This document shows positions 1-64,000 of a stretch of 64,000 nt of DNA, one piece after another. Origin of the DNA: a virus; IMG/VR virus record IMGVR_UViG_3300032093_000049, positions 36,017 through 100,016 of that record, one strand, 5' to 3'. The stretch's first letter is position 1. Each line of letters begins with the position of its first letter. Below the pieces are notes generated by a model that was given only the letters and a program-made list of their open reading frames with translations, made no database searches and was not told where the DNA came from. A program made the translations under genes and the position numbers.

Positions 1-36
1 TGAAAAATAGAAAACCCCGGACTCTCTTGTCCAGGG
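1..36 (-). terminator. Intrinsic terminator of the leftward virion operon
   Basis: An 8-bp hairpin (arms at 15-22 and 29-36, loop of 6) is followed on the minus strand by a T-rich tract (complement of positions 1-14). It lies just after the stop of the gene ending at 80, so it probably ends the leftward virion transcript. Confidence 0.7.
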
Positions 37-79
37 TCTTCCGTGTTTGTCACAGAACCAACAAACCTGCAACATATCT

Positions 80-565
80 TTAACCTATGACTATAATTCT
101 TGTTGAACCACCAGCATCTGTTCTTGATACATTTAAACTATTGGCCGTATAACTGTTAACTACATAATCAGTCCCATGAACGAGTAGTGTATTAGATGCA
201 TCATCAATAAGTTGTACAGTCACAAAAGTAGAATTTAGATTATGATTGATAGGTACAACTGCTAGTGTAGCTAATACTAAAGTGTCAGTATACTTAAAAG
301 CATTAGGTACAGGAAGGTTATCAATAACTCCACAGAAGTATGTAACAAGATCTTCTAATGCTAAAGCTACTGATGTATTTTGTGCAATTACAACATCTTG
401 ACCACATTCTAAATCTGGACCTGTATATACAATACACTGTGCATCAAATACCTCTGAGCATGGTTGAGGATCAGGACAGTTCTCAGGAGTTGGGCACGGT
501 GGTGGAGTTGTAAGATAAGTCTCACATCCACACTTTCCTAAATGACCACATGTTTTATTTGCCAT
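80..565 (-). CDS. Cys-rich virion protein (fibre or adhesin-like)
   Basis: This 161-aa protein has a Cys/Pro-rich N-terminus (about nine Cys in the first 55 residues) and a beta-rich C-terminus ending in a hydrophobic strand. Residues 44-80 (CIVYTGPDLEC and the helix after it) resemble residues 18-55 of the next gene upstream (CVIWAGEDIPC), so the two share a domain. It is the last gene before the terminator at 1-36 and is four bases from its upstream neighbour. I infer a structural role from this context and composition. The exact function is unknown. Confidence 0.6.
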   Translation of the reverse strand: MANKTCGHLGKCGCETYLTTPPPCPTPENCPDPQPCSEVFDAQCIVYTGPDLECGQDVVIAQNTSVALALEDLVTYFCGVIDNLPVPNAFKYTDTLVLATLAVVPINHNLNSTFVTVQLIDDASNTLLVHGTDYVVNSYTANSLNVSRTDAGGSTRIIVIG

Positions 566-569
566 GATA

Positions 570-2045
570 TTATCTTATTTCTTCTATGTAAAATTGTGCT
601 TGAAGCAAGTATCCAACTAATGATGGTGGAGTACCTTTGCTTCTAAATTTAAGTTCTACTGACTCTCCATTAGCAAGTGTAACTTTTTTAAAGAAGGATA
701 CATTTCTAGGAAGTCTTGCAGTTAAAAACTGAAATTCAGTATCATTAGTACTAGGAACTGTCTGAAGTGTTTCAGCAGAAGTTAGGTTGACTGGATTACC
801 TCCTGAATCAACCATAGATCCTACTAAACGTGTTTCTCCTGCAGAACTATATAATTGAACCACTCCATTTTTAAATAATCCGCCATCAACAACATTCCTT
901 ATTTCAGCTTCATTTGGAGCAGTAACAAAGAAATCTGAATCATAAGAGACTCTTACAAAAAAGTCTTTTGATACTCCTGAAGTATTTGTATAACTTAATC
1001 CTGTATAACCAGTAGGTTGAAAGTATGTTGAATCTACATATCCAGGGTCACTAGAAAGTTGAATTGGTGTAGTTGCTTCAGCATAATAGTTCAGAATAGG
1101 AGCTCGTCCTACATTATACGTTGTTAGTGCACCGGCTACAGTAGTAGTTACTGTTATATCATTTGATGCAGTTACATTGTATTGCATCAGTTCAATATTC
1201 CTAACATCACACAATGCTACCCAAATGTTTCTAATAGAGTCTGCAAGTGAAGCAGGTGTTGCCACCCATGATCCTGCATACTGAATTGACATAATAGTAG
1301 GACTAGTGTACTGATTTATTAATGCAGTATCTGTACTGAGTACACACTGAGATGCTACAGCTGTTGTTAAATCTCCTGCAGTTCCACCTACTCCTACAAG
1401 TGCAACATTCATTGGGCACCAAACATTATTAATAAACTCTTCAAGAATTTCATTAATAGGGAATGTTGCTGGAGATACAAGCGTACCGATGTCACATTGA
1501 ATTTCAAACTCAGGTGTTGTATAGTTAGTAAGACCTGCTACTGTTGTTTGAAGTGTAGTTACTTGAGTTTGCAAACTAGATATAGAAGCATTAATAACAC
1601 TAATCTCTGTTATTAAATCACAAATCTTATTTGCTATCTGTTGCACATATGTTACAAGACTTACTGTTCCTCCACCAAAACATGGAGCTGCAAGCATTAA
1701 GTAATCTGTAACAAGTGCTGATCTAGTTGTATCTGTAGTAGTAGTTGTAGTAGTAACTGTAGCTGGATCTATATTCTCAAGTGCACAAATTCTATTTATC
1801 AAAAACTGAATAAGTTCTTGAAAGTTATTTGGACCACAACTAGCAAGATTAAAACAACTAAGATCATATCCAGATACTTTTAAGTAATCTAGAATTGTAC
1901 ATAGTTCTGTTGCTAACTTAAAAGTAACATCAGATATAGTATCTCCCTTACATAGATTAATGCAAGGAATATCTTCACCTGCCCAAATTACACAATTGGA
2001 TGCTATTGGTGAACAAGGTGAGTTATCTAAGTTTAAAGGCTTCAT
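570..2045 (-). CDS. Virion protein with Cys-rich head and short coiled coil, probable fibre
   Basis: This 491-aa protein has three visible parts: an N-terminal Cys-rich domain (about residues 10-90) with a CVIWAGEDIPCINLC motif; a Thr run near residue 98 followed by a predicted coiled coil around residues 150-172 (alternating S/T/L/V heptads); and a long beta-rich C-terminal half. This layout is typical of trimeric phage fibres or adhesins. A TATATTATA-like promoter element lies directly upstream (about 2048-2062). Its place in the virion is inferred, and no enzymatic motif is visible. Confidence 0.6.
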   Translation of the reverse strand: MKPLNLDNSPCSPIASNCVIWAGEDIPCINLCKGDTISDVTFKLATELCTILDYLKVSGYDLSCFNLASCGPNNFQELIQFLINRICALENIDPATVTTTTTTTDTTRSALVTDYLMLAAPCFGGGTVSLVTYVQQIANKICDLITEISVINASISSLQTQVTTLQTTVAGLTNYTTPEFEIQCDIGTLVSPATFPINEILEEFINNVWCPMNVALVGVGGTAGDLTTAVASQCVLSTDTALINQYTSPTIMSIQYAGSWVATPASLADSIRNIWVALCDVRNIELMQYNVTASNDITVTTTVAGALTTYNVGRAPILNYYAEATTPIQLSSDPGYVDSTYFQPTGYTGLSYTNTSGVSKDFFVRVSYDSDFFVTAPNEAEIRNVVDGGLFKNGVVQLYSSAGETRLVGSMVDSGGNPVNLTSAETLQTVPSTNDTEFQFLTARLPRNVSFFKKVTLANGESVELKFRSKGTPPSLVGYLLQAQFYIEEIR

Positions 2046-2076
2046 ATATATAATATACTAAATTTTACTTACTTAT

Positions 2077-4023
2077 TCAATTTCCGCAGGTGGTATTTGT
2101 TGTTGTCATACTAATATACCCGCAATCACAAGGTTGTGGACATCCACATGTGTTTGTTGGACTACATTCATAATCTGGATTGACCAATACTTCTAGCATA
2201 AGCATTTCATGTTTAATCAACCATTTTGTAAGTTCTTCAGGACAACAGTTGGTAATACCATATCTCTTAGACAAAGCATCCTTATACATCCACTCTGAGA
2301 AGTTACATTCTACTTTCTCATAATAATCATTTGAACAAGTTGCTGTATTATACCCTGGGGTAACTTTTCTTTTTGGTTGAGGTGGTAATGGACATTCTCC
2401 ATTTACACATTCACCAAATATATTTACAGTAATAACTGCAGTATTGACACCCCAATTTAATGCGCAAATTTTAGGTGTTGTTCCTTTACCATCAATATCT
2501 ACTTTTACAACATTAGCATTAATGTCTGTATAAGTAACTGAGTCACTTGTATTAGAGTTATTAGTAAAGGTTACGCACTGCGGAGTAAATGTTAAAAAAC
2601 ATTCTGGACAACCTTCATACTCAGTATCAAATATTACTTCACCAGTAATAGTTGTAGGATCTGTTACCGCAACTTCCCAGCATACATCAGGACAATATTT
2701 AATCTTAATTACCTTACCTACATAATCAGATAAGTCAGTAATTGTAACAATATCATCTTTAACACCCAAACAATCAGTAAGTATGTAAAAAGTTGCATTA
2801 CAAATTTCACAAGATTCAAATCCTACTGTTACTGTTACTGGTTGTGTAGTAGGTGGAATAATATCTATTGGCTCTACATACCAACATCCAGGGCAATCTA
2901 TATTTATATAAACAAACTCATACTGACTAAGATCAGTTGTAGTATAGATTATCTCTCCTGTAGTACATTCAGTAAGCTTGTATGATTGTCTTTGATTACA
3001 TGCTTGACAATTATAGAATACACCACTCAGAGTTGTAGCTATTGCACACTCACAAGATTCAGCACTGCTAAAAACTCTCCAGCACACATCTGAACCAACA
3101 ATAGTTATTGACTGGTTAGTATCTGCATATGTGCTAAGATTTGGATCAAGAGAGAATATATCATCTGCTATACCTGCACAATCTTCAAGTCTATAACATC
3201 CCGGACAATCAAATTCTCCATTAGATAAAACACAGTTACCAAATTCTTCTACAACCCAATTAGGTGATGGTGGTGTAATTAGTTGTGTAAAACATACTTT
3301 TTCTGTACTTATCCCTCTGATCTTACTTAGTGTAACATCAACTACTTGAGGTTCTGGTTTAGTACAATCATAGAATGATATTGTAATATCTGGACCTATT
3401 TGTGTTTTTTCTACCCACTTAAATCTTACACAAGTACATGGGTCACAATATACTGTACACTCTAGAGACTCACAATCAATTCCAGGATCTTGAGTAAAAT
3501 TAGATGCTTCTACAAGACTTCCAGAAGGAGGTCCTATTATAGGTCCTTGAACTTCAGTAACAGTATAACAACCTTCAGGAATATTTATATATCCTTCATC
3601 ACCATTATAAACATTTACTCCTTCTGTAATTTCATCTACTACAGTATACACTTGTATTACTGATCCTCCACAACAGTTTTGAATCTGATAAACATGATAT
3701 ACAGGATTAGGAGCAGACGTACAAGGACATTCTGCAGTAGGCTCTGAAGAACAGTTTAAATCACCAGTGTAGGTTAAGTTAGCTACAGGTATAGTATCCC
3801 ATGAAGAAACATCATACGGACTGTCTTCAGTATATTCTAATTTATAACATCTTCCTGTTATAAGACAAACTTCTTCAGTTTGTGTAACTGGAAAGCATAC
3901 TGTATCAAGTGGACCTGAATAATTATATACACCATCTACTAAAGGTGACGGTTCACTTCCAGGCTTTAAATAAAGCGGATGTGGTTCATTACAACATGGT
4001 GTTAGTAAATAGTATGCTGCCAT
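2077..4023 (-). CDS. Large Cys-rich repeat protein of the virion
   Basis: This 648-aa protein contains roughly 45 cysteines arranged in degenerate repeats. The clearest units, near residues 275-325, 340-390 and 405-455, share a pattern of aromatic-x-L-x-x-C, then a stretch with T-x-D-L-S-x-Y, then C-P-x-C-W-x-V. The C-terminal 80 residues carry further CC, CGCPQPCDCG-type clusters. The Cys density suggests metal binding or disulfide cross-linking of an extracellular particle protein. It sits between other Cys-rich virion genes. The function is unknown; a fibre or adhesin subunit is my best guess. Confidence 0.55.
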   Translation of the reverse strand: MAAYYLLTPCCNEPHPLYLKPGSEPSPLVDGVYNYSGPLDTVCFPVTQTEEVCLITGRCYKLEYTEDSPYDVSSWDTIPVANLTYTGDLNCSSEPTAECPCTSAPNPVYHVYQIQNCCGGSVIQVYTVVDEITEGVNVYNGDEGYINIPEGCYTVTEVQGPIIGPPSGSLVEASNFTQDPGIDCESLECTVYCDPCTCVRFKWVEKTQIGPDITISFYDCTKPEPQVVDVTLSKIRGISTEKVCFTQLITPPSPNWVVEEFGNCVLSNGEFDCPGCYRLEDCAGIADDIFSLDPNLSTYADTNQSITIVGSDVCWRVFSSAESCECAIATTLSGVFYNCQACNQRQSYKLTECTTGEIIYTTTDLSQYEFVYINIDCPGCWYVEPIDIIPPTTQPVTVTVGFESCEICNATFYILTDCLGVKDDIVTITDLSDYVGKVIKIKYCPDVCWEVAVTDPTTITGEVIFDTEYEGCPECFLTFTPQCVTFTNNSNTSDSVTYTDINANVVKVDIDGKGTTPKICALNWGVNTAVITVNIFGECVNGECPLPPQPKRKVTPGYNTATCSNDYYEKVECNFSEWMYKDALSKRYGITNCCPEELTKWLIKHEMLMLEVLVNPDYECSPTNTCGCPQPCDCGYISMTTTNTTCGN

Positions 4024-4037
4024 TTGTTTAGGTTTTC

Positions 4038-4193
4038 TTAACTCTTTCTAATTATTGTTGGCTGAGTAGTGTTGGTTTTTTTGCTTAGTTCATATTTACC
4101 AATACAGTTAGCACATACTTGTTTTCCGTCTGATGCTTTTTTCTTTTGACATCCACAAGAAAGTGTCCTTCCGCAATTTGAACATGTTGCCAT
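4038..4193 (-). CDS. Small zinc-ribbon-like protein, 51 aa
   Basis: This short gene lies between two Cys-rich virion genes, in the same orientation, with an ATG at 4193 and TAA at 4038. It shows CSNC, CGC and CANC motifs, which could bind one or two zinc ions, and a Lys-rich tail. The tight spacing to both neighbours supports a real gene. The function is unknown. Confidence 0.6.
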   Translation of the reverse strand: MATCSNCGRTLSCGCQKKKASDGKQVCANCIGKYELSKKTNTTQPTIIRKS

Positions 4194-4214
4194 AATTTGT
4201 TGGTTTTTGTTGGT

Positions 4215-4757
4215 TTAACAATTAATACACTCTAATTTATTTAAAAGTTTGATTGCATAATTATAAAGTGTCATACCTTTCTGAGGTTCATGACAAAATT
4301 CTACTTTAGCTTTTGCCGCATCTAGATACATTCTTATCATCATGAGCTTATCTAGTTTCTCTTTTACTTTTGCCGGTGGATCACATGCAGCAAGATCAAG
4401 GTCACACATAGCCTTGTTGTATCTAGTCAAAGCCTTAGTAATTCTCAAATGATTGTACTCTACATATACTAGATCATTTGGTGACACACTGTACTTTATA
4501 ATATAAATACCGTCTGGTAATTCTGCATACACTTCACCACACTGAGTAGACTGCAACTGAAGATCACATGCAGTTAGTATCAGATTGAATCCTGATTTTA
4601 CATCAATCTGGTTAGAGTAGCCAAATCCAGGAACTGTAACATTAAGAGTCTCACAGGTGATAGGTACAATATCAGAATAAACACTTGTATCATTTATTGA
4701 AAGTATACAAGTATTCATTACCGTAGGTACTTCTAAACTTAAGACATGATTTGCCAT
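4215..4757 (-). CDS. Conserved-looking Cys-containing virion-cluster protein
   Basis: This 180-aa protein has a beta-rich first half and a helical C-terminal half (residues 110-180) with AACDPP, a KVEFC segment and a terminal LECINC. It follows a terminator at about 4782-4812 and so may start a new transcript or depend on read-through. The mixed beta/alpha layout and context suggest a structural or tail-assembly role, but I do not recognise the family. Confidence 0.55.
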   Translation of the reverse strand: MANHVLSLEVPTVMNTCILSINDTSVYSDIVPITCETLNVTVPGFGYSNQIDVKSGFNLILTACDLQLQSTQCGEVYAELPDGIYIIKYSVSPNDLVYVEYNHLRITKALTRYNKAMCDLDLAACDPPAKVKEKLDKLMMIRMYLDAAKAKVEFCHEPQKGMTLYNYAIKLLNKLECINC

Positions 4758-4766
4758 GTGTAGATT

Positions 4767-4812
4767 TTTAAAAAAAGAAAAGGAGAGGAGAGATTTAAAC
4801 TCCCACTCTCCC
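4767..4812 (-). terminator. Intrinsic terminator
   Basis: A long imperfect hairpin (GGAGAG at 4782-4787 pairs with CTCTCC at 4806-4811, and inner arms also pair) precedes a T-rich tract on the minus strand. It sits between the gene starting at 6529 and the gene starting at 4757, so it ends the upstream transcript. Confidence 0.65.
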
Positions 4813-4837
4813 GTTTCTTAAGTTTGGTAATTAATTA

Positions 4838-6529
4838 TTAAACCAAGATTGGTTGTACTGGTAGAGGCTCAGACGGGAATCTAATAATAGAATCACAATC
4901 TGTTACACATGTGATAGGTTCAATCTCACATACTCCACAGTTTGCCAACCATCCTCCTACGCCTTCAGTAAATGCAGGTAGAGGATTAGTACCAAAAATT
5001 GGGTTAAGAGCAAATACTTCTAACAAGTACTGATCTGCATCAAATGTTCCAGTAGGGTTGTTGTGACGTGGCACATTGTGCTGTAGATAATATCTCCAGT
5101 AAAGAGCTCCACGGTCAACAGAAGAAATAATCTGGTTACCCTGTGTAATCTCCCTGATACGTAAATCAGTTGCTACAAAGTTCTGACGGTAAGACTCAGA
5201 AAGAATCATGTCACGGAGAACTGTTTCACCAAGTCCATTTACCTGACGGCCAAAACACTCATGAACTACACAGATACCATCAAATGTACATGGGTCTCCG
5301 TTAAGATCCATTTCAGAAACATAAAGTCTCACAGGCTCTTTCTCATAGAAGTCAGAGATTTGGAAAGTACAATCTCCAAAACGTGTATCTACATAAGCAC
5401 CGTTAAGAATCATACCTGCACAAGCTCCTTCAATATATCCTGGAGATACATAGTTATTCCAAGTGTCACCACCTACCTGAGCAAGGAATGCTGCTGAAGT
5501 TCCTGGAGCATACCAAAGTACACCTTCCTGATCTTGAATAACAATCTCTACAAATGGATTAACAATTGGAGATCTCAAGATAAGGTCTGCCCAACCAATC
5601 ATAACCAAAGTAGAATCTACCGGTACTGGTGCAATTTGTGGATCATCTGGGCTATCAGGACAACATCCTGTATAGAAAGATGCAGTATAGTATGCATTGT
5701 GGTTCAAATAACGTAGTGCAGGAGATCCTTTGATATCCAAACGTAGGTTATAAGTCTCACCACAAAGGAAAGGCTTGCAACAAGATTCACCACCTGAACC
5801 TGTAACAGGGTCTGTGTTAGCTTGAGTTACTGTAATATCAATTGTAGCATCACCAGTACCACCATCAATCGTAAGTGGTGATTCCGCAACATCATATCCT
5901 TTACCTGGAGCAATCAATGTTACACCAGTAACAGGACCAGGAGAAACTGCACATGTAACTTGTACAAGAGCACCTGTTCCAGCTACACTGCCTGTAAGAG
6001 GAAGAATATCACCATCAGTGTAGGTTGTTCCTCCAGCATTAACAGCTACAGAATCAATACCACCACCTGCAGTCCAGTATGTAGAACCTACGTGTAGTAC
6101 TTCATTCTGTGGAGCACAAGGTGCAACAGTGTAGAAGCGGGATACATAACGTGGGTTGATTACTTTAGACTTGTTAGTCTCAGTATAACCTCCTGCAAAA
6201 GGACCAATCTTATCTCTACTGTAAATTGCAGAACCTGCAAGATACAAAGGACAACACTCTTGTTCTAGAGCTGCAAGGTCAACAGAAGCGTTAGTTCTAG
6301 GATTAAAGAATCCAATATAACCACTTGTAAGTGGAGAACCAAAGATTCCTGTTTCTACTGCTTGAGAGATGAGGTTAAGTCCGTAAGTAGGAACACCTGC
6401 TGTAAGCAAATAACCACCATCAGTATCAACAGTAACTGCGCTGCCATCCACTAGTGTAATGTCAAAGTCAGAAACTGTGACACCGGTTGCTAGGAATGAC
6501 TTTTTAAATGCATGATTAAAATAAGCCAT
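4838..6529 (-). CDS. Major virion/tail-associated structural protein with inserted beta domain
   Basis: This 563-aa protein starts MAYFNHAFKK. The N- and C-terminal parts look like one shell or tube domain, with several CC or Cys motifs. Residues about 155-240 form an inserted G/T/V-rich domain with the G-x-G-Y-x-x-G-D type repeat common in phage decorations; a similar segment occurs in the fibre gene at 29247-30059. It has its own promoter-like region and terminator, which suggests high expression. A tail tube, sheath or abundant tail-surface protein are all possible. I cannot choose between them. Confidence 0.55.
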   Translation of the reverse strand: MAYFNHAFKKSFLATGVTVSDFDITLVDGSAVTVDTDGGYLLTAGVPTYGLNLISQAVETGIFGSPLTSGYIGFFNPRTNASVDLAALEQECCPLYLAGSAIYSRDKIGPFAGGYTETNKSKVINPRYVSRFYTVAPCAPQNEVLHVGSTYWTAGGGIDSVAVNAGGTTYTDGDILPLTGSVAGTGALVQVTCAVSPGPVTGVTLIAPGKGYDVAESPLTIDGGTGDATIDITVTQANTDPVTGSGGESCCKPFLCGETYNLRLDIKGSPALRYLNHNAYYTASFYTGCCPDSPDDPQIAPVPVDSTLVMIGWADLILRSPIVNPFVEIVIQDQEGVLWYAPGTSAAFLAQVGGDTWNNYVSPGYIEGACAGMILNGAYVDTRFGDCTFQISDFYEKEPVRLYVSEMDLNGDPCTFDGICVVHECFGRQVNGLGETVLRDMILSESYRQNFVATDLRIREITQGNQIISSVDRGALYWRYYLQHNVPRHNNPTGTFDADQYLLEVFALNPIFGTNPLPAFTEGVGGWLANCGVCEIEPITCVTDCDSIIRFPSEPLPVQPILV

Positions 6530-6560
6530 TGTTGTTTGTTTTTGTTAATAAATAAAAATA

Positions 6561-6574
6561 TACAGTATAATATA
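6561..6574 (-). promoter_or_regulatory. Candidate minus-strand promoter element (TATATTATACTGTA)
   Basis: This 14-nt element lies about 32-45 nt upstream of the gene starting at 6529. It differs at one base from the element at 30078-30091, and a related TAGTATATTATA occurs before the genes starting at 2045 and 31589. A promoter role is inferred from recurrence in front of minus-strand genes. Confidence 0.4.
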
Positions 6575-6613
6575 ATTAAAGTTTTGATAAAAACCAAATC
6601 TTTAGTAAAAATT

Positions 6614-7240
6614 TTATCCTGCTACTTCTGCCATGTCATTATCAAGAAATCTCAATGCTAATGGATCAGTACCAAAAGTTTTAAGTTTATCTAACCATGT
6701 TTGCATCTTATCATGTTCTTCTACTTGTTCTTTTAGATAAGATAGGCAAAGCTCATACAACATGTGATCTTTCATACCAAGGGCATGGTCTGCCATCTTC
6801 TTAATTTGAGTTGATACCTCTATCTCATGTTCATAAGATAGTTGTACAATCTCAGGAAGGCTGCCTGAAAAATCTTGTTGCGGTTGGTCAAGTCTAGGGG
6901 TTAATGGTTGTACACCAAATGCTAATAGATACTTACGTGCTATATCTGCATGTGTAAGTTCTTCATCTGAATACTTTCTCCATAGTGCCGCTGCACCTTT
7001 AAAACCTTTTTCATCCAACCACATGTTCATTGCCATGTAGATTCTAGAAGAGTATTCTTCTTGTTGAATACGGTAGTTAAGATACTCTACACATGATTCT
7101 GTGATGAGTGGATTGATAGTTTTAAAGTCTGGAGTCTCCTTAGTAGTACCTGTGCTTGGTTTATCAATTGCAGGTACACCTGTTGAAGCAGGCATCTTTA
7201 CTACTTCCGGTCTCTTAAGCATTCTTGGTTTTTGTTCCAT
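6614..7240 (-). CDS. Phage-encoded ferritin
   Basis: Residues 45-200 match bacterial non-haem ferritin (FtnA type) closely. The expected diiron ferroxidase ligands are all present: E61 (in EEYSS), E94 and H97 (in DEELTH), E139 (in YEHE), and Q172 and E175 (in EQVEEH). The C-terminus (LALRFLDND) also resembles FtnA. Bacterial ferritins are about 165 aa; this one is 208 aa because of a 45-residue Pro/Thr/Lys-rich N-terminal extension absent from host ferritins. The gene lies between the head-tail connector and a major tail protein, an unusual location. It may store iron in the infected cell or be built into the particle through the extension. The family call is strong; the role is inferred. Confidence 0.9.
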   Translation of the reverse strand: MEQKPRMLKRPEVVKMPASTGVPAIDKPSTGTTKETPDFKTINPLITESCVEYLNYRIQQEEYSSRIYMAMNMWLDEKGFKGAAALWRKYSDEELTHADIARKYLLAFGVQPLTPRLDQPQQDFSGSLPEIVQLSYEHEIEVSTQIKKMADHALGMKDHMLYELCLSYLKEQVEEHDKMQTWLDKLKTFGTDPLALRFLDNDMAEVAG

Positions 7241-7245
7241 TACTA

Positions 7246-7944
7246 TTAGTTGTTACGTTCTGCAGTTTCTGTACCTCTAGAGAATTGATTACCTGATTCA
7301 ATATCTCCTGCTAATATACTAGCTGCTTCATCTATTATTAATTCTATGATATCATCTTTAAACTCACAGAGTACTTCTTGAGTTGACTCTACATTTGTAT
7401 ATGGATCTACACAACCTTGAATCTGAATCTTTCTTGGTTGTCTGTAGTATATAAGTGCTGCGGTATCTATACCAAAGTCATTATTGGTATAGATATTTAC
7501 CCGATTACCTTTAAGAGTAGCAAAAGTCTCTGCCCACTCAAAACTAGGTTGTTTAGCTTTATCTCTCAAAAGTTGATTAAGGTTTCCTTCCTCTGCTAGA
7601 TATACTGTCATACGTCTGTTATCACAGCAATCTTTTTTAGCAAATACATCAACTCTCTTCCACTGCAGATAATCAACAGGAATGGCACCGTCAACGTAAC
7701 CATTACCATCTGATACTAATAAAGCTTCAGTAACTAGAAGAACATGGAGATCATCTTTTCTCCGGGTAGATCCCTCATCTCCTTCTTTAGTAAGATTAAT
7801 ACCATGAAGCTGTCTGCGGGCCCACTCAACCTGTGCCTTATTAAATGCCTCAACTACTTGCCAACATTCAATGTTATCATAGTCTTGAGAGTCTAGTTTG
7901 TTTAGACGTTGCTTAAGCTTTATGGTAATAGTACTATTAAGCAT
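7246..7944 (-). CDS. Putative head-tail connector / neck protein
   Basis: This 232-aa protein starts with a helical N-terminus (about residues 1-75), has a beta-rich middle and ends with a helix (DIIELIIDEAASILAGDIES). That layout, and its place downstream of capsid and portal genes, fits the adaptor or ring proteins that join portal to tail in Bacteroidota podoviruses and crAss-like phages. It is five bases from the ferritin gene, so the two are co-expressed. The assignment rests on size, layout and context. Confidence 0.5.
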   Translation of the reverse strand: MLNSTITIKLKQRLNKLDSQDYDNIECWQVVEAFNKAQVEWARRQLHGINLTKEGDEGSTRRKDDLHVLLVTEALLVSDGNGYVDGAIPVDYLQWKRVDVFAKKDCCDNRRMTVYLAEEGNLNQLLRDKAKQPSFEWAETFATLKGNRVNIYTNNDFGIDTAALIYYRQPRKIQIQGCVDPYTNVESTQEVLCEFKDDIIELIIDEAASILAGDIESGNQFSRGTETAERNN

Positions 7945-7947
7945 GGA

Positions 7948-8328
7948 TTATTTCTTTTTCTTTTTTACTACTCCACCTTTTTTTTGTTGTGGAATTTGAT
8001 TCTGCATTTCATCCATATACATGCTTCCCATTCCAGAACCAGGTCCTGACACATTCACTGGTTTATTTCTAACAGTAGAAGGAATAAATATTGGATTTCC
8101 TAAACTATCAGTTGTATACTGTGGATACATTGCGTTTAGTTGCTGTAGTTGTTTTATTCTTTCCTTTGCTGGATCATAGTAATTTACATCATTAACATTT
8201 CCTTGACCTAATTGAGCTTTAGGTAAAGACTTCTTAAATGCTTTCATAGCACCACCAGCTTTCATATAAGCTTTAGCTTTATTATCATTGAAAGTCTTAA
8301 ACGGATTTGATGTAGTTTTCTTTTTCAT
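7948..8328 (-). CDS. Basic Lys/Gly-rich small virion-cluster protein
   Basis: This 126-aa protein has a Lys-rich N-terminus with a KAGGAMKAF segment, a Pro/Gln-rich middle and a Lys-rich tail (KKGGVVKKKKK). It is the last of a run of small or basic genes (7948-10172) between the connector and the gene after the capsid. The composition suggests nucleic-acid or capsid-interior binding. The function is unknown. Confidence 0.55.
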   Translation of the reverse strand: MKKKTTSNPFKTFNDNKAKAYMKAGGAMKAFKKSLPKAQLGQGNVNDVNYYDPAKERIKQLQQLNAMYPQYTTDSLGNPIFIPSTVRNKPVNVSGPGSGMGSMYMDEMQNQIPQQKKGGVVKKKKK

Positions 8329-8330
8329 GA

Positions 8331-8498
8331 TTATTTCTTTTTACGGGCAGCAGCCATTTTCTTAAAAGTCTTAGCAAGAGCTTTTGCTCTACCAGTACAG
8401 CCAGGTTTAGTAATAGGTGTACACTTACCTTCAGTGCCTCTACGTTTAATAGAGGCAGTAGCTTTCTGTATCCACTTCTTATCTTTTTTCTGAGCCAT
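8331..8498 (-). CDS. Small basic protein, 55 aa, GKCTPITKPGCTGRAKALA family
   Basis: The ATG at 8498 overlaps the stop of the upstream gene by one base, and TAA lies at 8331-8333. The protein starts with a Lys/Trp helix, has a GKCTPITKPGC motif with two Cys, and ends with a basic helix (AKALAKTFKKMA) plus Lys tail. I recall this type of motif from many environmental phages, next to virion genes. No function is known to me. Confidence 0.65.
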   Translation of the reverse strand: MAQKKDKKWIQKATASIKRRGTEGKCTPITKPGCTGRAKALAKTFKKMAAARKKK

Positions 8499-8761
8499 TA
8501 CTTTTTCTTTTTAGAGGTAGACTTCTTTTTAATAATACCTCTTCCCATTAGGATATCTTTCTTAGTTACTTTACCGTCTCCAGAAATATCAGGAAAAGAT
8601 TTTGCTGAACCACCTTTCTTAAGAATTCTACCATCAGTTCTTGGGTTGTTACCATAACCAGGCATACCTACAATAGTTTTTGTAGCACCACCTGCTTTTT
8701 TTCTAGGGAGTGCTGTTGGTGTTTTTTTTACACCTCCTCCACATGCCATACATCTTGCCAT
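8498..8761 (-). CDS. Small basic protein with a dockerin/EF-hand-like calcium loop
   Basis: This 87-aa protein starts MARCMACGGG (a CxxC pair) and has KAGG and KKGG elements. Residues about 57-70 read FPDISGDGKVTKKDIL, which fits a calcium-binding loop pattern (D-x-[SD]-G-D-G-x-[VI]-x-x-x-[DE]). It ends in a Lys-rich tail. The calcium loop suggests a structural, Ca-stabilised role, but this is inferred from one motif. Confidence 0.55.
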   Translation of the reverse strand: MARCMACGGGVKKTPTALPRKKAGGATKTIVGMPGYGNNPRTDGRILKKGGSAKSFPDISGDGKVTKKDILMGRGIIKKKSTSKKKK

Positions 8762-8779
8762 GACTTATATATAATTAAA

Positions 8780-9139
8780 TTAACAATTCCACTTTCTTAA
8801 AGACTTATTAATCCTTGAGTTAGGATCATTAGCTGTCTTAGAGCTTGTTAGTTTTTTCTTCATACCTGACATTCTTTTACAAAATGACTTGCGTCTCTTT
8901 GCTGCTTTGCTGTCAGGATCTAGTTTAGAAGGTTTAGTAGTTACAGCTGTCTTAAGTTTACTACCTGGATTTTCTCTTCTATAAGATGCTACTCCTTTAG
9001 CATTAAGACCACCAGACTCAGATTTACCCTCCTTACGCGTCCATGCAGGTGTAGAGCCACCTTTCTTCATCTTAGGTGTTTTACCAGCTTTCTTCATTGA
9101 GATAGCTATTGCTGCTTGTTGTGCTCTACTCTTTGCCAT
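8780..9139 (-). CDS. DUF6321-like small basic phage protein
   Basis: This 119-aa protein has the pattern W-T-R-K-E-G-K ... G-G-L-N-A-K-G ... Y-R-R-E-N-P-G-S, followed by R-R-K-S-F-C-x-R-M-S-G-M and an ending R-I-N-K-S-L-R-K-W-N-C. I recognise this layout from DUF6321-type proteins of marine and freshwater phages and large viruses. It is very basic. The role is unknown, and packaging inside the head is one option. Confidence 0.65.
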   Translation of the reverse strand: MAKSRAQQAAIAISMKKAGKTPKMKKGGSTPAWTRKEGKSESGGLNAKGVASYRRENPGSKLKTAVTTKPSKLDPDSKAAKRRKSFCKRMSGMKKKLTSSKTANDPNSRINKSLRKWNC

Positions 9140-9141
9140 GG

Positions 9142-9381
9142 TTACTTCATTTTGCCATTAGCCAAGTTGCTAAACATCTTAGCTTGTTCCATTGCCATCT
9201 TCTTTACATCAGACATGAGTTTTGCATCCTTCTGGATCTCAGCAGCTCTCTTTAATGTTGACATAGCAGATTCAACTTCCCACTTTCTCATATCAGCTTT
9301 GTTACCACCCATAATAGAAATACCTAATGAAGAAGATTTCTTAGCTGGAGTTTTCTTTACTGTTGTTTTTTTTATTGCCAT
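9142..9381 (-). CDS. Small basic helical protein, 79 aa
   Basis: The first 17 residues are Lys/Thr/Pro-rich (histone-tail-like). Residues 28-79 form one long amphipathic helix (MRKWEVESAMSTLKRAAEIQKDAK). It is two bases from its downstream neighbour and four from its upstream neighbour within the basic-protein run. It may bind DNA or act as a capsid-internal helper. No family is recognised. Confidence 0.55.
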   Translation of the reverse strand: MAIKKTTVKKTPAKKSSSLGISIMGGNKADMRKWEVESAMSTLKRAAEIQKDAKLMSDVKKMAMEQAKMFSNLANGKMK

Positions 9382-9384
9382 AAC

Positions 9385-9723
9385 TTATGCTTTACTCACT
9401 CTTCTACCCATACCTACTCTAGATTTCTCTGCTTTCTTAGCAGCTAGTTTAGAAGGTGTTAGTTCATATTTAGTTTTTGGTGTTTTACTTGAAACCTTTT
9501 TTGTGGGACGGCAGTATTCATTTTTACCACCGGCCCCACAAGGTTTTCCAGATTTAGTGTCTTGCCACTTTTCTTTTTGCCATCTTTTAAGCTCAGTACC
9601 TTCTTTGGTCTTTCTTACTTGACCTTTACCTTTACGGCACTTAGCAATAGCTTGAGAAGCCCTTGCTGAAGGGAACACCGCATACCGGGCTTTTACACTA
9701 TGATAACAAGAATCTTTTGGCAT
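9385..9723 (-). CDS. DUF5872-like basic phage protein
   Basis: This 112-aa protein starts with D-x-C-Y-H-x-V-K-A-R-Y-x-V-F-P-S-A-x-A-S-x-A-I-A-K-C-R, followed by L-K-R-W-x-K-E-K-W-x-D and K-P-C-G ... Y-C-R-P. This is the pattern of DUF5872-type proteins in phages and giant viruses. The tail is basic. Its start shares the last base of the upstream gene. The function is unknown; the conserved Cys and Trp suggest a small zinc-binding or structural fold. Confidence 0.65.
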   Translation of the reverse strand: MPKDSCYHSVKARYAVFPSARASQAIAKCRKGKGQVRKTKEGTELKRWQKEKWQDTKSGKPCGAGGKNEYCRPTKKVSSKTPKTKYELTPSKLAAKKAEKSRVGMGRRVSKA

Positions 9724-10172
9724 TACTTCTTTTTCTTCATTGTCATACCATACTTGGCTTTAGGTACAGCAGTCTTAGGGGCAGTTGATATACCACCAGT
9801 GCGACCAGTAGCTTTAAGAAGAGCACTTACTTTTTTGTTAGAGTTAGTCATACCTCCTGTTTTGTATGTAGCTCCACCCTTCATTTTATTTTGCCCAGGC
9901 TTAAATGGAGTAAAGTCATCTTCTTTTGCAGCTTTAGGATTCTTAGCATAAAATTCATTAGCCTTTATTTGATCTTTAGTAAGTCCTGGAGTAACAATTC
10001 TTTCTCTCTTCATTCCTGAAGATACGGGATCATCATATTTAATTTTAGTTACAGTACGACCTGTTTTTGTATTTGTTTTAGTTTTAATAACATTACCTTC
10101 TGGGTCAACTACTTTATTTTTGACTACCTTACCATTCTTAGCTTTACTAAGAGTTTTTTTCATATGTTTCAT
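9723..10172 (-). CDS. Basic Lys/Gly/Thr-rich virion-cluster protein
   Basis: The chosen start is the ATG at 10172 (or the one at 10163). An upstream start at 10238 would overlap the preceding gene by more than 50 bases. The protein is about 149 aa, with many Lys-Gly-Gly motifs (KMKGGATYKTGGM) and an ending AKYGMTMKKKK. It is the first of the run of basic genes in transcription order. The composition suggests binding to nucleic acid or scaffolding within the capsid. No family is recognised. Confidence 0.55.
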   Translation of the reverse strand: MKHMKKTLSKAKNGKVVKNKVVDPEGNVIKTKTNTKTGRTVTKIKYDDPVSSGMKRERIVTPGLTKDQIKANEFYAKNPKAAKEDDFTPFKPGQNKMKGGATYKTGGMTNSNKKVSALLKATGRTGGISTAPKTAVPKAKYGMTMKKKK

Positions 10173-10182
10173 TTTACATAAA

Positions 10183-11196
10183 TTAAGAGTTCCACAACTT
10201 TTCAATTTTGTTGTTGAGATCCTTAAGTATATCCTCATTAAGTGGATTTCTTAAGTACTCAATAACATCGGAAGTGTTTCTACCCATCATAGTTCCAGAT
10301 TGAGTATGATAGATATGTCCATCTGCCTTATTAACAATATACTTAAAAAATATGGAATCTTTTACAATTGCTTTAATTTTTAATGTTTCCATATCCATTG
10401 CTGCTGCATCTAGGAATCCTTTTGCAGCTCTTTCTTTGTTACCTTCAGTACCTTCACCATTGATATGCCTATCCATATTGTCATAGATAACATCATTAGG
10501 AGTATACTTCTTATATTGTACACTTGCTGTATCTACTGCTTTAGCAATGTAGAACAACTTAGTGCTATTCTTATCAAATAGTTTCTGCAGTTCTGCAAGA
10601 GCTTTGTTTCTGAGTTTCTTGTACTCAGTTCTTGCACCGGCAGTTTCTTGTGCTTTATCTAAATAAAACTTAGGTGGTACTGCTTTAGATCTTGCTTCAT
10701 CATAGCTACGTGCTACAATAGAGAACCCACCTGCTTCAATCGCATAAAGCTTAAGTCTATCAAATGGATCTTTTGGATCTAAGTACAATGGTTCATTACC
10801 ACATGATATAGATATCTTATTCCAGAATTCTGAATTATCAGGACGCAGAAGTTTTACATTGTTCCAAAAGTGTGTATCTTCTACATCTATTACATTAGCA
10901 GCTAATTCTCTTTCTAATTCTGCAACCGCATGTCTAATTTGTAGAATCTTTGCTGCTCTTTCTTCAGGATCTCTAATGAGTCTGATTTCTGGAGCAAACT
11001 CATTGAGTCCAGTTACATATTGAACCACCCCATTCTTTTCTAAGCATGCAAGTTGTTCAGTATGGGTAACCCCATCAAATAAAGAAAGTCCGTAATCTTC
11101 TAGTCCCATGTTTGAAACTGATCTGTCAAAATAAGGTTTAATAGAGATAGCTGTTGCTTTAGTATCTCTTGTTTCTACCATTGTGAAATTTTCCAT
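10183..11196 (-). CDS. Putative capsid-associated structural protein
   Basis: This 337-aa protein is mostly helical, with a charged middle section (RDPEERAAKILQIRHAVAELERELA). It lies directly after the major capsid gene but is separated from it by a terminator (11222-11264), so it may be made at lower levels or from read-through. The position suggests a minor capsid or head-completion protein. I do not recognise the family. Confidence 0.5.
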   Translation of the reverse strand: MENFTMVETRDTKATAISIKPYFDRSVSNMGLEDYGLSLFDGVTHTEQLACLEKNGVVQYVTGLNEFAPEIRLIRDPEERAAKILQIRHAVAELERELAANVIDVEDTHFWNNVKLLRPDNSEFWNKISISCGNEPLYLDPKDPFDRLKLYAIEAGGFSIVARSYDEARSKAVPPKFYLDKAQETAGARTEYKKLRNKALAELQKLFDKNSTKLFYIAKAVDTASVQYKKYTPNDVIYDNMDRHINGEGTEGNKERAAKGFLDAAAMDMETLKIKAIVKDSIFFKYIVNKADGHIYHTQSGTMMGRNTSDVIEYLRNPLNEDILKDLNNKIEKLWNS

Positions 11197-11221
11197 TGTT
11201 GTTGGTTTTTATTTGTTGGTT

Positions 11222-11264
11222 AAAAATAGTAAAATAGGGAGGAGTATGAACCCCTCCCTATTTT
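11222..11264 (-). terminator. Strong intrinsic terminator after the major capsid gene
   Basis: A perfect 12-bp stem (AAAATAGGGAGG at 11231-11242 with its complement at 11253-11264) is followed on the minus strand by a T-rich tract. It lies directly after the capsid stop codon and probably protects and ends the capsid message. Confidence 0.85.
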
Positions 11265-11278
11265 ACCGGTTGTATATA

Positions 11279-12895
11279 TTAGAATGATCCACCAGTGATT
11301 GGGTTTCTCATAACAATCTTAAGGACTTTAGTTGGGTCCTTAACCCAGATAGCAGGCATTGTCTGAGACATCATCACACGGTATCCATTGAATTGTCCAG
11401 AAGACTGGAATCCTTGAGTACGGCCCATGTAGTCCATAGTACCATTCTGATACCACCACTTAAGTTGGTTATCCCAAGACAACTTCAACAAGTAGATATT
11501 GTCGTTAGTGTTGTCAGTGATATCAAAGATGATAAAGCTATAAGAAGACAATGGGAAACCATCAATGATTGGGTTTTCAATGTCATTAGTATGTACGTTG
11601 TCAAATGCTGGATTGAGGACAAACTTAACATTAGCCAAGAATGGAATAACGTAGCTTGTGTATGCAAATCCAAAGTTCAAGTCCATACCCTTACCTGTGA
11701 TTGCACCAATATCAGCAGCCTGGATAAGAAGACCAGAAGAGATTGCTTCTCTCTTGATAGCTTCATTAACCATACGCATACCACCCATACCAGTTTGTAC
11801 TACAAGTGAACGCTTAGGATCTGGACCCTGGAATTCAACCTTACCATTGAAGAAGTTGTAGATTTCTCCACGGAACAAATCAAGTGTAAAGTTATTCTTG
11901 TTGTACACACGCTTGAATGAGTTGTCAAGCTGCTTCCAGAGACCCACAGACAAACGGATATCATCTGGTCCATCCTGCTTAACACGTCCTCCTTGTCCCC
12001 ACATTAGGTAAGTCTCAATGTCAGTAGCAATCTTAGAAAGGTGTGCTGCTTCCATTGTAGTAAGGAATGTACGTGAAAGATCACCATTATCAAAAGCTTT
12101 CTTTACTTTATCCTTACCCATTACCTTAACCATATCTTCCAAAGAAGCAATTGATGGATCAAGACCCTTGTCAAATGTTCTCCAGATCTCAGTTACAGGA
12201 ACTGTACCATCTGCATTCATACCACCCTTGATCATCAAGTCTGCACGTGAAGAAATAGAGTAGTGAACATGTGCTTCTGCTCCTCCTACAAAGTTGTAGA
12301 ATTCACGGAATCCTGCATTAGTAATGATGTCAGAGAAACGTTCTCCATACTCACCACGTGCAGAACCTTTACGGAATACCTTAGTACCATTAGCAAGATA
12401 CTTGTTATCCAGATACTTGTAGTTATCATTGTTAACAAGTTGTACGGTATAGATGAATCCGTCTCCTACAGGAAGAATGTCATCCTGAGTAACGTACATT
12501 TCCACACCATTGTACTTGTCATATGTAAAGATATCTCCGTGACCAAACTCACGTCGGTTAATCTTTACTTTGAATGTAGTACCATCAAGACCTTTGAAAC
12601 CATTTTCTGGTTCAATGTCTTCAATGATGTAAGGAAGATCAATTGACACAGGTGTCTGCCAACGGTATTCACCACGTGCATTGTCAACCATAATTACATT
12701 CTTTCCTCCAAAAGAGGACATCTGATAAAGGGGCATTTCAACCTTCTGAGCCATAGCCCATAGGTCTACTGGACCAAGATCCATTGGTTCTGCATCCTTC
12801 AACATGTTTGTTAGGTGGTATGAATCCACGTGTGATGAAGCTGCATAGGCAGTATCACGCATGAATATACCATTGTTTAAAACTGGAGTTGCCAT
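11279..12895 (-). CDS. Major capsid protein (probable HK97 fold)
   Basis: This 538-aa protein is directly downstream of the acidic scaffold gene and is followed by a strong terminator, the usual place and expression pattern for a major capsid protein. Its length and alpha/beta mix fit large HK97-type capsid subunits. The leader (AACAAATAAACAAATGGCA) is A/C-rich with no Shine-Dalgarno sequence, as in Bacteroidota. The identification rests on order, size and context, since HK97 capsid sequences are too diverse to prove by eye. Confidence 0.75.
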   Translation of the reverse strand: MATPVLNNGIFMRDTAYAASSHVDSYHLTNMLKDAEPMDLGPVDLWAMAQKVEMPLYQMSSFGGKNVIMVDNARGEYRWQTPVSIDLPYIIEDIEPENGFKGLDGTTFKVKINRREFGHGDIFTYDKYNGVEMYVTQDDILPVGDGFIYTVQLVNNDNYKYLDNKYLANGTKVFRKGSARGEYGERFSDIITNAGFREFYNFVGGAEAHVHYSISSRADLMIKGGMNADGTVPVTEIWRTFDKGLDPSIASLEDMVKVMGKDKVKKAFDNGDLSRTFLTTMEAAHLSKIATDIETYLMWGQGGRVKQDGPDDIRLSVGLWKQLDNSFKRVYNKNNFTLDLFRGEIYNFFNGKVEFQGPDPKRSLVVQTGMGGMRMVNEAIKREAISSGLLIQAADIGAITGKGMDLNFGFAYTSYVIPFLANVKFVLNPAFDNVHTNDIENPIIDGFPLSSYSFIIFDITDNTNDNIYLLKLSWDNQLKWWYQNGTMDYMGRTQGFQSSGQFNGYRVMMSQTMPAIWVKDPTKVLKIVMRNPITGGSF

Positions 12896-12926
12896 TTGTT
12901 TATTTGTTTATTTGTTTGTTACTATA

Positions 12927-14168
12927 TTAAAATCGTCTAAATATATTTCCACTATTTCTTGACAATGTCTTCTGAACTGGTTTCTTTCTGGTTGGTTCTT
13001 CTTCTTGTGCAGATGAAGAAGTAAGTTTCCTTTGTTGTTCAGTCTTTAATTGTCTCACTGTTTTTTCTACAGCTTCTTTGCTACCTTGTTCTCTTACACG
13101 TCCTTTGTATCCATCAGGATCTGCAAGTAACCATAATGCCTCTGCAATCAGATCATGTCTTGGTTCTACAAACTGATACTTTTCAAGCAAGTGACCAAGT
13201 AAGTTTGTTTGTTTACCAGAGATAGAAGGGTAGTTAGGTTGAACCAATCCTGAGTAAAGCAGTGATTGAGTTTTCTTGTCTAACTTAATTCCTCCTACTT
13301 CTCCTGTTACAAGTGTATTATATACATTATCTGTATATGCTTTTGCTGCTTGTTCTTGCTGTTGTTTTTTTAATTCTTGTTCTGCAAGTTGCCTAGCAAC
13401 AATCTCCTCTTGCATTTTGTCCAGCTTTGGTTTAAACTGGTTTGCCTTTTGCTCAAGTTTACCAAGATCTGCCCAATCAGTGATTTCTGCTTCAATCTCT
13501 TCTGGAGTACCAAACTGAGTTGCATATAGATACTGTCTTGCAATCTCTTGTTGATCATACTCATCAGAAGGATCAAGTTGCCGCATTTCTTCAACATGTG
13601 CTAGAGTACGGAATAAACCTTTAAGGTCTTGTCCACCATCTGCAACATACTTGGCAGCAATCTGAAGTTCTTCAGGCAATGCTTGAAAGAATTCCCTTGG
13701 AGTATTCTCTCTTACTTTGTTTTCCCTTTCTTGGAAGTTAGCTTCAAAAAGTTCTCTAAAGTCTTTTGTTGTATATTCCTCTAAAGGCTTATCATCATCA
13801 AAAGGAATTAGAGTACCTTCCTCAATCATTTTAGTTGCTAGTTCAGCAAGACCTGATTTATCAACCTTTGGTCTTCCTTTGTTACCAGCATCTTCTTCCT
13901 GAGCAATAAGACTATCAAGTTCATTAATAGTCTCTTCAACTTCTTTAGGAGTTGCTTTCACTTCTACAGCAGGAGTTTCCTTCTCTGTAGGTTTGTCAAG
14001 GAACGTTGTGTCTACAGTCTCTCTTGTAAATACTGATTTCTTTTCTTCCTCTTCTTCTTTATTGTCTGCAGGGAGCATAACATTCTCTGCACCAGGCATT
14101 CCAAAGAGGTCATCAATATTCACATCCACTTGAGAGACGGATGTTGACTCATTTGTTGGTTCTGTCAT
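12927..14168 (-). CDS. Scaffold / prohead core protein
   Basis: This 413-aa protein is acidic and highly charged. It opens with VDVNIDDLFGMPG and an acidic patch (EEEEEKK), contains long coiled-coil stretches (residues about 230-290, rich in Q, E, K) and has a basic C-terminal tail (NSGNIFRRF) that could bind the capsid shell. It lies between portal and capsid genes, where scaffold genes normally sit. No protease motif is evident. Confidence 0.65.
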   Translation of the reverse strand: MTEPTNESTSVSQVDVNIDDLFGMPGAENVMLPADNKEEEEEKKSVFTRETVDTTFLDKPTEKETPAVEVKATPKEVEETINELDSLIAQEEDAGNKGRPKVDKSGLAELATKMIEEGTLIPFDDDKPLEEYTTKDFRELFEANFQERENKVRENTPREFFQALPEELQIAAKYVADGGQDLKGLFRTLAHVEEMRQLDPSDEYDQQEIARQYLYATQFGTPEEIEAEITDWADLGKLEQKANQFKPKLDKMQEEIVARQLAEQELKKQQQEQAAKAYTDNVYNTLVTGEVGGIKLDKKTQSLLYSGLVQPNYPSISGKQTNLLGHLLEKYQFVEPRHDLIAEALWLLADPDGYKGRVREQGSKEAVEKTVRQLKTEQQRKLTSSSAQEEEPTRKKPVQKTLSRNSGNIFRRF

Positions 14169-14276
14169 TGTTGTTGGTTTTATTTATTACTTAATTTAAT
14201 ATAAGAAGAATAAGTGAAATAAACTTCAAAAATTTAAAGTTTCTGAAACGTTTTTTGCACTATATAGCTAAATAGA

Positions 14277-17006
14277 TTATTCTTTATCATATTTATTTTT
14301 GTTCTCCCTAGCAATCTGCAATTGTTTATCAGCTATTTCTTTCTGAGCTTGTATCTTTTCTCTTTCAATTTGATTCTTCTCTGAAGAAAGCATATTTCTA
14401 TTTGTTTCCTTTTGTCTTTCTAAACTTGTCTGTTCTTGATACTGTTCAGTTTGTCTGATTTCTTTCATAGCATCACTATAGTCAGACATCAAGTTTTGAT
14501 TAAGGTCAACCATTGATCCCATACCAGCAGATCTAATTTCTGCAACAAGAATATCACGTTGTCTATTCTTCTCAGCCTCCATTGCTTCATGGTCTCTTCT
14601 AAGTTGTTCTTCTTGAGCTTTAGCCTGAAGCATCTGTTCTTGCATTTGCTGTTGCTGTTGCATTTCTTGCTGCTTCATCTGAGTAGACTTATCTTCTGCC
14701 GTTTTAAGTACTGTATTAAGCTCTGCAATAGAATCAGACTGTACTACTCTACCTAAGTCATATATAGAAGCACCGGTAGTGTTATTCTGTAGAGCCATTG
14801 CTTTTAACTGTTCTAGTATAGCCCTATGATTTGCAGTAGTAGTACAGAATATATTAAGATCTCTAAGAAGTAAATCAGTACCGTTGATTTCAAAGTTTAC
14901 TTTTTCATCTGCTCCAGTAATATATGACAATCTTACTGAAGGTTTATTAGAGTGGTAGTACTGAGCTAAGTCTGTACGCATTTGATGCACCCTTGGCATT
15001 AGATAATCACAGTGCTGGATAAAGTACATCTCTGTTTGTGCATAAGATGCATTTACTGCTTGTTCTACACCGGTAGCAGTTTGCTGTGATAACTGTTGAC
15101 CCATCCTTTGGGGGTTAACACCAATTACTTCATATGCTTGTTGCTTAAAGTAATTAGCTAGGTTAACCCTGGAAAGCAAACGGTTTGTTTGTTCTAGGTC
15201 AAGTTTTTGGAAGTGCTGGAAATTTAATGCATTCTCTGTATTTGTAATAGAAGTGTCCAGTGGTAACATCTGGAAGTTCTTCATTGCCACATAAGCTTTT
15301 GCTAAGTTATTCTTACCCCAGTCTTCATTCATGGAGTGTCTAGGAAGTGCATTCTGATCTAAAAGAATAACTGTACCTAGTTCATCAACAAGGATATCTG
15401 CAATCTGGTTATTAACAATATTATATCCAATCTGGTATGGCTTCATTAAGTCAATAAGAGCAGTAGACTTAGTGTTCCTATCTGAGAATACAGAACCTTC
15501 TACTGGTAGTTTACATCCATATAGAGTTGCATCACCCTTAAACTGAAACTTAATAGGACCTATTTTGTTTTTATCTACACCTATGTAAATTGGAGTAAAT
15601 CCACCTGGGTTATTCATACCCCAGAATGATGGAATGTTTGGTCCAATCTTTACACCACCCCATACCTCATTGATCCAAATCCAATCTATATGTTCACCAT
15701 ACACCAGATTATCTTTAGTTCTGTTCTTAAAGAGTCTAGTATCATAGATAGGTTTGTCTGTAACTTTATAATCTTCTGTTACAATCTCAGTAACAACTTC
15801 ACCATTGTCTGCTACTTTAGTAAGATGTCCTACTTTACGCTGTGACTTCCAGTAGCATGTTGTTACTCTTAGTAAGTATGCAGTACCTGCAGTATCATAA
15901 TCTTCACCTTCAGAAAGAATTTGTGTTACTACATCACCTCCCTGTAGTACAGATCCTGCCATCATAGATGTGTATTGACGGTATGCAAGTGAAGGCATGT
16001 TTACGTTCCACTCATGAGTTCTTGTAGCATCATAATAAGAACCATCATTTTGGAGACCACCAATATTATAACCCGCAGATCTAATAGGATATATTGCTTC
16101 TAGTGCTTCTAATTGATCTTCAGTCATTAAGTATCCATACCTGTCAATTACATCAGCAACAGTATACATATCTGTTTTCCCTACCCAGTTAGCTTGAGAT
16201 ATATATCTTGCATCTGGTGACTTATGATAGAATGTAAGAACAGGATTCCATAGTTCTACTTCATAGTCATCTTCCATCATACGGAAATGCCAGAACTCTC
16301 TATCTGTAATAAGCATGTCACGGAAACCTCTTTCTTCAAGCTCATCCATCTTGAATCTTTCTACATCAATCTTATGTTGATGTGAAGCCCACTGTTCTAC
16401 CATAGATTTGTAGTCTTTCTTAAAGAACTGTTCTATCTCTGGTAATGACTTTAGATTCTGTGGGTTTAATTGTTGTTGTGCTTCTTCTGATTGTGGATCT
16501 AGACCTTGCTCCATTAATGCGGCAACAATTTTCATTTGAGCATCTGCCATTAATACTTCTTCTACAGCAGCTCTTTTTTGTTCCAACATCTCATTATATG
16601 AGAACTCATCTATTGCACGGTAAGTAAGTTTAGTGGATCTCTTTGCAAACTCTGCTACTAAAACATTAATAACATTAGGGATAATAGGGTAGAACTTTAA
16701 TTCTAGTGCAGTAGCATCTTCTTTTGTAAGAGTTTCAATAATATCTACATACTCATTGTCTTCCTCTACAATGTAGTCTGTTCTGTCTATAATACCCTTT
16801 GCAAGCTTGTAGTTCTTCATTAACCTACGTGCATTCCTGCGTAGTTGCTTAAGTCCATTCCACTCTAGCCAGTCTAAGTTCCATGCTGCCCACTCTTCAT
16901 CTTTATCTTTTTTTGGTATAAACTGAAGTGGCTGAGTAATACTACCCATCCTATTGTGTTGAACTTTTGCTCCCTTCTTGAGCTGTAAGGCGTTATATAC
17001 CTGCAT
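14277..17006 (-). CDS. Portal protein
   Basis: This 909-aa protein lies between the terminase and scaffold genes, the standard portal position. The N-terminal half is mixed alpha/beta. Residues 770-905 form a long Gln/Glu-rich coiled coil (QQQQQMQEQMLQAKAQEEQ), resembling the C-terminal barrel or helical extension of portals in large Bacteroidota phages. It starts 5 bases after the terminase stop. The length is larger than in lambdoid phages (about 500-550 aa) but similar to crAss-like portals. Confidence 0.75.
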   Translation of the reverse strand: MQVYNALQLKKGAKVQHNRMGSITQPLQFIPKKDKDEEWAAWNLDWLEWNGLKQLRRNARRLMKNYKLAKGIIDRTDYIVEEDNEYVDIIETLTKEDATALELKFYPIIPNVINVLVAEFAKRSTKLTYRAIDEFSYNEMLEQKRAAVEEVLMADAQMKIVAALMEQGLDPQSEEAQQQLNPQNLKSLPEIEQFFKKDYKSMVEQWASHQHKIDVERFKMDELEERGFRDMLITDREFWHFRMMEDDYEVELWNPVLTFYHKSPDARYISQANWVGKTDMYTVADVIDRYGYLMTEDQLEALEAIYPIRSAGYNIGGLQNDGSYYDATRTHEWNVNMPSLAYRQYTSMMAGSVLQGGDVVTQILSEGEDYDTAGTAYLLRVTTCYWKSQRKVGHLTKVADNGEVVTEIVTEDYKVTDKPIYDTRLFKNRTKDNLVYGEHIDWIWINEVWGGVKIGPNIPSFWGMNNPGGFTPIYIGVDKNKIGPIKFQFKGDATLYGCKLPVEGSVFSDRNTKSTALIDLMKPYQIGYNIVNNQIADILVDELGTVILLDQNALPRHSMNEDWGKNNLAKAYVAMKNFQMLPLDTSITNTENALNFQHFQKLDLEQTNRLLSRVNLANYFKQQAYEVIGVNPQRMGQQLSQQTATGVEQAVNASYAQTEMYFIQHCDYLMPRVHQMRTDLAQYYHSNKPSVRLSYITGADEKVNFEINGTDLLLRDLNIFCTTTANHRAILEQLKAMALQNNTTGASIYDLGRVVQSDSIAELNTVLKTAEDKSTQMKQQEMQQQQQMQEQMLQAKAQEEQLRRDHEAMEAEKNRQRDILVAEIRSAGMGSMVDLNQNLMSDYSDAMKEIRQTEQYQEQTSLERQKETNRNMLSSEKNQIEREKIQAQKEIADKQLQIARENKNKYDKE

Positions 17007-17011
17007 AGCTT

Positions 17012-19216
17012 TTATTTAAAATGTTTAAACGGTGAACGTTTATATTGTTGTCCATTAGCAAGTTTACCCTTTCCCATATGCCGGAAAGGGCTATTAGATA
17101 ATTTAAACAAATTATCTGACTTTTGCAACTTTTTAGCTGCATCATCCATTATAGTTCTTTTTATATAACCTCTATTAGATTCTTGAATTTTCATAAATGC
17201 AACTAGTGCACAGAAAGAAACTAACCGGTCAACGTTGAGTCCTTCCACATACTCCTTCATTTCTTTGATGAGCATTGGATCTTTTATTCTCTCTATTCCA
17301 TATATAGTTTTTAGTATGGAGCCATCCTCTGTTGTTATTACATCAAGTTCCTCCCGGATGTATTCTATAGCATAACTAATTAGATGTGACCTAAAGAGTG
17401 TACCAGTGTTCTTCCACCCATATTCTTGGAATACATTAGCATTAGCCTGAAGATCTTTAAGAAACATTATCTGAGTTCTTGGTACTAGATACTTTTGTTT
17501 CTTACGGGATATCATGTACTGAATAAAAAGAGATATGTTATTTTCTATTACAGTCCAGGCATTATACCATTCTATAATAAGTTCTAATCTCTCATGTGTT
17601 TTCTTTATATCATCAAACCTGCCACACCATGCTGCTACCATTTGACTTTGTTCTATAAAGTTCTCTGTTTCAACACCATTAACTTTAGTTACTTCAACCG
17701 GTGCTTTCATTACATATATAGAACACAGTGATTCTGAGGTAGTTGTCTTACCTTCAGATACGGGGTCAATAGATGCATAATACATTCCAAAGGTTGGATC
17801 CTTTACCGGTCTTTCCCATACTACAAGAGTTCCTGTTTTATCTTCAGTCTTTTTAGATATTGGGAATTCAGATATAGGAAGTTTGTTTGTTGCTTTTACT
17901 GCAGGTTTACCATTATCATCAGCATAGATATCTAAGAACTCATATGCATATTCTTTGTCTTCAATTCTCCTTTGTTGAGCACCAAGAAGATGTGGTGGAA
18001 ATATAGATGCTTTTCTATATGCAAATGCTTCTTCAATGTTTCTAGGTCTCTGTGATACTTCAAGCTGGTAATCTTCTGGAGTCATTTCCCTCTTACACTT
18101 ATCAAAGTACTCATCAAGAGCTTTGAGTGCTTCTTCTACTTGGGAGTTACCATAATTATCTATAAAAGGAGGCATTGACCACTGCTCAGGAATAAATAGT
18201 CCTGTTCTTCCTATAGTACCTTCTGAATCTATTAGATTAGTATCTACTGCATATATCTGATTAACCTCTGGTTTAAGAACCATATTCTTTAGTGGAACAC
18301 ACTGATCCAAGTCACCCACAGATCCTGCTGCTATAAACATACCTGTGGTAATCATACCTGATTTAAGTGCAGGTTTAATATATCCATATGTTTGATCCAT
18401 CTTAGGTGCAATACCTGCTTCTTCATGAAAGAAGTACTTTACTGGTCCACCGACACCATTAGTAGGATCCTTTTCAAAAGACATACCTTGTATTACACCT
18501 TTGAGACCTACTTCTGTTTTACGGTTACCTTTTCTTACTTCAATCTTCTGCTGCCACATCATTACTTTGTCTGGTGACATTGGACGGTACCATGCAGTAT
18601 GTTCATTTAAGAATGCGGCATATTCATTTAAAAATTTCCAAGAACCTTTCTCATTGATATAATCTTTGAGTGATGCACCCATCTTAAGAGTAACCCCTTC
18701 TTCAAACCATATCTGGTTGATGAATTTACCCATGTGAAAATATGATGATGCTATCTGACGTTTCTTAAGAATAGCAGCATGCATATAGTATAGTTCTGCT
18801 AAACATTCATATAGGGCCATATGATACTGTGCATCCCTGATTTTGGCAAAACCAAATGCTTGTATCTCTTTATCAAAGATTGGTAAGAAGTTTAACCACA
18901 TATAGTAGTCTCTGGTAAGATACCATATTTCCTTACCTGACTTAACTAATATACCTTGTCTGCATTTCTTCTTTTGATCATCCCAGTAAGCTATAAAATC
19001 TTTGGACTTAAAGGGTGCAGTACAGTAAACCTTTTCCTTAGCAAATATTTGAGCTTGCTCATTAAATACTTTGGATGTATCTGAGTTAAAGTTATATTGA
19101 CCTGGTTCTTTAAAAATAGAAAACACAAAAGTTCTAAAGTCTTCTTTAGAATCAAAACTTGTAGTAGTCCAAGTACCGTTATCCCAGGTTGGTATGTCTA
19201 TCCAAATATTATCCAT
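17012..19216 (-). CDS. terL: Terminase large subunit
   Basis: The 734-aa protein has the two expected domains. The ATPase half contains a deviant Walker A-like KKRQIASSYF (about residues 150-160), a Walker B-like VKYFFHEEAG (about 262-271) and a motif III-like MFIAAGSVGD. The C-terminal RNase H-type nuclease shows ASIDPVSEG (first catalytic Asp), then IENN, then a late Asp in NVDRLVSF. It drives genome packaging through the portal encoded next door. The Walker A lacks the classical G-K-T/S, as is known for some terminases. Confidence 0.85.
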   Translation of the reverse strand: MDNIWIDIPTWDNGTWTTTSFDSKEDFRTFVFSIFKEPGQYNFNSDTSKVFNEQAQIFAKEKVYCTAPFKSKDFIAYWDDQKKKCRQGILVKSGKEIWYLTRDYYMWLNFLPIFDKEIQAFGFAKIRDAQYHMALYECLAELYYMHAAILKKRQIASSYFHMGKFINQIWFEEGVTLKMGASLKDYINEKGSWKFLNEYAAFLNEHTAWYRPMSPDKVMMWQQKIEVRKGNRKTEVGLKGVIQGMSFEKDPTNGVGGPVKYFFHEEAGIAPKMDQTYGYIKPALKSGMITTGMFIAAGSVGDLDQCVPLKNMVLKPEVNQIYAVDTNLIDSEGTIGRTGLFIPEQWSMPPFIDNYGNSQVEEALKALDEYFDKCKREMTPEDYQLEVSQRPRNIEEAFAYRKASIFPPHLLGAQQRRIEDKEYAYEFLDIYADDNGKPAVKATNKLPISEFPISKKTEDKTGTLVVWERPVKDPTFGMYYASIDPVSEGKTTTSESLCSIYVMKAPVEVTKVNGVETENFIEQSQMVAAWCGRFDDIKKTHERLELIIEWYNAWTVIENNISLFIQYMISRKKQKYLVPRTQIMFLKDLQANANVFQEYGWKNTGTLFRSHLISYAIEYIREELDVITTEDGSILKTIYGIERIKDPMLIKEMKEYVEGLNVDRLVSFCALVAFMKIQESNRGYIKRTIMDDAAKKLQKSDNLFKLSNSPFRHMGKGKLANGQQYKRSPFKHFK

Positions 19217-19731
19217 TACATATCATATGCAAGACCCTGACCACCTCTTACTCTACTTTGTTGTTCTTCCTGTAGATCTTTATACACACCCTTGAAGGAT
19301 TGTCTAATACTGTCAAAGTCTTTAGCAATTGCTCTAATCTGTGCTATATTACCATCTTTACCATCAGTGATTTGTGTGGTAGCAAGATATCTTGAGATTC
19401 TGTCTAGTGCTTTCTGCATGCCCTCATACGCGCGTGAGGTAGGTGTTTCATACATTCTCTCACAGAACTTAAGTGCTGTTGATATATCATCATCTTCAGT
19501 AGAGAACTCTGCTTCTATTTCATCTAGTATAAGCTCCTCTTTGTCCATGTGCGGCACATTGAAAAAAGGATTCATATCTGGATTCGGACAAGTCATGTAG
19601 AAAAGGTACTGATATATTTTCAAATAATCATCAGGATAATTATCCATTATATCTTTTAGTGATTTTAGTGTATAACAGTGTTCTGTAGGAATCACTTTAC
19701 CGTTTTGAACATCAAATAGTCTTGCTATCAT
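19216..19731 (-). CDS. Possible terminase small subunit or packaging accessory protein
   Basis: This 171-aa, mostly helical, acidic protein lies directly upstream of the large terminase, sharing one base with it. Residues 90-170 form predicted long helices (YEGMQKALDRISRYLA, IRQSFKGVYKDLQEEQQ). Position and size fit a small terminase subunit, but no helix-turn-helix is obvious. Confidence 0.45.
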   Translation of the reverse strand: MIARLFDVQNGKVIPTEHCYTLKSLKDIMDNYPDDYLKIYQYLFYMTCPNPDMNPFFNVPHMDKEELILDEIEAEFSTEDDDISTALKFCERMYETPTSRAYEGMQKALDRISRYLATTQITDGKDGNIAQIRAIAKDFDSIRQSFKGVYKDLQEEQQSRVRGGQGLAYDM

Positions 19732-20561
19732 TTCTTAGTTATTTTGTCTCGGTTATCATGTAACCAGTTAATTATTGATATAACTTCATCTTTAAGATAA
19801 GGTACTTTAAGAGGTATAACTTCTTTTACAATAGGATCTCCTTCAATAGAGTACTTTGTAATAGGATAGCCATACTCATCTTTACCTTCTTCTTCAAAGA
19901 CTATGTGGTGTATGTATATATCTCCTGGTTTTAATTTAGGATTGTGCTTTAGTATAATATACATATAAATACTAAGCTGTAGAGAATAATGATTAAAGTT
20001 ACAGTCATCTAAGTTATTTACCGGGTGTAACATCTTCTTAGATATACCTTCCCAGTCTTTGAAAGATTCTGTCTTTATCTCTTTGTTTGTTTTGTAATCT
20101 ATGATATGTACTCTACCATTAACTACTTCAACTAAATCAGATTGACCGCATATACCTGCAGACTTAAGATATACCATATGTTCAGGATATATACCATCGG
20201 TAAGTCTTTGTGGGGGTGCAGTCTTAACATTATTCTCTTGTATAGGTGTATACACAGGAATTGGTATACCTTCCTTTTCTATTGACGATAAAGAACAAAT
20301 ATCAGATTCTCTTTGGTTATGATAAAAGGTACCCAGTGCAATAGCTCTGTCTGATTCAGCTTGCCATAACTCAAGTATCTTATCTGGTGGTACACCATAC
20401 CACTTAGATCTTTTAGACTTTGTTATTTTAGCCGCAATACCTTTTGCATCAAAAGGTTCTTTTAAGCTGGAAACAAGTGATGTAACACTTATCCAATTTA
20501 TGTCTTCTGCATTATCAATGCTTTTATAGCTATGATCTGCAGCATTAAATACTATACTCAT
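19728..20561 (-). CDS. PD-(D/E)XK nuclease of the RecB/Cas4 type
   Basis: This 277-aa protein shows the core of the RecB-like nuclease fold: an N-terminal LGTFYHNQ helix (where the fold often has G-x-x-x-H), then CGQSDLV with an active-site Asp, then IIDYKTNKE (D-x-K motif), then an amphipathic QLSIYMYIL helix carrying the Q-x-x-x-Y pattern. It overlaps the next gene by 4 bases in the packaging operon. Likely roles are processing of DNA ends before packaging or recombination. A different nuclease of the same superfamily lies at 62357-63370. Confidence 0.75.
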   Translation of the reverse strand: MSIVFNAADHSYKSIDNAEDINWISVTSLVSSLKEPFDAKGIAAKITKSKRSKWYGVPPDKILELWQAESDRAIALGTFYHNQRESDICSLSSIEKEGIPIPVYTPIQENNVKTAPPQRLTDGIYPEHMVYLKSAGICGQSDLVEVVNGRVHIIDYKTNKEIKTESFKDWEGISKKMLHPVNNLDDCNFNHYSLQLSIYMYIILKHNPKLKPGDIYIHHIVFEEEGKDEYGYPITKYSIEGDPIVKEVIPLKVPYLKDEVISIINWLHDNRDKITKK

Positions 20562-20905
20562 GCATTTTCAATTATAGAATCAGCTAGTGTAATTGATGCT
20601 TCATCATTTGACATTAGCATCTTTCTTATGTTTATAATCTCGTCTTGTGTAAACTTGCCTTCCATAGAAAGCATCTTTAGTCTTAATAGTTTGTTATCTA
20701 GTTCTAGTTTCTTTACTCTTTCTTCAAGTAATACTACCGGACTTTTATAAGTATTTTCAACAACACTTCTTTTCCACTTATCAGGATCTATTGATGTAGT
20801 TGTTGATGTTATTGTTTGATGCTTATCTACTGGGTTACCCATACTACTCCAAGTTTCTAAAAACTTTTCAGGATCCCAATTCTCTGGTGTACTGTTTGAA
20901 TACAT
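20558..20905 (-). CDS. Small coiled-coil protein of the packaging operon
   Basis: This 115-aa protein has a Pro/Trp-rich N-terminus (SMGNPVDK) and a coiled coil at residues 50-80 (VVLLEERVKKLELDNKLLRLKMLSMEGK). It overlaps the nuclease gene start by four bases. It may be an adaptor or oligomerisation factor. No family is recognised. Confidence 0.5.
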   Translation of the reverse strand: MYSNSTPENWDPEKFLETWSSMGNPVDKHQTITSTTTSIDPDKWKRSVVENTYKSPVVLLEERVKKLELDNKLLRLKMLSMEGKFTQDEIINIRKMLMSNDEASITLADSIIENA

Positions 20906-20906
20906 A

Positions 20907-21203
20907 TTAATTTAGATTATCAAGTTTCTCTTCTTCCTCCTCTGTCATTAGAGCTTTCCACTTACCTAGAGGACATTCAGTAGATAGAGCTCTTGTCTTA
21001 AATCCAAGTGAGCAACCGCATTCATTGCAACATGGAGCAGTACCTTTTACTACACACTTATTACCTTTACTGGGACATGCATCACAAACTTCTAGTCTTA
21101 CTCTGGATACTGCTTCTACATACTCATCTCTGAGTAAAGCATTAGTTATTCCCTCCAGAATCTGTTTTCGGTTCTTCCAAATGTCCTTCAGTTTGTTTGC
21201 CAT
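20907..21203 (-). CDS. Zinc-binding Cys-cluster protein, 98 aa
   Basis: Residues 37-80 carry many Cys residues in the pattern CDACPSKGNKC ... PCCNECGCSLGFKTR ... CPLGKW, which fits one or two zinc ribbons. The first 35 residues form a basic helix (KLKDIWKNRKQILEGITNAL). Its start overlaps the end of the IHF-like gene by 62 bases, a long overlap that suggests coupling. It probably binds DNA or a packaging protein. Confidence 0.6.
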   Translation of the reverse strand: MANKLKDIWKNRKQILEGITNALLRDEYVEAVSRVRLEVCDACPSKGNKCVVKGTAPCCNECGCSLGFKTRALSTECPLGKWKALMTEEEEEKLDNLN

Positions 21204-21558
21204 ATCTTAAGTCTTTAAATTTTTTCTTAACCTCCATAAACTCTTTTATTTTTTCATTGATTGCGTAGAGTTTATCTAAACGTGCTTCAATAAGTTTTCT
21301 ATTATGATAATTTGAAAATGTTGCATCTCCCATTCCAGATCTCATGGACTCATATTTCTTTATAGTCTTTGCTACACCTGTGTTGCGTATTAAAAAATGC
21401 CCAAGTCCAGGATTACTAAATTTGAGATCTTCAAGATTTGATAACTTCTTTCTTAGCGTCTTATAGTAGAATGTAATCACGTCATCTACCATACTTTGAG
21501 GAACATCAAGTTCTTCTGCTACTTGCTTAATTATTTCCTTGGGTTTCTTGGGTATCAT
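21142..21558 (-). CDS. IHF/HU-like DNA-binding protein
   Basis: Residues 5-70 show an HU/IHF-like core: a helical start (IIKQVAEELDVPQSMVDDVITFYYKTLRKKL) followed by a strand and NPGLGHFLIRN. A longer C-terminal helical tail is added (residues 75-138). HU and IHF bend DNA, and phages of the crAss-like order carry such genes near packaging genes. The match is by pattern only. Confidence 0.55.
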   Translation of the reverse strand: MIPKKPKEIIKQVAEELDVPQSMVDDVITFYYKTLRKKLSNLEDLKFSNPGLGHFLIRNTGVAKTIKKYESMRSGMGDATFSNYHNRKLIEARLDKLYAINEKIKEFMEVKKKFKDLRYGKQTEGHLEEPKTDSGGNN

Positions 21559-21916
21559 ATCCTAAGAATTTAAAATCAAGAAGTAAAGTTCCCTCAGTTT
21601 GTATTTTTAAATCTGGGTTGAGACTAATAAGTTTTTTATTCTTCTTGTCTTTAAGAACTAACTTATTTTTCTCAGCTTTATTAATACAGTTTCTTACTGT
21701 TTGTGGAGATTTAAAAATCCAAGATTCTTCTGAAGATGCATCATAACAAAAATCATTCAACCCAATAGGTTGATTAAAGCTAAGTAATGTTAGACAGTTT
21801 AAGTCAGATTCACTCACTGCTATACGATTAATATAACAGTGAGTTAGTATCTGAAACTTTACAGCATCCCATTTACTCATTTTTACACGTTTCTCTACTT
21901 GAGTAACAAGTGCCAT
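21527..21916 (-). CDS. Winged-helix-like protein, possible DNA binding
   Basis: This 129-aa protein has helices at residues 10-45, a segment SPQTVRNCINKAEKNKLVLKDKKNKKLISLN (about 68-98) that looks like a recognition helix plus beta wing, and a C-terminal strand. It overlaps the IHF-like gene by 32 bases. A role in packaging-site recognition or regulation is possible. The family is not recognised. Confidence 0.5.
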   Translation of the reverse strand: MALVTQVEKRVKMSKWDAVKFQILTHCYINRIAVSESDLNCLTLLSFNQPIGLNDFCYDASSEESWIFKSPQTVRNCINKAEKNKLVLKDKKNKKLISLNPDLKIQTEGTLLLDFKFLGYDTQETQGNN

Positions 21917-21918
21917 GA

Positions 21919-22230
21919 TTATGATTTCTTAAGTTTTCTTTTACTTGAATCTTCAGTTTGTTGCATTACAGTTCTAAACTCTTCACCAGTATTTTGATCT
22001 GGTTCATCATTTTCCTCTTCTTCAGGACCTGGTCCCTGCATCATCATTGCAAACTGCATTTGAATACTTGTTCTTTTGAATCTTACTTCATCTAGTTTCA
22101 TAAGCATTTCTTCATACTTAAACTGTGCTTCTAGATAAGGTAGTGAGTCTGTGTAGAACTTAAGCATTTCCTCTTTTCTAGTTGCTAGTTCTTCTGGACT
22201 AAGATCCATTTCTTGTTGTTGGTTTTGCAT
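21919..22230 (-). CDS. Small acidic helical protein, first gene of the packaging operon
   Basis: The chosen start is the ATG at 22230, giving 103 aa (MQNQQQEMDLSPEEL). A longer reading frame from 22329 would include the terminator hairpin at 22299-22323 and a hydrophobic stretch of unlikely codons. The protein has a long charged coiled-coil-like centre (LEAQFKYEEMLMKLDEVRFKRTSIQMQF), an acidic middle and a Lys-rich tail. The function is unknown. Confidence 0.6.
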   Translation of the reverse strand: MQNQQQEMDLSPEELATRKEEMLKFYTDSLPYLEAQFKYEEMLMKLDEVRFKRTSIQMQFAMMMQGPGPEEEENDEPDQNTGEEFRTVMQQTEDSSKRKLKKS

Positions 22231-22290
22231 ACTACTGTATTTTAAGTTTATAACAAATATACAAATAAAGTTTAAACTTGAAATATTTAG

Positions 22291-22323
22291 AAACAAAAAA
22301 CCCAGGTACAGTATACCTGGGTT
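22291..22323 (-). terminator. Intrinsic terminator between lysis and packaging operons
   Basis: A perfect 10-bp stem (AACCCAGGTA at 22299-22308, loop of 5, complement at 22314-22323) is followed on the minus strand by a T-rich tract. It ends the lysis transcript. The 68 bases between it and the gene starting at 22230 would hold the packaging promoter. Confidence 0.85.
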
Positions 22324-22341
22324 GATCAAGCTGTTTTTAAA

Positions 22342-22527
22342 TTATAGACATCCTTTGTAAGTACACTTACCAGGATTAGCTATCCTTCTTTTTTTAGGTA
22401 ACTTTTTTCTTTTTGGTCTTCCTGGCCATTCCATCATAGATGTATCTGCCTGAGATGACTGCATAAAATCTTCAGTATTTACCATAGCTCCTTGAGCATA
22501 CTTTTGCAAACCTTTAAAATTCTTCAT
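22342..22527 (-). CDS. Small basic protein, 61 aa
   Basis: The protein has a Met/Gln/Asp-rich first half and a basic tail with an RPKRKKLPKKRR stretch followed by a CTYKGC end. It lies immediately before the lysis terminator. The basic patch suggests nucleic-acid binding. The function is unknown. Confidence 0.5.
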   Translation of the reverse strand: MKNFKGLQKYAQGAMVNTEDFMQSSQADTSMMEWPGRPKRKKLPKKRRIANPGKCTYKGCL

Positions 22528-22529
22528 GA

Positions 22530-22688
22530 TTATCTGTTTTTAATGCTAAAGTTTAATAGAGTCAACATATAGAACTCTCTAGATACATCTATATCAATAG
22601 ATACAAAATCAATCCTTCCAATTCTAATTCTTATTTGGAACTTATCCCACTGCTTATTCTTTACTTTCCAGTTATTTCTAAGTTTCAT
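22530..22688 (-). CDS. Small protein, 52 aa
   Basis: ATG at 22688 and TAA at 22530, between the endolysin and the 61-aa gene, in the same orientation and closely packed. The sequence has a basic N-terminal half (KLRNNWKVKNKQWDKFQIRIRIG) and a hydrophobic C-terminal half. The function is unknown. Confidence 0.55.
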   Translation of the reverse strand: MKLRNNWKVKNKQWDKFQIRIRIGRIDFVSIDIDVSREFYMLTLLNFSIKNR

Positions 22689-22690
22689 AA

Positions 22691-23206
22691 TCAAGCTTCA
22701 TTAGTTGTTATTGTTCCTTTTGCTTCAAGGAATACCTTTCTCACATTTGCCGGTTGAGCTACTTTCCATTTTGTTCTACGTGCTTTAAACAATCTAGATT
22801 TAGCTATCCGTGCAACATTAACTGAATTGTTCTGGTTTCCACCTAGAACATGATAGTATTTAGGATCTTCTCCTACATATATACCTACATGACCTCCACC
22901 ATCTCTTTTGAATGTAAGGATATCACCAAGCATAGGTTCATCTACTGCAGTTCCATATTCTGCCCAAGACAAAGCACGGAGAGGAGCTTTAACAACCTCA
23001 AGACCTGATGCCTTTGCACAATAAGCAATATAAAGACCACACCAAGGTATCTCATCATTAGTGTACCAAGATACACCAACAACATCTGCCCAACGCATAA
23101 TCTCAGGATTGTGTTCTTTTCCTACAATCTCTTTTACTCCAATATGCTTTACAGCTTCTACTAAAATCTTTGGAGCCTTCTCTGCTTTTAACCATTCATA
23201 ACCCAT
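22691..23206 (-). CDS. Endolysin, NlpC/P60-CHAP-like cysteine peptidase
   Basis: This 171-aa protein matches the TIGR02594-type family of phage peptidoglycan peptidases. The catalytic Cys is at residue 56 in EIPWCGLYIAYC, the catalytic His at 106 in GGGHVGIYVGED, and a third residue near GGNQNN. It would cleave peptide cross-links of the host wall. It overlaps the spanin gene by 11 bases and precedes two small genes. No signal peptide is seen, so export depends on the holin at 23726-24163. Confidence 0.8.
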   Translation of the reverse strand: MGYEWLKAEKAPKILVEAVKHIGVKEIVGKEHNPEIMRWADVVGVSWYTNDEIPWCGLYIAYCAKASGLEVVKAPLRALSWAEYGTAVDEPMLGDILTFKRDGGGHVGIYVGEDPKYYHVLGGNQNNSVNVARIAKSRLFKARRTKWKVAQPANVRKVFLEAKGTITTNEA

Positions 23207-23729
23207 AATGCTTCAATATGCTTCTTAGTAATATTAGTATTGCAAATATAAACCCGGCTAGTACTACCCAAGCCCAAGGTTGTCTATTTTCTACACGTGT
23301 AATAACTCTATCAGTTCTATTGTCTTGTCTGTTAGTCTTGATAAGAGCCCTGAGTTGTTTAGCTAGTGAATCATTCTGTAGCTTCATCATCTTCTCTAGA
23401 TGCTTGTAGTAAGATTCTAATGCTATTCTTTCTTGACGTGACATTCCAGGAGCTATAGTATTATTTATAGTTTGGAAGCTGCTATCTTTCTTGAGTATCT
23501 CCCTGTAAGTATTGGTTACTGTATCATACACAACTTCTTTTGTGTAATGATACTGCCATACTGTGTCAGGTTTAATTACTGCTCCCTTGCGTATTGCAAT
23601 GTCAGTATGTTTTCTTGCTTTAGCTAAGTGATGCTCTACTGAGCAGGAATTAAGAAGAGCAATTAAGATAGTTACTCCCAGTGCCCAGGTTATTAATAGC
23701 AATATAAATTGTGGCCAGTTAAACTTCAT
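23196..23729 (-). CDS. Probable unimolecular spanin (u-spanin)
   Basis: This 177-aa protein has a hydrophobic N-terminus ending in a lipobox-like ALLNSC (Cys29), a helical/coiled periplasmic domain (residues 35-145) and a C-terminal membrane segment (about 152-169, WAWVVLAGFIFAILILL). An N-terminal lipoyl anchor plus a C-terminal inner-membrane helix is the known layout of u-spanins such as phage T1 gp11, which join outer and inner membranes in Gram-negative lysis. It lies between holin and endolysin, as expected. Confidence 0.7.
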   Translation of the reverse strand: MKFNWPQFILLLITWALGVTILIALLNSCSVEHHLAKARKHTDIAIRKGAVIKPDTVWQYHYTKEVVYDTVTNTYREILKKDSSFQTINNTIAPGMSRQERIALESYYKHLEKMMKLQNDSLAKQLRALIKTNRQDNRTDRVITRVENRQPWAWVVLAGFIFAILILLRSILKHYGL

Positions 23730-24163
23730 GGTTGCATGTCATCCTTTACTTTCTTGATATTCCTTAGATTGTTATAAAGTTTAGCAATGAAAGAATAACC
23801 TTTTACTTTCTCAAAAGACTCATCCATTGACTTAACTTCAATAACAATCAGGCCTAAAGATACAAGTTTTGTTGATACAAAGTCAATATCTATAAAAAGC
23901 TTAGTAAGTTCATTTACTATATAGAAGTCAGCTACAAATAAAAGAAGTACAATTCCTACATATGATCTTATCTTTGGTATCAAACCTTTACGGCACTTTT
24001 TGGAATCACAGTGTTCCCCTAGTGACTTAGCTTTCCATATACCAAAACAAGTATCTACAAGAGTAGCCAAACCTACTAAAAAAACCATAACATAGATGGG
24101 TGCAAAGAATACTATTATTGGTAAGATTAGTGAGCTGTATACTTTAATAAGAGTTGCTTTCAT
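23726..24163 (-). CDS. Holin, Bacteroidota phage holin family
   Basis: This 145-aa protein has three to four hydrophobic segments (residues about 8-38, 65-85 and 95-112). The LATLVDTCFGIWKA segment fits the v-x-x-D-x-x-x-G-x-x-A pattern of the phage holin 4 family. Its end overlaps the spanin start by 4 bases. It would form pores that release the endolysin. Confidence 0.75.
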   Translation of the reverse strand: MKATLIKVYSSLILPIIVFFAPIYVMVFLVGLATLVDTCFGIWKAKSLGEHCDSKKCRKGLIPKIRSYVGIVLLLFVADFYIVNELTKLFIDIDFVSTKLVSLGLIVIEVKSMDESFEKVKGYSFIAKLYNNLRNIKKVKDDMQP

Positions 24164-24217
24164 TTCTATTAATTATAAAAAATAAGTATATATACTTAAT
24201 ATACAAAAAAAAGCTGA

Positions 24218-25999
24218 TTAATCTATTCTTTTATATCTTAAAATTGAACCCTTCCAAGTTCTTGACGTTCGTCCTGCTGCTGCTGCTGCATTAGAGAAAC
24301 GGTAGTTGAGAGTAGCATTTGCTGATGCTGTGAAATTAAACCAAATCTGTAAAAATTGCAATTGGTCTAAATCAGCTAAATTAACACCCACAAATGGAGT
24401 ATTTGTGACCGCTGAGCTATTAGCTGTAAAAGAACCGTTAGTAATAGTACCTGCCGAAGAATAAGCATAAATAGTACCTTGCCCTTTCATATTTCCTGAA
24501 GTAACTCGTAATTCAAAGGCATAGTCTCCTGTAGTGTTATTCCCTGAGTAACATACATCCATTTGTAACATATAATGACCACCTGCCACAACGGAAAATT
24601 GCAAGTCTGTATCTATTTGTGGAGTTGCATTATTTGTCACATCTTGGTTTGCACTCTTTACTATTGTAGTCCATCCTGCAGGATCTGGTGCTGTTACTGT
24701 AAATGTTCTATTAGCAGATAGATCTTGTGTGGTACCATTAATAGTTAAGGTTCTGGTAAGAGGTACATATGTAGAAGCTGCTGTAGCAGAAGTAAGATAT
24801 GGTGATAAAGCTGCAGATGTAATATACCCAGCTGGGTTAGTAGAGTTATATGGAGTAAATCCAAGTGCAGTAGTTACATCTAGAGATGTGATGCCTGTGA
24901 TATATCCTGCAGGGTTTGTTGCATTATAAGGTGTATATCCTAGAGCTGTGGTAACATCTAGAGAAGTTATTCCTGATATATATCCTGATGGGTTTGTAAG
25001 AGGGTAATAGGTTGCCGCAGCTGTTGCTGAAGTTAGATATGATCCTAAACTTGCTACTGTAGCTATGACAGATGTATCTACTGAAAGTACATTAGGAGTA
25101 AGCTCTTGTAATCCAAAACCAGCAGTAACAACTTGGGCTGCATTAAACTGAACATAGTTTATAGCAGTAACTCCTACAGTAATTGTACCTGTGGTATTCA
25201 AGATAAATCCAAAACCACCATAAGTTGCACCTACTTGAATAAAAGTAAAGTCTCCGTTCTGAAGTTCTCCTGCGGGTGAGTTATCTGCATCTGTTGCTCT
25301 AGTTAGTATCCATGGTGTAGTAGGAGATCCTGCATCAGTAACACTATATATACCATTCTCAAGCCCCGCAGACTGTTGCCACACAAGCACTCTATCATTA
25401 ACTGCTAAAGTATGTGTATCAATAACTAGTGCTGCATTTACTGTAGAAGTAAGTGTAGCACCTACTCCTGACACACCATTAAGATATGTAGCAGATAAGT
25501 TACCTGTTGTAGCTACGTGACATGGTGCATGGAAATTAATACCACCTGAAAGGTTATCTACATACTGCTTAGTAGCTGCGTGTAGGGCTGATGTTGGGTC
25601 TGCATTTAGAGTTAGGAAACCTAACATAGTATCTCCCGCTTTATTTACAGGGGTATAACCTAGTGCTGTTGTAACATCAAGTGATGTAATACCTGATATA
25701 TAACCGGCCGGGTTAGCTGCTGAATAAGGTGTGTATCCTAATGCTGTTGTTATTTGAGTACTTGTGATACCCGTTAAGTATCCTGCTGGGTTAGATGATA
25801 ATGGATAATAAGATAAGTTATAAGTAGGTAAACCATTAGGCCAGTTAACTCCTGGATTAGGATAGAAACCTGTTAGATCTCCACCTGCGGGGCCTGTAGG
25901 AGAACCACCTCCACTAGTAGTTTTAGGTTTACCATCAGGACCTATTACTTGTATAGGAAGTCTACCAAATACATTACCGTTACCATCTACTACTTCCAT
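24218..25999 (-). CDS. Tail fibre / receptor-binding protein with GITSLDVTTALGYTP repeats
   Basis: This 593-aa protein starts with a short capping region, then a Gly/Pro-rich linker, then five degenerate 26-aa repeats built on GITSLDVTTALGYTP and NPAGY, split by the LHAATKQYVDNL segment common in phage fibres. The C-terminal 150 residues are a distinct beta-rich domain (AGWTTIVKSANQDV ... KGSILRYKRID) that probably binds the host receptor. The repeated units make shuffling of the tip possible. Confidence 0.8.
   Translation of the reverse strand: MEVVDGNGNVFGRLPIQVIGPDGKPKTTSGGGSPTGPAGGDLTGFYPNPGVNWPNGLPTYNLSYYPLSSNPAGYLTGITSTQITTALGYTPYSAANPAGYISGITSLDVTTALGYTPVNKAGDTMLGFLTLNADPTSALHAATKQYVDNLSGGINFHAPCHVATTGNLSATYLNGVSGVGATLTSTVNAALVIDTHTLAVNDRVLVWQQSAGLENGIYSVTDAGSPTTPWILTRATDADNSPAGELQNGDFTFIQVGATYGGFGFILNTTGTITVGVTAINYVQFNAAQVVTAGFGLQELTPNVLSVDTSVIATVASLGSYLTSATAAATYYPLTNPSGYISGITSLDVTTALGYTPYNATNPAGYITGITSLDVTTALGFTPYNSTNPAGYITSAALSPYLTSATAASTYVPLTRTLTINGTTQDLSANRTFTVTAPDPAGWTTIVKSANQDVTNNATPQIDTDLQFSVVAGGHYMLQMDVCYSGNNTTGDYAFELRVTSGNMKGQGTIYAYSSAGTITNGSFTANSSAVTNTPFVGVNLADLDQLQFLQIWFNFTASANATLNYRFSNAAAAAGRTSRTWKGSILRYKRID
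24820..25790 (-). repeat. Five in-frame copies of a 78-bp fibre repeat
   Basis: The DNA encodes repeated 26-aa units inside the fibre gene, two near 25660-25790 and three near 24820-25010. Spacing is a multiple of 3, and differences between copies are mainly third-base, so selection acts on protein. Such repeats can expand or contract by recombination and change fibre length. Confidence 0.75.
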
Positions 26000-26298
26000 T
26001 ACTCAACAGTAAAATAAGCTGTATAGTTAGTTCCCGGGATTGAAGATGTGAGAATTAGTTTATCTCCCTCTTCAAGAAAATAACCAGTTTGATCAATAAC
26101 ACTATCTCCTGCATTGAGTGTATAGCTAAAGATTGTAACTGTGTTGTTTAGTGATTTATCAAATCTTGATAGAGTCAATACATAGGCTGCCGGGTTTGTT
26201 GCTGTAATAGTTACAAACCTAGCTTTCTTTGTAGAAGGTACAGTATATAGAGTAGTACCTGTTACACTTACTATGCCTTGTATCGGTATATTAACCAT
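25999..26298 (-). CDS. Small beta-rich virion protein, 99 aa
   Basis: The protein is mostly beta-strand (VTIFSYTLNAGDSV, GDKLILTSS) and looks like a decoration or fibre-tip jelly-roll, with a YFLEEGDKL element often seen in such domains. Its stop overlaps the start of the fibre gene by one base. It is probably part of the receptor-binding apparatus. Confidence 0.55.
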   Translation of the reverse strand: MVNIPIQGIVSVTGTTLYTVPSTKKARFVTITATNPAAYVLTLSRFDKSLNNTVTIFSYTLNAGDSVIDQTGYFLEEGDKLILTSSIPGTNYTAYFTVE

Positions 26299-26308
26299 AT
26301 CAGAAGTA

Positions 26309-26854
26309 TTACTTTATTTTTTCAAGAATAAATGTCCAAGAACCTATTTTATTTGTACCCAGTGCAGACCCAAAACTAGCAGCTAAAGCAAATGTATAAG
26401 GAACTGTTACATCAATTATTACTGCAGAAGAATATGCACTTGTTGTATTTGGTACTACAGGAACGGCATTATCTCCACATGTAAATAAAACTGAAGTAAG
26501 AACAGAACCCGAATTAGTTATAGTAAATTCACCTTCAATTTTAAAATAGCCATTGTTAAGAGGAGGCATTGAATACTGTAAAGTTGTAGGGCCCGTTAAA
26601 GAAACTGGGATGAAATTATCTAAACCAATTGCAAATTTTACTACTTCACCGGATACATTATCATTGTCAAGTATACCTCCCATAGAATATCTATATGTGG
26701 TGCCTTCTACTAGAGTATTAGCAGGAATTACCAAAGATCCTATTCCTGATGCTATTAAGGATATAGGACTGTTTCCAGTAATTACTGCAGAACCTGTGGT
26801 TTGTAGATATACAACATTGGATTTTGCTTCACTAATAGTTATTTGTGTACTCAT
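26309..26854 (-). CDS. Beta-rich fibre-accessory protein
   Basis: This 181-aa protein has alternating hydrophobic/polar strands and no helices visible. It lies between the 416-aa adhesin and the 99-aa beta protein. It resembles tail-fibre tip or chaperone-like domains. The function is inferred from context. Confidence 0.5.
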   Translation of the reverse strand: MSTQITISEAKSNVVYLQTTGSAVITGNSPISLIASGIGSLVIPANTLVEGTTYRYSMGGILDNDNVSGEVVKFAIGLDNFIPVSLTGPTTLQYSMPPLNNGYFKIEGEFTITNSGSVLTSVLFTCGDNAVPVVPNTTSAYSSAVIIDVTVPYTFALAASFGSALGTNKIGSWTFILEKIK

Positions 26855-26865
26855 TATCTTTAGTT

Positions 26866-28116
26866 TTATCTACTTATTTCTTCCCAGTCTGCTGATGCAT
26901 ACATACCTAATGTACCTCCTATAGCATCTATTGCTGCTTCTACAATAAGTTCTGTTGCTACACCGGTAAAACTATTTCTTTCAAGCTGAGTTGAGAACAA
27001 AGCTTCTTTCAATATATTGATACTTGGAGAACCTTGGTTAGATGAATTTACATACCCTTGTGCAAGTATTCTTCCGCCAGCAACTGATGTGCCTGTAAGA
27101 TTGTATTCTACTGCCGAATCAGCACCAACTGGTACCCAAGCACCTCCTGTGACTGTTCCACCTTGAACTATTCTCCAAGCATAGTTTTTACCATTACCTA
27201 ATCCAAGTATAGATATAGCAGTTAATATAACTATAGCATCTAGTTTGGTTGCTGTAAGTTTTACACCTACAAGGGGATAATATGTTGCAGGAGCTGCAAA
27301 AGATATAGGTGCGTTTATAGGAGTACCAATAGCTTGTTGTGCTCCTCTTAATTCATATCCACCTTCAGATATTACAGTAGAACAAACTTGTTTTAAAGTA
27401 CTTGCAGTTGCTGTTCCTGTATTAGTTATCTCATACCTTAGCGGTAATGAAGCCGTGGTAATATAAGTAGATGGAATTAAGTTAGCATGATTAAATCTAT
27501 GACATACTATAAAATTACCATCTATTACAAACCCTAATCTTACTGTTCCTTCCCCTAACCACTCAATATCCATAAACATGATTTGAGCCTTGGTTATGTC
27601 TAAGATTACTCCTGAAGCTCCGTTACCATCTAATGTATCTGCATTCCAAGCAGCTTGATCAACAATAGTCTCAGTTACCAAACCTGTAACTGAACTTCTT
27701 TCTACAAAACTTAAAGTGCTGTCTTTTAACTGAATGTAGATACCATTCTCTGTTCCAAAATAACCTACTTTTTGTACTAAATCGTTTTGTGCAGGAGCCA
27801 TTACAAATGTATTGAATACAAGTAGTGACTTACCAGGTTGATAAGAGAATACTTTTGTAGTTTCTCTTAGTACTTCAGATCCATTTGTACCAGTTACATT
27901 TAAGTTTACTAATCCCTCATTTGCACTAAATACAGCAGTTCCACCATTAGCAGTATCAGTATTCCATAGACCATTATCCCTGTATCTATGAGATGAATCA
28001 AACAGTGTAAGTGGATTAGATACTCTCAATCTTCCAAATGCATCTGCTAGCATAGGAAGATTAGTAAGAATATTACCACTATTTGATGAACCAGAAGTAG
28101 ATATTATAGTACCCAT
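26866..28116 (-). CDS. Virion adhesin-like protein (RLRVSNPLTLFDS family)
   Basis: This 416-aa protein carries FGRLRVSNPLTLFDSSHRYRDN near residue 28, then SYQPGKSLLVFNTFV and VGYFGTENGIYIQL. I recall this order from large structural proteins in many environmental phages. The protein is beta-rich. It lies in the fibre cluster and is likely an adhesin or baseplate-surface protein. Confidence 0.6.
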   Translation of the reverse strand: MGTIISTSGSSNSGNILTNLPMLADAFGRLRVSNPLTLFDSSHRYRDNGLWNTDTANGGTAVFSANEGLVNLNVTGTNGSEVLRETTKVFSYQPGKSLLVFNTFVMAPAQNDLVQKVGYFGTENGIYIQLKDSTLSFVERSSVTGLVTETIVDQAAWNADTLDGNGASGVILDITKAQIMFMDIEWLGEGTVRLGFVIDGNFIVCHRFNHANLIPSTYITTASLPLRYEITNTGTATASTLKQVCSTVISEGGYELRGAQQAIGTPINAPISFAAPATYYPLVGVKLTATKLDAIVILTAISILGLGNGKNYAWRIVQGGTVTGGAWVPVGADSAVEYNLTGTSVAGGRILAQGYVNSSNQGSPSINILKEALFSTQLERNSFTGVATELIVEAAIDAIGGTLGMYASADWEEISR

Positions 28117-28469
28117 TACGCAGTGATCCAGGTAATTAGTAATTCTGTACCAGTTCCATTTGCTATAATATCTCCAGTTCCAAAATAGTTATTTATACCA
28201 TTAGCATCATAATTAACTATTTCACCTGGTTTTATTGTAACTCCAAGTACAGTACCATTTGCAGCTCCTACATTAGCTACAGAAAAGCTAAATACATTTG
28301 CAGGATTTGTCCATGGTCCTGTGACTCTTTGTACTTTAGCAGCTCTTGAGCTTCCAATTATATTTCCAGTAAGAGCATCTACAATTGCTTGTAGACCACG
28401 TAACATTTTTAACTGCCAAGGAAAGTTATTACCCTTGTCACCTTCTGATTTTAAATTACCTATTGACAT
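28116..28469 (-). CDS. Small fibre-cluster protein, 117 aa
   Basis: An N-terminal short basic helix (FPWQLKMLRGLQAIVDAL) is followed by a beta-rich C-terminus. Its stop overlaps the next start by one base. It may be an adaptor that fixes the larger adhesin to the particle. The family is not recognised. Confidence 0.5.
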   Translation of the reverse strand: MSIGNLKSEGDKGNNFPWQLKMLRGLQAIVDALTGNIIGSSRAAKVQRVTGPWTNPANVFSFSVANVGAANGTVLGVTIKPGEIVNYDANGINNYFGTGDIIANGTGTELLITWITA

Positions 28470-28474
28470 GACTA

Positions 28475-28600
28475 TTAATTTTTAGGCATACTAGCCATTA
28501 TTATTTCGTATACTGTATTGGCTGTAGCATTATTATCATTTAGATATGCATACTTTGTAATTAAACTTGCAAGTAATGCTTCTGGTGTAAATGTATTCAT
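28475..28600 (-). CDS. Tiny protein, 41 aa
   Basis: ATG at 28600 and TAA at 28475, tightly placed between two fibre genes in the same orientation. It forms one probable amphipathic helix (PEALLASLITKYAYLND) and a short tail. The function is unknown. Confidence 0.5.
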   Translation of the reverse strand: MNTFTPEALLASLITKYAYLNDNNATANTVYEIIMASMPKN

Positions 28601-28611
28601 GACAGTATTTA

Positions 28612-29133
28612 TTAATTATAAATTCTTACTTCAATTATGCAAGGTACTATTGCTTGACCAAGAATATCATCATTATAAGTAGCAGTAAGCAAATCAAAAC
28701 TTTCTATGGTAATTACATTAAAAAAACTAATTCCATATCCAATTCTATACCCATTTCCACTTGGTACATCATAATCATACAATTGTGATATTGTTACAAA
28801 AGCTGATGTAGGAGATGTAAAGACCGGCTCACTAAATAACATAATGTATTGACCTGCAACAACACGTTGAAATGTTACATTAACACCTAATGAATTTTCT
28901 AACACAAATGGCGTAGGAGCATTTGTACCTGACTGTATCAAATGAGCTACATAACTTTTATAAGGTACACCTACTTGTGTTTGTAAATCTTCATACTTAA
29001 TAGCAGAAGGTTGGTATTTACCATCAAATCTATCATCCCTTACCCCAATAGCAATAAGATCTGAATTAGCCAGAGTTTTCTTGATCTTCCTTCCCCTTAT
29101 CAGGTTAAAGAAGTTAGTAAGATTATTTAACAT
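28612..29133 (-). CDS. Fibre-cluster protein with shared attachment domain
   Basis: The first 55 residues (RGRKIKKTLANSDLIAIGVRDDRFDGKYQPSAI) resemble the N-terminus of the protein at 29247-30059 (KERLIKKTANNANTDLVAIG). The rest is beta-rich. The shared N-terminus is probably a virion-anchoring domain with different distal parts. Each may present a different receptor-binding head. Confidence 0.55.
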   Translation of the reverse strand: MLNNLTNFFNLIRGRKIKKTLANSDLIAIGVRDDRFDGKYQPSAIKYEDLQTQVGVPYKSYVAHLIQSGTNAPTPFVLENSLGVNVTFQRVVAGQYIMLFSEPVFTSPTSAFVTISQLYDYDVPSGNGYRIGYGISFFNVITIESFDLLTATYNDDILGQAIVPCIIEVRIYN

Positions 29134-29136
29134 TAC

Positions 29137-29241
29137 TTATTTCTTTACAGTGTTTCTCTCACGTACTTTTTCACTCCATGTTGGAGTTGTTCTTACCACA
29201 ACAACTTGTGGCTGCTCCTCAACTTTCTTTTTCTTTGCCAT
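29137..29241 (-). CDS. Tiny Lys/Val-rich protein, 34 aa
   Basis: ATG at 29241 and TAA at 29137, placed between the two proteins with a shared N-terminal domain. It reads MAKKKKVEEQPQVVVVRTTPTW and has a basic tail. It could be a small linker or an assembly peptide. Evidence is limited to codon order, frame and tight spacing. Confidence 0.45.
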   Translation of the reverse strand: MAKKKKVEEQPQVVVVRTTPTWSEKVRERNTVKK

Positions 29242-29246
29242 GACAA

Positions 29247-30059
29247 TTAGAAATTATATAGTTCGTAGTATAGATAGAATTTTCCAGTAAATATGTTTTC
29301 ATTGTCTACTGCAGTAACATTAAGTGTAACATCATCTGCAGGTGAAGCACCCCCAACGTAATTACCAGGAATATCTAATGTATCTGAAACAACATATTCT
29401 CTACCTGTATTTGCAACAATAATATTAGATATTGCTCCAGCACCATCACGTTCAAGTGTAACCACAGCTCCTGATCCAGGACCGGTAGTAGTAGTAGGCA
29501 AGTAAGTATAAATCTTATTTGCTTCAGCAAGTATAGTCGTAGATGTTCCAAGAGCTAATGAAGCTACTCCTCCTATTTCTACAGAACTTGCATTGAAGAT
29601 TTCAAGATTTAATCCAGGAAGTGCACCAACTGCAAGAACATACGGGATAAAAGTATCACCTAATTGATCTGGATTATAATATGGAGTTGCTTGATAGTAC
29701 ACTTTATCAAGATCTGAAAAATCCATATCTGGGTTATTAATGGTAAGTCCTACTGATGTTGCAAAGTTTGCAGCTGGGTCAATAGCATTAGTAAAATCCA
29801 TAGTGATCTCAATAACTCCTTTAGGTGTAGTTACGTTTACTGTACTAGTAGTATTAAGATCTACTGTATAATATCCCGTATTAGCTACATCACCTGCTAA
29901 AGACAGATCTTTAATAGGCATTGCATAAGTCTTGTACTTATCATCCCTTTTAAGGAAAGATACATCTGCACCAATTGCTACTAGATCTGTATTTGCATTA
30001 TTTGCTGTTTTCTTAATGAGACGCTCTTTACGTAAATAGAGCCAGTTTAAAATATCCAT
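29247..30059 (-). CDS. Fibre-cluster adhesin with shared attachment domain
   Basis: This 270-aa protein is the first gene of the fibre transcript. Residues 1-50 share the KKTANNANTDLVAIG anchor with the 28612-29133 protein. Residues about 195-250 carry the G-x-x-Y-x-x-x-D-x-L-x-I-P-G-x-Y decoration-type repeat also present in the tail protein at 4838-6529. It is probably displayed at the tail tip. Confidence 0.55.
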   Translation of the reverse strand: MDILNWLYLRKERLIKKTANNANTDLVAIGADVSFLKRDDKYKTYAMPIKDLSLAGDVANTGYYTVDLNTTSTVNVTTPKGVIEITMDFTNAIDPAANFATSVGLTINNPDMDFSDLDKVYYQATPYYNPDQLGDTFIPYVLAVGALPGLNLEIFNASSVEIGGVASLALGTSTTILAEANKIYTYLPTTTTGPGSGAVVTLERDGAGAISNIIVANTGREYVVSDTLDIPGNYVGGASPADDVTLNVTAVDNENIFTGKFYLYYELYNF

Positions 30060-30077
30060 GGTATATAAAAATTATGT

Positions 30078-30091
30078 TACACTATAATATA
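30078..30091 (-). promoter_or_regulatory. Candidate minus-strand promoter element (TATATTATAGTGTA)
   Basis: The element is 19-32 nt upstream of the fibre gene starting at 30059 and follows a terminator, so a new transcript must begin here. It differs by one base from the element at 6561-6574. Confidence 0.5.
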
Positions 30092-30104
30092 CTGAAAACT
30101 TTTT

Positions 30105-30138
30105 AAATAACAAAATCCCCAAGAAAATTCCTGGGGAC
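30105..30138 (-). terminator. Intrinsic terminator before the fibre operon
   Basis: An imperfect hairpin (ATCCCC at 30115-30120 pairs with TGGGGA at 30132-30137, extended inward) is followed on the minus strand by TTTTG and a T-rich tract. It closes the operon that contains the GroES-like and Acb2-like genes. Confidence 0.7.
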
Positions 30139-30190
30139 TTTACCTAAATTAACTACTATTCACTGAAAAAGAGATACTAATATATAAATA

Positions 30191-30457
30191 TTATTCATTA
30201 GTAACTGACTCATAAGTTTTTTCAAACACATCTGGTTTACATGCGTAGAACTCACCATTAACTCCCTTGATAACAAAGTCATTTACTGTAGCTTGCATAT
30301 CACCTTCAAGTGTTCTAATTACTAGTTTTGGCTTTACTGTTTCAAAGTCTACATTAAAATAACAGTCTTTGCAAAACTCAAATACCTTATCTCTGTTATC
30401 ACCCGTCCACTGAAGAGCCTGAATTACTACAGGCTTCTTTCTATAAAACTTTACCAT
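30191..30457 (-). CDS. Small conserved phage protein (KYRKKPVVIQA...GEFYACKPDVF family)
   Basis: This 88-aa protein has the widely seen phage layout: FYRKKPVVIQALQWTGDN at the start, an LEGDM element in the middle, then DFVIKGVNGEFYACKPDVFEKTYE. Members are found in very many phages and the function is unknown to me. It overlaps the GroES-like gene by 7 bases. Confidence 0.75.
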   Translation of the reverse strand: MVKFYRKKPVVIQALQWTGDNRDKVFEFCKDCYFNVDFETVKPKLVIRTLEGDMQATVNDFVIKGVNGEFYACKPDVFEKTYESVTNE

Positions 30458-30726
30458 ACTATTGCAACATCACCTTCGCTCAACATGAGCTTAACATCAC
30501 CTTCTATTTCTACCTTCTCTGCATTCTGGAGTGAACCAGTAGTTACATATACTTTATCCCCCGGTGATACTTTCTCTACTGTATCCCCCGTAGCATAAAC
30601 ATTAAGCTTAGTCCAAAGCTTCATAGCTTCTTGCATTACTGCTTCCTCATCTTTTGCTGTAAGCTCAATTACTGATTCCTTCTTCTTAGGAATATCAATC
30701 AGGATTCTTCTCCCCATCAACTTCAT
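30451..30726 (-). CDS. GroES-like co-chaperonin
   Basis: This 91-aa protein has the layout of the cpn10 fold: an N-terminal strand GRRILIDIPKKKE, a mobile-loop-like segment (ESVIELTAKDEEAV), then VYATGDTVEKVSPGDKVYVTTG and a C-terminal EGDVKLMLSEGDVAIVW (compare the E/D-G-x-x-Y/L-x-x-x-x-E-x-D-I-L ending of GroES). Phage co-chaperonins such as T4 gp31 replace GroES so that host GroEL folds the major capsid protein. It would act in the host cytoplasm. The length is close to the usual 95-111 aa. Confidence 0.65.
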   Translation of the reverse strand: MKLMGRRILIDIPKKKESVIELTAKDEEAVMQEAMKLWTKLNVYATGDTVEKVSPGDKVYVTTGSLQNAEKVEIEGDVKLMLSEGDVAIVW

Positions 30727-30976
30727 CTGTGTAATGTTTAAGTGTTATTAATTTTACTACTGCCATTTGTGCATTAACTATCTCCCCCACGGCATGATCA
30801 AACAGGAGACTCTTAAGCGGGTGTCTATTATTCTCTGTGTAATCCTTCTTCATTATCTCTGCTATCTCAGCAAACATAGACTTAATTTTAACTACAGTGT
30901 CTTCTGATTCTGGATTATAAGTAATTCCAATAAGCTGTTCACCAAAGCTTGGAATCTTTGTTTCTTTAATTTCCAT
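30695..30976 (-). CDS. Acb2/Tad1-hairpin-like protein, candidate anti-CBASS/Thoeris sponge
   Basis: This 93-aa protein has the pattern F-G-E-x-x-x-G-I-T-Y-N-P near residues 11-22, then two helices: VVKIKSMFAEIAEIMKK, and a second containing LFDHAVGEIVNAQMAVVKLITLK. I recall this order (GE-x-x-x-G-x-T/S-F-N-P ... A-x-x-E-x-x-x-A-Q-M-x-x-V-K-x-x-T) from proteins annotated with the Acb2/Tad1 hairpin domain, which sequester the cyclic nucleotide signals of CBASS and Thoeris immunity. The pattern is recognisable, but ligand-binding residues cannot be verified by eye. Confidence 0.5.
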   Translation of the reverse strand: MEIKETKIPSFGEQLIGITYNPESEDTVVKIKSMFAEIAEIMKKDYTENNRHPLKSLLFDHAVGEIVNAQMAVVKLITLKHYTDEVDGEKNPD

Positions 30977-31164
30977 TACGCATCATATGATTGGTTAGAC
31001 TTAGATACTTTCTCTACACGAAGGTTTTCAAAGATACTATGCTTAACTTGTTCTAGTATTCCTACTAGAGTTGCTGGGCTAATACTACCAGATGCATCAC
31101 CCATTTGAACTACTATTTGGTCATCCTTATCTATGATGACTTCAAGTACTACTCTATCTTCCAT
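30976..31164 (-). CDS. Small protein, 62 aa
   Basis: The protein is strand-rich at the start (RVVLEVIIDKDDQIVVQMGDASG), then helical (SPATLVGILEQVKHSIFENLR). It shares its last base with the Acb2-like gene, and both lie in one operon that begins near 31195. The function is unknown. Confidence 0.6.
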   Translation of the reverse strand: MEDRVVLEVIIDKDDQIVVQMGDASGSISPATLVGILEQVKHSIFENLRVEKVSKSNQSYDA

Positions 31165-31195
31165 ATTTAAACTTTGTTGGTTTAAACAAAGATAG

Positions 31196-31234
31196 TATAA
31201 AAAAAATAAGCTCCAAGTTTCCTAGGAGCTTATT
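31196..31234 (-). terminator. Intrinsic terminator
   Basis: A perfect 10-bp stem (AATAAGCTCC at 31205-31214, loop of 10, complement at 31225-31234) is followed on the minus strand by eight T residues. It ends the transcript from the 31.3-32.9 kb operon. Confidence 0.85.
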
Positions 31235-31293
31235 ATTCGTCATTTATCCATTAATCACTATGCCAAGCAGGGCTCTACAAATGTAGAACTATT

Positions 31294-31452
31294 TTATTTA
31301 ATTACAATATATGATGAATATTTTTTTTGTAACTCTAAATCATTCTTATGTATATCATATTCTTCTACTGATCCATAAGCATCACACTTGTGTGAGGTAG
31401 ACTTACATGATGCCAACATAATCAAACCGGTAACTACTAATAACTTTTTCAT
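31294..31452 (-). CDS. Phage-encoded small lipoprotein
   Basis: This 52-aa protein starts MKKLLVVTGLIMLASCKS, a signal peptide with a lipobox ending at Cys16. The mature part is only 37 aa, polar and His/Lys/Tyr-containing. Small phage lipoproteins often act in superinfection exclusion at the host envelope, a likely but unproven role here. Its start overlaps the stop of the upstream gene by 4 bases. The lipobox is clear. Confidence 0.7.
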   Translation of the reverse strand: MKKLLVVTGLIMLASCKSTSHKCDAYGSVEEYDIHKNDLELQKKYSSYIVIK

Positions 31453-31589
31453 CTTCCCTGTCCCCTATATAATTTCTTGTAATTCCTAGACTTCTTTGAA
31501 ACAGATGTTTTAGTCTTTGCATGTACGCCTGGGCGTGACACCTTGTTCTTTGCATATGCTCTTACAGCTGCATCTTTAACCTTTGCCAT
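31449..31589 (-). CDS. Small very basic protein, 46 aa
   Basis: ATG at 31589, TGA overlapping the lipoprotein start. The ending HAKTKTSVSKKSRNYKKLYRGQGR is a pattern I recall from other Bacteroidota phages. A TAGTATATTATA element is placed 16-27 nt upstream of the start. The function is unknown. Confidence 0.65.
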   Translation of the reverse strand: MAKVKDAAVRAYAKNKVSRPGVHAKTKTSVSKKSRNYKKLYRGQGR

Positions 31590-31619
31590 AGTATATCCTT
31601 TTTTATAATATACTAATTA

Positions 31620-31868
31620 TTATTTTCCAATAAGAGGATCTATTGCTTTTTTCATATTTCTACGAAACGTAATATTACTTTTAGCTTTTATATCTCTATG
31701 AGTAAACTGCCAAAATTCTCCTGTACTATTTATAATCACAGTATAAATAGTGTCTGTCTCATGACCATAGTCTGTTATCATCCATATGAAGCCTGAGCCT
31801 TTTGGTGTATCTACTTCTACTCTATTTTTAGGTTCATACATCATATTCAATAATTTTAATTCTTTCAT
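31620..31868 (-). CDS. Small protein, 82 aa
   Basis: The protein contains a strand-rich core (GSGFIWMITDYGHETDTIYTVIINSTGEFWQFTHRDI) like a small SH3/KOW-type barrel. The frame overlaps the transferase-like gene by 35 bases; a start at the later Met (MYEPKNRV) would remove most of this overlap. The function is unknown. Confidence 0.5.
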   Translation of the reverse strand: MKELKLLNMMYEPKNRVEVDTPKGSGFIWMITDYGHETDTIYTVIINSTGEFWQFTHRDIKAKSNITFRRNMKKAIDPLIGK

Positions 31869-32508
31869 CTCTTCCTACTAGTTGCTTGTATAAGTCTACA
31901 TCACTAGACCATTCTTGACCGGTCCAAAACTCAAACCCGGGATAGTTAGCTTTATACTCACAACATTTTTCATACCCACCTAAGAGATAAACATATTCAC
32001 AATCAAGTAGCTTAGCAGTCTCACATTCATAGTACTGAGCAACTGTACCTAGGGATAATTTAGGGTCTGCATAATCCCATATAAACTGATATGCTACAAA
32101 CTGTGTTTCAAACTGTTTATATAAACTAATCCCTACTAGGTAATCTGTCCAGTATTCTATAACCTGACAATCTTTAAAAGACTCTAACTTAATATCTCTT
32201 TTAAACCCATGATAAGAACAGTACTTTTCATAAAGCTCTTCATACATCTCTTTATGAGCTAATACATCTCCTACAGCAACATTAACTTTCTTAGATAATT
32301 TTTTTGTAGTCTTTGTGGGTTGATAAATACTCAGATCTAATCTAGTGCTACGCTCATTATACCATCTGCCCTCCCATGGTATCCATCCTTGCTTTAGTGC
32401 ATCTATACAAGATTCATTTGGTTCTAATATACCATAGGCACAGTTAATGATAAGCTCTAGATCACTGACTTTACCAAAGCCTTTGATATGGTCAAAGTAT
32501 ACTTTCAC
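31834..32508 (-). CDS. Arginyl/leucyl-tRNA-protein transferase-like protein (ATE/Bpt type)
   Basis: The 224-aa protein matches the ATE layout in order. Residues 36-75 (ALKQGWIPWEGRWYNERS ... DLSIYQPTKTTKKLSKK) correspond to the ATE region with GW-x-x-x-G-x-x-x-Y and R-F-x-x-S-x-x-x-R-R. Residues 115-200 correspond to the GNAT-like C-terminal domain: YLVGIS, then YADPKLSLGTVAQYYECETAKLL, then YVYLLGGYEKCCEYKANYPG. Such enzymes attach Arg or Leu from tRNA to protein N-termini and send targets to proteolysis. The conserved N-terminal Cys cluster of host enzymes is not seen. The homology is by pattern and should be confirmed. Confidence 0.6.
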   Translation of the reverse strand: MKVYFDHIKGFGKVSDLELIINCAYGILEPNESCIDALKQGWIPWEGRWYNERSTRLDLSIYQPTKTTKKLSKKVNVAVGDVLAHKEMYEELYEKYCSYHGFKRDIKLESFKDCQVIEYWTDYLVGISLYKQFETQFVAYQFIWDYADPKLSLGTVAQYYECETAKLLDCEYVYLLGGYEKCCEYKANYPGFEFWTGQEWSSDVDLYKQLVGRDERIKIIEYDV

Positions 32509-32918
32509 TTAGTAAATTTATCTAGCTTAAGCATCTTCACTATCCTATTAGTAATATCTTCTGCTTCAGATATTGTCTCTTCTTCCTTATCCCGGATATC
32601 CCAGTTATTAAGCAAAATAACTATATGCATAGCCTCATGATTAACAAGGGTAATATCAGTAAACTTTCCAGTAAAGTGTTTTTTGTTCAGAAAGAGAAAA
32701 GGTTTATACGGGGCTTTTGCTGTAAGCTTCTTGTCCCGGGGATCATAATTAGTCCAACCATATATATAAACACCATTACCTGTAGTCTTATCAACTTCTT
32801 CTGCCTGGGCATCTTTACGGTTCAACCCGTGCATCTCTTTGACACCATAGTAATCAAAGATCTCAGTAGCATCATCTCCTATAAGAAGAACAAACTTCCC
32901 CATATCAATCTTCTTCAT
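32505..32918 (-). CDS. HExxH metallopeptidase-like protein
   Basis: The start chosen is the ATG at 32918 (137 aa, MKKIDMGKF). An upstream in-frame start at 33056 would run through the GC-rich junction and is unlikely. A clear zinc-protease motif HEAMH is at residues 94-98, with possible third ligands E118 or E120 (SEAEDI). It overlaps the transferase-like gene by 4 bases, so the two are translationally coupled. It is the first gene left of the divergent junction and probably early. No signal peptide is visible, so it should act in the cytoplasm. Confidence 0.55.
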   Translation of the reverse strand: MKKIDMGKFVLLIGDDATEIFDYYGVKEMHGLNRKDAQAEEVDKTTGNGVYIYGWTNYDPRDKKLTAKAPYKPFLFLNKKHFTGKFTDITLVNHEAMHIVILLNNWDIRDKEEETISEAEDITNRIVKMLKLDKFTK

Positions 32919-33169
32919 AAGGTAAAGATAAAACAAAATACTATAAGGGTAAAATTTTAATACTATAGTAGAGCATGTGATGGGTCCTATATCACAAGCC
33001 CCCCGGCTGCCGCGCAAGGGTGGGGACCCCCCTTGACTTGCACCACGTGGGAGCAATCTTGCAGCAAAGCATGCAACTTTTTTCCCTTGTCAAAAAGTTT
33101 TTGCTTATGCTGGATTGCATGCTTGTTCAGACAACCCTTTACTCATTTTGTAACATAAACTTATACAAA
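32919..33169. promoter_or_regulatory. Divergent junction between the two genome halves
   Basis: This 251-bp region separates the leftward and rightward halves. It has an unusually GC-rich core (about 33000-33057) with a hairpin CAAGGG...CCCTTG, then a nested inverted repeat: AAGCATGCAA (33067-33076) against TTGCATGCTT (33115-33124), enclosing AACTTTTT/AAAAAGTT (33075-33082 and 33092-33099). A promoter-like repeat lies at its right end. It is a good candidate for a bidirectional promoter or replication origin. Confidence 0.55.
33123..33145 (+). promoter_or_regulatory. Promoter-like repeat, copy 1
   Basis: The 23-nt block centred on AGACAACCCTTTACTCA recurs at 33580-33602 and 34792-34814 with a GACAACCCT core. 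Copy 1 starts 47 nt before the ATG at 33170. Copies 1 and 2 contain TTGT-N4-ACAA. It is probably an early promoter or the binding site of a phage regulator. Confidence 0.55.
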
Positions 33170-33493
33170 ATGAAAAAACAATTTTCTTGCACAGCTTTGT
33201 TCCAGTACAATGCCAAGGATGGCAATTGGGACCAAATCATCATTAAAGCCTCTGATGTGGCAATGCCACCAGAGACTTATGAAGGTGTCACTCGGCCAAA
33301 AACATATTGGCCAGTTCACACCAATTATGCTCAGGCATGCAAACTTGTCAGCGGTATGACATACCTTGCCACGTTTACACTCACACCTGAGCCGGGCCAA
33401 CCTCATGACAAACTCAGTTTGTCTGATATTGACCCAATCAAGAGCAAGATTGAGCAAAGACAGCTTGCTGCCGAGCTCAAATCTGCTCAATGA
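33170..33493 (+). CDS. Early protein of unknown function, 107 aa
   Basis: The start chosen is the ATG at 33170 (MKKQFSCTALF), directly downstream of promoter-like repeat 1. A longer frame from 33020 reads through the junction hairpins. The protein is a small alpha/beta fold with Trp/Tyr-rich centre (TRPKTYWPVHTNYAQ) and a helical end. It is followed by its own terminator (33500-33527), so it is a single-gene unit, probably highly expressed. Confidence 0.65.
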   Translation: MKKQFSCTALFQYNAKDGNWDQIIIKASDVAMPPETYEGVTRPKTYWPVHTNYAQACKLVSGMTYLATFTLTPEPGQPHDKLSLSDIDPIKSKIEQRQLAAELKSAQ

Positions 33494-33499
33494 TTGCAC

Positions 33500-33527
33500 A
33501 GAGTAACAGAAATGTTACTCTTTTTTT
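33500..33527 (+). terminator. Intrinsic terminator
   Basis: A perfect 8-bp stem (AGAGTAAC at 33500-33507, loop of 6, complement at 33514-33521) is followed by seven T. It closes the unit of the 107-aa gene. Confidence 0.9.
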
Positions 33528-33579
33528 CTTCACATTTTTTCACAACAACTTCTCTTTCTTACGCAGACTATGCACATCC

Positions 33580-33602
33580 TTGTTTGGACAACCCTTAACT
33601 TA
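33580..33602 (+). promoter_or_regulatory. Promoter-like repeat, copy 2
   Basis: This copy reads TTGTTTGGACAACCCTTAAC and lies after the terminator at 33500-33527 and about 80 nt before the gene at 33681. See copy 1 for the shared core. Confidence 0.55.
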
Positions 33603-33680
33603 ACATGGACACAAGCAGAAATGCACATGTGTTCACAGGTAATTCACTTTATTTATTCACATCTTAAAAACTTACACAAG

Positions 33681-34220
33681 ATGGCACTTAAAGCAACATG
33701 GTCTTTCTCAAGAAAAGACACAACAGGCAAAGCAGACGAATTATTGGCACGTGGTGACAAAGGAGTTTGCCCAGAAGGACACAGACATTTCTATACTGTC
33801 TCAGGTCCTAAAGAAGAACTGCAGTTGTACATTGACACTGTCAAAACAGCAACATTCAATCCGGTCAGTGATGATGGATCAGTTATCTTCTCAACTCTTT
33901 ATCCAAGCATTACAGATGAGTGCACACTCTACAGATCACGCAAAGTGAATCCAAAGACTGGCACTTATAACTACGGTTTGGATGAATCAGGCTTTACACG
34001 TCTTACTGGTCAGTTAGACAGAGTTAAGAATGAGAAGATCCAAGACATTCTCATCAATGCAAAGGCTTACAGTGTTATGGGGCTCAAGCCAAGTGCAACT
34101 GCTGTACAGGCAATGAACAGCATTGACATTGATTCTGTAGATGATGACACTGATCAGGACACAGAGGCTCCAAAGCCTAAAGCAAAAGCCAAAGTAAATC
34201 CAGAGAGTGAAGCAGAGTAA
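33681..34220 (+). CDS. Early protein with acidic then Lys/Pro-rich tail, 179 aa
   Basis: The start chosen is the ATG at 33681 (MALKATWSFSRK). An upstream start at 33570 would begin inside the promoter-like repeat region. The body (residues 1-130) is alpha/beta; the tail has an acidic stretch (DIDSVDDDTDQDTEAPK) followed by KPKAKAKV. It forms a single-gene unit between terminators. Single-stranded-DNA or RNA binding is conceivable from the tail. The family is not recognised. Confidence 0.65.
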   Translation: MALKATWSFSRKDTTGKADELLARGDKGVCPEGHRHFYTVSGPKEELQLYIDTVKTATFNPVSDDGSVIFSTLYPSITDECTLYRSRKVNPKTGTYNYGLDESGFTRLTGQLDRVKNEKIQDILINAKAYSVMGLKPSATAVQAMNSIDIDSVDDDTDQDTEAPKPKAKAKVNPESEAE

Positions 34221-34243
34221 CTCAAGGATTTCACATGATCACA

Positions 34244-34273
34244 CAGGGTGGGCACATGCCTGCCCTGTTCTTT
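34244..34273 (+). terminator. Intrinsic terminator
   Basis: The hairpin CAGGG-TG-GGCA / TGCC-TG-CCCTG (34244-34267) has a symmetric internal loop and is followed by TTCTTT. It ends the transcript of the 179-aa gene. Confidence 0.8.
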
Positions 34274-34302
34274 AACAATTCAATCACTTAACCTTACACA
34301 GC

Positions 34303-34491
34303 ATGAATCCATTGTACTCAATTTACAACACTATCTTCACATATACTAAAGATGGTATTGAACACATCACAAGTAATCCTTACTTAGCATTAAAAAGAAA
34401 GGCACAAGGTCTTCAGGTTAAACGTTACATTATAACAGAAGAAGGCACTTATTCATGGTCATGGGAATACAGTTATCCACCTACAATATAA
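34303..34491 (+). CDS. Small protein, 62 aa
   Basis: The protein is basic in the middle (ALKRKAQGLQVKRYIITEEG) and ends in an aromatic WSWEYSYPP segment. It pairs with the 71-aa gene downstream (16 bases apart) in one short unit. The function is unknown. Confidence 0.55.
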   Translation: MNPLYSIYNTIFTYTKDGIEHITSNPYLALKRKAQGLQVKRYIITEEGTYSWSWEYSYPPTI

Positions 34492-34506
34492 CAAACATTA
34501 CACATT

Positions 34507-34722
34507 ATGAAACCATTTGTTACAAAAGGAAAATTAGTTCTATTCATTACTGAACAAGACTACACAAACATTGAACAAGCATTTGTACATGCAGTCAAAT
34601 TAGGATACAGGCTAGAATCAGAAACTAGCAATCCTATCATAGGCAAGACACTTATAATGGTACAAGACTACACAGGTCTTTCACCATACAATAATAAACA
34701 ATCCCCAATTACTATAGAGTAA
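34507..34722 (+). CDS. Small protein, 71 aa
   Basis: This is a mixed alpha/beta protein with strands KLVLFITEQDY and KTLIMVQDY separated by a helix (NIEQAFVHAVKLGYRL). This beta-alpha-beta pattern resembles a small ferredoxin-like fold. It is followed by a terminator at 34749-34777. The function is unknown. Confidence 0.6.
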   Translation: MKPFVTKGKLVLFITEQDYTNIEQAFVHAVKLGYRLESETSNPIIGKTLIMVQDYTGLSPYNNKQSPITIE

Positions 34723-34748
34723 TCTACAGTTTATGTTACACAAGACAT

Positions 34749-34777
34749 GAGCAGGGCTACACAAGCCTTGCTCTTTT
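34749..34777 (+). terminator. Intrinsic terminator
   Basis: The hairpin GAGCAGGGCT / AAGCCTTGCTC (34749-34773, loop of about 4) is followed by TTTT. It ends the 62-aa/71-aa unit. Confidence 0.85.
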
Positions 34778-34791
34778 GTCTTTCTCATATC

Positions 34792-34814
34792 CTATTTGGA
34801 CAACCCTCTACTCA
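34792..34814 (+). promoter_or_regulatory. Promoter-like repeat, copy 3
   Basis: This copy reads CTATTTGGACAACCCTCTAC. It is flanked by an inverted repeat (CATATCC at 34787-34793, GGATATG just downstream of the block) and lies after a terminator. It probably starts the transcript that runs through the structured-RNA zone. Confidence 0.55.
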
Positions 34815-34937
34815 AACTGATACAGGATATGCAGATATATGTACATTGAATACTGTTAATTGTATATTCTCCCTGGTCACTGAAACTGTATCAGCGTATG
34901 CACATGTGTATTAAGTATTAACTATTCACAATATACT
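34815..34937 (+). other. Non-coding leader with inverted repeat
   Basis: No gene is evident. A perfect 9-bp inverted repeat CTGATACAG (near 34817) and CTGTATCAG (near 34890) encloses about 64 nt, and ATGCACATGTGT near 34900 repeats a sequence near 33620. It is the 5' part of the transcript starting at promoter-like repeat 3. Confidence 0.4.
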
Positions 34938-35163
34938 ATTCTTGGATTCCTAAAGGTAAACAAGTCTTGGAAATTACGGGGTGAGTATCCAGTAAACACT
35001 GGAAAACATTCTTGGATTCCTAAAGTTGAGTATAAATAATACATAATTACTTTAAGTAAGAGGGGCTAAGTAGTTGAGAATCAATCATACCTTATACTCA
35101 TACTACTTAACCAAAGCTCAAAATACACACATAAGTAGCCACTCTTCACTGAGTATATGGCTA
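34938..35163 (+). ncRNA. Structured RNA / leader 1 of the 34.9-37.2 kb zone
   Basis: The element starts with an 18-nt direct repeat (ATTCTTGGATTCCTAAAG at 34938-34955 and 35008-35025) with the hairpin TCCAGT/ACTGGA (34988-35003) between the copies. Then TGAGTATAA (35027-35035) pairs with TTATACTCA (35092-35100), and TAAGTAGT (35067-35074) pairs with ACTACTTA (35102-35109). These two stems cross, so they form a pseudoknot or a switch. A further hairpin TAGCCA/TGGCTA (35136-35163) lies before the next ATG at 35195. Confidence 0.5.
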
Positions 35164-35194
35164 TAAAACACTGCAATCAATTAAAACTATACAT

Positions 35195-35467
35195 ATGAAA
35201 AGAGAGTATATGATTACAACTGTATTTGTTCTACTATCTATTGTATTCTTTACTATAGGATTCTCTATAGGAGACATTAATAGAAGAGCAACAGAGTCTC
35301 CCGCGGATATATCTCAGGACTGGTCTGATGTTGGTGGTAACATTGACATAGAATACTACTTAGAAGTATCTGAAGATAGTATCTGGATAGAAAACTACAA
35401 TACCCACAAAGTATATGGTGGTAAGTATTCAGATCTTGACAGTCTAATACTAATAGACAATCTTTAA
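35195..35467 (+). CDS. Small membrane-anchored protein, 90 aa
   Basis: One N-terminal membrane helix (residues about 6-26, ITTVFVLLSIVFFTIGFSIG) is followed by an acidic 64-residue domain (EVSEDSIWIENYNTHKVYGGKYSDLDSL). It likely sits in the inner membrane. It could be an inhibitor or exclusion protein. The family is not recognised. Confidence 0.6.
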   Translation: MKREYMITTVFVLLSIVFFTIGFSIGDINRRATESPADISQDWSDVGGNIDIEYYLEVSEDSIWIENYNTHKVYGGKYSDLDSLILIDNL

Positions 35468-35517
35468 TTAATACGTAACCCTTTTATCTGATTACATATA
35501 TGTATGATTACTCTTTG

Positions 35518-35586
35518 TATGAGTATTACTTTATTAAGTAGTCTCATAGCCACCCGAGATTATCCTGAGTATGATATAAAACTACT
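35518..35586 (+). ncRNA. Predicted H-type pseudoknot leader
   Basis: Stem 1 is TATGAG (35518-35523) with CTCATA (35543-35548). Stem 2 is AGTAGT (35537-35542), in the loop of stem 1, with ACTACT (35581-35586). No nucleotide separates the end of the stem 2 5' arm from the stem 1 3' arm, so the stems can stack, as in classical pseudoknots. It precedes the 42-aa gene. Confidence 0.4.
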
Positions 35587-35621
35587 CATTCATTAGTATA
35601 TTCACCCTCAAAATAAATTAC

Positions 35622-35750
35622 ATGGAGGATAACAAAGTAATACTCTTTGAGTATACAAGAAATGGTGTTACTTATTACACCCCAAATGAAATCATTGCCA
35701 GCATGCGCAGTGAAGACGGTAAGTACTATAGCATAGAGTACACACTGTAA
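35622..35750 (+). CDS. Tiny protein, 42 aa
   Basis: ATG at 35622, TAA at 35748-35750. The sequence (MEDNKVILFEYTRNGVTYYTPNEII) is strand-rich and reads like a complete small domain. It lies between two structured RNA elements. The function is unknown. Confidence 0.5.
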   Translation: MEDNKVILFEYTRNGVTYYTPNEIIASMRSEDGKYYSIEYTL

Positions 35751-35765
35751 ATTAATTACCAATAT

Positions 35766-35858
35766 TACTCTCATCCAATTGCAGGATAACATACTACCAA
35801 TTGGCTTATGATGCCTCGGTGTTGGATGTATGTCAAGGGTTGCAACCTTGTGAGAGTA
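35766..35858 (+). ncRNA. Structured RNA A, multi-branched
   Basis: A terminal stem TACTCTCA (35766-35773) pairs with TGAGAGTA (35851-35858). Inside are a stem CATCCAA / TTGGATG (35772-35778 and 35822-35828) and a hairpin CAAGG / CCTTG (35834-35838 and 35846-35850), which makes a branched fold of 93 nt. The two outer stems share two bases, so they may alternate at the junction. Confidence 0.55.
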
Positions 35859-35864
35859 CCATAT

Positions 35865-35943
35865 AACAAAGAGAACAACTCGTACCATGGGGTTGCCTGT
35901 TAGATCAACAATGGTTAGGTCGTGGGCTTTAGTTCTCTTTGTT
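35865..35943 (+). ncRNA. Structured RNA B, 79 nt with 12-bp closing stem
   Basis: AACAAAGAGAAC (35865-35876) pairs perfectly with GTTCTCTTTGTT (35932-35943). Inside, ACCAT / ATGGT (35884-35888 and 35911-35915) and GTTG / CAAC (35892-35895 and 35906-35909) make a second hairpin. A TTTT-A-TT tract follows, so it could also end transcription, but the 55-nt structured interior is unusual for a terminator. Confidence 0.6.
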
Positions 35944-35959
35944 TTATTAATGCACCATT

Positions 35960-36105
35960 CCTGATTCCCAAGGTCAGGCAGTTGTAAGTATCATCTTAAG
36001 TTCCAAGAGAGTACTTGTGCATCACGAGTGGAATGTAGACTGTGAAACCGTAACGGGTGGAGTTTATGTACTTGCACAGTGATCTTACAACTGAGTGCAG
36101 AGGGG
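35960..36105 (+). ncRNA. Structured RNA C, copy 1 of a duplicated family
   Basis: The element has a 5' hairpin (CCTGA / TCAGG), then a long stem CAGTTGTAAG-T-ATCA (35979-35993) with TGAT-CTTACAACTG (36080-36093), and then a conserved 3' flank AGTGCAGAGGGG. Inside are CTTGTG / CACGAG and CCG / CGG hairpins. The second copy at 36571-36666 keeps the same layout with compensatory changes in the long stem. No open frame explains the conservation. Confidence 0.65.
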
Positions 36106-36144
36106 TATAAACAATAGATTAATAAAACTTAAAACTCAACTCAA

Positions 36145-36339
36145 ATGAACTATCTTATCAAAACCCAATCAGGTAACATGTACTCTTACTATACTACTAA
36201 AGACCTATCTAAATATATAGGGAGTAGTACACATATCTCCATTGGAGATGAATCATTCACGATACTACAAGTGTTAGAAGAGTATACTCCCTCAAAACGA
36301 TATATAGGTAATGAACCTTATGTTGTAACAGAACCTTAA
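36145..36339 (+). CDS. Small protein, 64 aa
   Basis: The protein is strand-rich (NYLIKTQSGNMYSYYTTKDLSKYIGSSTHISIG). The start is preceded by the recurring leader CAACTCAAATG also found before the genes at 37213, 38127 and 38306. The function is unknown. Confidence 0.55.
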   Translation: MNYLIKTQSGNMYSYYTTKDLSKYIGSSTHISIGDESFTILQVLEEYTPSKRYIGNEPYVVTEP

Positions 36340-36352
36340 TTTAAAACTTAAA

Positions 36353-36574
36353 ATGAAAACAATTAAATCAATAACTGAAGAAAACTTTTTAGAGTATGTT
36401 ATACTTACAAGAAAGTTGAGAAAACATATAATGGTGATGGAATCATTGATGATTTTTAATAAAAGAAAGGGTAACAAAACAGGTTATTTCAAGAATCAAA
36501 TTGAGATAGCAGAAAAAAACTTCTTGAAATACAATAGACAGGTGCAAAGCCTGTATCCTAATGCACTAATCTGA
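36353..36574 (+). CDS. Small basic helical protein, 73 aa
   Basis: The protein is helical and Lys-rich (NFLEYVILTRKLRKHIMVMESLMIFNKRKGNKTGYF). It is 13 bases after the previous gene, so they are co-transcribed. Its stop codon lies inside the 5' hairpin of RNA D. The function is unknown. Confidence 0.55.
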   Translation: MKTIKSITEENFLEYVILTRKLRKHIMVMESLMIFNKRKGNKTGYFKNQIEIAEKNFLKYNRQVQSLYPNALI

Positions 36575-36666
36575 CCTTGGTCAGGCAGTTGTGATACTAA
36601 CATGTAGTTAGCCTGTGAGTATACGGGATGCTGGAATACCAGTTATCACAACTAAGTGCAGAGGGG
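36571..36666 (+). ncRNA. Structured RNA D, copy 2 of a duplicated family
   Basis: The 5' hairpin is CTGACC / GGTCAG (36571-36576 and 36579-36584). The long stem is AGTTGTGATA (36587-36596) with TATCACAACT (36644-36653), and the same 3' flank AAGTGCAGAGGGG follows. Compared with copy 1, AAG/CTT becomes GATA/TATC: both sides of the stem changed together while the flanks stayed the same. An inner hairpin CTAAC / GTTAG is also present. Confidence 0.65.
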
Positions 36667-36674
36667 TCAAATAA

Positions 36675-36748
36675 TAGGTTAGTAAAAATAGTTTAGAGCG
36701 GAACGGTTCCACTAACCTATGCTACATTGGTGGATAACCTCTGTAGCA
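36675..36748 (+). ncRNA. Structured RNA E, two adjacent stems
   Basis: The first stem is TAGGTTAGT (36675-36683) with ACTAACCTA (36711-36719), 9 bp, enclosing GGAA-CGG-TTCC. It abuts a second, TGCTACA (36720-36726) with TGTAGCA (36742-36748), 7 bp with an inner GGT/ACC. It directly follows RNA D. Confidence 0.5.
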
Positions 36749-36763
36749 CTAATCTATCTTTGA

Positions 36764-36848
36764 TGCACTGACACAACTAATGAACAGAGGCCGTCATCAC
36801 AGGATTTATTCTGTCTATCTGCCTAGTAGTTAGTTGTGTCTCAGTGCA
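36764..36848 (+). ncRNA. Structured RNA F, long hairpin
   Basis: TGCACTGA-CACAACTAA (36764-36780) pairs with TTAGTTGTG-TC-TCAGTGCA (36830-36848), a 17-bp stem with a 2-nt bulge, enclosing about 49 nt. No T-tract follows on the plus strand, so it is not an ordinary terminator. Confidence 0.6.
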
Positions 36849-36885
36849 AAAAAGTATTAATCAGTAACCAATTAAACACACATAT

Positions 36886-37047
36886 ATGATTTCAAATTTG
36901 ATTTTGGAAATTGCTGTATTAGTAACAGCAGTAAATGGTTCTTGTCCTAAAGAGTACAAAGAATCATTAAGTAAATTACAGAAGAGTGATTTGCTTATGC
37001 TCAAAGAATCTTATGAGCAAGAACTCTCTATTGTTACAAAAAATTGA
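36886..37047 (+). CDS. Small protein, 53 aa
   Basis: ATG at 36886, TGA at 37045-37047. The N-terminal half is hydrophobic (ISNLILEIAVLVTAVNGSC) with a Cys at residue 20, and the C-terminal half is a charged helix. A signal-peptide or weak membrane anchor is possible. The function is unknown. Confidence 0.5.
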   Translation: MISNLILEIAVLVTAVNGSCPKEYKESLSKLQKSDLLMLKESYEQELSIVTKN

Positions 37048-37186
37048 TGCATCTTTAGGATGCAGGTGGTTGGGAAGCATACCTTATGAACTTTCAAAAG
37101 TGCAGCCGTGCTGTTACACATTTATGTGGCTATACAGATAACGCGGTCAGTAGAAGCACCAGAAGAGCTAATAACTTTAGGCTCTT
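37048..37186 (+). ncRNA. Structured leader G before the 285-aa gene
   Basis: The hairpin TGCATC / GATGCA (37048-37064, loop 5) begins directly after the stop of the upstream gene. A second hairpin AAGAGC / GCTCTT (37163-37168 and 37181-37186) ends before the ATG at 37213. The segment between them contains only short, weak pairings. Confidence 0.4.
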
Positions 37187-37212
37187 ATTTATCAACTCAA
37201 AAATCAACTCAA

Positions 37213-38070
37213 ATGAAAATTCACTTAAAATCTAGACAAGGATTATTTACTGTAGTTACCTATGGTAGAAACTCAATAACACTGTGCACTAAGCATGAAA
37301 CATTTAGTGTACCATCTGAAGACTTCAAATGTTTTGCAGGTGGTGGATGGGCAGAGTCTACAGCTGAAGAACAAAGACTGTTTATGTCAGTAGTAGCTCC
37401 TCTTGCTCTTCAAAAAACAATGGAGATAGAAGCAAAGATAACTGCAATGGCAAGTTTAATTGATATCAGAGACAAAGCAAAGAATCTTGCTTCTGAGTAT
37501 ATATCTGCTATTGCTGCACAAGAAGGAGAAGACTATGAAAATACAGTTCTCAATACTGATGATCTTGAAGATTCTTATGAAGCTGAAATGAGAAGACAAG
37601 ATCTTGCAAGAACTCCTGAACAATGGTATGCTAAAATTCAAGAGAAGCAAGATGAAACTGAGAGATTAAGAAAGAAACTTGTAAATATTGCTTCTAAAGT
37701 CTATAAGTCACCAGTTGATTTATCAGACTTTCAGAATAGCAATGGTATCAAGTTTATTATACAAGTTGCCCATGATGATGAAACAGATTGCAGAATGTGT
37801 TTTGATCCATATCAATTTGTAGAGAACTTTCATAGCTCTATCAGTGAAGTATACCGTAACAGCAAATATTTTACTGCTAATGGTGGATGGTTGAAAGTAA
37901 TAGGTAATGATGTTATCCTTTACTATAAATCAGGAGACTATGGTGTGTATAATGATACTGTTGCTATAGAGTGTGCAAAGAGACTGTTCCCAAATAAAGA
38001 AATTCATTCTTATGCGGGAAGACAATGGGATTCAGAATTAGATAATCTATTTACAGAATTACCATTTTAA
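37213..38070 (+). CDS. Protein of unknown function, 285 aa, coiled-coil centre
   Basis: The start chosen is the ATG at 37213 with the CAACTCAAATG leader. Upstream in-frame start codons (from 37108) fall inside the structured leader. The protein is helical and charged in the middle (residues about 60-175, WYAKIQEKQDETERLRKKLVNIA). Both ends are beta-rich with similar GGGWAES / NGGWLKV elements. The function is unknown. Confidence 0.6.
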   Translation: MKIHLKSRQGLFTVVTYGRNSITLCTKHETFSVPSEDFKCFAGGGWAESTAEEQRLFMSVVAPLALQKTMEIEAKITAMASLIDIRDKAKNLASEYISAIAAQEGEDYENTVLNTDDLEDSYEAEMRRQDLARTPEQWYAKIQEKQDETERLRKKLVNIASKVYKSPVDLSDFQNSNGIKFIIQVAHDDETDCRMCFDPYQFVENFHSSISEVYRNSKYFTANGGWLKVIGNDVILYYKSGDYGVYNDTVAIECAKRLFPNKEIHSYAGRQWDSELDNLFTELPF

Positions 38071-38126
38071 CCTGCTGTCCTGAGTATGACGTTTAAAGTG
38101 CTCATTTAACTTAAAAATTAACTCAA

Positions 38127-38294
38127 ATGAAAACTTACATTGACTTTTATAACTTCTTTAAGAAGTTCTCTATTCAGTCTCTTGAAGAGATTAGAAAAGA
38201 GATTTGCCTAGATGGTAAGAGTAAAATCAATTCTCTTAAACTAAGAGTAATTGATGATCTATGCTATCTTAAACAATATGATATTCAACTTTAA
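38127..38294 (+). CDS. Small basic protein, 55 aa
   Basis: ATG at 38127 with the recurring CTCAAATG leader, TAA at 38292-38294. It is helical throughout (FYNFFKKFSIQSLEEIRKEICLDGKSKINSLKLRVIDDL). The function is unknown. Confidence 0.55.
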   Translation: MKTYIDFYNFFKKFSIQSLEEIRKEICLDGKSKINSLKLRVIDDLCYLKQYDIQL

Positions 38295-38305
38295 AACCAA
38301 CTCAA

Positions 38306-38524
38306 ATGAGAAAAGCAGAAGCACTTCAGAAAACAAGAGAAAGATTTACTAATCTGTTAGATGGTAAAATTCTTCCAAGGTACAGTGTCACAGATATTAT
38401 TGTATATTATGAGACACTCATTGCTAAAAATGCAGCACCGGTAATTAACCGTGGCAGTGGTATTGTAGATAACTTTATAGAGGAACAAGTTAGAGACTAT
38501 GAAGAAGATGATGACTACTGTTGA
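38306..38524 (+). CDS. Small acidic-tailed protein, 72 aa
   Basis: The protein has a basic N-terminus (RKAEALQKTRERFTNLLDGKILPRYSV) and an acidic end (EEQVRDYEEDDDYC). It has the CAACTCAAATG leader and lies 12 bases after the 55-aa gene. The function is unknown. Confidence 0.55.
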   Translation: MRKAEALQKTRERFTNLLDGKILPRYSVTDIIVYYETLIAKNAAPVINRGSGIVDNFIEEQVRDYEEDDDYC

Positions 38525-38621
38525 ATTAACTATGCAGGAGATATGGCAGGCCACACGGCCTGTCATACAGAAGAATAAGAAAAAGTATACACGTAAAACC
38601 AAACACAAGAAAGATGAGTAA
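38508..38621 (+). CDS. Tiny basic protein, 37 aa
   Basis: ATG at 38508 overlaps the end of the 72-aa gene by 17 bases, and its stop overlaps the next start (38614) by 8 bases. It has Lys-rich runs (QKNKKKYTRKTKHKK). Both overlaps suggest translational coupling. It is short, so confidence is moderate. Confidence 0.4.
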   Translation: MMTTVELTMQEIWQATRPVIQKNKKKYTRKTKHKKDE

Positions 38622-38838
38622 ACTTAAATTAAACTTTGCTACTCGTGTAGCAAGTATGGCAATGGCTAAGAGTGAAAGCTCTAATGCTTACAATGTTGAG
38701 AGAACAAAGATACAGTCTGCAATCAATGCTAATCCAGTTCTTATTGACAGGTCTGTGTTCAAGAAAACAGAGATAGAAAGATTAGAACTTTCTAATGCTA
38801 AAAGCAAATGGAAGAGAGCACAGAAGAATCAAGGGTAA
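38614..38838 (+). CDS. Small protein, 74 aa
   Basis: The protein is helical and basic (MSKLKLNFATRVASMAMAKSESS, SNAKSKWKRAQKNQG). Its end overlaps the next gene start by 31 bases. The function is unknown. Confidence 0.55.
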   Translation: MSKLKLNFATRVASMAMAKSESSNAYNVERTKIQSAINANPVLIDRSVFKKTEIERLELSNAKSKWKRAQKNQG

Positions 38839-39584
38839 TTATCTTAGCTCATCAGAATAGTTTTGATAGAAGCAGAGAGTTTCTACAGAAATCAGTTGAT
38901 GAGCAAAGATTCTTATTCTATGAGAACAGAATTACTGACTTTCATTTGTATAAAGTAATAGAGACTGATACTCACATCTATTGGAGTGAAGATAAGTTTA
39001 AACCCAAGTTTAACAAGAGTTTATTTTATATCACTACAGGTGTCTCAGGTATTAGTTTTGACAAGAAGACCAGAGACCTGAAATTTTGGTTTGGCAAAAC
39101 ACCACATCCATTCATTATAGAATCCTTTTTAGGACGTATGAATACAGGTTGGTGGTGTGAGCTACCAAGATCATTTCAGGAGTATTTTACTCTCTCTTTG
39201 GCTAAGGCAGTTGCAAAAAACAAAATAAACACAATAGAAGATTATGCTACGCACTTGTGTAAGCGGTCATTGATATTTAAGAATGTAGATCCAAAGTCTT
39301 TGTGTAAAATGATATATGTACTGAAAGCTCAAACTGATATATTTCATGTGAGCTTAAGCTATATCGGTAGTGCATTGTCTGTTGCAAAAGATAAAGATGA
39401 CTGTATAGAGTATTTAATTAGCAAGAGTCATTATTATCATACTGAGGATGCTATTAGATATGCACAGGCTCTTAACTTAAAGATTGACTTTACAAATCTT
39501 GATGATGAAGCTGAAAGACTTAGAAAAATCTACTATGTTACAAAACAGCTGTATTGTCCTGATGATGCAGTATTACCATTTTAA
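38808..39584 (+). CDS. Protein of unknown function, 258 aa
   Basis: This is a mixed alpha/beta protein with conserved-looking aromatic and Cys residues (HIYWSEDKF, TGWWCELPRSF, CKRSLIF, YCPDDAVLPF) and a long helical C-terminus. The end (LPF) resembles that of the 285-aa protein at 37213-38070 (ELPF), though the similarity is short. The function is not recognised. Confidence 0.55.
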   Translation: MEESTEESRVIILAHQNSFDRSREFLQKSVDEQRFLFYENRITDFHLYKVIETDTHIYWSEDKFKPKFNKSLFYITTGVSGISFDKKTRDLKFWFGKTPHPFIIESFLGRMNTGWWCELPRSFQEYFTLSLAKAVAKNKINTIEDYATHLCKRSLIFKNVDPKSLCKMIYVLKAQTDIFHVSLSYIGSALSVAKDKDDCIEYLISKSHYYHTEDAIRYAQALNLKIDFTNLDDEAERLRKIYYVTKQLYCPDDAVLPF

Positions 39585-39595
39585 AACAACTGATT

Positions 39596-39946
39596 ATGAA
39601 AAGTATGATTTTATTAATCCAGCTACTTGCTGGAAAGCCTGATTATGAACCAATGGAGTTAGTTATTGATATACAAACTCCAATTGAACAATGTGAATGG
39701 TACTACATTGAAAATGACAAACTGTATGACCTGGGAGTACCTGAGTATCAAGGGTCTAAGTTAGTTCTCTATGTACAACAGTACCGTGACTATGAGATAG
39801 TAATAAATAATCATACTATAATCTCAATTACTCCTATGAGTGATGATATTATAGATGAGAGAGATTTATCTATCTCAGCACACACTAACTACGAGTTTAG
39901 ACATGGAGTATTAGTATTTGAACCTTTAGAACTCACATCCAAATGA
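39596..39946 (+). CDS. Protein of unknown function, 116 aa
   Basis: The protein is strand-rich with a hydrophobic first segment (MKSMILLIQLLAGKP) that could be a signal peptide without a clear cleavage site. The body is acidic. Its stop overlaps the next small gene by 4 bases. The function is unknown. Confidence 0.5.
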   Translation: MKSMILLIQLLAGKPDYEPMELVIDIQTPIEQCEWYYIENDKLYDLGVPEYQGSKLVLYVQQYRDYEIVINNHTIISITPMSDDIIDERDLSISAHTNYEFRHGVLVFEPLELTSK

Positions 39947-40053
39947 AAACATTAATCGTAGTATTTACAGCACTGGCAGTAGTTTTTGCCGGTGTTGTTC
40001 TTGTAGTAAGACTTGCTAACTATTTTGAGAAAGATGATACAAATAAGTCTTAA
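39943..40053 (+). CDS. Small membrane protein, 36 aa
   Basis: ATG at 39943, TAA at 40051-40053. Residues 3-25 are one hydrophobic helix (TLIVVFTALAVVFAGVVLVV), followed by a short charged tail. It overlaps both neighbours, so coupling is likely. It may be a membrane-inserted regulator. Confidence 0.5.
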   Translation: MKTLIVVFTALAVVFAGVVLVVRLANYFEKDDTNKS

Positions 40054-40459
40054 TGAGTCTGATCTATACAATGTAATTAAGAAACATGTAAAGAATGAGG
40101 ATATTGCACGTTTACTGTGTGATACTCTTGGTTCATCACATCCTGGTACAGAGTGGCTATTTAAAATTCATTTAGGTGCTAAGTATCCTGAAGTACCAGC
40201 AATAGGTGCACATGGATACATATCTATTGAGAATTATAAAGGCTGGTCTGGTGATAAGGATAAGTACAAAGACTCCATGTTTAATCAACAAGGGTATATT
40301 CCTGTTACTGTAAAAAGTTTTCAGGGGTTACACAACTATTATCCACTAAGAGTACTTGCCCCAGGAGCAATTGATGAACAGACAGGGGAAGCATGGAATA
40401 ATGAATTTGCTGTTGATGTAAAGGATTTTATACCCACTGATGAGTTTGATTTGTACTAG
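40034..40459 (+). CDS. Protein of unknown function, 141 aa
   Basis: The start used is the ATG at 40034 (MIQISLNESDLY), overlapping the small membrane gene by 20 bases. The protein has helical segments first, then a strand-rich part with HGYISIENYKGWSG and YYPLRVLAPGA. TAG is the stop, which shows TAG is not reassigned. The function is unknown. Confidence 0.55.
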   Translation: MIQISLNESDLYNVIKKHVKNEDIARLLCDTLGSSHPGTEWLFKIHLGAKYPEVPAIGAHGYISIENYKGWSGDKDKYKDSMFNQQGYIPVTVKSFQGLHNYYPLRVLAPGAIDEQTGEAWNNEFAVDVKDFIPTDEFDLY

Positions 40460-40482
40460 TTAGCTATATAGTGCAATCAAAG

Positions 40483-40809
40483 ATGTGCTGTAATTTACAC
40501 TTAAGTTTAAATAGCATATATTTACTCTTATTTGTAAAATTGTACTATCAATTACCGAATGGCAAGACTGTCTACTTAACAGTAGAAGAATATCTAGATC
40601 TCACTGATGCAGATATACAGTACTTGATGTCTCTAGACTACGGTGAATCAGTGCTTAATCCCTTCTATGGCTCTTGTGTGGATAAAAAAGAGTCTGAAAA
40701 AGTCTATGACTTTGAGTGTTTACCAGAGTCAGATGATGAAATTGTGAATATGCCTTCAGATGATATACCATTTGATGACATTATAGATTTATCGGATCCA
40801 CTTGAATAA
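40483..40809 (+). CDS. Small acidic protein, about 108 aa
   Basis: The start is uncertain (40471 GTG or 40483 ATG). The middle part (LPNGKTVYLTVEEYLDLTDADIQYLMSLD) is a regular helix-strand pattern that I recall from other Bacteroidota phages. The C-terminal 40 residues are very acidic. It may mimic DNA or bind a basic partner. The function is unknown. Confidence 0.55.
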   Translation: MCCNLHLSLNSIYLLLFVKLYYQLPNGKTVYLTVEEYLDLTDADIQYLMSLDYGESVLNPFYGSCVDKKESEKVYDFECLPESDDEIVNMPSDDIPFDDIIDLSDPLE

Positions 40810-40890
40810 TAGTATTGTTACTCGCGATATACAATACTACCACTTATCAAACAACTTGAGTAATTGTTGATATAGTAATTTCCTACTCAA
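40810..40890 (+). ncRNA. Hairpin plus predicted H-type pseudoknot in a 5' leader
   Basis: Hairpin 1 is TAGTATTGT (40810-40818) with ACAATACTA (40831-40839). Next, TATCA-A-ACAA (40845-40854) pairs with TTGT-TGATA (40864-40872). The loop of this stem holds TTGAGTA (40856-40862), which is fully complementary to TACTCAA (40884-40890). Loop lengths (1, 1 and 11 nt) fit H-type pseudoknot geometry. It ends 39 nt before the ATG at 40930 and so may regulate that gene. Confidence 0.6.
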
Positions 40891-40929
40891 AAAGTCAATT
40901 CATTTATTTATTAATCAAAATTTAGAGCT

Positions 40930-41403
40930 ATGAACTCTTCAGTTAAAGTAGTAGCAGATGCTACATCAGGTGCAGTTGTTAATGTTTCAGAAAACAACCC
41001 AATTTACGGTTACATTCGTTTAGAGCAAACACGTGTAATGATTGATGACAATGGTTTTGTTAAACCTAAAACAATTTCTACACTATTGCAAGGTGAAGTT
41101 GAAACACTTCAGTCTCTTGGATTCTACAATGGTCAGGAACTTCCAGGTAAAATTTCTATTATTGAGTCTCTTGAAGCATTTAATAAGAAGAATCCTGAGC
41201 GTGACCTGAAAATTGCAGGTGAAACAGGTATTGTTTGTACTGTAGCAGGTGCTCCAATTTACCGCAAAACTGTATACTCAGCATCAGTAAATGCAGAAGA
41301 TACATTGATCAAGCATGACAATGTAGATCAGCTGAGAGCTGCTTATGCAAATAAGTCTGCTGCTATCAAAGCAAATACAAACTTTGATGAATTAGGTAAT
41401 TAA
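40930..41403 (+). CDS. Protein of unknown function, 157 aa, probably highly expressed
   Basis: This protein has a strand-rich start (VVNVSENNPIYGYIRLEQTRV) and a helical end (DNVDQLRAAYANKSAAIKA). It is a single-gene unit, between the pseudoknot leader (40810-40890) and a strong terminator (41420-41455), which is typical of abundant phage proteins. Single-strand binding or a regulatory function is possible but not shown. Confidence 0.6.
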   Translation: MNSSVKVVADATSGAVVNVSENNPIYGYIRLEQTRVMIDDNGFVKPKTISTLLQGEVETLQSLGFYNGQELPGKISIIESLEAFNKKNPERDLKIAGETGIVCTVAGAPIYRKTVYSASVNAEDTLIKHDNVDQLRAAYANKSAAIKANTNFDELGN

Positions 41404-41419
41404 TACCTGATTAGGTAGA

Positions 41420-41455
41420 AGAGAGAGTGGACTTCGTCCACTTTCTCTTTTTTTT
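41420..41455 (+). terminator. Strong intrinsic terminator
   Basis: A 12- to 13-bp stem (AGAGAGAGTGGAC, loop TTC, GTCCACTTTCTCT) is followed by about eight T. It ends the 157-aa gene unit. Confidence 0.9.
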
Positions 41456-41481
41456 ATTGTAATTATTAAATGTATATCAAT

Positions 41482-42009
41482 ATGGAAAAGTTAAACAAAA
41501 GAAAAGACAGATTTGAGTACACAGGTAAACTTGAAGAGTATCAGTTAATGCCTAAGAAACTCACAATGGAGTATGAAATTGATAAATATACTTCGTATCA
41601 AAACTATCTATACAAAAGAGCTTTGTATGGACTTAATGCCCTCACACAACAAGAGCTTACTACTATGTGTAGTAAAAAGAAGAAGAGGATTGAAAGAGTA
41701 TATCTAAGAGGACAACAGGTAATTAACCTCCACAAACAGAAATTGACAAATCAAATCACAAATCTGTTGTTCAATAGATTATTTCCAGAGTCTCCAATTG
41801 CTCAGTTCTTTACTAACAATAGTGAGACTGATGATAAGTTCAAGAATACCCTAAACTTTAAAGATTTAAACATCACAAAAGATGATATTATTTGTATCTT
41901 TATTCAAGAAGGTGTTCTACCAAAGAACTTTATGGAGATCTCTACAGATCCTAATCAATTGCCAAGATTAAGAAATGCAAGCAAAGAAAAAGCTGTGCTC
42001 GGGATGTAA
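41482..42009 (+). CDS. Basic protein of unknown function, about 175 aa
   Basis: The start may be 41470 or 41482 (MEKLNKRKDRFEY). The protein is helical and basic, with YQNYLYKRALYGLNALTQQELTTMCSKKKKRIERVYLRGQQVINLHKQKL (about residues 37-85) as a continuous helical region. It overlaps the HNH gene by 35 bases, so it may be a partner of the HNH protein. The family is not recognised. Confidence 0.55.
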   Translation: MEKLNKRKDRFEYTGKLEEYQLMPKKLTMEYEIDKYTSYQNYLYKRALYGLNALTQQELTTMCSKKKKRIERVYLRGQQVINLHKQKLTNQITNLLFNRLFPESPIAQFFTNNSETDDKFKNTLNFKDLNITKDDIICIFIQEGVLPKNFMEISTDPNQLPRLRNASKEKAVLGM

Positions 42010-42373
42010 TACTGAGCAATATATTTGGAAGAGACACCTTGGGGAACCTTACTGTAAGACATGCTGGAGTTGCCACAAAAGCAAAGACCCTTCACAGAAA
42101 CCAACACTTATCCCCAAGGTCTCTTCTAAACGTAAAAAACTAGATGATGAATATCTCAAACTAAGAGAGAGATTCATGACTGAACATACTTTGTGTGAGG
42201 TGAAGGTAACCGGTTGTATGATGCATGCCACAGACGTGCATCATACATATGCCGGTGCCAACAGAAATGTGTATTACCTTATACAAAGTACGTGGTTAGC
42301 AGTCTGTAGGAATTGTCACAATTGGGTGCATGAACATCCAGAACAGGCTAGAGAATTAGGTTATTTAAAATGA
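41975..42373 (+). CDS. HNH-type endonuclease-like / NinG-like zinc protein
   Basis: This 132-aa protein has a zinc ribbon (C8, C11, C27, C30) followed by an HNH-like part: DVHHTYAGANRN (H89, H90), then LAVCRNCHNWVHEHPEQARELGYL with C111, C114 and H115. The ending C-R-x-C-H-x-W-[VI]-H-x-x-P-x-x-A-R-E-L-G is common in phage HNH and NinG-like recombination proteins. It likely nicks or resolves DNA. Confidence 0.75.
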   Translation: MQAKKKLCSGCNTEQYIWKRHLGEPYCKTCWSCHKSKDPSQKPTLIPKVSSKRKKLDDEYLKLRERFMTEHTLCEVKVTGCMMHATDVHHTYAGANRNVYYLIQSTWLAVCRNCHNWVHEHPEQARELGYLK

Positions 42374-43128
42374 TGTATATGATTAAAAAAATAGTAAGGA
42401 ATCACACAAACTGTAAAAAGTGCGGTGTAGAACTAATTGAGAGAAATAGTAGGTTATCTACATATGATAAAGATACTGGAGTTTACTTTCTTAAAAGTAC
42501 ATGTAACCACTGTTCAAGAAAAGCTAAGTTCTGTGTTTATACGTATGCAACTCCAGAGTTAGAAAAGTTTGCTGCTAAACAAGCTAAAATGCTACATGGT
42601 AAAAGTTACTATAAAAGAATTATTAAGCCTAAAAAAGAAGCTGTCAAGATTCCTTATGTGGAACCAAAAGAATGTAAACAATGTGGTGTTAAACTTTGTG
42701 ATAAAAATGAACTGTATATAGTTTCAGCAGTTAATCACAAGAGTGCAAAGTGTAAGACTTGTACATATGGATATAAAAGTTGTAAAGTGGTTTATCCTAC
42801 TGAAGAACTTCAAATTTTATCTAAGAAAAACAATATAAGGTTAAATCTTAAAATAGATAAAGTTAGAAATCCCGAAGTGTACAAAGCAGCACTTAAGGTA
42901 ACCCTTGAGAAATACAAAGACAAATACACAGTTAATCAAAAGGTTTACTCCAAAAAACAAAGAACTGCACTTGGTGATGTTTATATAAAACAACGTATTG
43001 CTGGGAATCACAAGTTAAATGTTCAACAAATAACCCCTGAGTTAATTGAAGTTAAGAGAAAACAGTTAGAGTTAATAAGAACAATTAAACAAATAGAGTA
43101 TGAGCAAAGTAAACACAAAACAGATTAA
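42370..43128 (+). CDS. Double zinc-ribbon protein with phage HNH-like C-terminal motif
   Basis: This 252-aa protein carries two similar zinc-ribbon units: CKKCGVELI ... CNHC (residues about 15-50) and CKQCGVKLC ... CKTC (about 98-135). The C-terminal segment GDVYIKQRIAGNHKLNVQQITPELIEVKRKQLELIRTIKQ resembles the D-x-Y-I-K ... P-x-E-L-I-E-x-K-R-x-Q-L helix seen at the end of many phage zinc/HNH proteins. It overlaps the HNH gene by 4 bases. It probably binds nucleic acid; a nuclease core is not seen. Confidence 0.6.
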   Translation: MMYMIKKIVRNHTNCKKCGVELIERNSRLSTYDKDTGVYFLKSTCNHCSRKAKFCVYTYATPELEKFAAKQAKMLHGKSYYKRIIKPKKEAVKIPYVEPKECKQCGVKLCDKNELYIVSAVNHKSAKCKTCTYGYKSCKVVYPTEELQILSKKNNIRLNLKIDKVRNPEVYKAALKVTLEKYKDKYTVNQKVYSKKQRTALGDVYIKQRIAGNHKLNVQQITPELIEVKRKQLELIRTIKQIEYEQSKHKTD

Positions 43129-43279
43129 GGATGTTGCTGATAAGTCAGAACAAATTGGCAACAAGGCATATGACACATTCAATAAGAGTGGTAAAATTGA
43201 AGCTGGGAAGCTTGCTATTGCTGCATTTAAGAACACACTGTATGCAAACAGTCTATTGATTAAGAATGAGAAAATCTAA
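43100..43279 (+). CDS. Small helical protein, 59 aa
   Basis: ATG at 43100 and TAA at 43277-43279, overlapping the previous gene by 29 bases and the ParB-like gene by 14. The sequence is helical and basic (IEAGKLAIAAFKNTLYANSLLIKNEKI). The function is unknown. Confidence 0.55.
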   Translation: MSKVNTKQIKDVADKSEQIGNKAYDTFNKSGKIEAGKLAIAAFKNTLYANSLLIKNEKI

Positions 43280-44036
43280 CAACTTAAAAATTATGATTAT
43301 GGAAATGATTGGAAAAGAACTTAAAATTAAGTATGCAAATGATTACTCAAAGTTTGCTGTATTGCCAATGAATAGAGCAATAGATAGTAAACATGTACAG
43401 AAAATGATTGCAAGTATGAGGAAAATTGGAGTAGTTAGAACTGTTATTACTACTACTACAAATCTAATAGAGGGTACAATGAAGACTTATATTATTGATG
43501 GTCAACACTTAGCTACTGCTCTTGAAAGAGAGGGTTTACCTATTCCTTATATTGAAAGATCTGTTCAGTCTGAAGAAGAATTAATTGAGATTATGGCCTA
43601 TATGAATAATTCAAGTAAGTCATGGGACATGATGGATTTTATCAATGCATGGAAAATGATTCGTCCTGATTACATGAAGTTATTTAAGTGGAAGAATATG
43701 TATGATATTGAAGTTACTATGCTTGCAATGATAGCTATCAATAACATTGCAATTAGACATAATACATCCATCATTAAAACAGGTAACTTTATTATTACTA
43801 ATCCACAAGCTGAGCAAATGTGTAAAGCATTTAATGAGATCTTTATAAAGATTGGTAATGTAGACAGACCTGTTAAATTTCAGTTTCTTCATGCTTTTTT
43901 ACAAGCTTACAGTACATACAGTCATCAAAAAGTAATGGCAAATCTTGATAAGCACATCAAAACTGTAAAGCTTATTGCTAATTCAGAAGAAAGTGGAGCT
44001 TATATAAGAAAAAGAATTTTCAATTTACCAAAATGA
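43266..44036 (+). CDS. ParB/sulfiredoxin-fold protein
   Basis: This 256-aa protein has the ParB-type core: SKHVQKMIASMRKIGVVRTVI (residues 41-60) and then YIIDGQHLATALEREGLPIPY (78-98), which matches the phosphate/nucleotide-binding D-G-x-H motif of the family. The C-terminal part is helical. ParB-fold phage proteins act as DNases or CTP-binding regulators. The start may be later (43293). It overlaps the helicase gene by 4 bases. Confidence 0.7.
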   Translation: MRKSNNLKIMIMEMIGKELKIKYANDYSKFAVLPMNRAIDSKHVQKMIASMRKIGVVRTVITTTTNLIEGTMKTYIIDGQHLATALEREGLPIPYIERSVQSEEELIEIMAYMNNSSKSWDMMDFINAWKMIRPDYMKLFKWKNMYDIEVTMLAMIAINNIAIRHNTSIIKTGNFIITNPQAEQMCKAFNEIFIKIGNVDRPVKFQFLHAFLQAYSTYSHQKVMANLDKHIKTVKLIANSEESGAYIRKRIFNLPK

Positions 44037-45127
44037 CAAGAGACGAGATACAAGAACAAGCATTGAAAGCTACTGAAGGTAGACATAGATGTGGTTTGGG
44101 TTTGGGCACAGGGGTCGGTAAGACCCTTGTTGGCCTAAAACATATTGAACAACATTGTACACCTCTTAAAAATGTTCTTGTAGTTGGTCCAACCAGAAGT
44201 ATTCTATCTGAATGGCAAGTGCAAGCACATAAGTTTAAGAAAGACAGGCTGTTAAGCCAGGTTACTTTTACCACTTATTTAAGTCTAAATAAACATGATC
44301 CTGCAGATTATGATTTACTCTATCTTGATGAGTGTCATAGTCTATTGGATTCTCATAGAGAGTTCTTAGAGAACTATAGTGGTAAGATATTAGGTTTGTC
44401 AGGTACTCCTCCAAAGAGAAGCCATTCTGAGAAAGGTGTAATGGTCAATGAGTTTTGTCCTATTGTCTACAATTACTTTATTGATGATGCAATTGAGGAT
44501 AATATCTTAAATGACTATAAGATCATTGTACACCAGCTCAAATTAGGTACAGCAAAAGATGTTAAGGTAGATACCAAATCAGGTGGTTTTATGACTACAG
44601 AACAGGCTAACTATTCTTATTGGTCTAATAGGATATCCGGTGCTAGTGGCAAAGGACTGCAGATAGCAAGAATTATGCGTATGAAAGCTCTTATGGCTTA
44701 TCCAAGCAAAGAGAAGTATGCAAAGCTTCTTTCTGACAGTATTAAAACCAAGTGTATTATCTTTGCTAATACTCAGGAGCAAGCAGATAGACTCTGTGAA
44801 CATAGTTATCATAGTAATAACTCTAAGTCTTTAGAAAACTTAAATAAGTTTAAGAGAGGTGAGATACTTAAGTTGGCTGCAGTAATGCAGTTGAATGAGG
44901 GTGTTAACATCCCAGAACTAAAGCAAGGTATTATCATGCATGCCTATGGTAATGAGAGAAAGTCTGCCCAGAGAATTGGTAGATTGTTGAGACTTAATCC
45001 TAATGACACAGCAGTAGTTCATATACTATGTTACATGGATACTGTAGATGAAGCATGGGTTAAGGAAGCTCTTGAAGGGTATGATCAAAACAAAGTCACC
45101 TGGAAAGATTTTAACATCAAACTTTGA
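44033..45127 (+). CDS. SF2 DNA/RNA helicase
   Basis: This 364-aa protein has motif I GLGTGVGKT (residues 23-31), motif II DECH (about 98-101), motif III-like SGTP (about 124-127) and motif VI QRIGRLLR near residue 318. The first domain has the DEAD/SNF2 layout and the whole is short and lacks accessory domains. It likely acts in recombination, replication restart or transcription. It is coupled to the ParB-like gene by a 4-base overlap. Confidence 0.85.
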   Translation: MTRDEIQEQALKATEGRHRCGLGLGTGVGKTLVGLKHIEQHCTPLKNVLVVGPTRSILSEWQVQAHKFKKDRLLSQVTFTTYLSLNKHDPADYDLLYLDECHSLLDSHREFLENYSGKILGLSGTPPKRSHSEKGVMVNEFCPIVYNYFIDDAIEDNILNDYKIIVHQLKLGTAKDVKVDTKSGGFMTTEQANYSYWSNRISGASGKGLQIARIMRMKALMAYPSKEKYAKLLSDSIKTKCIIFANTQEQADRLCEHSYHSNNSKSLENLNKFKRGEILKLAAVMQLNEGVNIPELKQGIIMHAYGNERKSAQRIGRLLRLNPNDTAVVHILCYMDTVDEAWVKEALEGYDQNKVTWKDFNIKL

Positions 45128-45162
45128 GGTACATGATTTTTTATTAATTTAACTGAAACAAT

Positions 45163-45417
45163 ATGGTTTTGGAAAAGACACATCAGCTGGTTTTATACAA
45201 TGACTCAGAGAATGATTTTCTCTATGTCATGGCCTTGCTTATAAGGTATTGTAACCATGAAAGAGACCAGGCTGAACAGTGTGCATTGATAGCACACAAT
45301 GTAGGTAAATGTAATATCAAGTCAGGCAATATAGTAGACATACTTGAAATGCATGCTAATCTTAGTCAATTAGAACTTAAAGTAGAAATTGAAGAGTATG
45401 CAGGTGATATGTATTGA
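45163..45417 (+). CDS. Small acidic protein, 84 aa
   Basis: The protein is helical with Cys/His-rich part (LLIRYCNHERDQAEQCALIAHNVGKCNIKSG). This Cys/His pattern could bind a metal. The ending is LELKVEIEEYAGDMY. It overlaps the next gene by 20 bases. The layout resembles the ClpS adaptor (acidic, DN near the start: LYNDSENDF, then C-x-x-E/A-x-x-x-A-x-x-x-H-x-x-G). ClpS has L-x-x-D-D/N near the start and helix H-x-x-G. This is a weak but notable match. Confidence 0.5.
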   Translation: MVLEKTHQLVLYNDSENDFLYVMALLIRYCNHERDQAEQCALIAHNVGKCNIKSGNIVDILEMHANLSQLELKVEIEEYAGDMY

Positions 45418-45658
45418 TGACTCAAGAAAACCAAAACAGATTCCTCAAGAGAAGTGGATAAGAAAAGGTCAAATCTATACAGTAATAGGTGCGTCCCATT
45501 TAAGTATTCAGAAGAACAAGATTGGTCTAAAACTAAAAGAAATAGAATTAGACCAGTCTTGCTTTCCATATGAGTACTTTGATGCTAATAGATTTAAACC
45601 AACTGAATTAGCTGAAGCTTTATCTAAGGAAGAAGTGTTTGAAATGGAACAAGTTTAA
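45398..45658 (+). CDS. Small phage protein with strand-rich core, 86 aa
   Basis: The start chosen is the ATG at 45398 (MQVICIDDSRKPKQIPQEKWIRKGQIYTVIG). The pattern I-D-D-S-x-K-P-x-x-I-P-x-x-K-W-I-x-x-G-x-x-Y-T-V-I and then C-F-P-Y-x-Y-F-x-A-N-R-F is one I recall from Bacteroidota phages and prophages, without a known function. Confidence 0.65.
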   Translation: MQVICIDDSRKPKQIPQEKWIRKGQIYTVIGASHLSIQKNKIGLKLKEIELDQSCFPYEYFDANRFKPTELAEALSKEEVFEMEQV

Positions 45659-45676
45659 ACCTTTAAAATTTAATGT

Positions 45677-45883
45677 ATGAAAACATCAATGCCAGCATGG
45701 ATTGGATTTGCTATCTGGGTACTTTGTATCTACGGATGGTTTGCCAACCTGTATAAGTTTAGTCAATGTGATTTTGATGTACCCCTGAAAACAGAAGTAA
45801 TACGCGGAGTAGGTATTGCAATATTTCCGTTGGGTATTGTAATTGGATATATGGACATTGAAGATGCCAAAAGTAAAAACTAA
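45677..45883 (+). CDS. Small membrane protein, 68 aa
   Basis: Two hydrophobic segments (residues about 6-22, WIGFAIWVLCIYGWFAN, and 41-58, VIRGVGIAIFPLGIVIGYM) suggest two membrane helices. It overlaps the next gene by about 20 bases. The function is unknown. Confidence 0.55.
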   Translation: MKTSMPAWIGFAIWVLCIYGWFANLYKFSQCDFDVPLKTEVIRGVGIAIFPLGIVIGYMDIEDAKSKN

Positions 45884-46208
45884 GTATGGTAAGGGTTATA
45901 TTACAAGAGTATTAAACTCTATACCAGAATCTAAACTAGAAAGAATAAAGTGTTGTGTTAGGATTGGGTATAAGCCAGCAACAATTGTCAGAGAGTTTAA
46001 TATACCGCATAATTGGGCAGAGATACTGCATGATAAGTATTGTTTACCTGACTATTCACCTCCTGCTGTAATAGGTCATAAGAATGAAGCTTATTATAGT
46101 GATGAAAAATTATCTATGCCGGTGTATAAACTTGAAGATTTGACTGGAGAAGAAAAGCTTATTGCAAAGAAGGACACATCAACAAAACTTTGGACATGGG
46201 AAGAATGA
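45864..46208 (+). CDS. Small basic protein with helix-turn-helix-like segment, 114 aa
   Basis: The start is taken at the ATG at 45864 (MPKVKTKYGKG). Residues 20-55 (SKLERIKCCVRIGYKPATIVREFNIPHNWAEILHDKY) look like a helix-turn-helix (IGYKPATIVREFNIPHNWAEIL). It may be a small DNA-binding regulator. Its stop overlaps the next gene by 4 bases. Confidence 0.5.
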   Translation: MPKVKTKYGKGYITRVLNSIPESKLERIKCCVRIGYKPATIVREFNIPHNWAEILHDKYCLPDYSPPAVIGHKNEAYYSDEKLSMPVYKLEDLTGEEKLIAKKDTSTKLWTWEE

Positions 46209-46405
46209 AAGATATTTACATGGAAGTAGTTCAAGAGAATGGGCTACTTCCAGAAAACTTTAGTTTAACTGAATACTTACGCAAAAAGGAAATAGAAAAT
46301 GCTGAATGGCAAGAACATCAAAAAAATCTGCAGTCCCAGAAGGAGAACAGTGTTGGAGAACCTGATCAGAATGGAGATTGTAAGCAAAGCAATGGTGAGA
46401 ACTAA
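46205..46405 (+). CDS. Small protein, 66 aa
   Basis: The start is the ATG at 46205 (MKDIYMEVVQENGLLP), overlapping the previous stop. The C-terminus is charged and Gln-rich (EHQKNLQSQKENSVGEPDQNGDCKQ). The function is unknown. Confidence 0.5.
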   Translation: MKDIYMEVVQENGLLPENFSLTEYLRKKEIENAEWQEHQKNLQSQKENSVGEPDQNGDCKQSNGEN

Positions 46406-46431
46406 AGCAATTTGTATACAGAGAGTGAATA

Positions 46432-46629
46432 ATGAAAGAGGTGATTAACTTTTTCAAATACTTAGTGGTGTGGATAAGTCAAAACTTGTCCATACCATTT
46501 TGGATGGTGGGTCATATTCATTTATCCACTAATATCTATGAAGATATTTATGAAATCTTAGCTTCAATTGGAATGAATCTAATTGTTGCTGTAGGGTTTA
46601 TTATAGATTACTTAGATTCAAGAAAATAA
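46432..46629 (+). CDS. Small membrane protein, 65 aa
   Basis: Hydrophobic stretches at residues about 5-28 and 44-60 (LASIGMNLIVAVGFIIDY) suggest two membrane helices. It directly precedes the tRNA-like RNA. The function is unknown. Confidence 0.5.
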   Translation: MKEVINFFKYLVVWISQNLSIPFWMVGHIHLSTNIYEDIYEILASIGMNLIVAVGFIIDYLDSRK

Positions 46630-46637
46630 AAACTTAA

Positions 46638-46785
46638 GCCTCCATAGCTGTTAGGGTCGCAACTGAAGCAGTGAGTGGTTCAGATAGAAATATGTAACAA
46701 GCATACTCTATGACGGTAGAGATTTGAAAAAAGATGCTGTAACCTAGAGTAATCTGATAGGTGGGTTCAATTCCCACTGGAGGCA
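46638..46785 (+). ncRNA. tRNA-like RNA with a 114-nt central region
   Basis: The 5' end GCCTCCA (46638-46644) pairs with TGGAGGC (46778-46784), a 7-bp acceptor stem with discriminator A at 46785. Before it is a perfect T-arm GTGGG-TTCAATT-CCCAC (46761-46777), and after the 5' arm come T8 and A9. A normal tRNA would then have about 39 nt for D-arm, anticodon arm and variable loop; here there are 114 nt, with possible stems CTGAA/TTCAG, CAGAT/ATCTG, AGCAT/ATGCT and CTCTA/TAGAG. No CCA is encoded. It may be a tRNA with an insertion or a stable phage RNA that mimics tRNA. Confidence 0.65.
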
Positions 46786-46807
46786 CAAACTTTTAAAATC
46801 AAAGAAA

Positions 46808-46978
46808 ATGATTGTATTTCACATAATTGCAGTATTATCAGTAGTAATACTATTTATTTCATGTATAGTAATTGCATTTACTGAAAAGTATATACCAATA
46901 TGGATAAGAATTATTCTGCCATTGCTTACATTTCCTTTGGTTCTTGCAGTATTAGATTCAATTTATAGAAACCTTTAA
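46808..46978 (+). CDS. Small two-helix membrane protein, copy 1 (56 aa)
   Basis: ATG at 46808, TAA at 46976-46978. Two hydrophobic segments (residues 4-24 and 30-50) flank a YIPIWIRI element. It is clearly related to the 56-aa protein at 48245-48415 (shared IP-x-WIRI-x-LP-x-x-TFPLVLA). It is probably an inner-membrane protein of unknown function. Confidence 0.6.
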   Translation: MIVFHIIAVLSVVILFISCIVIAFTEKYIPIWIRIILPLLTFPLVLAVLDSIYRNL

Positions 46979-46992
46979 ATTAGAGTAAGATG
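46974..46992 (+). repeat. Repeated translation leader, copy 0
   Basis: The sequence TTTAAATTAGAGTAAGATG, which includes a stop codon and the next start, closely matches TTTAAATCAGAATAAGATG at 48119-48137, 48229-48247 and 48411-48429. Confidence 0.6.
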
Positions 46993-47523
46993 AAAGCAAA
47001 ACTGATTAAAGAAAAAGACTACTATGACTTGTATAAAATTGATGAAGATGGTAAGAGAGTAACCTTTGCATCTACTGAAGATTACAAACAGAAACTATCC
47101 AAACAAAACTGTGATGAGATATTTGGAGTAGTTGATGTTGAGAAGTTGGCAGATTCAATTTTTGAAAAAGAATCTTCCAATATGCTTCACCCTCAACATC
47201 AAATGAGAAATACTTTCATATTAGGATTCAACAAAGCAATGGAGTTGAATAAAGACAAGGTGTTTAGTAAAGGAGATATGGCTTATATTATGAACATAAT
47301 GTCAATATATGAGCTTTCTTTTGAAGATGCTATTATCAAATTTCAATCCCTACAACAACCAACAGAAATTGAAGTTGAGATTGAGATGAAAAAAGTTGTT
47401 GATAAAACAAAAGTGATTGGTGCAGTAAAGGGAGTTAAGGGTAGTGGAGATAAGATTACAACTTATAAATCAGTGCCAAAACTTGACTCAGAAGGATGCC
47501 TTATATTAACTAAAAAGATTTGA
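46990..47523 (+). CDS. Protein of unknown function, 177 aa
   Basis: The protein is helical/charged with an unusual centre QQPTEIEVEIEMKKVVD and a strand-rich C-terminus. Residues 95-110 (GDMAYIMNIMSIYELSFEDAI) could be an amphipathic helix. It has the repeated leader. The function is unknown. Confidence 0.55.
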   Translation: MKAKLIKEKDYYDLYKIDEDGKRVTFASTEDYKQKLSKQNCDEIFGVVDVEKLADSIFEKESSNMLHPQHQMRNTFILGFNKAMELNKDKVFSKGDMAYIMNIMSIYELSFEDAIIKFQSLQQPTEIEVEIEMKKVVDKTKVIGAVKGVKGSGDKITTYKSVPKLDSEGCLILTKKI

Positions 47524-47524
47524 T

Positions 47525-47815
47525 ATGAAACAAGAAGAACATAAACAAGAGTTTGATAGGTCTAAATACATAGCTGGTATTGACCCTATTGTTGAAGAAA
47601 CACTTGAAGAAGGATATGAAAGAGTATATGACTCAATTGATTATACTGAATTTGATTTCACTTCTTTTAAATTAGGTGCTAAACGGCAAGCTGAAAGGAT
47701 GTACACTTATGATGAGATAAGAACTATTGCATACAATGCTTACTGTAAAGGTCAGTTAGATAATCCTACAGAAGGTGAGTTTAATCTTTGGATACAACAA
47801 TTTAAAAAGAAGTAG
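47525..47815 (+). CDS. Acidic protein, 96 aa
   Basis: The protein is acidic and helical (ERVYDSIDYTEFDFTSFKLGAKRQAERMYTYDEI), similar to short phage proteins that end in IQQFKKK. TAG is the stop. It starts 2 bases after the previous stop. The function is unknown. Confidence 0.55.
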   Translation: MKQEEHKQEFDRSKYIAGIDPIVEETLEEGYERVYDSIDYTEFDFTSFKLGAKRQAERMYTYDEIRTIAYNAYCKGQLDNPTEGEFNLWIQQFKKK

Positions 47816-47816
47816 T

Positions 47817-47957
47817 ATGGGATTTATATTAGGATTTGCAATAGGTGGATTTGTCATGTGGATTGGGTTTAAACAAAATTTAATTCAATGGAAAAAAGAC
47901 CTTGAAAAACTAAAAGACTTTGATACATGGAAAGAATGGAAAAACAGACAGCAGTAG
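47817..47957 (+). CDS. Small membrane protein, 46 aa
   Basis: The start is the ATG at 47817 (MGFILGFAIGGFVMWIGF), directly after the previous stop. It has one membrane helix and a charged tail (WKKDLEKLKDFDTWKEWKN). It overlaps the next gene by 22 bases. Confidence 0.5.
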   Translation: MGFILGFAIGGFVMWIGFKQNLIQWKKDLEKLKDFDTWKEWKNRQQ

Positions 47958-48133
47958 AATGGCTGGTTGAGCAATGTGGATTAAAACCTGACGGTAAATT
48001 AGTCATACAAGCCAAAGCAATGGAGAAAGAGCAGATGTTAGATTTTGGTGACTTTATTATTGATGAATTAGAACCTATGGCTCAGAATAGAGAATGGGTT
48101 GAGGAAAGATATAATTACTTTAAATCAGAATAA
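47936..48133 (+). CDS. Small acidic phage protein (MEKQTAVEWLVEQ family)
   Basis: The start is the ATG at 47936 (MEKQTAVEWLVEQCGLK). The pattern T-A-V-E-W-L-V-E-Q ... A-K-A-M-E-K-E-Q is one I recall from very many Bacteroidota phages and prophages. The function is unknown. This is a useful host hint. Confidence 0.65.
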   Translation: MEKQTAVEWLVEQCGLKPDGKLVIQAKAMEKEQMLDFGDFIIDELEPMAQNREWVEERYNYFKSE

Positions 48134-48137
48134 GATG
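48119..48137 (+). repeat. Repeated translation leader, copy 1
   Basis: TTTAAATCAGAATAAGATG joins the stop of one gene to the start of the next and is identical at 48229-48247 and 48411-48429. Confidence 0.75.
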
Positions 48138-48233
48138 ATTCACAAGAACAGCAATCGGGTGTTAGGCTATACTGATGATGCCACACAGTGTTTACACAAG
48201 GATCCTAATCAGGTGAGTGATTCATTTTTTTAA
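48135..48233 (+). CDS. Tiny protein, 32 aa
   Basis: ATG at 48135 and TAA at 48231-48233, with the repeated leader. It is polar with Cys and His (MIHKNSNRVLGYTDDATQCLHKDP). It may be a degenerate or very small gene. Evidence is the leader and position. Confidence 0.4.
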   Translation: MIHKNSNRVLGYTDDATQCLHKDPNQVSDSFF

Positions 48234-48247
48234 ATCAGAATAAGATG
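48229..48247 (+). repeat. Repeated translation leader, copy 2
   Basis: This is identical to the leader at 48119-48137 and gives the start of the second 56-aa membrane gene. Confidence 0.75.
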
Positions 48248-48415
48248 TCAATAGTAATCATTAATGCCACATGCATATTTATTGCATTTATGGCCGCAGT
48301 AGTAATTGGTATAACTCAAAAGGATATACCATTGTGGATAAGGATAGCATTGCCTGTGTTTACATTTCCTCTTGTGTTAGCAGCAATAGATTTGATTATA
48401 CGTAATTACTTTTAA
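48245..48415 (+). CDS. Small two-helix membrane protein, copy 2 (56 aa)
   Basis: ATG at 48245, TAA at 48413-48415. It has the same length and layout as the protein at 46808-46978, with a shared core W-I-R-I-x-L-P-x-x-T-F-P-L-V-L-A. It is evidence of a recent gene duplication in which the leader was carried along. Confidence 0.6.
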   Translation: MSIVIINATCIFIAFMAAVVIGITQKDIPLWIRIALPVFTFPLVLAAIDLIIRNYF

Positions 48416-48429
48416 ATCAGAATAAGATG
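48411..48429 (+). repeat. Repeated translation leader, copy 3
   Basis: This is identical to the other two leaders and gives the start of the 55-aa Cys-rich gene. Confidence 0.75.
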
Positions 48430-48594
48430 CCAGATATAAGTAAATGTGAAAATGAGGAATGTCCTCTAAAAGAAAAGTGTTATAGATACACAGCTACACC
48501 TTCTCCAGGATTACAATCCTATAGTTACTTTAAACCTGATGAGGAAGGTAAGTGTGATGCGTTTTGGGATAATAAAATGTATAAAGATGAATGA
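48427..48594 (+). CDS. Small Cys-containing phage protein, 55 aa
   Basis: ATG at 48427, TGA at 48592-48594. The pattern C-E-N-E-E-C-P-L-K-E-K-C-Y-R-Y-T-A (Cys residues 7, 12, 18) with a later C-D-A-F-W is one I recall from Bacteroidota phages. It may bind metal. Its end overlaps the next gene by 8 bases. Confidence 0.65.
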   Translation: MPDISKCENEECPLKEKCYRYTATPSPGLQSYSYFKPDEEGKCDAFWDNKMYKDE

Positions 48595-48676
48595 TTTTAA
48601 TGAGAAATGGTACACAATTGGTACTGTAGTAGGCATATTCGCGGGAATTGCAATTGGTTTTTTAATGTTTAATTGA
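48587..48676 (+). CDS. Tiny membrane protein, 29 aa
   Basis: ATG at 48587, TGA at 48674-48676. It has one Gly/Ile-rich membrane helix (TIGTVVGIFAGIAIGFLMF). It overlaps the previous stop, so coupling is likely. The function is unknown. Confidence 0.45.
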   Translation: MNDFNEKWYTIGTVVGIFAGIAIGFLMFN

Positions 48677-48682
48677 TTAGTT

Positions 48683-49099
48683 ATGAAAAAGTTAGTATTT
48701 GTTTTATTGACATTGGTTACATTTAATGTAACTGCACAGTTGGTTGTAAAAGAAGCAGCTAAAGACACTGTTATTTGGCAACTTAGTAAGTTAAACCCAG
48801 TACCTAAACTTGTAAGGTTTAAACTTGAAGATGTAGAAAGCTACACAATTTATTACAAGAATGCTCAGTATACAGCAATTACTGATATTGATTACATCAG
48901 CATCGGTGATTCAACAACTACTAGGCAGTTCTTTGAACTTTGCAAACAAGTAATAGCAGAAGATAAAGAGTATAATGTTGAATTAGACAATAAAGATATT
49001 AGTCTAAGAAAGACATTAGGAACTGTAATGATTTACACCAGTGGATCATACTTTTATTTGTCAGATAAGAACTTAACAGCAATACTTGAAAGACTATGA
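48683..49099 (+). CDS. Secreted protein with signal peptide, 138 aa
   Basis: Residues 1-18 (MKKLVFVLLTLVTFNVTA) are a clear Sec signal peptide with probable cleavage before Gln19, the style of Bacteroidota exported proteins. The mature part is strand-rich and acidic. A phage-encoded periplasmic or exported protein could block superinfection or alter the envelope. Its stop overlaps the next start by 4 bases. Confidence 0.65.
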   Translation: MKKLVFVLLTLVTFNVTAQLVVKEAAKDTVIWQLSKLNPVPKLVRFKLEDVESYTIYYKNAQYTAITDIDYISIGDSTTTRQFFELCKQVIAEDKEYNVELDNKDISLRKTLGTVMIYTSGSYFYLSDKNLTAILERL

Positions 49100-49302
49100 G
49101 AGTAGAGATTTTAATGAATGGTACAGTTAAGATTGTGCTTATTCCAGAGAATGATATTGAGACAGCTATTGTAAAGCAGGTTGCTGCCGGTGGTGTAGAT
49201 GCTACTATTATTACGCAACACACACAGATCTTGGATAAGGTTATACAAGATGGATTAGTTATATCACCTCAGAAGGGAGATGGCAGTAGTTTCAAAGGTT
49301 AA
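49096..49302 (+). CDS. Small protein, 68 aa
   Basis: The protein is strand-rich at first (VEILMNGTVKIVLIPENDIE), then helical (AIVKQVAAGG). It overlaps the SPL-like gene by 23 bases. The function is unknown; it could modify or help its enzyme partner. Confidence 0.55.
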   Translation: MRVEILMNGTVKIVLIPENDIETAIVKQVAAGGVDATIITQHTQILDKVIQDGLVISPQKGDGSSFKG

Positions 49303-50149
49303 GAGAAAGTCAATGGTTATAAGACCCAGTGGCCGTAGTACGGACTTTATTAGTCCAAGCTTTGGCCACGGGTGTCTTTATAACTGTACTTATTGTTACA
49401 TGAAGAGACACAAACCGGAAGGATTAAGCATAGCAACTAATACTATGGATATCCTGACGGAGATTAATTCACATGCATACTTTGCAGATGTAGAGAAACC
49501 AAATCAGACGGGAGAGTATGTAACTTATGATATTTCTTGTAATGAAGACTTTGCTCTGCATGCTAAATATCATGAATGGGAAAAGATCTTTGCATTCTTT
49601 AGAGATCATCCACTTGCTATGGGTTCATTTGCTACTAAGTATGTAAATAAGGATTTACTTAAGTTTAATCCTGAAGGTAAAATCAGAATTAGATTTAGTC
49701 TTATGCCTGAACATTATAGAAGAATACTTGAACCAAATACTTCTTCTACGTTTGAAAGAATTGAAGCCCTTGATATGTTTATTGATGCTGGCTATGAAGT
49801 TCATCTTAATTTTAGTCCTGTCATTGTAAAAGCTTTTTGGTTAGAAAGTTACAGGGATTTGTTTGATGCAGTTAGTGCAAGAGCAAATGTTTTTGCCTGG
49901 GATACTAATGATGTCAAAGCTGAAGTAATCTTCTTAACACACAATGAACAGAAACATTTGTACAATCTAGAGCATAATCTACCAGGTGAGGAGCTATTAT
50001 GGAAACCAGAAATACAAGAGAGTAAAATATCTGAGTATGGTGGTAAGAATATCAGGTATAAACATGATCTAAAAGCTGAGTATATTAAACAGTTTACTGA
50101 GCTACATGACCAGATTATACCTTGGAACACAATAAGATATATTTTCTGA
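49280..50149 (+). CDS. Spore-photoproduct-lyase-like radical SAM enzyme
   Basis: This 289-aa protein matches B. subtilis SPL across most of its length. Residues 29-41 are GHGCLYNCTYCYM with the Cx3Cx2C iron-sulfur motif (C32, C36, C39). C87 in YDISCNED aligns with the essential hydrogen-donor Cys of SPL (FEASCTSD). FATKYVNKDLL, IRIRFSLMPEHYRRILEPNTSS and INFSPV-like segments also line up with SPL. SPL repairs UV thymine dimers directly, using S-adenosylmethionine. It is close to UDG and NinB-like genes. The family is a strong match; the substrate is inferred. Confidence 0.85.
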   Translation: MAVVSKVKRKSMVIRPSGRSTDFISPSFGHGCLYNCTYCYMKRHKPEGLSIATNTMDILTEINSHAYFADVEKPNQTGEYVTYDISCNEDFALHAKYHEWEKIFAFFRDHPLAMGSFATKYVNKDLLKFNPEGKIRIRFSLMPEHYRRILEPNTSSTFERIEALDMFIDAGYEVHLNFSPVIVKAFWLESYRDLFDAVSARANVFAWDTNDVKAEVIFLTHNEQKHLYNLEHNLPGEELLWKPEIQESKISEYGGKNIRYKHDLKAEYIKQFTELHDQIIPWNTIRYIF

Positions 50150-50150
50150 T

Positions 50151-50612
50151 ATGGCAATTAGTATAGGTGGTGATTGGGATATTGATAAAAAAATATCCAA
50201 AGCAACTCTAAGTAAAAGAAAGAGTTTGGTAAAGAAAATTATAGAAGAACACTTTGAAATGACCTTAGTTGATACAACCCCTGTTGGTAAGAATCTAAAT
50301 TACTTATGGTGGATGTATAGAAAAGGTACAAAGCAAGATCAATTTAAACCCTTCATTCTAATCTTTGAGATCAATTTATTAGTATCTTTAAATATACTCA
50401 AGGAAGATGAAGGGAAGAATATTGAATCTATGCTTGAGTCTCAGGATGAGGATAACTACTACATGGCTCTTCTTGTCATTGACAAACAACGTGAAGAAAG
50501 AATTAAACTTCACGGTAAATGGAATAAGACAGATGTATCAAAAGAGTTTGTAGATTTGGTAATGAATTATTCTGATAAAGTAGTAAAGAATTACCCAATT
50601 AATAAAAGATAA
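50151..50612 (+). CDS. Helical protein of unknown function, 153 aa
   Basis: This helical protein has a basic start (KKISKATLSKRKSLVKKIIEEHFE), a WWMYRKG segment and a Lys/Arg-rich end (KQREERIKLHGKWNKTD). It starts 2 bases after the SPL-like gene. The family is not recognised. Confidence 0.55.
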   Translation: MAISIGGDWDIDKKISKATLSKRKSLVKKIIEEHFEMTLVDTTPVGKNLNYLWWMYRKGTKQDQFKPFILIFEINLLVSLNILKEDEGKNIESMLESQDEDNYYMALLVIDKQREERIKLHGKWNKTDVSKEFVDLVMNYSDKVVKNYPINKR

Positions 50613-50615
50613 ATC

Positions 50616-50873
50616 ATGAGAGAAGAAGAACTTATAGAAGAAGGATTTGAGAGAGTTGATGTTCTTGTAGAAGAGAGTGGTGATCAAAGTGATTACTATT
50701 ACTATACACTTAATCTTGAACCTGCTCTTGATTTGACATCTAATGCTAGTGATGAAGCCGGTGAAAAGAATTGGGTAGTTTACTGCTATGACTTGGAGAT
50801 ATGTATTAGAGATATAGAAGATATACAAACTCTAATTCTACTCTATAAGAAGTGGGCTAAGAATAAAATGTAA
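50616..50873 (+). CDS. Acidic protein, 85 aa
   Basis: The protein is acidic with YYYYTL and WVVYCYDLEICIRDIEDI strands and a helical end (TLILLYKKWAKNK). It starts 4 bases after its upstream neighbour. The function is unknown. Confidence 0.55.
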   Translation: MREEELIEEGFERVDVLVEESGDQSDYYYYTLNLEPALDLTSNASDEAGEKNWVVYCYDLEICIRDIEDIQTLILLYKKWAKNKM

Positions 50874-50878
50874 TCCTT

Positions 50879-51265
50879 ATGTTTTCAGGAACTTTAGTGA
50901 AGAAAAACTCCAAGCTGGGTTATTCTAATAAGAAAGATATGCTCTTGTATAATCTCTTCTTAGAAAAGATACAGGAAGGAGAAGAAGTAGAAATATTTAT
51001 TTGTAAAAAAGGTAAGAAGGGTAGTGCTGCCCAGATTGCTAAGATACATGCAAGTATCAGAGAGCTTGCAGGTGAATTAGGTTTTAGCTTTGATGATATG
51101 AAACTTATTATCAAAGAGAAAGCCGGGCTTTGTTATGAGATATATGATGATGGCACAAAGAAAGCTATGTGCAAATCCTTTGGTGATTGTAGTACTATGG
51201 AGCTTACTCTTGCTATAGAAGCATTAAATGAGTTAGCTAGTAAGTACAATATTATTCTTGGGTAG
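50879..51265 (+). CDS. NinB-like recombination protein
   Basis: This 128-aa protein has the NinB-type order: basic residues then KKGSAAQIAKIHASIRELAGELGFSFDDMKLIIKEKAGL (about residues 45-83), then FGDCSTMELTLAIEALNELASKYNI. In lambda NinB (Orf) the matching helices bind single-stranded DNA and aid recombination. Homology is by pattern. Its 3' end overlaps the minus-strand gene 51252-51566 tail to tail. Confidence 0.5.
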   Translation: MFSGTLVKKNSKLGYSNKKDMLLYNLFLEKIQEGEEVEIFICKKGKKGSAAQIAKIHASIRELAGELGFSFDDMKLIIKEKAGLCYEIYDDGTKKAMCKSFGDCSTMELTLAIEALNELASKYNIILG

Positions 51266-51566
51266 GTGCTACATAACCTTCATCACCAGGTTCAAGAATT
51301 TCTTTTTCATCATAAAGATTATTTTGCTGAGCTTGTCTCTCTATTTCTGCTAGTAAAAGTGTTGTAGTATAGAATGATCTTTCAAAGTCATTCATATCCT
51401 CATACTTACCAGTCATAATTTTCTTTAGAGATTCTTCTCTTTCAGAATCATCTTTGATTGTTTGAAAGAGATGGTAAGACAAAGCTTTTACCATTAAATA
51501 AAAGCTCTTGTTGACTTTAACTTCAACAAGTGCATCATTCTTAAGTTCTTTTACTTTAATTGCCAT
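51252..51566 (-). CDS. Minus-strand gene embedded in the plus-strand block, 104 aa
   Basis: The start chosen is the ATG at 51566 (MAIKVKELKNDALVEVKVNKSFYLMVKALSYHLF). The protein is helical with an acidic end (LEPGDEGYVAPTQE). It overlaps the NinB-like gene tail to tail by 14 bases, and its start is 18 bases from the divergent UDG start. It is the only clear leftward gene between 33 and 64 kb. The function is unknown. Confidence 0.55.
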   Translation of the reverse strand: MAIKVKELKNDALVEVKVNKSFYLMVKALSYHLFQTIKDDSEREESLKKIMTGKYEDMNDFERSFYTTTLLLAEIERQAQQNNLYDEKEILEPGDEGYVAPTQE

Positions 51567-51584
51567 AACACAAATATAAAAATT

Positions 51585-52298
51585 ATGAGTTACAAACTTG
51601 ATATTGAAGAAATAAAAGACAAAATACATGCTAAGCTAGAACCATCAGGATGGGGAAGAGTACTAAGAACATTTATCTACAGTAAAGAATTTGAGACTAT
51701 TGTTAGTCAGTTAGTAAAGCAAACCCAAGATGGTAAAAGATTTACTCCTACTATGAAGAACTGGTTTAGAGCATTTGAAGAGTGTCCCTATGATCAGTTA
51801 AAAGTAGTTGTAGTAGGTCAGGATCCATACCCAGGGTTAGGTCATGCTGATGGGATAGCATTTAGTCTTAAAGACACTGATGATATGCAACCAAGTTTAG
51901 AGTATATGTTTGATGCAATAAACAGAACTGTTTACAACGGTGTAACTGCATGCAGAGATAAAAATCTAACAAGATGGGCTAACCAAGGTGTGTTGTTACT
52001 TAATACTGCTTTGACAACTAATGTAGGTAAGGTAGGTCAACATTATCTTATATGGAGACCTTTCTTAGCCTATGTGTTTGATTGGTTATCTTGGAATAAC
52101 CCAGGCCTTGTGTATATCTATATGGGTAAAAAAGCAGAAGAGTGGTCAGACTGTGTTAATGATAACAACTATAAGTTCAATGTAACACACCCTGCTTCAG
52201 CAAGTTACAACAACTTAAAAGAATGGGATTGTAAAAATGTTTTTCAACAGACATCTGAGATAGTAAAGAGAAACTATAAATTTGACATAGAATGGTAG
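51585..52298 (+). CDS. ung: Family 1 uracil-DNA glycosylase
   Basis: This 237-aa protein has the water-activating motif GQDPYPGLGHADGIAFS (D80) and the second motif HPASASYN near residue 206. In family 1, the first motif is GQDPYH and the second HPSPLS, so both have substitutions: His to Pro at the first motif and S-P-L-S to A-S-A-S at the second. The core fold and the catalytic Asp are kept. It would remove uracil from phage or host DNA. It overlaps the next gene by 7 bases. Confidence 0.8.
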   Translation: MSYKLDIEEIKDKIHAKLEPSGWGRVLRTFIYSKEFETIVSQLVKQTQDGKRFTPTMKNWFRAFEECPYDQLKVVVVGQDPYPGLGHADGIAFSLKDTDDMQPSLEYMFDAINRTVYNGVTACRDKNLTRWANQGVLLLNTALTTNVGKVGQHYLIWRPFLAYVFDWLSWNNPGLVYIYMGKKAEEWSDCVNDNNYKFNVTHPASASYNNLKEWDCKNVFQQTSEIVKRNYKFDIEW

Positions 52299-52885
52299 AT
52301 ATCTTTAACAAACTGCTTAAGAATGATCTTACTCCTAATCAACTTTATTTGTTGTGGTGTAAGAAGCATAACATGTGTCCTTTGTTTAATCTTAACCTGA
52401 CCGTAGAATATATGCGGTTAACTAATGATGGATGGTTGCTAGAAGATGGTAAATTATCTGGTAGAGCATTTGTCTTAGTACAGGAGTTAGAATCATTCTT
52501 CAAAAACAGTAAGAAGAAAACATCTTCTGCTATTATGGGTGAAGATTTTGACAAAAGAATTGATGAATATTTAGAAATTTTTCCTAAATTTAAACTTCCA
52601 TCTGGTAAATATGCTAGGACTGACAAGAAGAATTTAGAGAATAATTTTAGGTGGTTCTTTGAGAATCACAATTATGATTGGGAGACGGTGATTAATGCAA
52701 CAAAAATGTATGTAGATGAATATGAAAGGCAGGGATATAAGTACATGAGGACATCACAGTACTTTATCAGAAAACAAAACTCCGCAGAAAAATCATTTGA
52801 ATCTGAACTAGCAAACTATTGTGAAGTATATCAGAATGGTGGCGGGGATTACACAGAAACACATTTTAGTGAGAGAGTAGTATGA
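52292..52885 (+). CDS. Putative helicase loader / primosomal protein
   Basis: This 197-aa protein has a helical N-terminus, then residues 85-165 (LEIFPKFKLPSGKYARTDKKNLENNFRWFFENHNYDWETVINATKMYVDEY) that I recall from proteins next to DnaB-type helicases in Bacteroidota phages. It lies two genes before the helicase and overlaps the small membrane gene by 4 bases. Loader function is inferred from position. Confidence 0.5.
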   Translation: MVDIFNKLLKNDLTPNQLYLLWCKKHNMCPLFNLNLTVEYMRLTNDGWLLEDGKLSGRAFVLVQELESFFKNSKKKTSSAIMGEDFDKRIDEYLEIFPKFKLPSGKYARTDKKNLENNFRWFFENHNYDWETVINATKMYVDEYERQGYKYMRTSQYFIRKQNSAEKSFESELANYCEVYQNGGGDYTETHFSERVV

Positions 52886-53067
52886 GAAGTTTTAGACTTC
52901 TCAGTATTGCTGTAATAGGAACAATCATTGGTTATACAGTTATTAACCTTGTTATTGTACCCCTGTCTATCTGGCAATATCTGGGAATAGAATTAGTAAT
53001 TACAGTGTTACATCTTCTCTATAACTACGCAAAGAGAGAAGAACAAACACAAGTAATAGATGAGTAA
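52882..53067 (+). CDS. Small two-helix membrane protein, 61 aa
   Basis: Two hydrophobic segments (LLSIAVIGTIIGYTVINLVIV and LGIELVITVLHLLYN) are followed by a charged tail. It lies between the loader-like gene and the helicase, overlapping both by 4-8 bases. It may anchor replication at the membrane, which is speculative. Confidence 0.5.
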   Translation: MRSFRLLSIAVIGTIIGYTVINLVIVPLSIWQYLGIELVITVLHLLYNYAKREEQTQVIDE

Positions 53068-54067
53068 TGTAAACAAGACTCCAAAGAAAAGATGGAGTAG
53101 TCAGAGGGAGGGTTTTCAAGAGTCACTTAGATATCTGCAAGGTAGAATGCAGGGTAATATCAGAAGCCTCAAGACACCTTGGCCAAAGTTTAATGATGCT
53201 ATGACAGATGGTATTGAATGGAATACTATTACTGTTATTGGAGGAAGACCTGCAAGTGGTAAGACATTGATTGCTGAGCAAATTGTAAGGGAATCATTTG
53301 TTCTGAATCCAGGGGAAAATTTCAGAGTCTTGCAGTTTCAGTTTGAGATGCTTGCAAGAAGTTCTGCAATCAGGGAATACTCCAGTGTCATAGGTAGGTC
53401 ATATAAGTACTTATGTAGTGCTGATGGTAAGCTAAGTGATACTGATTTACAAAGATGTTATGATTATGCAAAGTCCAAAGTTAAATATCCCATAGATATA
53501 GTAGAGACACCTTGTACAATAGCTGAATTCAAGGAGATTATAGGGGAGTATATGATGGAACACGCAACGTATGATTCTACAGGCAATATGATTTTTCCAA
53601 AAGTGTTGATTACTATAGATCACTCTTTATTGTTTAAGAAAGCACCTTATGAGAAAGATAAGCATGATATGCTTAACAATCTTGGTGAGATGCTTACACA
53701 CCTCAAAAGAGTTTATCCTATAGCTTTTGTTGTGCTGAGTCAGCTCAATAGAAATATAGATAACCCTGAGAGAAATGAAGAGGGTAAATATGGTAATTAC
53801 ATACTTGAATCTGATTTATTTGGGGCAGATGCTCTGTTACAGCATGCTGATACTGTTATAGGTATCAATAGACCTGCTAAACAGAAGATTAGGTTTTATG
53901 GCCCTGATAGGTATGTGATTGAGGATGACCGGGTTTTAGTATTACACTTTCTAAAATGTAGAAATGGTGATACAAGACTAAGTTTCTTTAAAGCTGAATT
54001 TGAGAAAATGAAAATTGTAGAGATGATTACACCTCCTCAACAGGAGAAAAGACTAACAACTAAATAA
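53060..54067 (+). CDS. Replicative DNA helicase, DnaB-type RecA core
   Basis: This 335-aa protein has Walker A GRPASGKT (residues 62-69), Walker B-like VLITIDHSLL and a later VVLSQLNRN segment with the Q/N sensor, plus a C-terminal strand region with a probable arginine finger. It lacks the N-terminal domain of host DnaB (about 470 aa), so it is a core-only helicase, common in phages. It is followed by Sak4-like and candidate SSB genes in a replication cluster. Confidence 0.85.
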   Translation: MSNVNKTPKKRWSSQREGFQESLRYLQGRMQGNIRSLKTPWPKFNDAMTDGIEWNTITVIGGRPASGKTLIAEQIVRESFVLNPGENFRVLQFQFEMLARSSAIREYSSVIGRSYKYLCSADGKLSDTDLQRCYDYAKSKVKYPIDIVETPCTIAEFKEIIGEYMMEHATYDSTGNMIFPKVLITIDHSLLFKKAPYEKDKHDMLNNLGEMLTHLKRVYPIAFVVLSQLNRNIDNPERNEEGKYGNYILESDLFGADALLQHADTVIGINRPAKQKIRFYGPDRYVIEDDRVLVLHFLKCRNGDTRLSFFKAEFEKMKIVEMITPPQQEKRLTTK

Positions 54068-54075
54068 TGTAAATT

Positions 54076-54606
54076 ATGAGTTTATCAACTAAAAGTACAA
54101 TCAACAGGTATGAGAAAACTGAAGAGCTGATTAAACACCATGAGTGGAAGTTTAATCTCATTCAGGAAGACAGTCCTTTGTTTATTCCCAAGTGTGCTTA
54201 TGTTCCTAAAGGAAAGAGTGAACAACATATTGGTTTCTTTCCAAGTGAGATCAAGAAAGGTAAGGACATTTACACGGAGTTTACAAGTATTGAACTTGAA
54301 CCTGAAGACCCAAACAGAACTCTTTACAAGTGGAGGCATAATCCTCACTATGAAGAAGAGTATGACAAAACTGAAGTGACCGCAACAGGTCAATTTAGGT
54401 ATTTGATTCCTGTATCAGAACTTGTTAAGATTGAGTTTGAACCACAGGATGCTACAGAGACAGGTGTGTTTCCTGACTTTGAAGAGATAATGGATCCAGA
54501 TTCTGATTCTCCTATCAGTCAATTGACTATTAGAGATCTTGCTGCAATCTTGTTAAAGAAACCAGTGAGTCAGAAAGCATGGTTAAATGAAATTATCAAA
54601 TCTTAA
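54076..54606 (+). CDS. Replication-cluster protein of unknown function, 176 aa
   Basis: The protein is strand-rich in residues 25-120 (WKFNLIQEDSPLFIPKCAYVPKGKSEQHIGFFPSEIK) with an acidic C-terminal third. It lies between helicase and Sak4-like genes with intervals of 8 and 4 bases. It may be a replication accessory or OB-fold protein. The family is not recognised. Confidence 0.5.
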   Translation: MSLSTKSTINRYEKTEELIKHHEWKFNLIQEDSPLFIPKCAYVPKGKSEQHIGFFPSEIKKGKDIYTEFTSIELEPEDPNRTLYKWRHNPHYEEEYDKTEVTATGQFRYLIPVSELVKIEFEPQDATETGVFPDFEEIMDPDSDSPISQLTIRDLAAILLKKPVSQKAWLNEIIKS

Positions 54607-54609
54607 GTT

Positions 54610-55359
54610 ATGGGAATAGTATTGCCAACAACAAAGCAAGCTCCTACTCATAAGAGCCCTAAGAATCTAATTATCTTTTCTAAGCCTAAAATAGGTAAGA
54701 CAAGTTTGTTGAGCACTCTTGACAACTGTCTAATCTTAGACTTAGAAGGAGGTACTAAGTATCTTAACTCTATGAAGGTAGAGGCCAGTAGCTTTGAAGA
54801 AATCAGAGAAATTGGAAAAGCTATCAAAGAAGCAGGCAATCCATACAAGTACATTGCAGTAGATACAATCACTGCATTGGAAGAGATGGTAGTACCTTAT
54901 GCTGAAGTGCTTTATTCTAAGAGTCCAATGGGTAAGAACTGGTTTAATCCAGGTGGTGGTAAAGAAAAGTATGGAACTATTCTTGGCCTACCTGAAGGTG
55001 CTGGTTATTATTGGACAAGACAAGCCTTCACTAAGGTGATTGATTACATTCTAACTTGGGCTCCTTATGTGATCTTTGTTGGTCACGTAAAAGACACTCA
55101 GTTAGAAAAGGCAGGTGGTACATTTAATGCACTTGACCTAGATCTGACAGGTAAGTTAAAGAGAATAACAACTTCTAACTCTGATGCTATTGGTTACTTG
55201 TATAGAAAGGGAGATAAGAATATCCTTAGTTTCAAGACTAATGATGATATCTCTTGTGGTGCAAGACCAGAGCATTTGAGAAATCAAGAAATTGTGGTTT
55301 CTGAAATTGATGAGACCGGTGAGTATAAGACTTACTGGGACAAAGTATTCGTAGATTAA
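54610..55359 (+). CDS. Sak4-like RecA-fold ATPase
   Basis: This 249-aa protein has Walker A SKPKIGKTS (about residues 24-32), an ILDLEGGTKYL segment (38-48) and Walker B YIAVDTITALEE (about 80-91), plus IFVGHVKD and a later NSDAIGYLY element. Its size and order match phage Sak4-type single-strand annealing recombinases of the AAA_24 group. It is followed by a candidate SSB, its usual partner. Confidence 0.8.
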   Translation: MGIVLPTTKQAPTHKSPKNLIIFSKPKIGKTSLLSTLDNCLILDLEGGTKYLNSMKVEASSFEEIREIGKAIKEAGNPYKYIAVDTITALEEMVVPYAEVLYSKSPMGKNWFNPGGGKEKYGTILGLPEGAGYYWTRQAFTKVIDYILTWAPYVIFVGHVKDTQLEKAGGTFNALDLDLTGKLKRITTSNSDAIGYLYRKGDKNILSFKTNDDISCGARPEHLRNQEIVVSEIDETGEYKTYWDKVFVD

Positions 55360-55377
55360 TAATTAAAAACAAACAAG

Positions 55378-56055
55378 ATGGCTTTAAGCACAACAGACCT
55401 AGTAAAGGAAGGTGGCGGTGGACTACCTAAGACAATTGCACCAGGAAATCATACACTAAAGATTAATAGTGTAGCACTTGAGGAATTCAAATTCATTGCA
55501 AATGCATATCATGTGATGATTAATGTAGAAACTGAACCTATTGATGGTTTTGAAGGTTTCATGATTGACAAAGATGATGAAAGCAAGGGTCACTATGCAG
55601 GTCAAATAGGTAGGGTGAAAGCATCTCAGTATGCATATGCTGACGGTGAAACTAAATCCGGTATTAAGATTCAAAGAGATAGGTCTATCCTAATCTTCTT
55701 ACAGAACTTGTGTAAGTCTTTGGATATTAATGACTGGTTCTTGAGCCAAGATAACAAGCATGACTCTATTGAAGAGTTTGTTGCAGCGTTTAATAGTACT
55801 GCACCATTTAAGGATAAGTATCTGGAGATGTGTGTAGCAGGTAAAGAGTATGAAGGCAAAGGTGGCTACACAAATTACGATATGTGGTTACCAAAAGGGT
55901 CCAAAGATGGATATGCCTTTGCTCCTAAAGGTGGTAAAGTTCTTCAATATGATGAGACTGAACACCTTAAGAAAATGGAAGTACGTCCTGTAGAATCATT
56001 TGGTGATGATATGGATGTACCACCTAGAGTTGCCTCTGACTTCTCTCTTGACTAA
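55378..56055 (+). CDS. Candidate single-stranded DNA-binding protein
   Basis: The 225-aa protein is strand-rich (NHTLKINSVALEEFKFIANAYHVMINVETEPIDGF, residues 24-58) as expected for an OB fold, and it ends in an acidic tail (DDMDVPPRVASDFSLD), a known SSB feature. It directly follows the Sak4-like gene and precedes a strong terminator and the primase, which fits high expression. The OB fold itself is inferred. Confidence 0.65.
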   Translation: MALSTTDLVKEGGGGLPKTIAPGNHTLKINSVALEEFKFIANAYHVMINVETEPIDGFEGFMIDKDDESKGHYAGQIGRVKASQYAYADGETKSGIKIQRDRSILIFLQNLCKSLDINDWFLSQDNKHDSIEEFVAAFNSTAPFKDKYLEMCVAGKEYEGKGGYTNYDMWLPKGSKDGYAFAPKGGKVLQYDETEHLKKMEVRPVESFGDDMDVPPRVASDFSLD

Positions 56056-56061
56056 TAGTTG

Positions 56062-56095
56062 AGGGGGAGTTAGAAATAGCTCCCCCTTTATTATT
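56062..56095 (+). terminator. Strong intrinsic terminator with GAAA tetraloop
   Basis: An 11-bp stem (AGGGGGAGTTA with TAGCTCCCCCT, one G-U pair) is closed by a GAAA tetraloop and followed by TTTATTATT. It lies directly after the candidate SSB gene. Confidence 0.9.
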
Positions 56096-56107
56096 AAACT
56101 TGCTGTT

Positions 56108-57088
56108 ATGATTTCTACAAAAAATATTATTGGGAGTATTAATGATGTCCCAGCAGAATGGGTATTTGAATATTATCTTTCATTAAGTGAGAAACTGACA
56201 GGTCAAGATGTAAAGATTCACTCTGTATTTAAGACAGAGAAAACACCATCAATGTTTGTTTACTTTAAAGCCGAAAATAATGAGTATAAGTTCAAAGACT
56301 TCTCATCAGGCAAACAAGGTAACAAGGTAACACTAGTCAGTGAACTCTTTAATATAACTTATGCTACGGCAATCAACAAGATATGTTCTGATTATGAAAG
56401 GTTTCTGAAGGACAATAACTATTGTTCTGTGAATGAATACAAGATTCAATCAAAGTATAGGGTAAGTGATTATGAAATGAGACACTGGACAAATGTTGAC
56501 GGTAAGTTTTGGATGAAGTTTAAACTTAATTCTGATTTACTTGAGAAATATAATGTCTCCGGGCTTTCATATTTTACAATGCAGAAAGAAGAAGATGGTA
56601 AAGTATCTGAGATAACATTTAGAGGTAATCATATCTATGGTTACTTTAGAAATGATGGTACTCTATACAAGATCTATCTTCCTAACAATCCAAACAAGAA
56701 ATTTATCAAAGTACAAAACTATATCCAGGGTCTGGATCAGTTGACGTATGAGAAAGAGTTCTTGATTATTACATCCTCACTAAAAGATTTAATGGCCTTT
56801 GCTAAACTTGGATACAAAAATGCAGAGTCTGTTGCACCAGACAGTGAGAATACTATGATTCCAGAACAGTATATTAAGTCTTTTAAGAAGAAGTATGGTG
56901 GAGTATGTGTCCTGTTTGATAATGATGAAGCCGGTATTGCTGCTGCTCAAAAGTATCAGGAGAGATATGGACTTAGCTATATAGTGCTGGATATGTCCAA
57001 GGACTTATCTGACTCTGTAAAAGATTTTGGTATACAAAAGGTAAAAGAAAAACTACATGGATTATTAACTAATGCACTTAAGAAATGA
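56108..57088 (+). CDS. DnaG-like primase with altered Toprim catalytic residue
   Basis: This 326-aa protein has an N-terminal part like the DnaG zinc domain (HSVFKTEKTPSMFVYFKAENNEYKFKDFSSGKQGN) but without the usual Cys/His ligands. The Toprim part reads IITSSLKDLMAFAKLGY (221-237) and VLFDNDEAGIAAAQKYQ (268-284). In DnaG and related phage primases the first motif is T-E-G/S-x-x-D. Here E is replaced by S223, while the D-x-D pair (D271, D273) is kept. It may be catalytically changed or depend on another residue. Confidence 0.75.
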   Translation: MISTKNIIGSINDVPAEWVFEYYLSLSEKLTGQDVKIHSVFKTEKTPSMFVYFKAENNEYKFKDFSSGKQGNKVTLVSELFNITYATAINKICSDYERFLKDNNYCSVNEYKIQSKYRVSDYEMRHWTNVDGKFWMKFKLNSDLLEKYNVSGLSYFTMQKEEDGKVSEITFRGNHIYGYFRNDGTLYKIYLPNNPNKKFIKVQNYIQGLDQLTYEKEFLIITSSLKDLMAFAKLGYKNAESVAPDSENTMIPEQYIKSFKKKYGGVCVLFDNDEAGIAAAQKYQERYGLSYIVLDMSKDLSDSVKDFGIQKVKEKLHGLLTNALKK

Positions 57089-57510
57089 GTTGGATATTTG
57101 AAGGTAAAGAGTTTACAATACAGGATATTCCTGAAGGAGCAGTAGGGTTTATTTATATTATGACAGCCATAATAGATAAGAAATCTGTTGCTTACATAGG
57201 AAAGAAAAACTTCTTTGCTAATATCAAGAAGCCGTTGGGTAAAAAAGCTCTGGCTATGGTTACTGATAAGAGACTCAAGAAGTATAGGCATGAATTAAAG
57301 CCTGACTTTATAAATTACTATAGCAGTAACAAGACTCTTAAAGAATTTGCAAAGTCTGGAGGAGTAGTTAAAAGAGAGATTCTCCGTATATGTAACTCAA
57401 AAACTGAGCTAACATATCAAGAGACTAAGTATCAATTTATGTATGAGGTTCTTGAGAAGGATGAATACTTGAATAGTAACATCTTAGGTAGGTTTTACAA
57501 AACAAAGTAA
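57085..57510 (+). CDS. GIY-YIG nuclease-like protein (SegE-like)
   Basis: This 141-aa protein has the GIY-YIG pattern GFIYIMTAIIDKKSVAYIGKKNFF (residues 21-44), then KKYRHELKPDFINYYSSNKTLKE, then REILRICNSKTELTYQETKYQFMYEVL and a late N-S-N-I-L-G-R-F. This matches the phage SegE-type GIY-YIG family. It overlaps the primase by 4 bases. It could process DNA or act as a homing enzyme; its place in the replication operon favours the former. Confidence 0.75.
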   Translation: MSWIFEGKEFTIQDIPEGAVGFIYIMTAIIDKKSVAYIGKKNFFANIKKPLGKKALAMVTDKRLKKYRHELKPDFINYYSSNKTLKEFAKSGGVVKREILRICNSKTELTYQETKYQFMYEVLEKDEYLNSNILGRFYKTK

Positions 57511-57512
57511 TT

Positions 57513-57920
57513 ATGACAGAAATAGAAGTAACAGGCCTCTTAGTTGAGTTGGCCAATAAGGGTATTGGTGGAATATTTATATCATATGATGGCGGAGGAG
57601 ACTCTGGGCAAATAGAACAAATTACATATACAGAAAAAATGATTGATGATCTTGATACATTAGAAGAGATGTACGATCATGGTATTGATTACAATAATGA
57701 TTTACAAAAACTTGATTCATCTTTATATGCACAGTTAGAGAATTATGCATATAGAACTTTGTTAGATAATATAGAAGACTGGTGGAATGAAGAAGGTGGT
57801 TTTGGTTATGTAGTAATACATATTCCCTCTGGTGACTATAGAATAAACAATAGTATACGAGTAAATAATGTTATTGATCATATTCATGAAGGTAAACTAA
57901 CAGAAAAAACTAATGGATGA
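57513..57920 (+). CDS. Acidic protein of unknown function, 135 aa
   Basis: The protein is very acidic (DDLDTLEEMYDHGIDYNNDLQKLD) with a Trp-rich piece (IEDWWNEEGGFGYVVIHIPSGDY) that I recall from other phages and prophages. Its stop overlaps the next gene by 8 bases. The function is unknown. Confidence 0.55.
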   Translation: MTEIEVTGLLVELANKGIGGIFISYDGGGDSGQIEQITYTEKMIDDLDTLEEMYDHGIDYNNDLQKLDSSLYAQLENYAYRTLLDNIEDWWNEEGGFGYVVIHIPSGDYRINNSIRVNNVIDHIHEGKLTEKTNG

Positions 57921-58077
57921 TTTTAGATTTTGGTTAGAGAATTTGGATACTCAAACTCTGACAGATGAATTAAAGCAAGAGATAATTGAATATGCTGAAG
58001 ACTTAATAGAGGATGCACATGCTGAAGGTTATCAACAGGCAAAAGAAGACGCACTTGAAAAAATAAGTTCTTTATAA
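57913..58077 (+). CDS. Small acidic helical protein, 54 aa
   Basis: ATG at 57913, TAA at 58075-58077, overlapping both neighbours. It is acidic and helical throughout (MDDFRFWLENLDTQTLTDELKQEIIEYAEDLIED). The function is unknown. Confidence 0.6.
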   Translation: MDDFRFWLENLDTQTLTDELKQEIIEYAEDLIEDAHAEGYQQAKEDALEKISSL

Positions 58078-58418
58078 TGGCACATCCGTATGAACATGCT
58101 AAATCTAGTGCCCGGAAATGGGGTGGAGAACCTGAAGAGTATTTAAAGTATCATGAATGGTTTGATGCTACTAAAGCTTGGTTAGGAAATAGCATGCATA
58201 GAATGTTTAGGCATCACAGTGAAGGTATATTTGAATTGGAAAGACTTTTTGGAGTTAGCTTTATTAACTCTATAGGTAAAACAGTATATACCAGATACAT
58301 AGGTGAACAACATGTAAAGGAGGATTGCTTTGGATATATTCCTAGTGCAAAAGAATGGATTGATAACATTAACAGTCCAAAGGAGTGGATGATTAGAACA
58401 ATTAAAATTGAAGACTGA
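58077..58418 (+). CDS. Protein of unknown function, 113 aa
   Basis: The protein is helical with Trp/His-rich patches (HPYEHAKSSARKWGGEPEEYLKYHEWFDATKAW and SMHRMFRHHSEGIFELE). This HxxxxxxSxxxxGG-type order is one I recall from a conserved phage family around the SAM-independent replication genes; the function is unknown. The start shares one base with the previous gene. Confidence 0.55.
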   Translation: MAHPYEHAKSSARKWGGEPEEYLKYHEWFDATKAWLGNSMHRMFRHHSEGIFELERLFGVSFINSIGKTVYTRYIGEQHVKEDCFGYIPSAKEWIDNINSPKEWMIRTIKIED

Positions 58419-58813
58419 TGAAAATAAGCAAAGAAGAAGCTGAGAATGTAATGACTATGTTGCTGTCTACAGATCAGGAGAATGCAACAATAGGTTTTGC
58501 TGCAATTGAGGCTTTTAAATTTAGTAGTGACAATGTTGGATATCTGATTTACTTCTATAAGTTTTCTAAGTATACTATTGACCAGTGGAAGACAAATGCT
58601 CCCAAGGCAACTGCTGTACTTAAGAAGCATATAAATATTGAGAGACCCTTAACTTATGCAAGAGCAATTCAAATTATGATAGATTTGAAAACTAGTAAGG
58701 ATGCAATTGAGCTAACTCTAAACAGACATGTTGGAGAACTTACAAGAATGCTTGAGAGTATGGGTTACCCTACAGACAAAATGGTTATTGATATTAAACT
58801 CAAAGAACAATGA
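58418..58813 (+). CDS. Helical protein of unknown function, 131 aa
   Basis: The helical protein (KISKEEAENVMTMLLSTDQENATIGFAAIE ... TAVLKKHINIERPLTYARAIQIM) lies immediately before the metallopeptidase-VWA gene, overlapping it by 4 bases. It may be part of the same MoxR-VWA machine. The family is not recognised. Confidence 0.5.
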   Translation: MKISKEEAENVMTMLLSTDQENATIGFAAIEAFKFSSDNVGYLIYFYKFSKYTIDQWKTNAPKATAVLKKHINIERPLTYARAIQIMIDLKTSKDAIELTLNRHVGELTRMLESMGYPTDKMVIDIKLKEQ

Positions 58814-60039
58814 GTAAAGCAGCAACACTTGCAAAGGCAAGTAAAGACTTGATGTGGAAAGAGCCATTCTATGGGTTCTTTCTTATTATGCTAAATAAGG
58901 TGTGGGATAAAAGAGTTCCCACAGCCGGTGTTAGTAAGAATGGTATCAACTATCAGCTTACTATTAATGAAGACTTTTGGACAGATCTTTCTGATAATCA
59001 CAGACTGGGTCTTCTGAAACATGAGTTATTGCATATTGCATATTTTCATTTGAGTAAATTCTTTGAGTTTCAGGATAAGAGAATGGCAAACATTGCAATG
59101 GATATGGAGATCAATCAATATATTGATGACGAGTTTCTTCCTGAAGGTGGTATTAATATAGATGATTATCCTGATTTGAATTTACAGAGAAAAGCAGGTA
59201 CTAGGTATTATTATGATGAGCTGAAGAAAGCTCAACAGCAAAAGCAACAGAACGGTAGCTCAGGTGACTCTAACTTTGATAAGTTATGTGATGCTATGGA
59301 AGCTGGTGCAATTACTGTTGTAATATCTGGAGGGCCTATGGGTGATAAGGAAGTAAACATGCCTAATCATGGTACTTGGGAGGAGTTTGAAAACTTACCA
59401 GAAGCAGAGCAAAAGCTTATTGAAAAGCAGTTAGCTACTCTACTTAATGAAGTTGCAGAACAAACTGCTAAGAAAAGGGGTAATGTACCTGGTCATATTG
59501 AAGACTTTCTAATTAAAGCAAATCAAATAATTCCACCTAAGTTTGACTGGCGTGGATATATTAGAAGGTTTACTGGAAATAGCACAAAGGTGTTTACTAA
59601 GAAGATACGCAGAAAGGAGAACAGGAGATATTCTGATAATCCAGGTCTTAAGATTAAGATGAAACAGCATATGCTTCTTGGTATAGATACTTCTGGGTCA
59701 GTGAGTAATGATGAACTTCAAGAGTTTATGAATGAGATGCAACACATCCATAAGACCGGAGTTGATATTACTATTATCCAATGTGATACTGTTATTAGAT
59801 CTATAGAACCATACAATGGTAAAGATGAGATAAAAGTACATGGTCGTGGTGGTACTGAGTTTGACCCAGTATTAGAGTATTATAATGCAAATCTTAGAAA
59901 GTATACAAGCCTTATTTATTTTACTGATGGTGAATGTGGTGCTAGTGTAAAACCAAAGAATCCAGTGTTATGGGTTCTGTCTGAAAGATCAAGTATGAAT
60001 AATAGCCTTCCTGGCAAAGTAATTAAGTTAGAACTTTAA
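58810..60039 (+). CDS. VWA/metallopeptidase-domain protein (DUF2201-like), partner of MoxR ATPase
   Basis: This 409-aa protein has an N-terminal domain with a KHELLHIAYFH zinc-protease-type motif (H71, E72, H75) and DMEINQYI, a linker with Gln runs, and a C-terminal VWA domain with LGIDTSGSVS (MIDAS D-x-S-x-S) near residue 295 and YFTDGE late. This matches the DUF2201 layout, usually coded next to a MoxR AAA protein, which is exactly the case here. It may work as a chaperone-like or assembly machine. Confidence 0.8.
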   Translation: MSKAATLAKASKDLMWKEPFYGFFLIMLNKVWDKRVPTAGVSKNGINYQLTINEDFWTDLSDNHRLGLLKHELLHIAYFHLSKFFEFQDKRMANIAMDMEINQYIDDEFLPEGGINIDDYPDLNLQRKAGTRYYYDELKKAQQQKQQNGSSGDSNFDKLCDAMEAGAITVVISGGPMGDKEVNMPNHGTWEEFENLPEAEQKLIEKQLATLLNEVAEQTAKKRGNVPGHIEDFLIKANQIIPPKFDWRGYIRRFTGNSTKVFTKKIRRKENRRYSDNPGLKIKMKQHMLLGIDTSGSVSNDELQEFMNEMQHIHKTGVDITIIQCDTVIRSIEPYNGKDEIKVHGRGGTEFDPVLEYYNANLRKYTSLIYFTDGECGASVKPKNPVLWVLSERSSMNNSLPGKVIKLEL

Positions 60040-60050
60040 AAACAAACAAA

Positions 60051-61226
60051 ATGGCTCAAGTAAAATTAAACATTGATGAACTGAAAAATTTTATAAATCA
60101 CATGGTTGTTAACAACCAGTTTATTCAAGCTCAGGGTAAAGTTCCTGTAGCTGTTAATATTGAGGGTGAGGCAGGTCTTGGTAAGACTTCTTCTATCCTG
60201 CAACTTGCAAAAGAGCTTGACATGGCTGTAATTAAACTTAATCTAAGTCAGATTGAGGAGTTAGGTGATTTGGTTGGTTTTCCGTTCAAAGAGTTTGAGG
60301 TTGAGAACAAAGATGGAGCTAAGAAATGGATACAAGAGAGTTTGCTTGATACTTATATCAAAGGTGGATTTAGACCTACAAGTCAAAGCAGAATGTCTCA
60401 TGCTTCTCCTGAGTGGATTCAGGGACAGGGTGAAGGTGGCTTCTTGATTCTTGATGACTATACTCGTGCAGATCATAGATTTATGCAAGCTACTATGGAA
60501 TTAATTGACAGACAAGAGTATATCTCTTGGAAGTTACCAAAGAACTGGCATATTGTTCTGACTACCAATCCAGACAATGGTGACTATAATGTTACTAGTC
60601 TTGACGTAGCTCAGAAGACCAGATTTATTTCTGTTGAGGTAGACTTTGATGTAAACGTATGGGCTAAGTGGGCAGAATCTGCAGGCATAGATGGTAGATG
60701 TATCAACTTTATGTTGATGAATCCAGAGGTTATTGGTAAGTCTGTTAACCCAAGATCAATTACTACTTTCTTTAACTCAATTAGTTCTATTCAAAAGTTT
60801 GAAGAAAGCTTGCCGTTGATTCAAATGATTGGTGAGGGTTCTGTTGGTGATGAGGTAGCTAGTCTATTCACTATGTTTATTAATAACAAGTTGGATAAGA
60901 TTATACCACCACAGGAGATCATGAATAATCCTAATGAGCAGTATGTAATTGGTGCTTTGACAAGTGCAGTTGGTAAGGGAGATGACTTCCGGGCAGATTT
61001 GTCTAGTGTGATTACTACTCGTGTTATCAACTATTGTCTACATCATGCAGAAAACAATAGTGTGCCAGATGCAATGATTAAGAGATTGGTAAAACTGACT
61101 ACAGACTGTGACTCATTTACTGATGACCTTAGATATTATATGGTCAAAGAGATAGTCAATGGTAACAAAGTTAAGTTTAGTAAGCTCATGATGGACAACG
61201 CGGTAGTCAAGATGGCAGTCAGGTAA
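60051..61226 (+). CDS. MoxR-type AAA+ ATPase
   Basis: This 391-aa protein has Walker A GEAGLGKTS (39-47), Walker B FLILDDYTRAD (131-141), sensor 1-like VLTTNPDNGDY, and an arginine-finger candidate downstream. MoxR proteins act with VWA partners (here the upstream gene, 12 bases apart) to remodel proteins or metal centres. It is preceded by the A/C-rich leader AACAAACAAAATG. It would act in the cytoplasm. Confidence 0.85.
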   Translation: MAQVKLNIDELKNFINHMVVNNQFIQAQGKVPVAVNIEGEAGLGKTSSILQLAKELDMAVIKLNLSQIEELGDLVGFPFKEFEVENKDGAKKWIQESLLDTYIKGGFRPTSQSRMSHASPEWIQGQGEGGFLILDDYTRADHRFMQATMELIDRQEYISWKLPKNWHIVLTTNPDNGDYNVTSLDVAQKTRFISVEVDFDVNVWAKWAESAGIDGRCINFMLMNPEVIGKSVNPRSITTFFNSISSIQKFEESLPLIQMIGEGSVGDEVASLFTMFINNKLDKIIPPQEIMNNPNEQYVIGALTSAVGKGDDFRADLSSVITTRVINYCLHHAENNSVPDAMIKRLVKLTTDCDSFTDDLRYYMVKEIVNGNKVKFSKLMMDNAVVKMAVR

Positions 61227-61286
61227 ATCAGGATTACATCAGTTCCCCCCTTAACGGAACACCTACCTATATTTAAACAATAATAG

Positions 61287-61320
61287 GGCAGTGATATAGC
61301 TGCCCTTAATTTCCTTTATT
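61287..61320 (+). terminator. Probable intrinsic terminator
   Basis: A 7-bp stem (AGGGCAG at 61287-61293 with CTGCCCT at 61302-61308) is followed by a moderately T-rich tract (TTAATTTCCTTT). A second hairpin (GTTCC/GGAAC) lies just before it. It separates the MoxR unit from the next one. Confidence 0.65.
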
Positions 61321-62379
61321 ATGAAAAGATATCTTCATATAAATTTTAATAATTACAGTCCGCTGGAAATTAAAGACTTATCCTTTGTATTAGGATATAT
61401 GGATGATCACAATGAAAAAGATTTGTCTGAATTTATTACTGTACACAAAGATATTAGTATTGGACAGAATGAGAAGTTTTATTTTCTGCCTGGAGTAACT
61501 ATTCCAAGAATAAAACTAAAAGATCTCTATGCTAGTACTAAATCTAAAACAGTACGTGACATATCTGATGCAACTAAGATTATTACAGGCATCAAAACTA
61601 TAAATGCACTGTCTGATAGAAGATGGTATCATTATGCTAAAACTGAAATAGTAAAAGATCTGATTGAACAAAGAAGTGTAGATATAGGAGAGTCTAGATA
61701 CAAGGAGATTATGGAAATTCTAAATAACTATAAAGAAGATATAGTTATTGGTGGTTCTGATCTTCATAACATACTAAAGCATTATCATTATGATACTGAA
61801 AATTATTCTAGATATTCTGTAGGCTTTACTTATATAAATAAAGACTATGAAGACTTGTATGAGCATATTGCAAAAAATGATATTTATGATGAGGCATCTT
61901 TAATCAGTATTGTAAACGGAGAAGACTCTACTACTATTGATGAAGCAATGTACCAGACTCTTACTGAAATGTTTACAAGTTCAGATAAAGATAACTGGAC
62001 TCTTGCAATGGAGATCATGGCTAACTGTAACTATAATGAGAGTTTACTGTATCTATCTTTTCTATTTGAGAAATATTCTAATAGAATATCAGATCAGAAA
62101 ACAAGAAATCATGTAAACTTTAAGTCTTTGTGTTCTTATATGGGATTCACTAGTACTACATATTGTAGTATGAGGATAGATGATGTAATTCAAATTCAGT
62201 TAGATAAGGATGTTTTTACTAAAGAAGCAGGTCGCAGAATTCTTGAACAGTACAAATCAGACATTGAGTATGGAGGAAACACAAAATTCCTTAAGGTTGC
62301 TAAGATCACCTTTGATGAGTCAGTAATGGAATATTTAAAACAAAAGGAGGCAAAAAATGAGCCTGAGCATATTGAATGA
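61321..62379 (+). CDS. Protein of unknown function, 352 aa
   Basis: The protein is mostly helical with several Asp/Tyr-rich segments (KHYHYDTENYSRYSVGFTYINKDYEDLYEHI) and a C-terminal positive tail. It overlaps the RecB-like nuclease gene by 23 bases, so a functional link with the nuclease is plausible. The family is not recognised. Confidence 0.5.
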   Translation: MKRYLHINFNNYSPLEIKDLSFVLGYMDDHNEKDLSEFITVHKDISIGQNEKFYFLPGVTIPRIKLKDLYASTKSKTVRDISDATKIITGIKTINALSDRRWYHYAKTEIVKDLIEQRSVDIGESRYKEIMEILNNYKEDIVIGGSDLHNILKHYHYDTENYSRYSVGFTYINKDYEDLYEHIAKNDIYDEASLISIVNGEDSTTIDEAMYQTLTEMFTSSDKDNWTLAMEIMANCNYNESLLYLSFLFEKYSNRISDQKTRNHVNFKSLCSYMGFTSTTYCSMRIDDVIQIQLDKDVFTKEAGRRILEQYKSDIEYGGNTKFLKVAKITFDESVMEYLKQKEAKNEPEHIE

Positions 62380-63370
62380 GGAATTAGAAAGATTCTATTC
62401 TGAGAAATTTTATTTCAGTTATAGTAGCATAAACAAGCTTATGTATTCACCACAAGCTTTTTATAGTCACTATATACTGAAACAGAAAGAAGATAAGACA
62501 GATGCCCACCTGATTGCGGGTAGGGCACTGCACTGTCTTCTGTTTGAACCAAATAAGTTTGATGATTACTTTGTAATGTTACCGGGTAAGATTCCAACAG
62601 AAAGTAACAAGGTGATTATTGATCATATTTTTAATAATCATTATGTTCCAATGAATAATAATTCATTATCTTTGGAAGACTTCCCGCAAGAGATACTCAA
62701 TCAGCTACTCACAAATAATCTTTATCAATCACTCAAGACTGATGCTCAAAGAGTAGAGAAGATTCTCACTGACAACAACAAAGAATATTTTGATTTCTTA
62801 AAGATCAGAGATACTAAAACTGTAATTGACCCTGCAGTAAAACAACAGGCAGAAACATCAGTTGAGGTTCTCAGAAACAATGACAAGGTTAAAGCTTTAC
62901 TTCAATTGGATCATGATAACTCTCAGAATGTCACAGTGTTCAAGGAGTTACCATTGATGTCTGATTCTGACAAATATGATTTTGGTTACAAGGGTATCCT
63001 TGACAATGTTGTTGTAGATGAAAACATCAAAACTTTATTTATTAATGACTTAAAGACAACTAACAAAGCAATTCAGGATTTCCCAAACTCAGTTGATTAT
63101 TATCGTTATGATATTCAAGCAGTGATCTATTCAATTTTAGCTTATAATGAATTCATAAAAAACAAAACAGACTCTGAAGAATGGAAGATTGTAATTACGT
63201 TTATTGTTATTGATAAGTATAACCAAGTCTATCCTTTCCAAGTGTCTGAAGAAACACTGGCTAAGTGGTATGATAATTTCTATGATATTCTTACACAGTT
63301 AGAGTATCATTACAAGAGTAGAGATTACACCTTGCCCTATGAGCTAGCAGTAGGTAATGTAAAACTCTAA
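62357..63370 (+). CDS. RecB-like PD-(D/E)XK exonuclease
   Basis: This 337-aa protein has the order seen in phage RecB/Exo VIII-type nucleases: SINKLMYSPQAFYSHYIL (residues 16-33), GRALHCLLFEP, later KGILDNVVVD (active-site D) and FINDLKTTNKAIQDF (D-x-K), then YRYDIQAVIYSIL (Q-x-x-x-Y). It probably resects double-strand ends for Sak4/SSB-dependent recombination. It is distinct from the nuclease at 19728-20561. Confidence 0.8.
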   Translation: MSLSILNEELERFYSEKFYFSYSSINKLMYSPQAFYSHYILKQKEDKTDAHLIAGRALHCLLFEPNKFDDYFVMLPGKIPTESNKVIIDHIFNNHYVPMNNNSLSLEDFPQEILNQLLTNNLYQSLKTDAQRVEKILTDNNKEYFDFLKIRDTKTVIDPAVKQQAETSVEVLRNNDKVKALLQLDHDNSQNVTVFKELPLMSDSDKYDFGYKGILDNVVVDENIKTLFINDLKTTNKAIQDFPNSVDYYRYDIQAVIYSILAYNEFIKNKTDSEEWKIVITFIVIDKYNQVYPFQVSEETLAKWYDNFYDILTQLEYHYKSRDYTLPYELAVGNVKL

Positions 63371-63375
63371 ATTTT

Positions 63376-63942
63376 ATGGCAATAGATGCGCTTTATAAAG
63401 ATTATTTTCAAAAGTCCAAGGTGTTCTTATATCCGCTCCTTGGTTTAAAAAGAGGTAGTGCAGCAGCTCCAAAACAGTGTTATCTGAGTTGGAATAATGC
63501 TATCACTCCCGAGGATATGAAATTAATATGTGTTTACACAAAAAGATCTGATTCAGAATACAAGCAGTTTGAAGCAAAGTTTCTAATTAATCATAAGAGA
63601 TTATCTGATTATATAGAATTACAAGACAATGAACTGCTACTAGCATTTGATTTTTCTGACATAGAATCTGATTGGAAGTATTTTATTAATGGTAAATACA
63701 GCAAAATGGACAGTGATTTAAGGCGCAGAATCTTAAACCATTTTGATAAGCATAGCGGAAGCTATCCTTATTTGGAAAGTTTCCTCTTTCCAAATAAGTA
63801 CTTCAGCCTTTATTCAACACTACTAGCTGTTGATGAACAAATTTTAAGAGATGTTGGAGAATTATGTACTCCTCCAGACCTAGAAAAAGAAAACTTAGTC
63901 GCACAAGTATTAGATTTGGAAAACAAAAAAATTCTAGGTTAA
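63376..63942 (+). CDS. Protein of unknown function, 188 aa
   Basis: This alpha/beta protein has KDYFQKSKVFLYPLLGLKRGS near the start, which I recall from proteins next to nuclease and replication genes in other phages, and a long middle with aromatic motifs (LLLAFDFSDIESDWKYFINGKYSKM). It starts 5 bases after the nuclease stop. The function is unknown. Confidence 0.5.
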   Translation: MAIDALYKDYFQKSKVFLYPLLGLKRGSAAAPKQCYLSWNNAITPEDMKLICVYTKRSDSEYKQFEAKFLINHKRLSDYIELQDNELLLAFDFSDIESDWKYFINGKYSKMDSDLRRRILNHFDKHSGSYPYLESFLFPNKYFSLYSTLLAVDEQILRDVGELCTPPDLEKENLVAQVLDLENKKILG

Positions 63943-63970
63943 TTTGTCAAACAATTAAAAACCAACAAAA

Positions 63971-64000
63971 ATGAATCCAATTGGAGGTAACATGCTTCTT
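63971..64000 (+). CDS. Start of the next gene, truncated by the window end
   Basis: An A/C-rich leader (AACCAACAAAAATG) and the codons for MNPIGGNMLL begin a frame that runs off the window. It has the same orientation as its neighbours. Nothing can be said about function. Confidence 0.5.
   Translation, partial: MNPIGGNMLL

Follow-up and report, generated by a model that had tools for sequence, protein, structure and literature searches.

What lies in the zone at 34938-37186 of this viral DNA, where hairpins are crowded and reading frames are few? The whole stretch analysed, 64,000 nt in length, is referred to here as the window, and the RNA elements and ORFs described below all lie on its + strand. 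We counted 9 perfect stems of at least 9 bp in the zone, against a mean of 1.99 (SD 1.42, maximum 6) in 200 dinucleotide shuffles. Nine such stems were reached in 4/248 sliding windows, every one of which overlapped the zone. The coding fraction, taken from ATG ORFs of at least 40 aa with no gene finder used, was 0.498 in the zone, and its median over the 64-kb window was 0.964. Nowhere else in the 64 kb are stems so dense or coding sequence so sparse, and both measures confirmed the original prediction that it is crowded with RNA folds.

Folding of 11 stretches, with 200 shuffles each, gave z-scores of -2.6 or lower in 8. By fold start, the values were -2.75 (35060), -2.64 (35516), -2.91 (35764), -3.53 (35858), -2.43 (35951), -3.06 (36559), -3.63 (36672), -4.43 (36719) and -6.12 (36756). 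Three coding control stretches gave -0.42, -0.90 and -1.10. The separable folds originally listed were thus largely supported, with the exception of the feature at 34938, since 34935-35030 folds no better than shuffles (z -0.12). A fold at 37048-37192 was poorly supported in the same test (z -1.16). Between 34700 and 37400 we detected four terminator-like sites against a shuffle mean of 1.0, as would be expected if the elements were ordinary terminators or chance hairpins. None of these sites coincides with any of the eight features named at the outset, none of which shows the GC-rich hairpin and trailing T run of an intrinsic terminator, and the sole + strand site is at 34749-34773. The claim that ordinary terminators do not explain most of the folds was borne out. 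For the two families described below, F1 and F2, the terminator or chance reading is refuted by covariation, and both families are also widespread; we give it practically no weight, though it may still apply at 34938 and 37048.

Five candidate tiny ORFs of 42 to 90 aa, between 35195 and 37047, were taken from the program-made ORF list, and their relatives were counted with three near-identical contigs left out. Relatives were found in 31 loci for the 90-aa ORF (35195..35467, without a Pfam match), in 5 for the 73-aa ORF (36353..36574) and in 1 for the 42-aa ORF (35622..35750). None were found for the 64-aa ORF (36145..36339), which has one Pfam match below the cut-off (E 0.034), or for the 53-aa ORF (36886..37047). 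With relatives in 31, 5, 1, 0 and 0 loci, these ORFs bear out the original count of six tiny coding regions in part only.

Searching the window with Rfam 15 at the gathering cut-off gave no match; the three matches in 34700-37400 had E values of 0.76 or worse, all under the cut-off. Comparison with related viral contigs placed three elements of the window in two putative families without an Rfam match, F1 (35951-36106 and 36562-36667) and F2 (35766-35858). As judged from the aligned contigs, each consists of a conserved part, the chassis, which encloses a payload varying between most contigs. Neither family had a convincing match in cultured phages, and F1 matched two contigs in genome_contigs, one a real F1 (L312) and the other rejected as F1 (L311). 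The terminase of the window's record is 23.6-26.0% identical to those of uncultured and Flavobacterium phages (15 matches listed of 121), and the record, compared with crAss-like phages on their type of large terminase and portal, matches phrog_6547 and phrog_6681.

F1 is predicted to form a three-way junction of P1, P2 and P3 around the payload, locked by a loop-tail pseudoknot. In copy 1 (35951..36106), the predicted stems are P1 (35951-35955/36095-36099), P2 (35960-35964/35974-35978) and P3 (35979-35988/36084-36093), loop CCC (35967-35969) would pair with GGG (36102-36104), and the payload is 95 nt long (35989..36083). Among the best matches listed outside the near-identical contigs, the chassis part of this copy alone was matched. 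In copy 2 (36562..36667), P1 is at 36562-36566/36656-36660 and P3 at 36587-36596/36644-36653, and the payload (36597..36643) is predicted to form three hairpins within P3. Its P2 hairpin (36571-36584) has a variant loop without CCC, and its 5' start overlaps the 3' end of the ORF at 36353-36574.

When elements were chosen by a TGCAC-like 5' side with the 3' partner ignored, P1 was perfectly paired in 92/101, in the forms TGCAC/GTGCA (74), TGTAC/GTACA (9), TGTAC/GTGCA (4), TGCAT/ATGCA (3), TGCGC/GTGCA (1) and TGCGT/ACGCA (1). The combination of TGCAC with GTACA was never seen in the 101 elements, and in several of the 9 not perfectly paired the 3' partner taken was clearly not the right one. 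Across 64 distinct rows, doubly changed cells in P1 numbered 13 versus 3.0 (0/500). Double changes occurred at all 5 pairs of P2, which was not used in picking alignment A1. F1 elements were picked with a paired P3, and those of the 101- and 64-row sets also with a paired P2 and the TGCAC-like 5' side; since pairing was demanded at picking, counts for P3, and for P2 in the 64-row set, are not independent tests. L003-L099 were retrieved by the F1 3' half, which likewise set some positions of P1, of P3 and of the pseudoknot in advance; 34/64 distinct rows were not retrieved in this way. A further set, for which P1 pairing had been required too, was not counted as a test. A scan for an altered middle base in the pseudoknot loop found 3 contigs, all with CAC, and GTG replaced GGG in 3/3. 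Counting L039, L060 and L188, elements with a CAC loop carry GTG in 6/6, on three different P2 stems. The 64 distinct rows held CCC/GGG in 50, CAC/GTG in 2 and neither in 12, some of the latter via a wrong 3' partner; in L269 and L317 the loop is a different one and the G tail is missing. A covariance model, R1, matched 27/28 F1-holding records at E <= 0.1, many of them weakly. Two of 97 F1 stretches, L017 and L069, were rejected as F1.

The F2 element (35766..35858) comprises P1 TACTCTCA/TGAGAGTA, core TCCAATTGCAGG, the payload and hairpin CAAGGGTTGCAACCTTG, and the chassis of the family is a long P1, a TCCAAGCAGG core and a CAAGGRTTGCAACCTTG hairpin. Among the matches listed, P1 is re-paired in several forms: 94 of 123 rows pair at 8/8 and 5 at 7/8, the other 24, included in this n, being mostly false matches. 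Totals for F2, and for T below, are lower bounds and stand for at least the number given. A small hairpin, F3 (CCTGAGTATGATATAAAACTACTC, 35564..35587), lay upstream of F2, at most 600 nt away, in 28 cases; the region 35480-35612 gave 35 matches spread over 30 loci, of which one is a near-identical contig, and those listed cover the F3 hairpin. The check by covariation in relatives that was proposed at the outset was passed by F1 and F2. In this respect the original proposal of a set of structured RNAs holds for these two families, which turn up with compensatory changes in numerous viral contigs and are not terminators.

The other folds of the zone are of several kinds. An 18-nt direct repeat flanks a small hairpin at 34938..35025, where the fold does not surpass shuffles. 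A stem-loop at 35064..35112 (z -2.75), a stem-loop with a perfect 10-bp stem at 36674..36720 (z -3.63) and a hairpin at 36720..36748 (z -4.43) have relatives only in near-identical contigs, and none were found for a long plain stem with a structured interior between F2 and F1 (35861..35947); the three near-identical contigs aside, these four folds had no relatives among the loci compared. The position of the 35861..35947 stem matches that of a plain-stem payload holder in L056. A long stem at 36758..36854 (outer TGCACTGA/TCAGTGCA, inner ACACAACTAA/TTAGTTGTGT; z -6.12) has an F1-like layout and a single weak match, in L103 (E 0.019).

A further chassis, T, occurs in related contigs only and is a tRNA acceptor stem, D arm and T arm in which the payload replaces the anticodon arm. 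The three tRNA features are present by construction of the finder; some T elements are independent RF00005 matches (34-45 bits) with the payload as an insert. AGTCAGG/CCTGACT was found in 175/216 T elements among the matches listed. We sought an anticodon arm, made of a 5-bp stem and a 7-nt loop and placed next after the D arm, at any body length, leaving out one zero-length artefact, and it was absent in 194/215 bodies among the matches listed. Of the 21 with such an arm, 11 were at most 95 nt long, some being true tRNAs, and the 10 longer ones are about the chance level. The T 3' half gave up to 11 matches per record, and a reversed-pattern control gave 0 in 43 records. The window's record had no T match. 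In cultured phages, 327 records gave a match to the T query, in no case over more than 80% of its length, and 20 of 30 matches listed sit at annotated tRNAs. Tenacibaculum phage pT24 has undetermined tRNAs plus other sequence between tRNAs, and no T element by the T test.

We then compared the payloads. They fell into 108 clusters per 137 for F1 and, among the matches listed, 47 per 102 for F2 and 175 per 211 for T. Where both flanks matched between contigs, 44 pairs had unrelated payloads and 7 shared one (12:2, 10:2 and 22:3 by set); these pairs are not mutually independent, and among flank groups, which are the independent units, a swap was seen in 13/17 (4/5, 6/7 and 3/5). Riboregulators and decoys, both suggested at the outset, stay candidate roles; that payloads change under constant flanks argues against a switch adjusted to a single downstream gene. 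Borders of replacement fall at the chassis, and related payloads (at least 80% identity) were found in unrelated flanks in 31, 150 and 31 pairs. Free movement of payloads between kinds of chassis was not borne out (1 weak case and two better ones). The order within loci was F2 then F1 in 77 and F1 then F2 in 7 among the matches listed. Taken together, the comparison shows conserved chassis structures with variable payloads, replaced between matching flanks under fixed orientation, strand and order.

Exchange bordered at the chassis, with arms that are inverted repeats, could also be produced by integron- or invertase-like DNA cassettes, the stems being recombination sites with no role as RNA. 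This is very improbable, given that related payload pairs were inverted in 0 cases and direct in 235, that all elements shared one strand in 170/170 multi-element loci, that G-U pairs were seen (TGTAC/GTGCA), that one chassis is a tRNA body and that ribozymes lie alongside.

Rather less easily dismissed, though still unlikely, is that the chassis belong to the message as cis elements, such as processing sites, exonuclease blocks or spacers between tiny genes, and that the payload is a passive stem extension, without function and so tolerated and shuffled by recombination. The elements are intergenic and mostly on the same strand as the genes, a nearly payload-free F1 (L039) exists, and a three-way junction with its hairpin loop paired to the 3' tail is reminiscent of exonuclease-resistant viral RNAs. 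Folding of single payload sequences, slightly above shuffles (mean z -0.84, -1.03 and -0.61; coding control -0.42), is weak, as this reading would have it. Against it, 17 payload clusters retain stems via compensatory changes (doubly changed pairs 32 versus 6.05), and related payloads recur in the unrelated flanks noted above. Moreover, a tRNA chassis is unexpected in a cis role, and F1 lies a median of 145 nt from the next ATG ORF. No convincing motif common to the payloads was found. In 419 payloads, antisense matches of 11-13 nt to the own locus were not above shuffles, and longer ones numbered 4 versus 1-4 at 14 nt and 1 versus 0 at 16 nt; with no excess beyond shuffles, a role as antisense to the own locus was rejected.

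The hatchet ribozyme (RF02678, >51 bits) was found in 9/32 related loci scanned, and in 9/9 of these it was located upstream of F2 or F1 and on their strand, at a distance of 495-1364 nt. As the 32 loci were hand-chosen, some for a neighbouring conserved stem, 9/32 is no frequency estimate, and 3/30 whole records is fairer; the window's own record (G000) lacks hatchet. According to the 2015 paper (PMC4604424), hatchet was known solely in metagenomic DNA, and no organism with a complete genome sequence had it. It is an element separate from F1 and F2, though present in some of the same islands. Such company, together with conserved unpaired bases and a pseudoknotted core, raises the idea that F1, perhaps along with F2, is a novel self-cleaving ribozyme whose peripheral stem varies, cutting the transcript beside hatchet. 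We hold this to be distinctly unlikely, as the window has no Rfam ribozyme match, T would be left unexplained and the pairing order of F1, itself without an Rfam match, appears to differ from those of pistol, twister, hatchet and the HDV-like RNAs including theta, which form a nested double pseudoknot and cleave 5' of G1.

The reading we favour, at a probability of roughly 0.6, is that the zone is an RNA island producing scaffolded RNAs with exchangeable payloads. It would be an intergenic, one-strand series of structured RNAs, interspersed with a few tiny genes, in which a constant chassis presents an exchangeable payload with its own separate structure. The region would be transcribed and then cut into discrete RNAs, with host RNase P and tRNA 3'-end maturation releasing T and hatchet ribozymes cutting some islands. 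The chassis may shield the RNA, and payloads may be swapped via recombination between chassis copies. More tentatively, the payloads might have a role in trans, binding factors of hosts or rivals or serving as decoys for them, a role that would account for their turnover. In its fullest form, which we also regard as tentative, the island would be a natural phage RNA display: several unrelated scaffolds, including tRNA bodies without the anticodon arm, would carry hundreds of exchangeable, structured RNA domains, which would pass from phage to phage in the manner of gene cassettes and serve as RNA effectors on hosts or rivals.

We found no description in the literature of a fixed RNA scaffold with a wholesale-swapped inner domain; several known systems share parts of it. 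In tmRNA, the anticodon arm of a tRNA-like domain is replaced by other RNA; T resembles it in this replacement, but its D arm is a normal one and no insert is common to its members. Engineered tRNA scaffolds are man-made tRNA bodies that carry a foreign RNA domain for expression, and T would be their natural counterpart. The stable RNAs C and D of T4 lie in the phage tRNA cluster and are likened to the islands, by description alone, as stable phage RNAs. Theta ribozymes, which are HDV-like, lie at phage tRNA 3' ends, with hosts thought to include Bacteroidota, and share with the islands a place beside phage tRNA genes and a theme of RNA maturation (PMC10879173). They have an HDV-type fold and self-cleave, and payload exchange is not reported in the available portion of that source (PMC10879173). 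GOLLD and ROOL are phage and prophage RNAs near tRNA islands, with a conserved part and a variable linker, in GOLLD sometimes with tRNAs; as the accessible part of the source describes them, they are much larger and cage-forming, and are not short payloads in several chassis (PMC12286853).

If true, the finding would add two RNA families of defined fold and a natural class of tRNA scaffold, and the viral contigs give hatchet ribozymes a genomic setting. It would mean that phage RNA evolution can be modular, with an entire inner domain replaced at a fixed site.

The terminase and portal of the 100,016-bp virus record holding the window distantly point to a crAss-like phage (terminase identities of 23.6 to 26.0% among the 15 listed of 121 matches). 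Between positions 34723 and 37213 of the window, structured RNA replaces coding sequence, and nowhere else in the window were perfect stems so dense or the coding fraction so low as in the zone at 34938-37186. Eight of the 11 stretches folded in this zone reached z <= -2.6 relative to shuffled sequence; the stretches at 34935-35030 and 37048-37192 did not fold better than shuffles. A small hairpin of the zone, F3 (35564-35587), recurs at 38079-38104, just 3' of the stop codon that ends the 37213-38070 gene. Further along, the window carries a phage gene akin to that of the radical SAM enzyme spore photoproduct lyase (49280-50149; PF20903).

Judged by sequence comparison, two RNAs of the zone, F1 and F2, are two new families. 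F1, a three-way junction of stems P1, P2 and P3, lies on the plus strand at 35951-36106 (z -2.43 for this copy) and 36562-36667. The 3' end of the 35951 copy, searched against viral contigs, matched 97 stretches, two of which were not F1. With up to three mismatches, this 3'-end pattern occurred at two places in the window, the two F1 copies, against 0.01 expected by chance. Read out, the 97 stretches revealed a constant frame, or chassis, around a variable middle, or payload. P2 showed covariation at 5/5 pairs in an alignment picked without regard to P2. P1 was perfectly paired in 92 of 101 elements, its 3' partner having been disregarded in picking, and contained 13 doubly changed (compensatory) cells versus 3.0 in shuffles (0/500 shuffles). 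P3 was doubly changed at 7/10 positions, its pairing being itself a picking criterion. An F1 element nearly free of payload was found (L039), which shows the chassis to be a unit in itself. An F1 variant has an extra payload arm 5' of the P2 hairpin, closed by CTGATTAA/TTAATCAG (island orientation: L032 9197, L045 708, L049 13209, L076 3310 and L078 6263); in L032 and L076, this extra payload contains sequence resembling a tRNA T arm.

The F1 pseudoknot joins the P2 loop to the 3' tail, and its initial support was weak (5/500 shuffles). It was then tested by prediction: the viral collection was scanned three times for F1 elements whose loop carried an altered base, yielding five contigs. The middle loop base was altered in three of them, with CAC for CCC in 3/3 and GTG for GGG in 3/3; once L060, L188 and L039 were added, this co-change held in 6/6 and spanned three distinct P2 stems. 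In the fourth contig (L021), the loop reads TCC and the GGGG tail is retained, so that pairing persists with one G-U. The fifth (L317, loop CCT) lacks the G tail, as does L269, and the pseudoknot is absent in both. The second F1 copy of the window lacks CCC and hence this pseudoknot.

F2 (35766-35858, plus strand) was found in at least 119 stretches. Its 8-bp P1, with forms including TGTTCTTG/CAAGAACA, TATAAATG/CGTTTATA and TACTCTTG/CAAGAGTA, was fully paired in 94 of 123 candidates, and its hairpin likewise shows coordinated changes. A third chassis, T, had no match in the window's own record; its tRNA body comprises an acceptor, a D arm and a T arm. Among the matches listed, the acceptor AGTCAGG/CCTGACT was present in 175/216, and the anticodon arm was absent from its expected place in 194/215. 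For T bodies longer than 110 nt, an anticodon arm stood at the expected place in 8/75, equal to shifted places (1 to 8 of 75). At least one true tRNA shares the T acceptor (L135). Some contigs carry at least four T elements, and two records reach 11 matches to the T 3' half. Tandem tRNA bodies with differing payloads where the anticodon arm belongs were seen at L091 6043-6913 (minus-strand coordinates), in L107, L113 and L135 and in records G030 and G045. The T pattern, with up to 11 matches per record, is present also in contigs of up to 288 kb. The cultured Tenacibaculum phage pT24 (L313 2160-3240) has "undetermined" tRNAs with additional sequence between them and is a possible laboratory model.

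The payload region of F1, F2 and T differs between most contigs. The 137 distinct F1 payloads fell into 108 clusters and, among the matches listed, 102 distinct F2 payloads into 47 and 211 distinct T payloads into 175. Replacement was examined in 435 elements with 150 nt of flank on each side. Both flanks were alike and the payload unrelated in 12, 10 and 22 pairs (F1, F2 and T, respectively), compared with 2, 2 and 3 pairs in which flanks and payload both agreed; alike-flank pairs represent 5, 7 and 5 independent flank groups, with a swap in 4, 6 and 3 of these. Unrelated flanks with the same payload accounted for 31, 150 and 31 pairs. In four alignments (e.g., L107/L128 and L047/L067), sequence change both starts and stops at or near the chassis border. 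Related payloads were direct in 235 cases and inverted in none, despite the arms being inverted repeats. The strongest rival explanation is that the payload is a passive spacer, and single payloads indeed folded just slightly better than shuffled sequence. Across the 17 payload clusters with at least three members, however, we counted 32 doubly changed base pairs versus 6.05 in column shuffles, with at least one in 10/17 clusters; this excess indicates that payloads are maintained as structured RNAs. At L056 10265-10339, a plain stem that is possibly a fourth chassis carries an F1 payload of L055 and L077; it is immediately flanked by an F2-like end on one side and a TAATGCACC F1 start on the other, and window positions 35861-35947 are similarly placed.

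The elements avoid open reading frames, with same-strand coverage of 0.067, 0.084 and 0.045 compared with 0.52, 0.50 and 0.67 for randomly chosen positions. Most lie 5' of a gene that shares their strand (117:12, 82:13 and 156:37). All elements shared a single strand in 170/170 loci with more than one, and within 600 nt F2 preceded F1 in 77 cases, with the reverse in 7. Hatchet ribozymes (RF02678), reported in 2015 solely from metagenomic DNA (PMC4604424), occurred in 9/32 hand-picked loci, upstream on the same strand in 9/9, and in 3/30 whole records. They were located in L058 (8766-8903), L004, L047, L048, L057, L059, L068, L078 and L274, upstream of F2 or F1. Additional conserved folds adjoin the elements. 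One (island orientation: L004 6665, L047, L048, L058, L059, L068 and L086) has interleaved complementary arms, TATTCTCC/GGGAGAATA and ATTCCACTT/AAGTGGAAT, in an H-type pseudoknot layout. Another is the long-range stem CTTCTCTTC/GAAGAGAAG, conserved together with its interior (island orientation: L012 5873, L013 6783, L025 5264 and L047 12646); its 8-mer CTTCTCTT is paired at that distance in 16 loci. A third, with stem TTGCAATA/TATTGCAA plus GGTCATCCGAAGG (island orientation: L023 6422, L033 1288, L039 3765, L066 8144 and L084 9332), is near-identical across different contigs.

We found no description of such elements in the titles and abstract openings listed by literature searches (preprints and most subscription journals lie outside this scope), nor in passages of PMC10879173, PMC4604424, PMC12286853 and PMC8040213, the last a survey of structured RNAs of human microbiomes. 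The closest known systems, as presented in these texts, are theta ribozymes (PMC10879173), hatchet (PMC4604424) and GOLLD and ROOL (PMC12286853), and each differs from F1, F2 and T.

Sequence data establish the folds, payload variability, replacement and orientation. Judging from how tRNAs mature and self-cleaving ribozymes work in general, the transcript would be cut into discrete RNAs. The short homologous chassis may act as recombination handles. With the least certainty, the payloads might target host or rival factors in trans.
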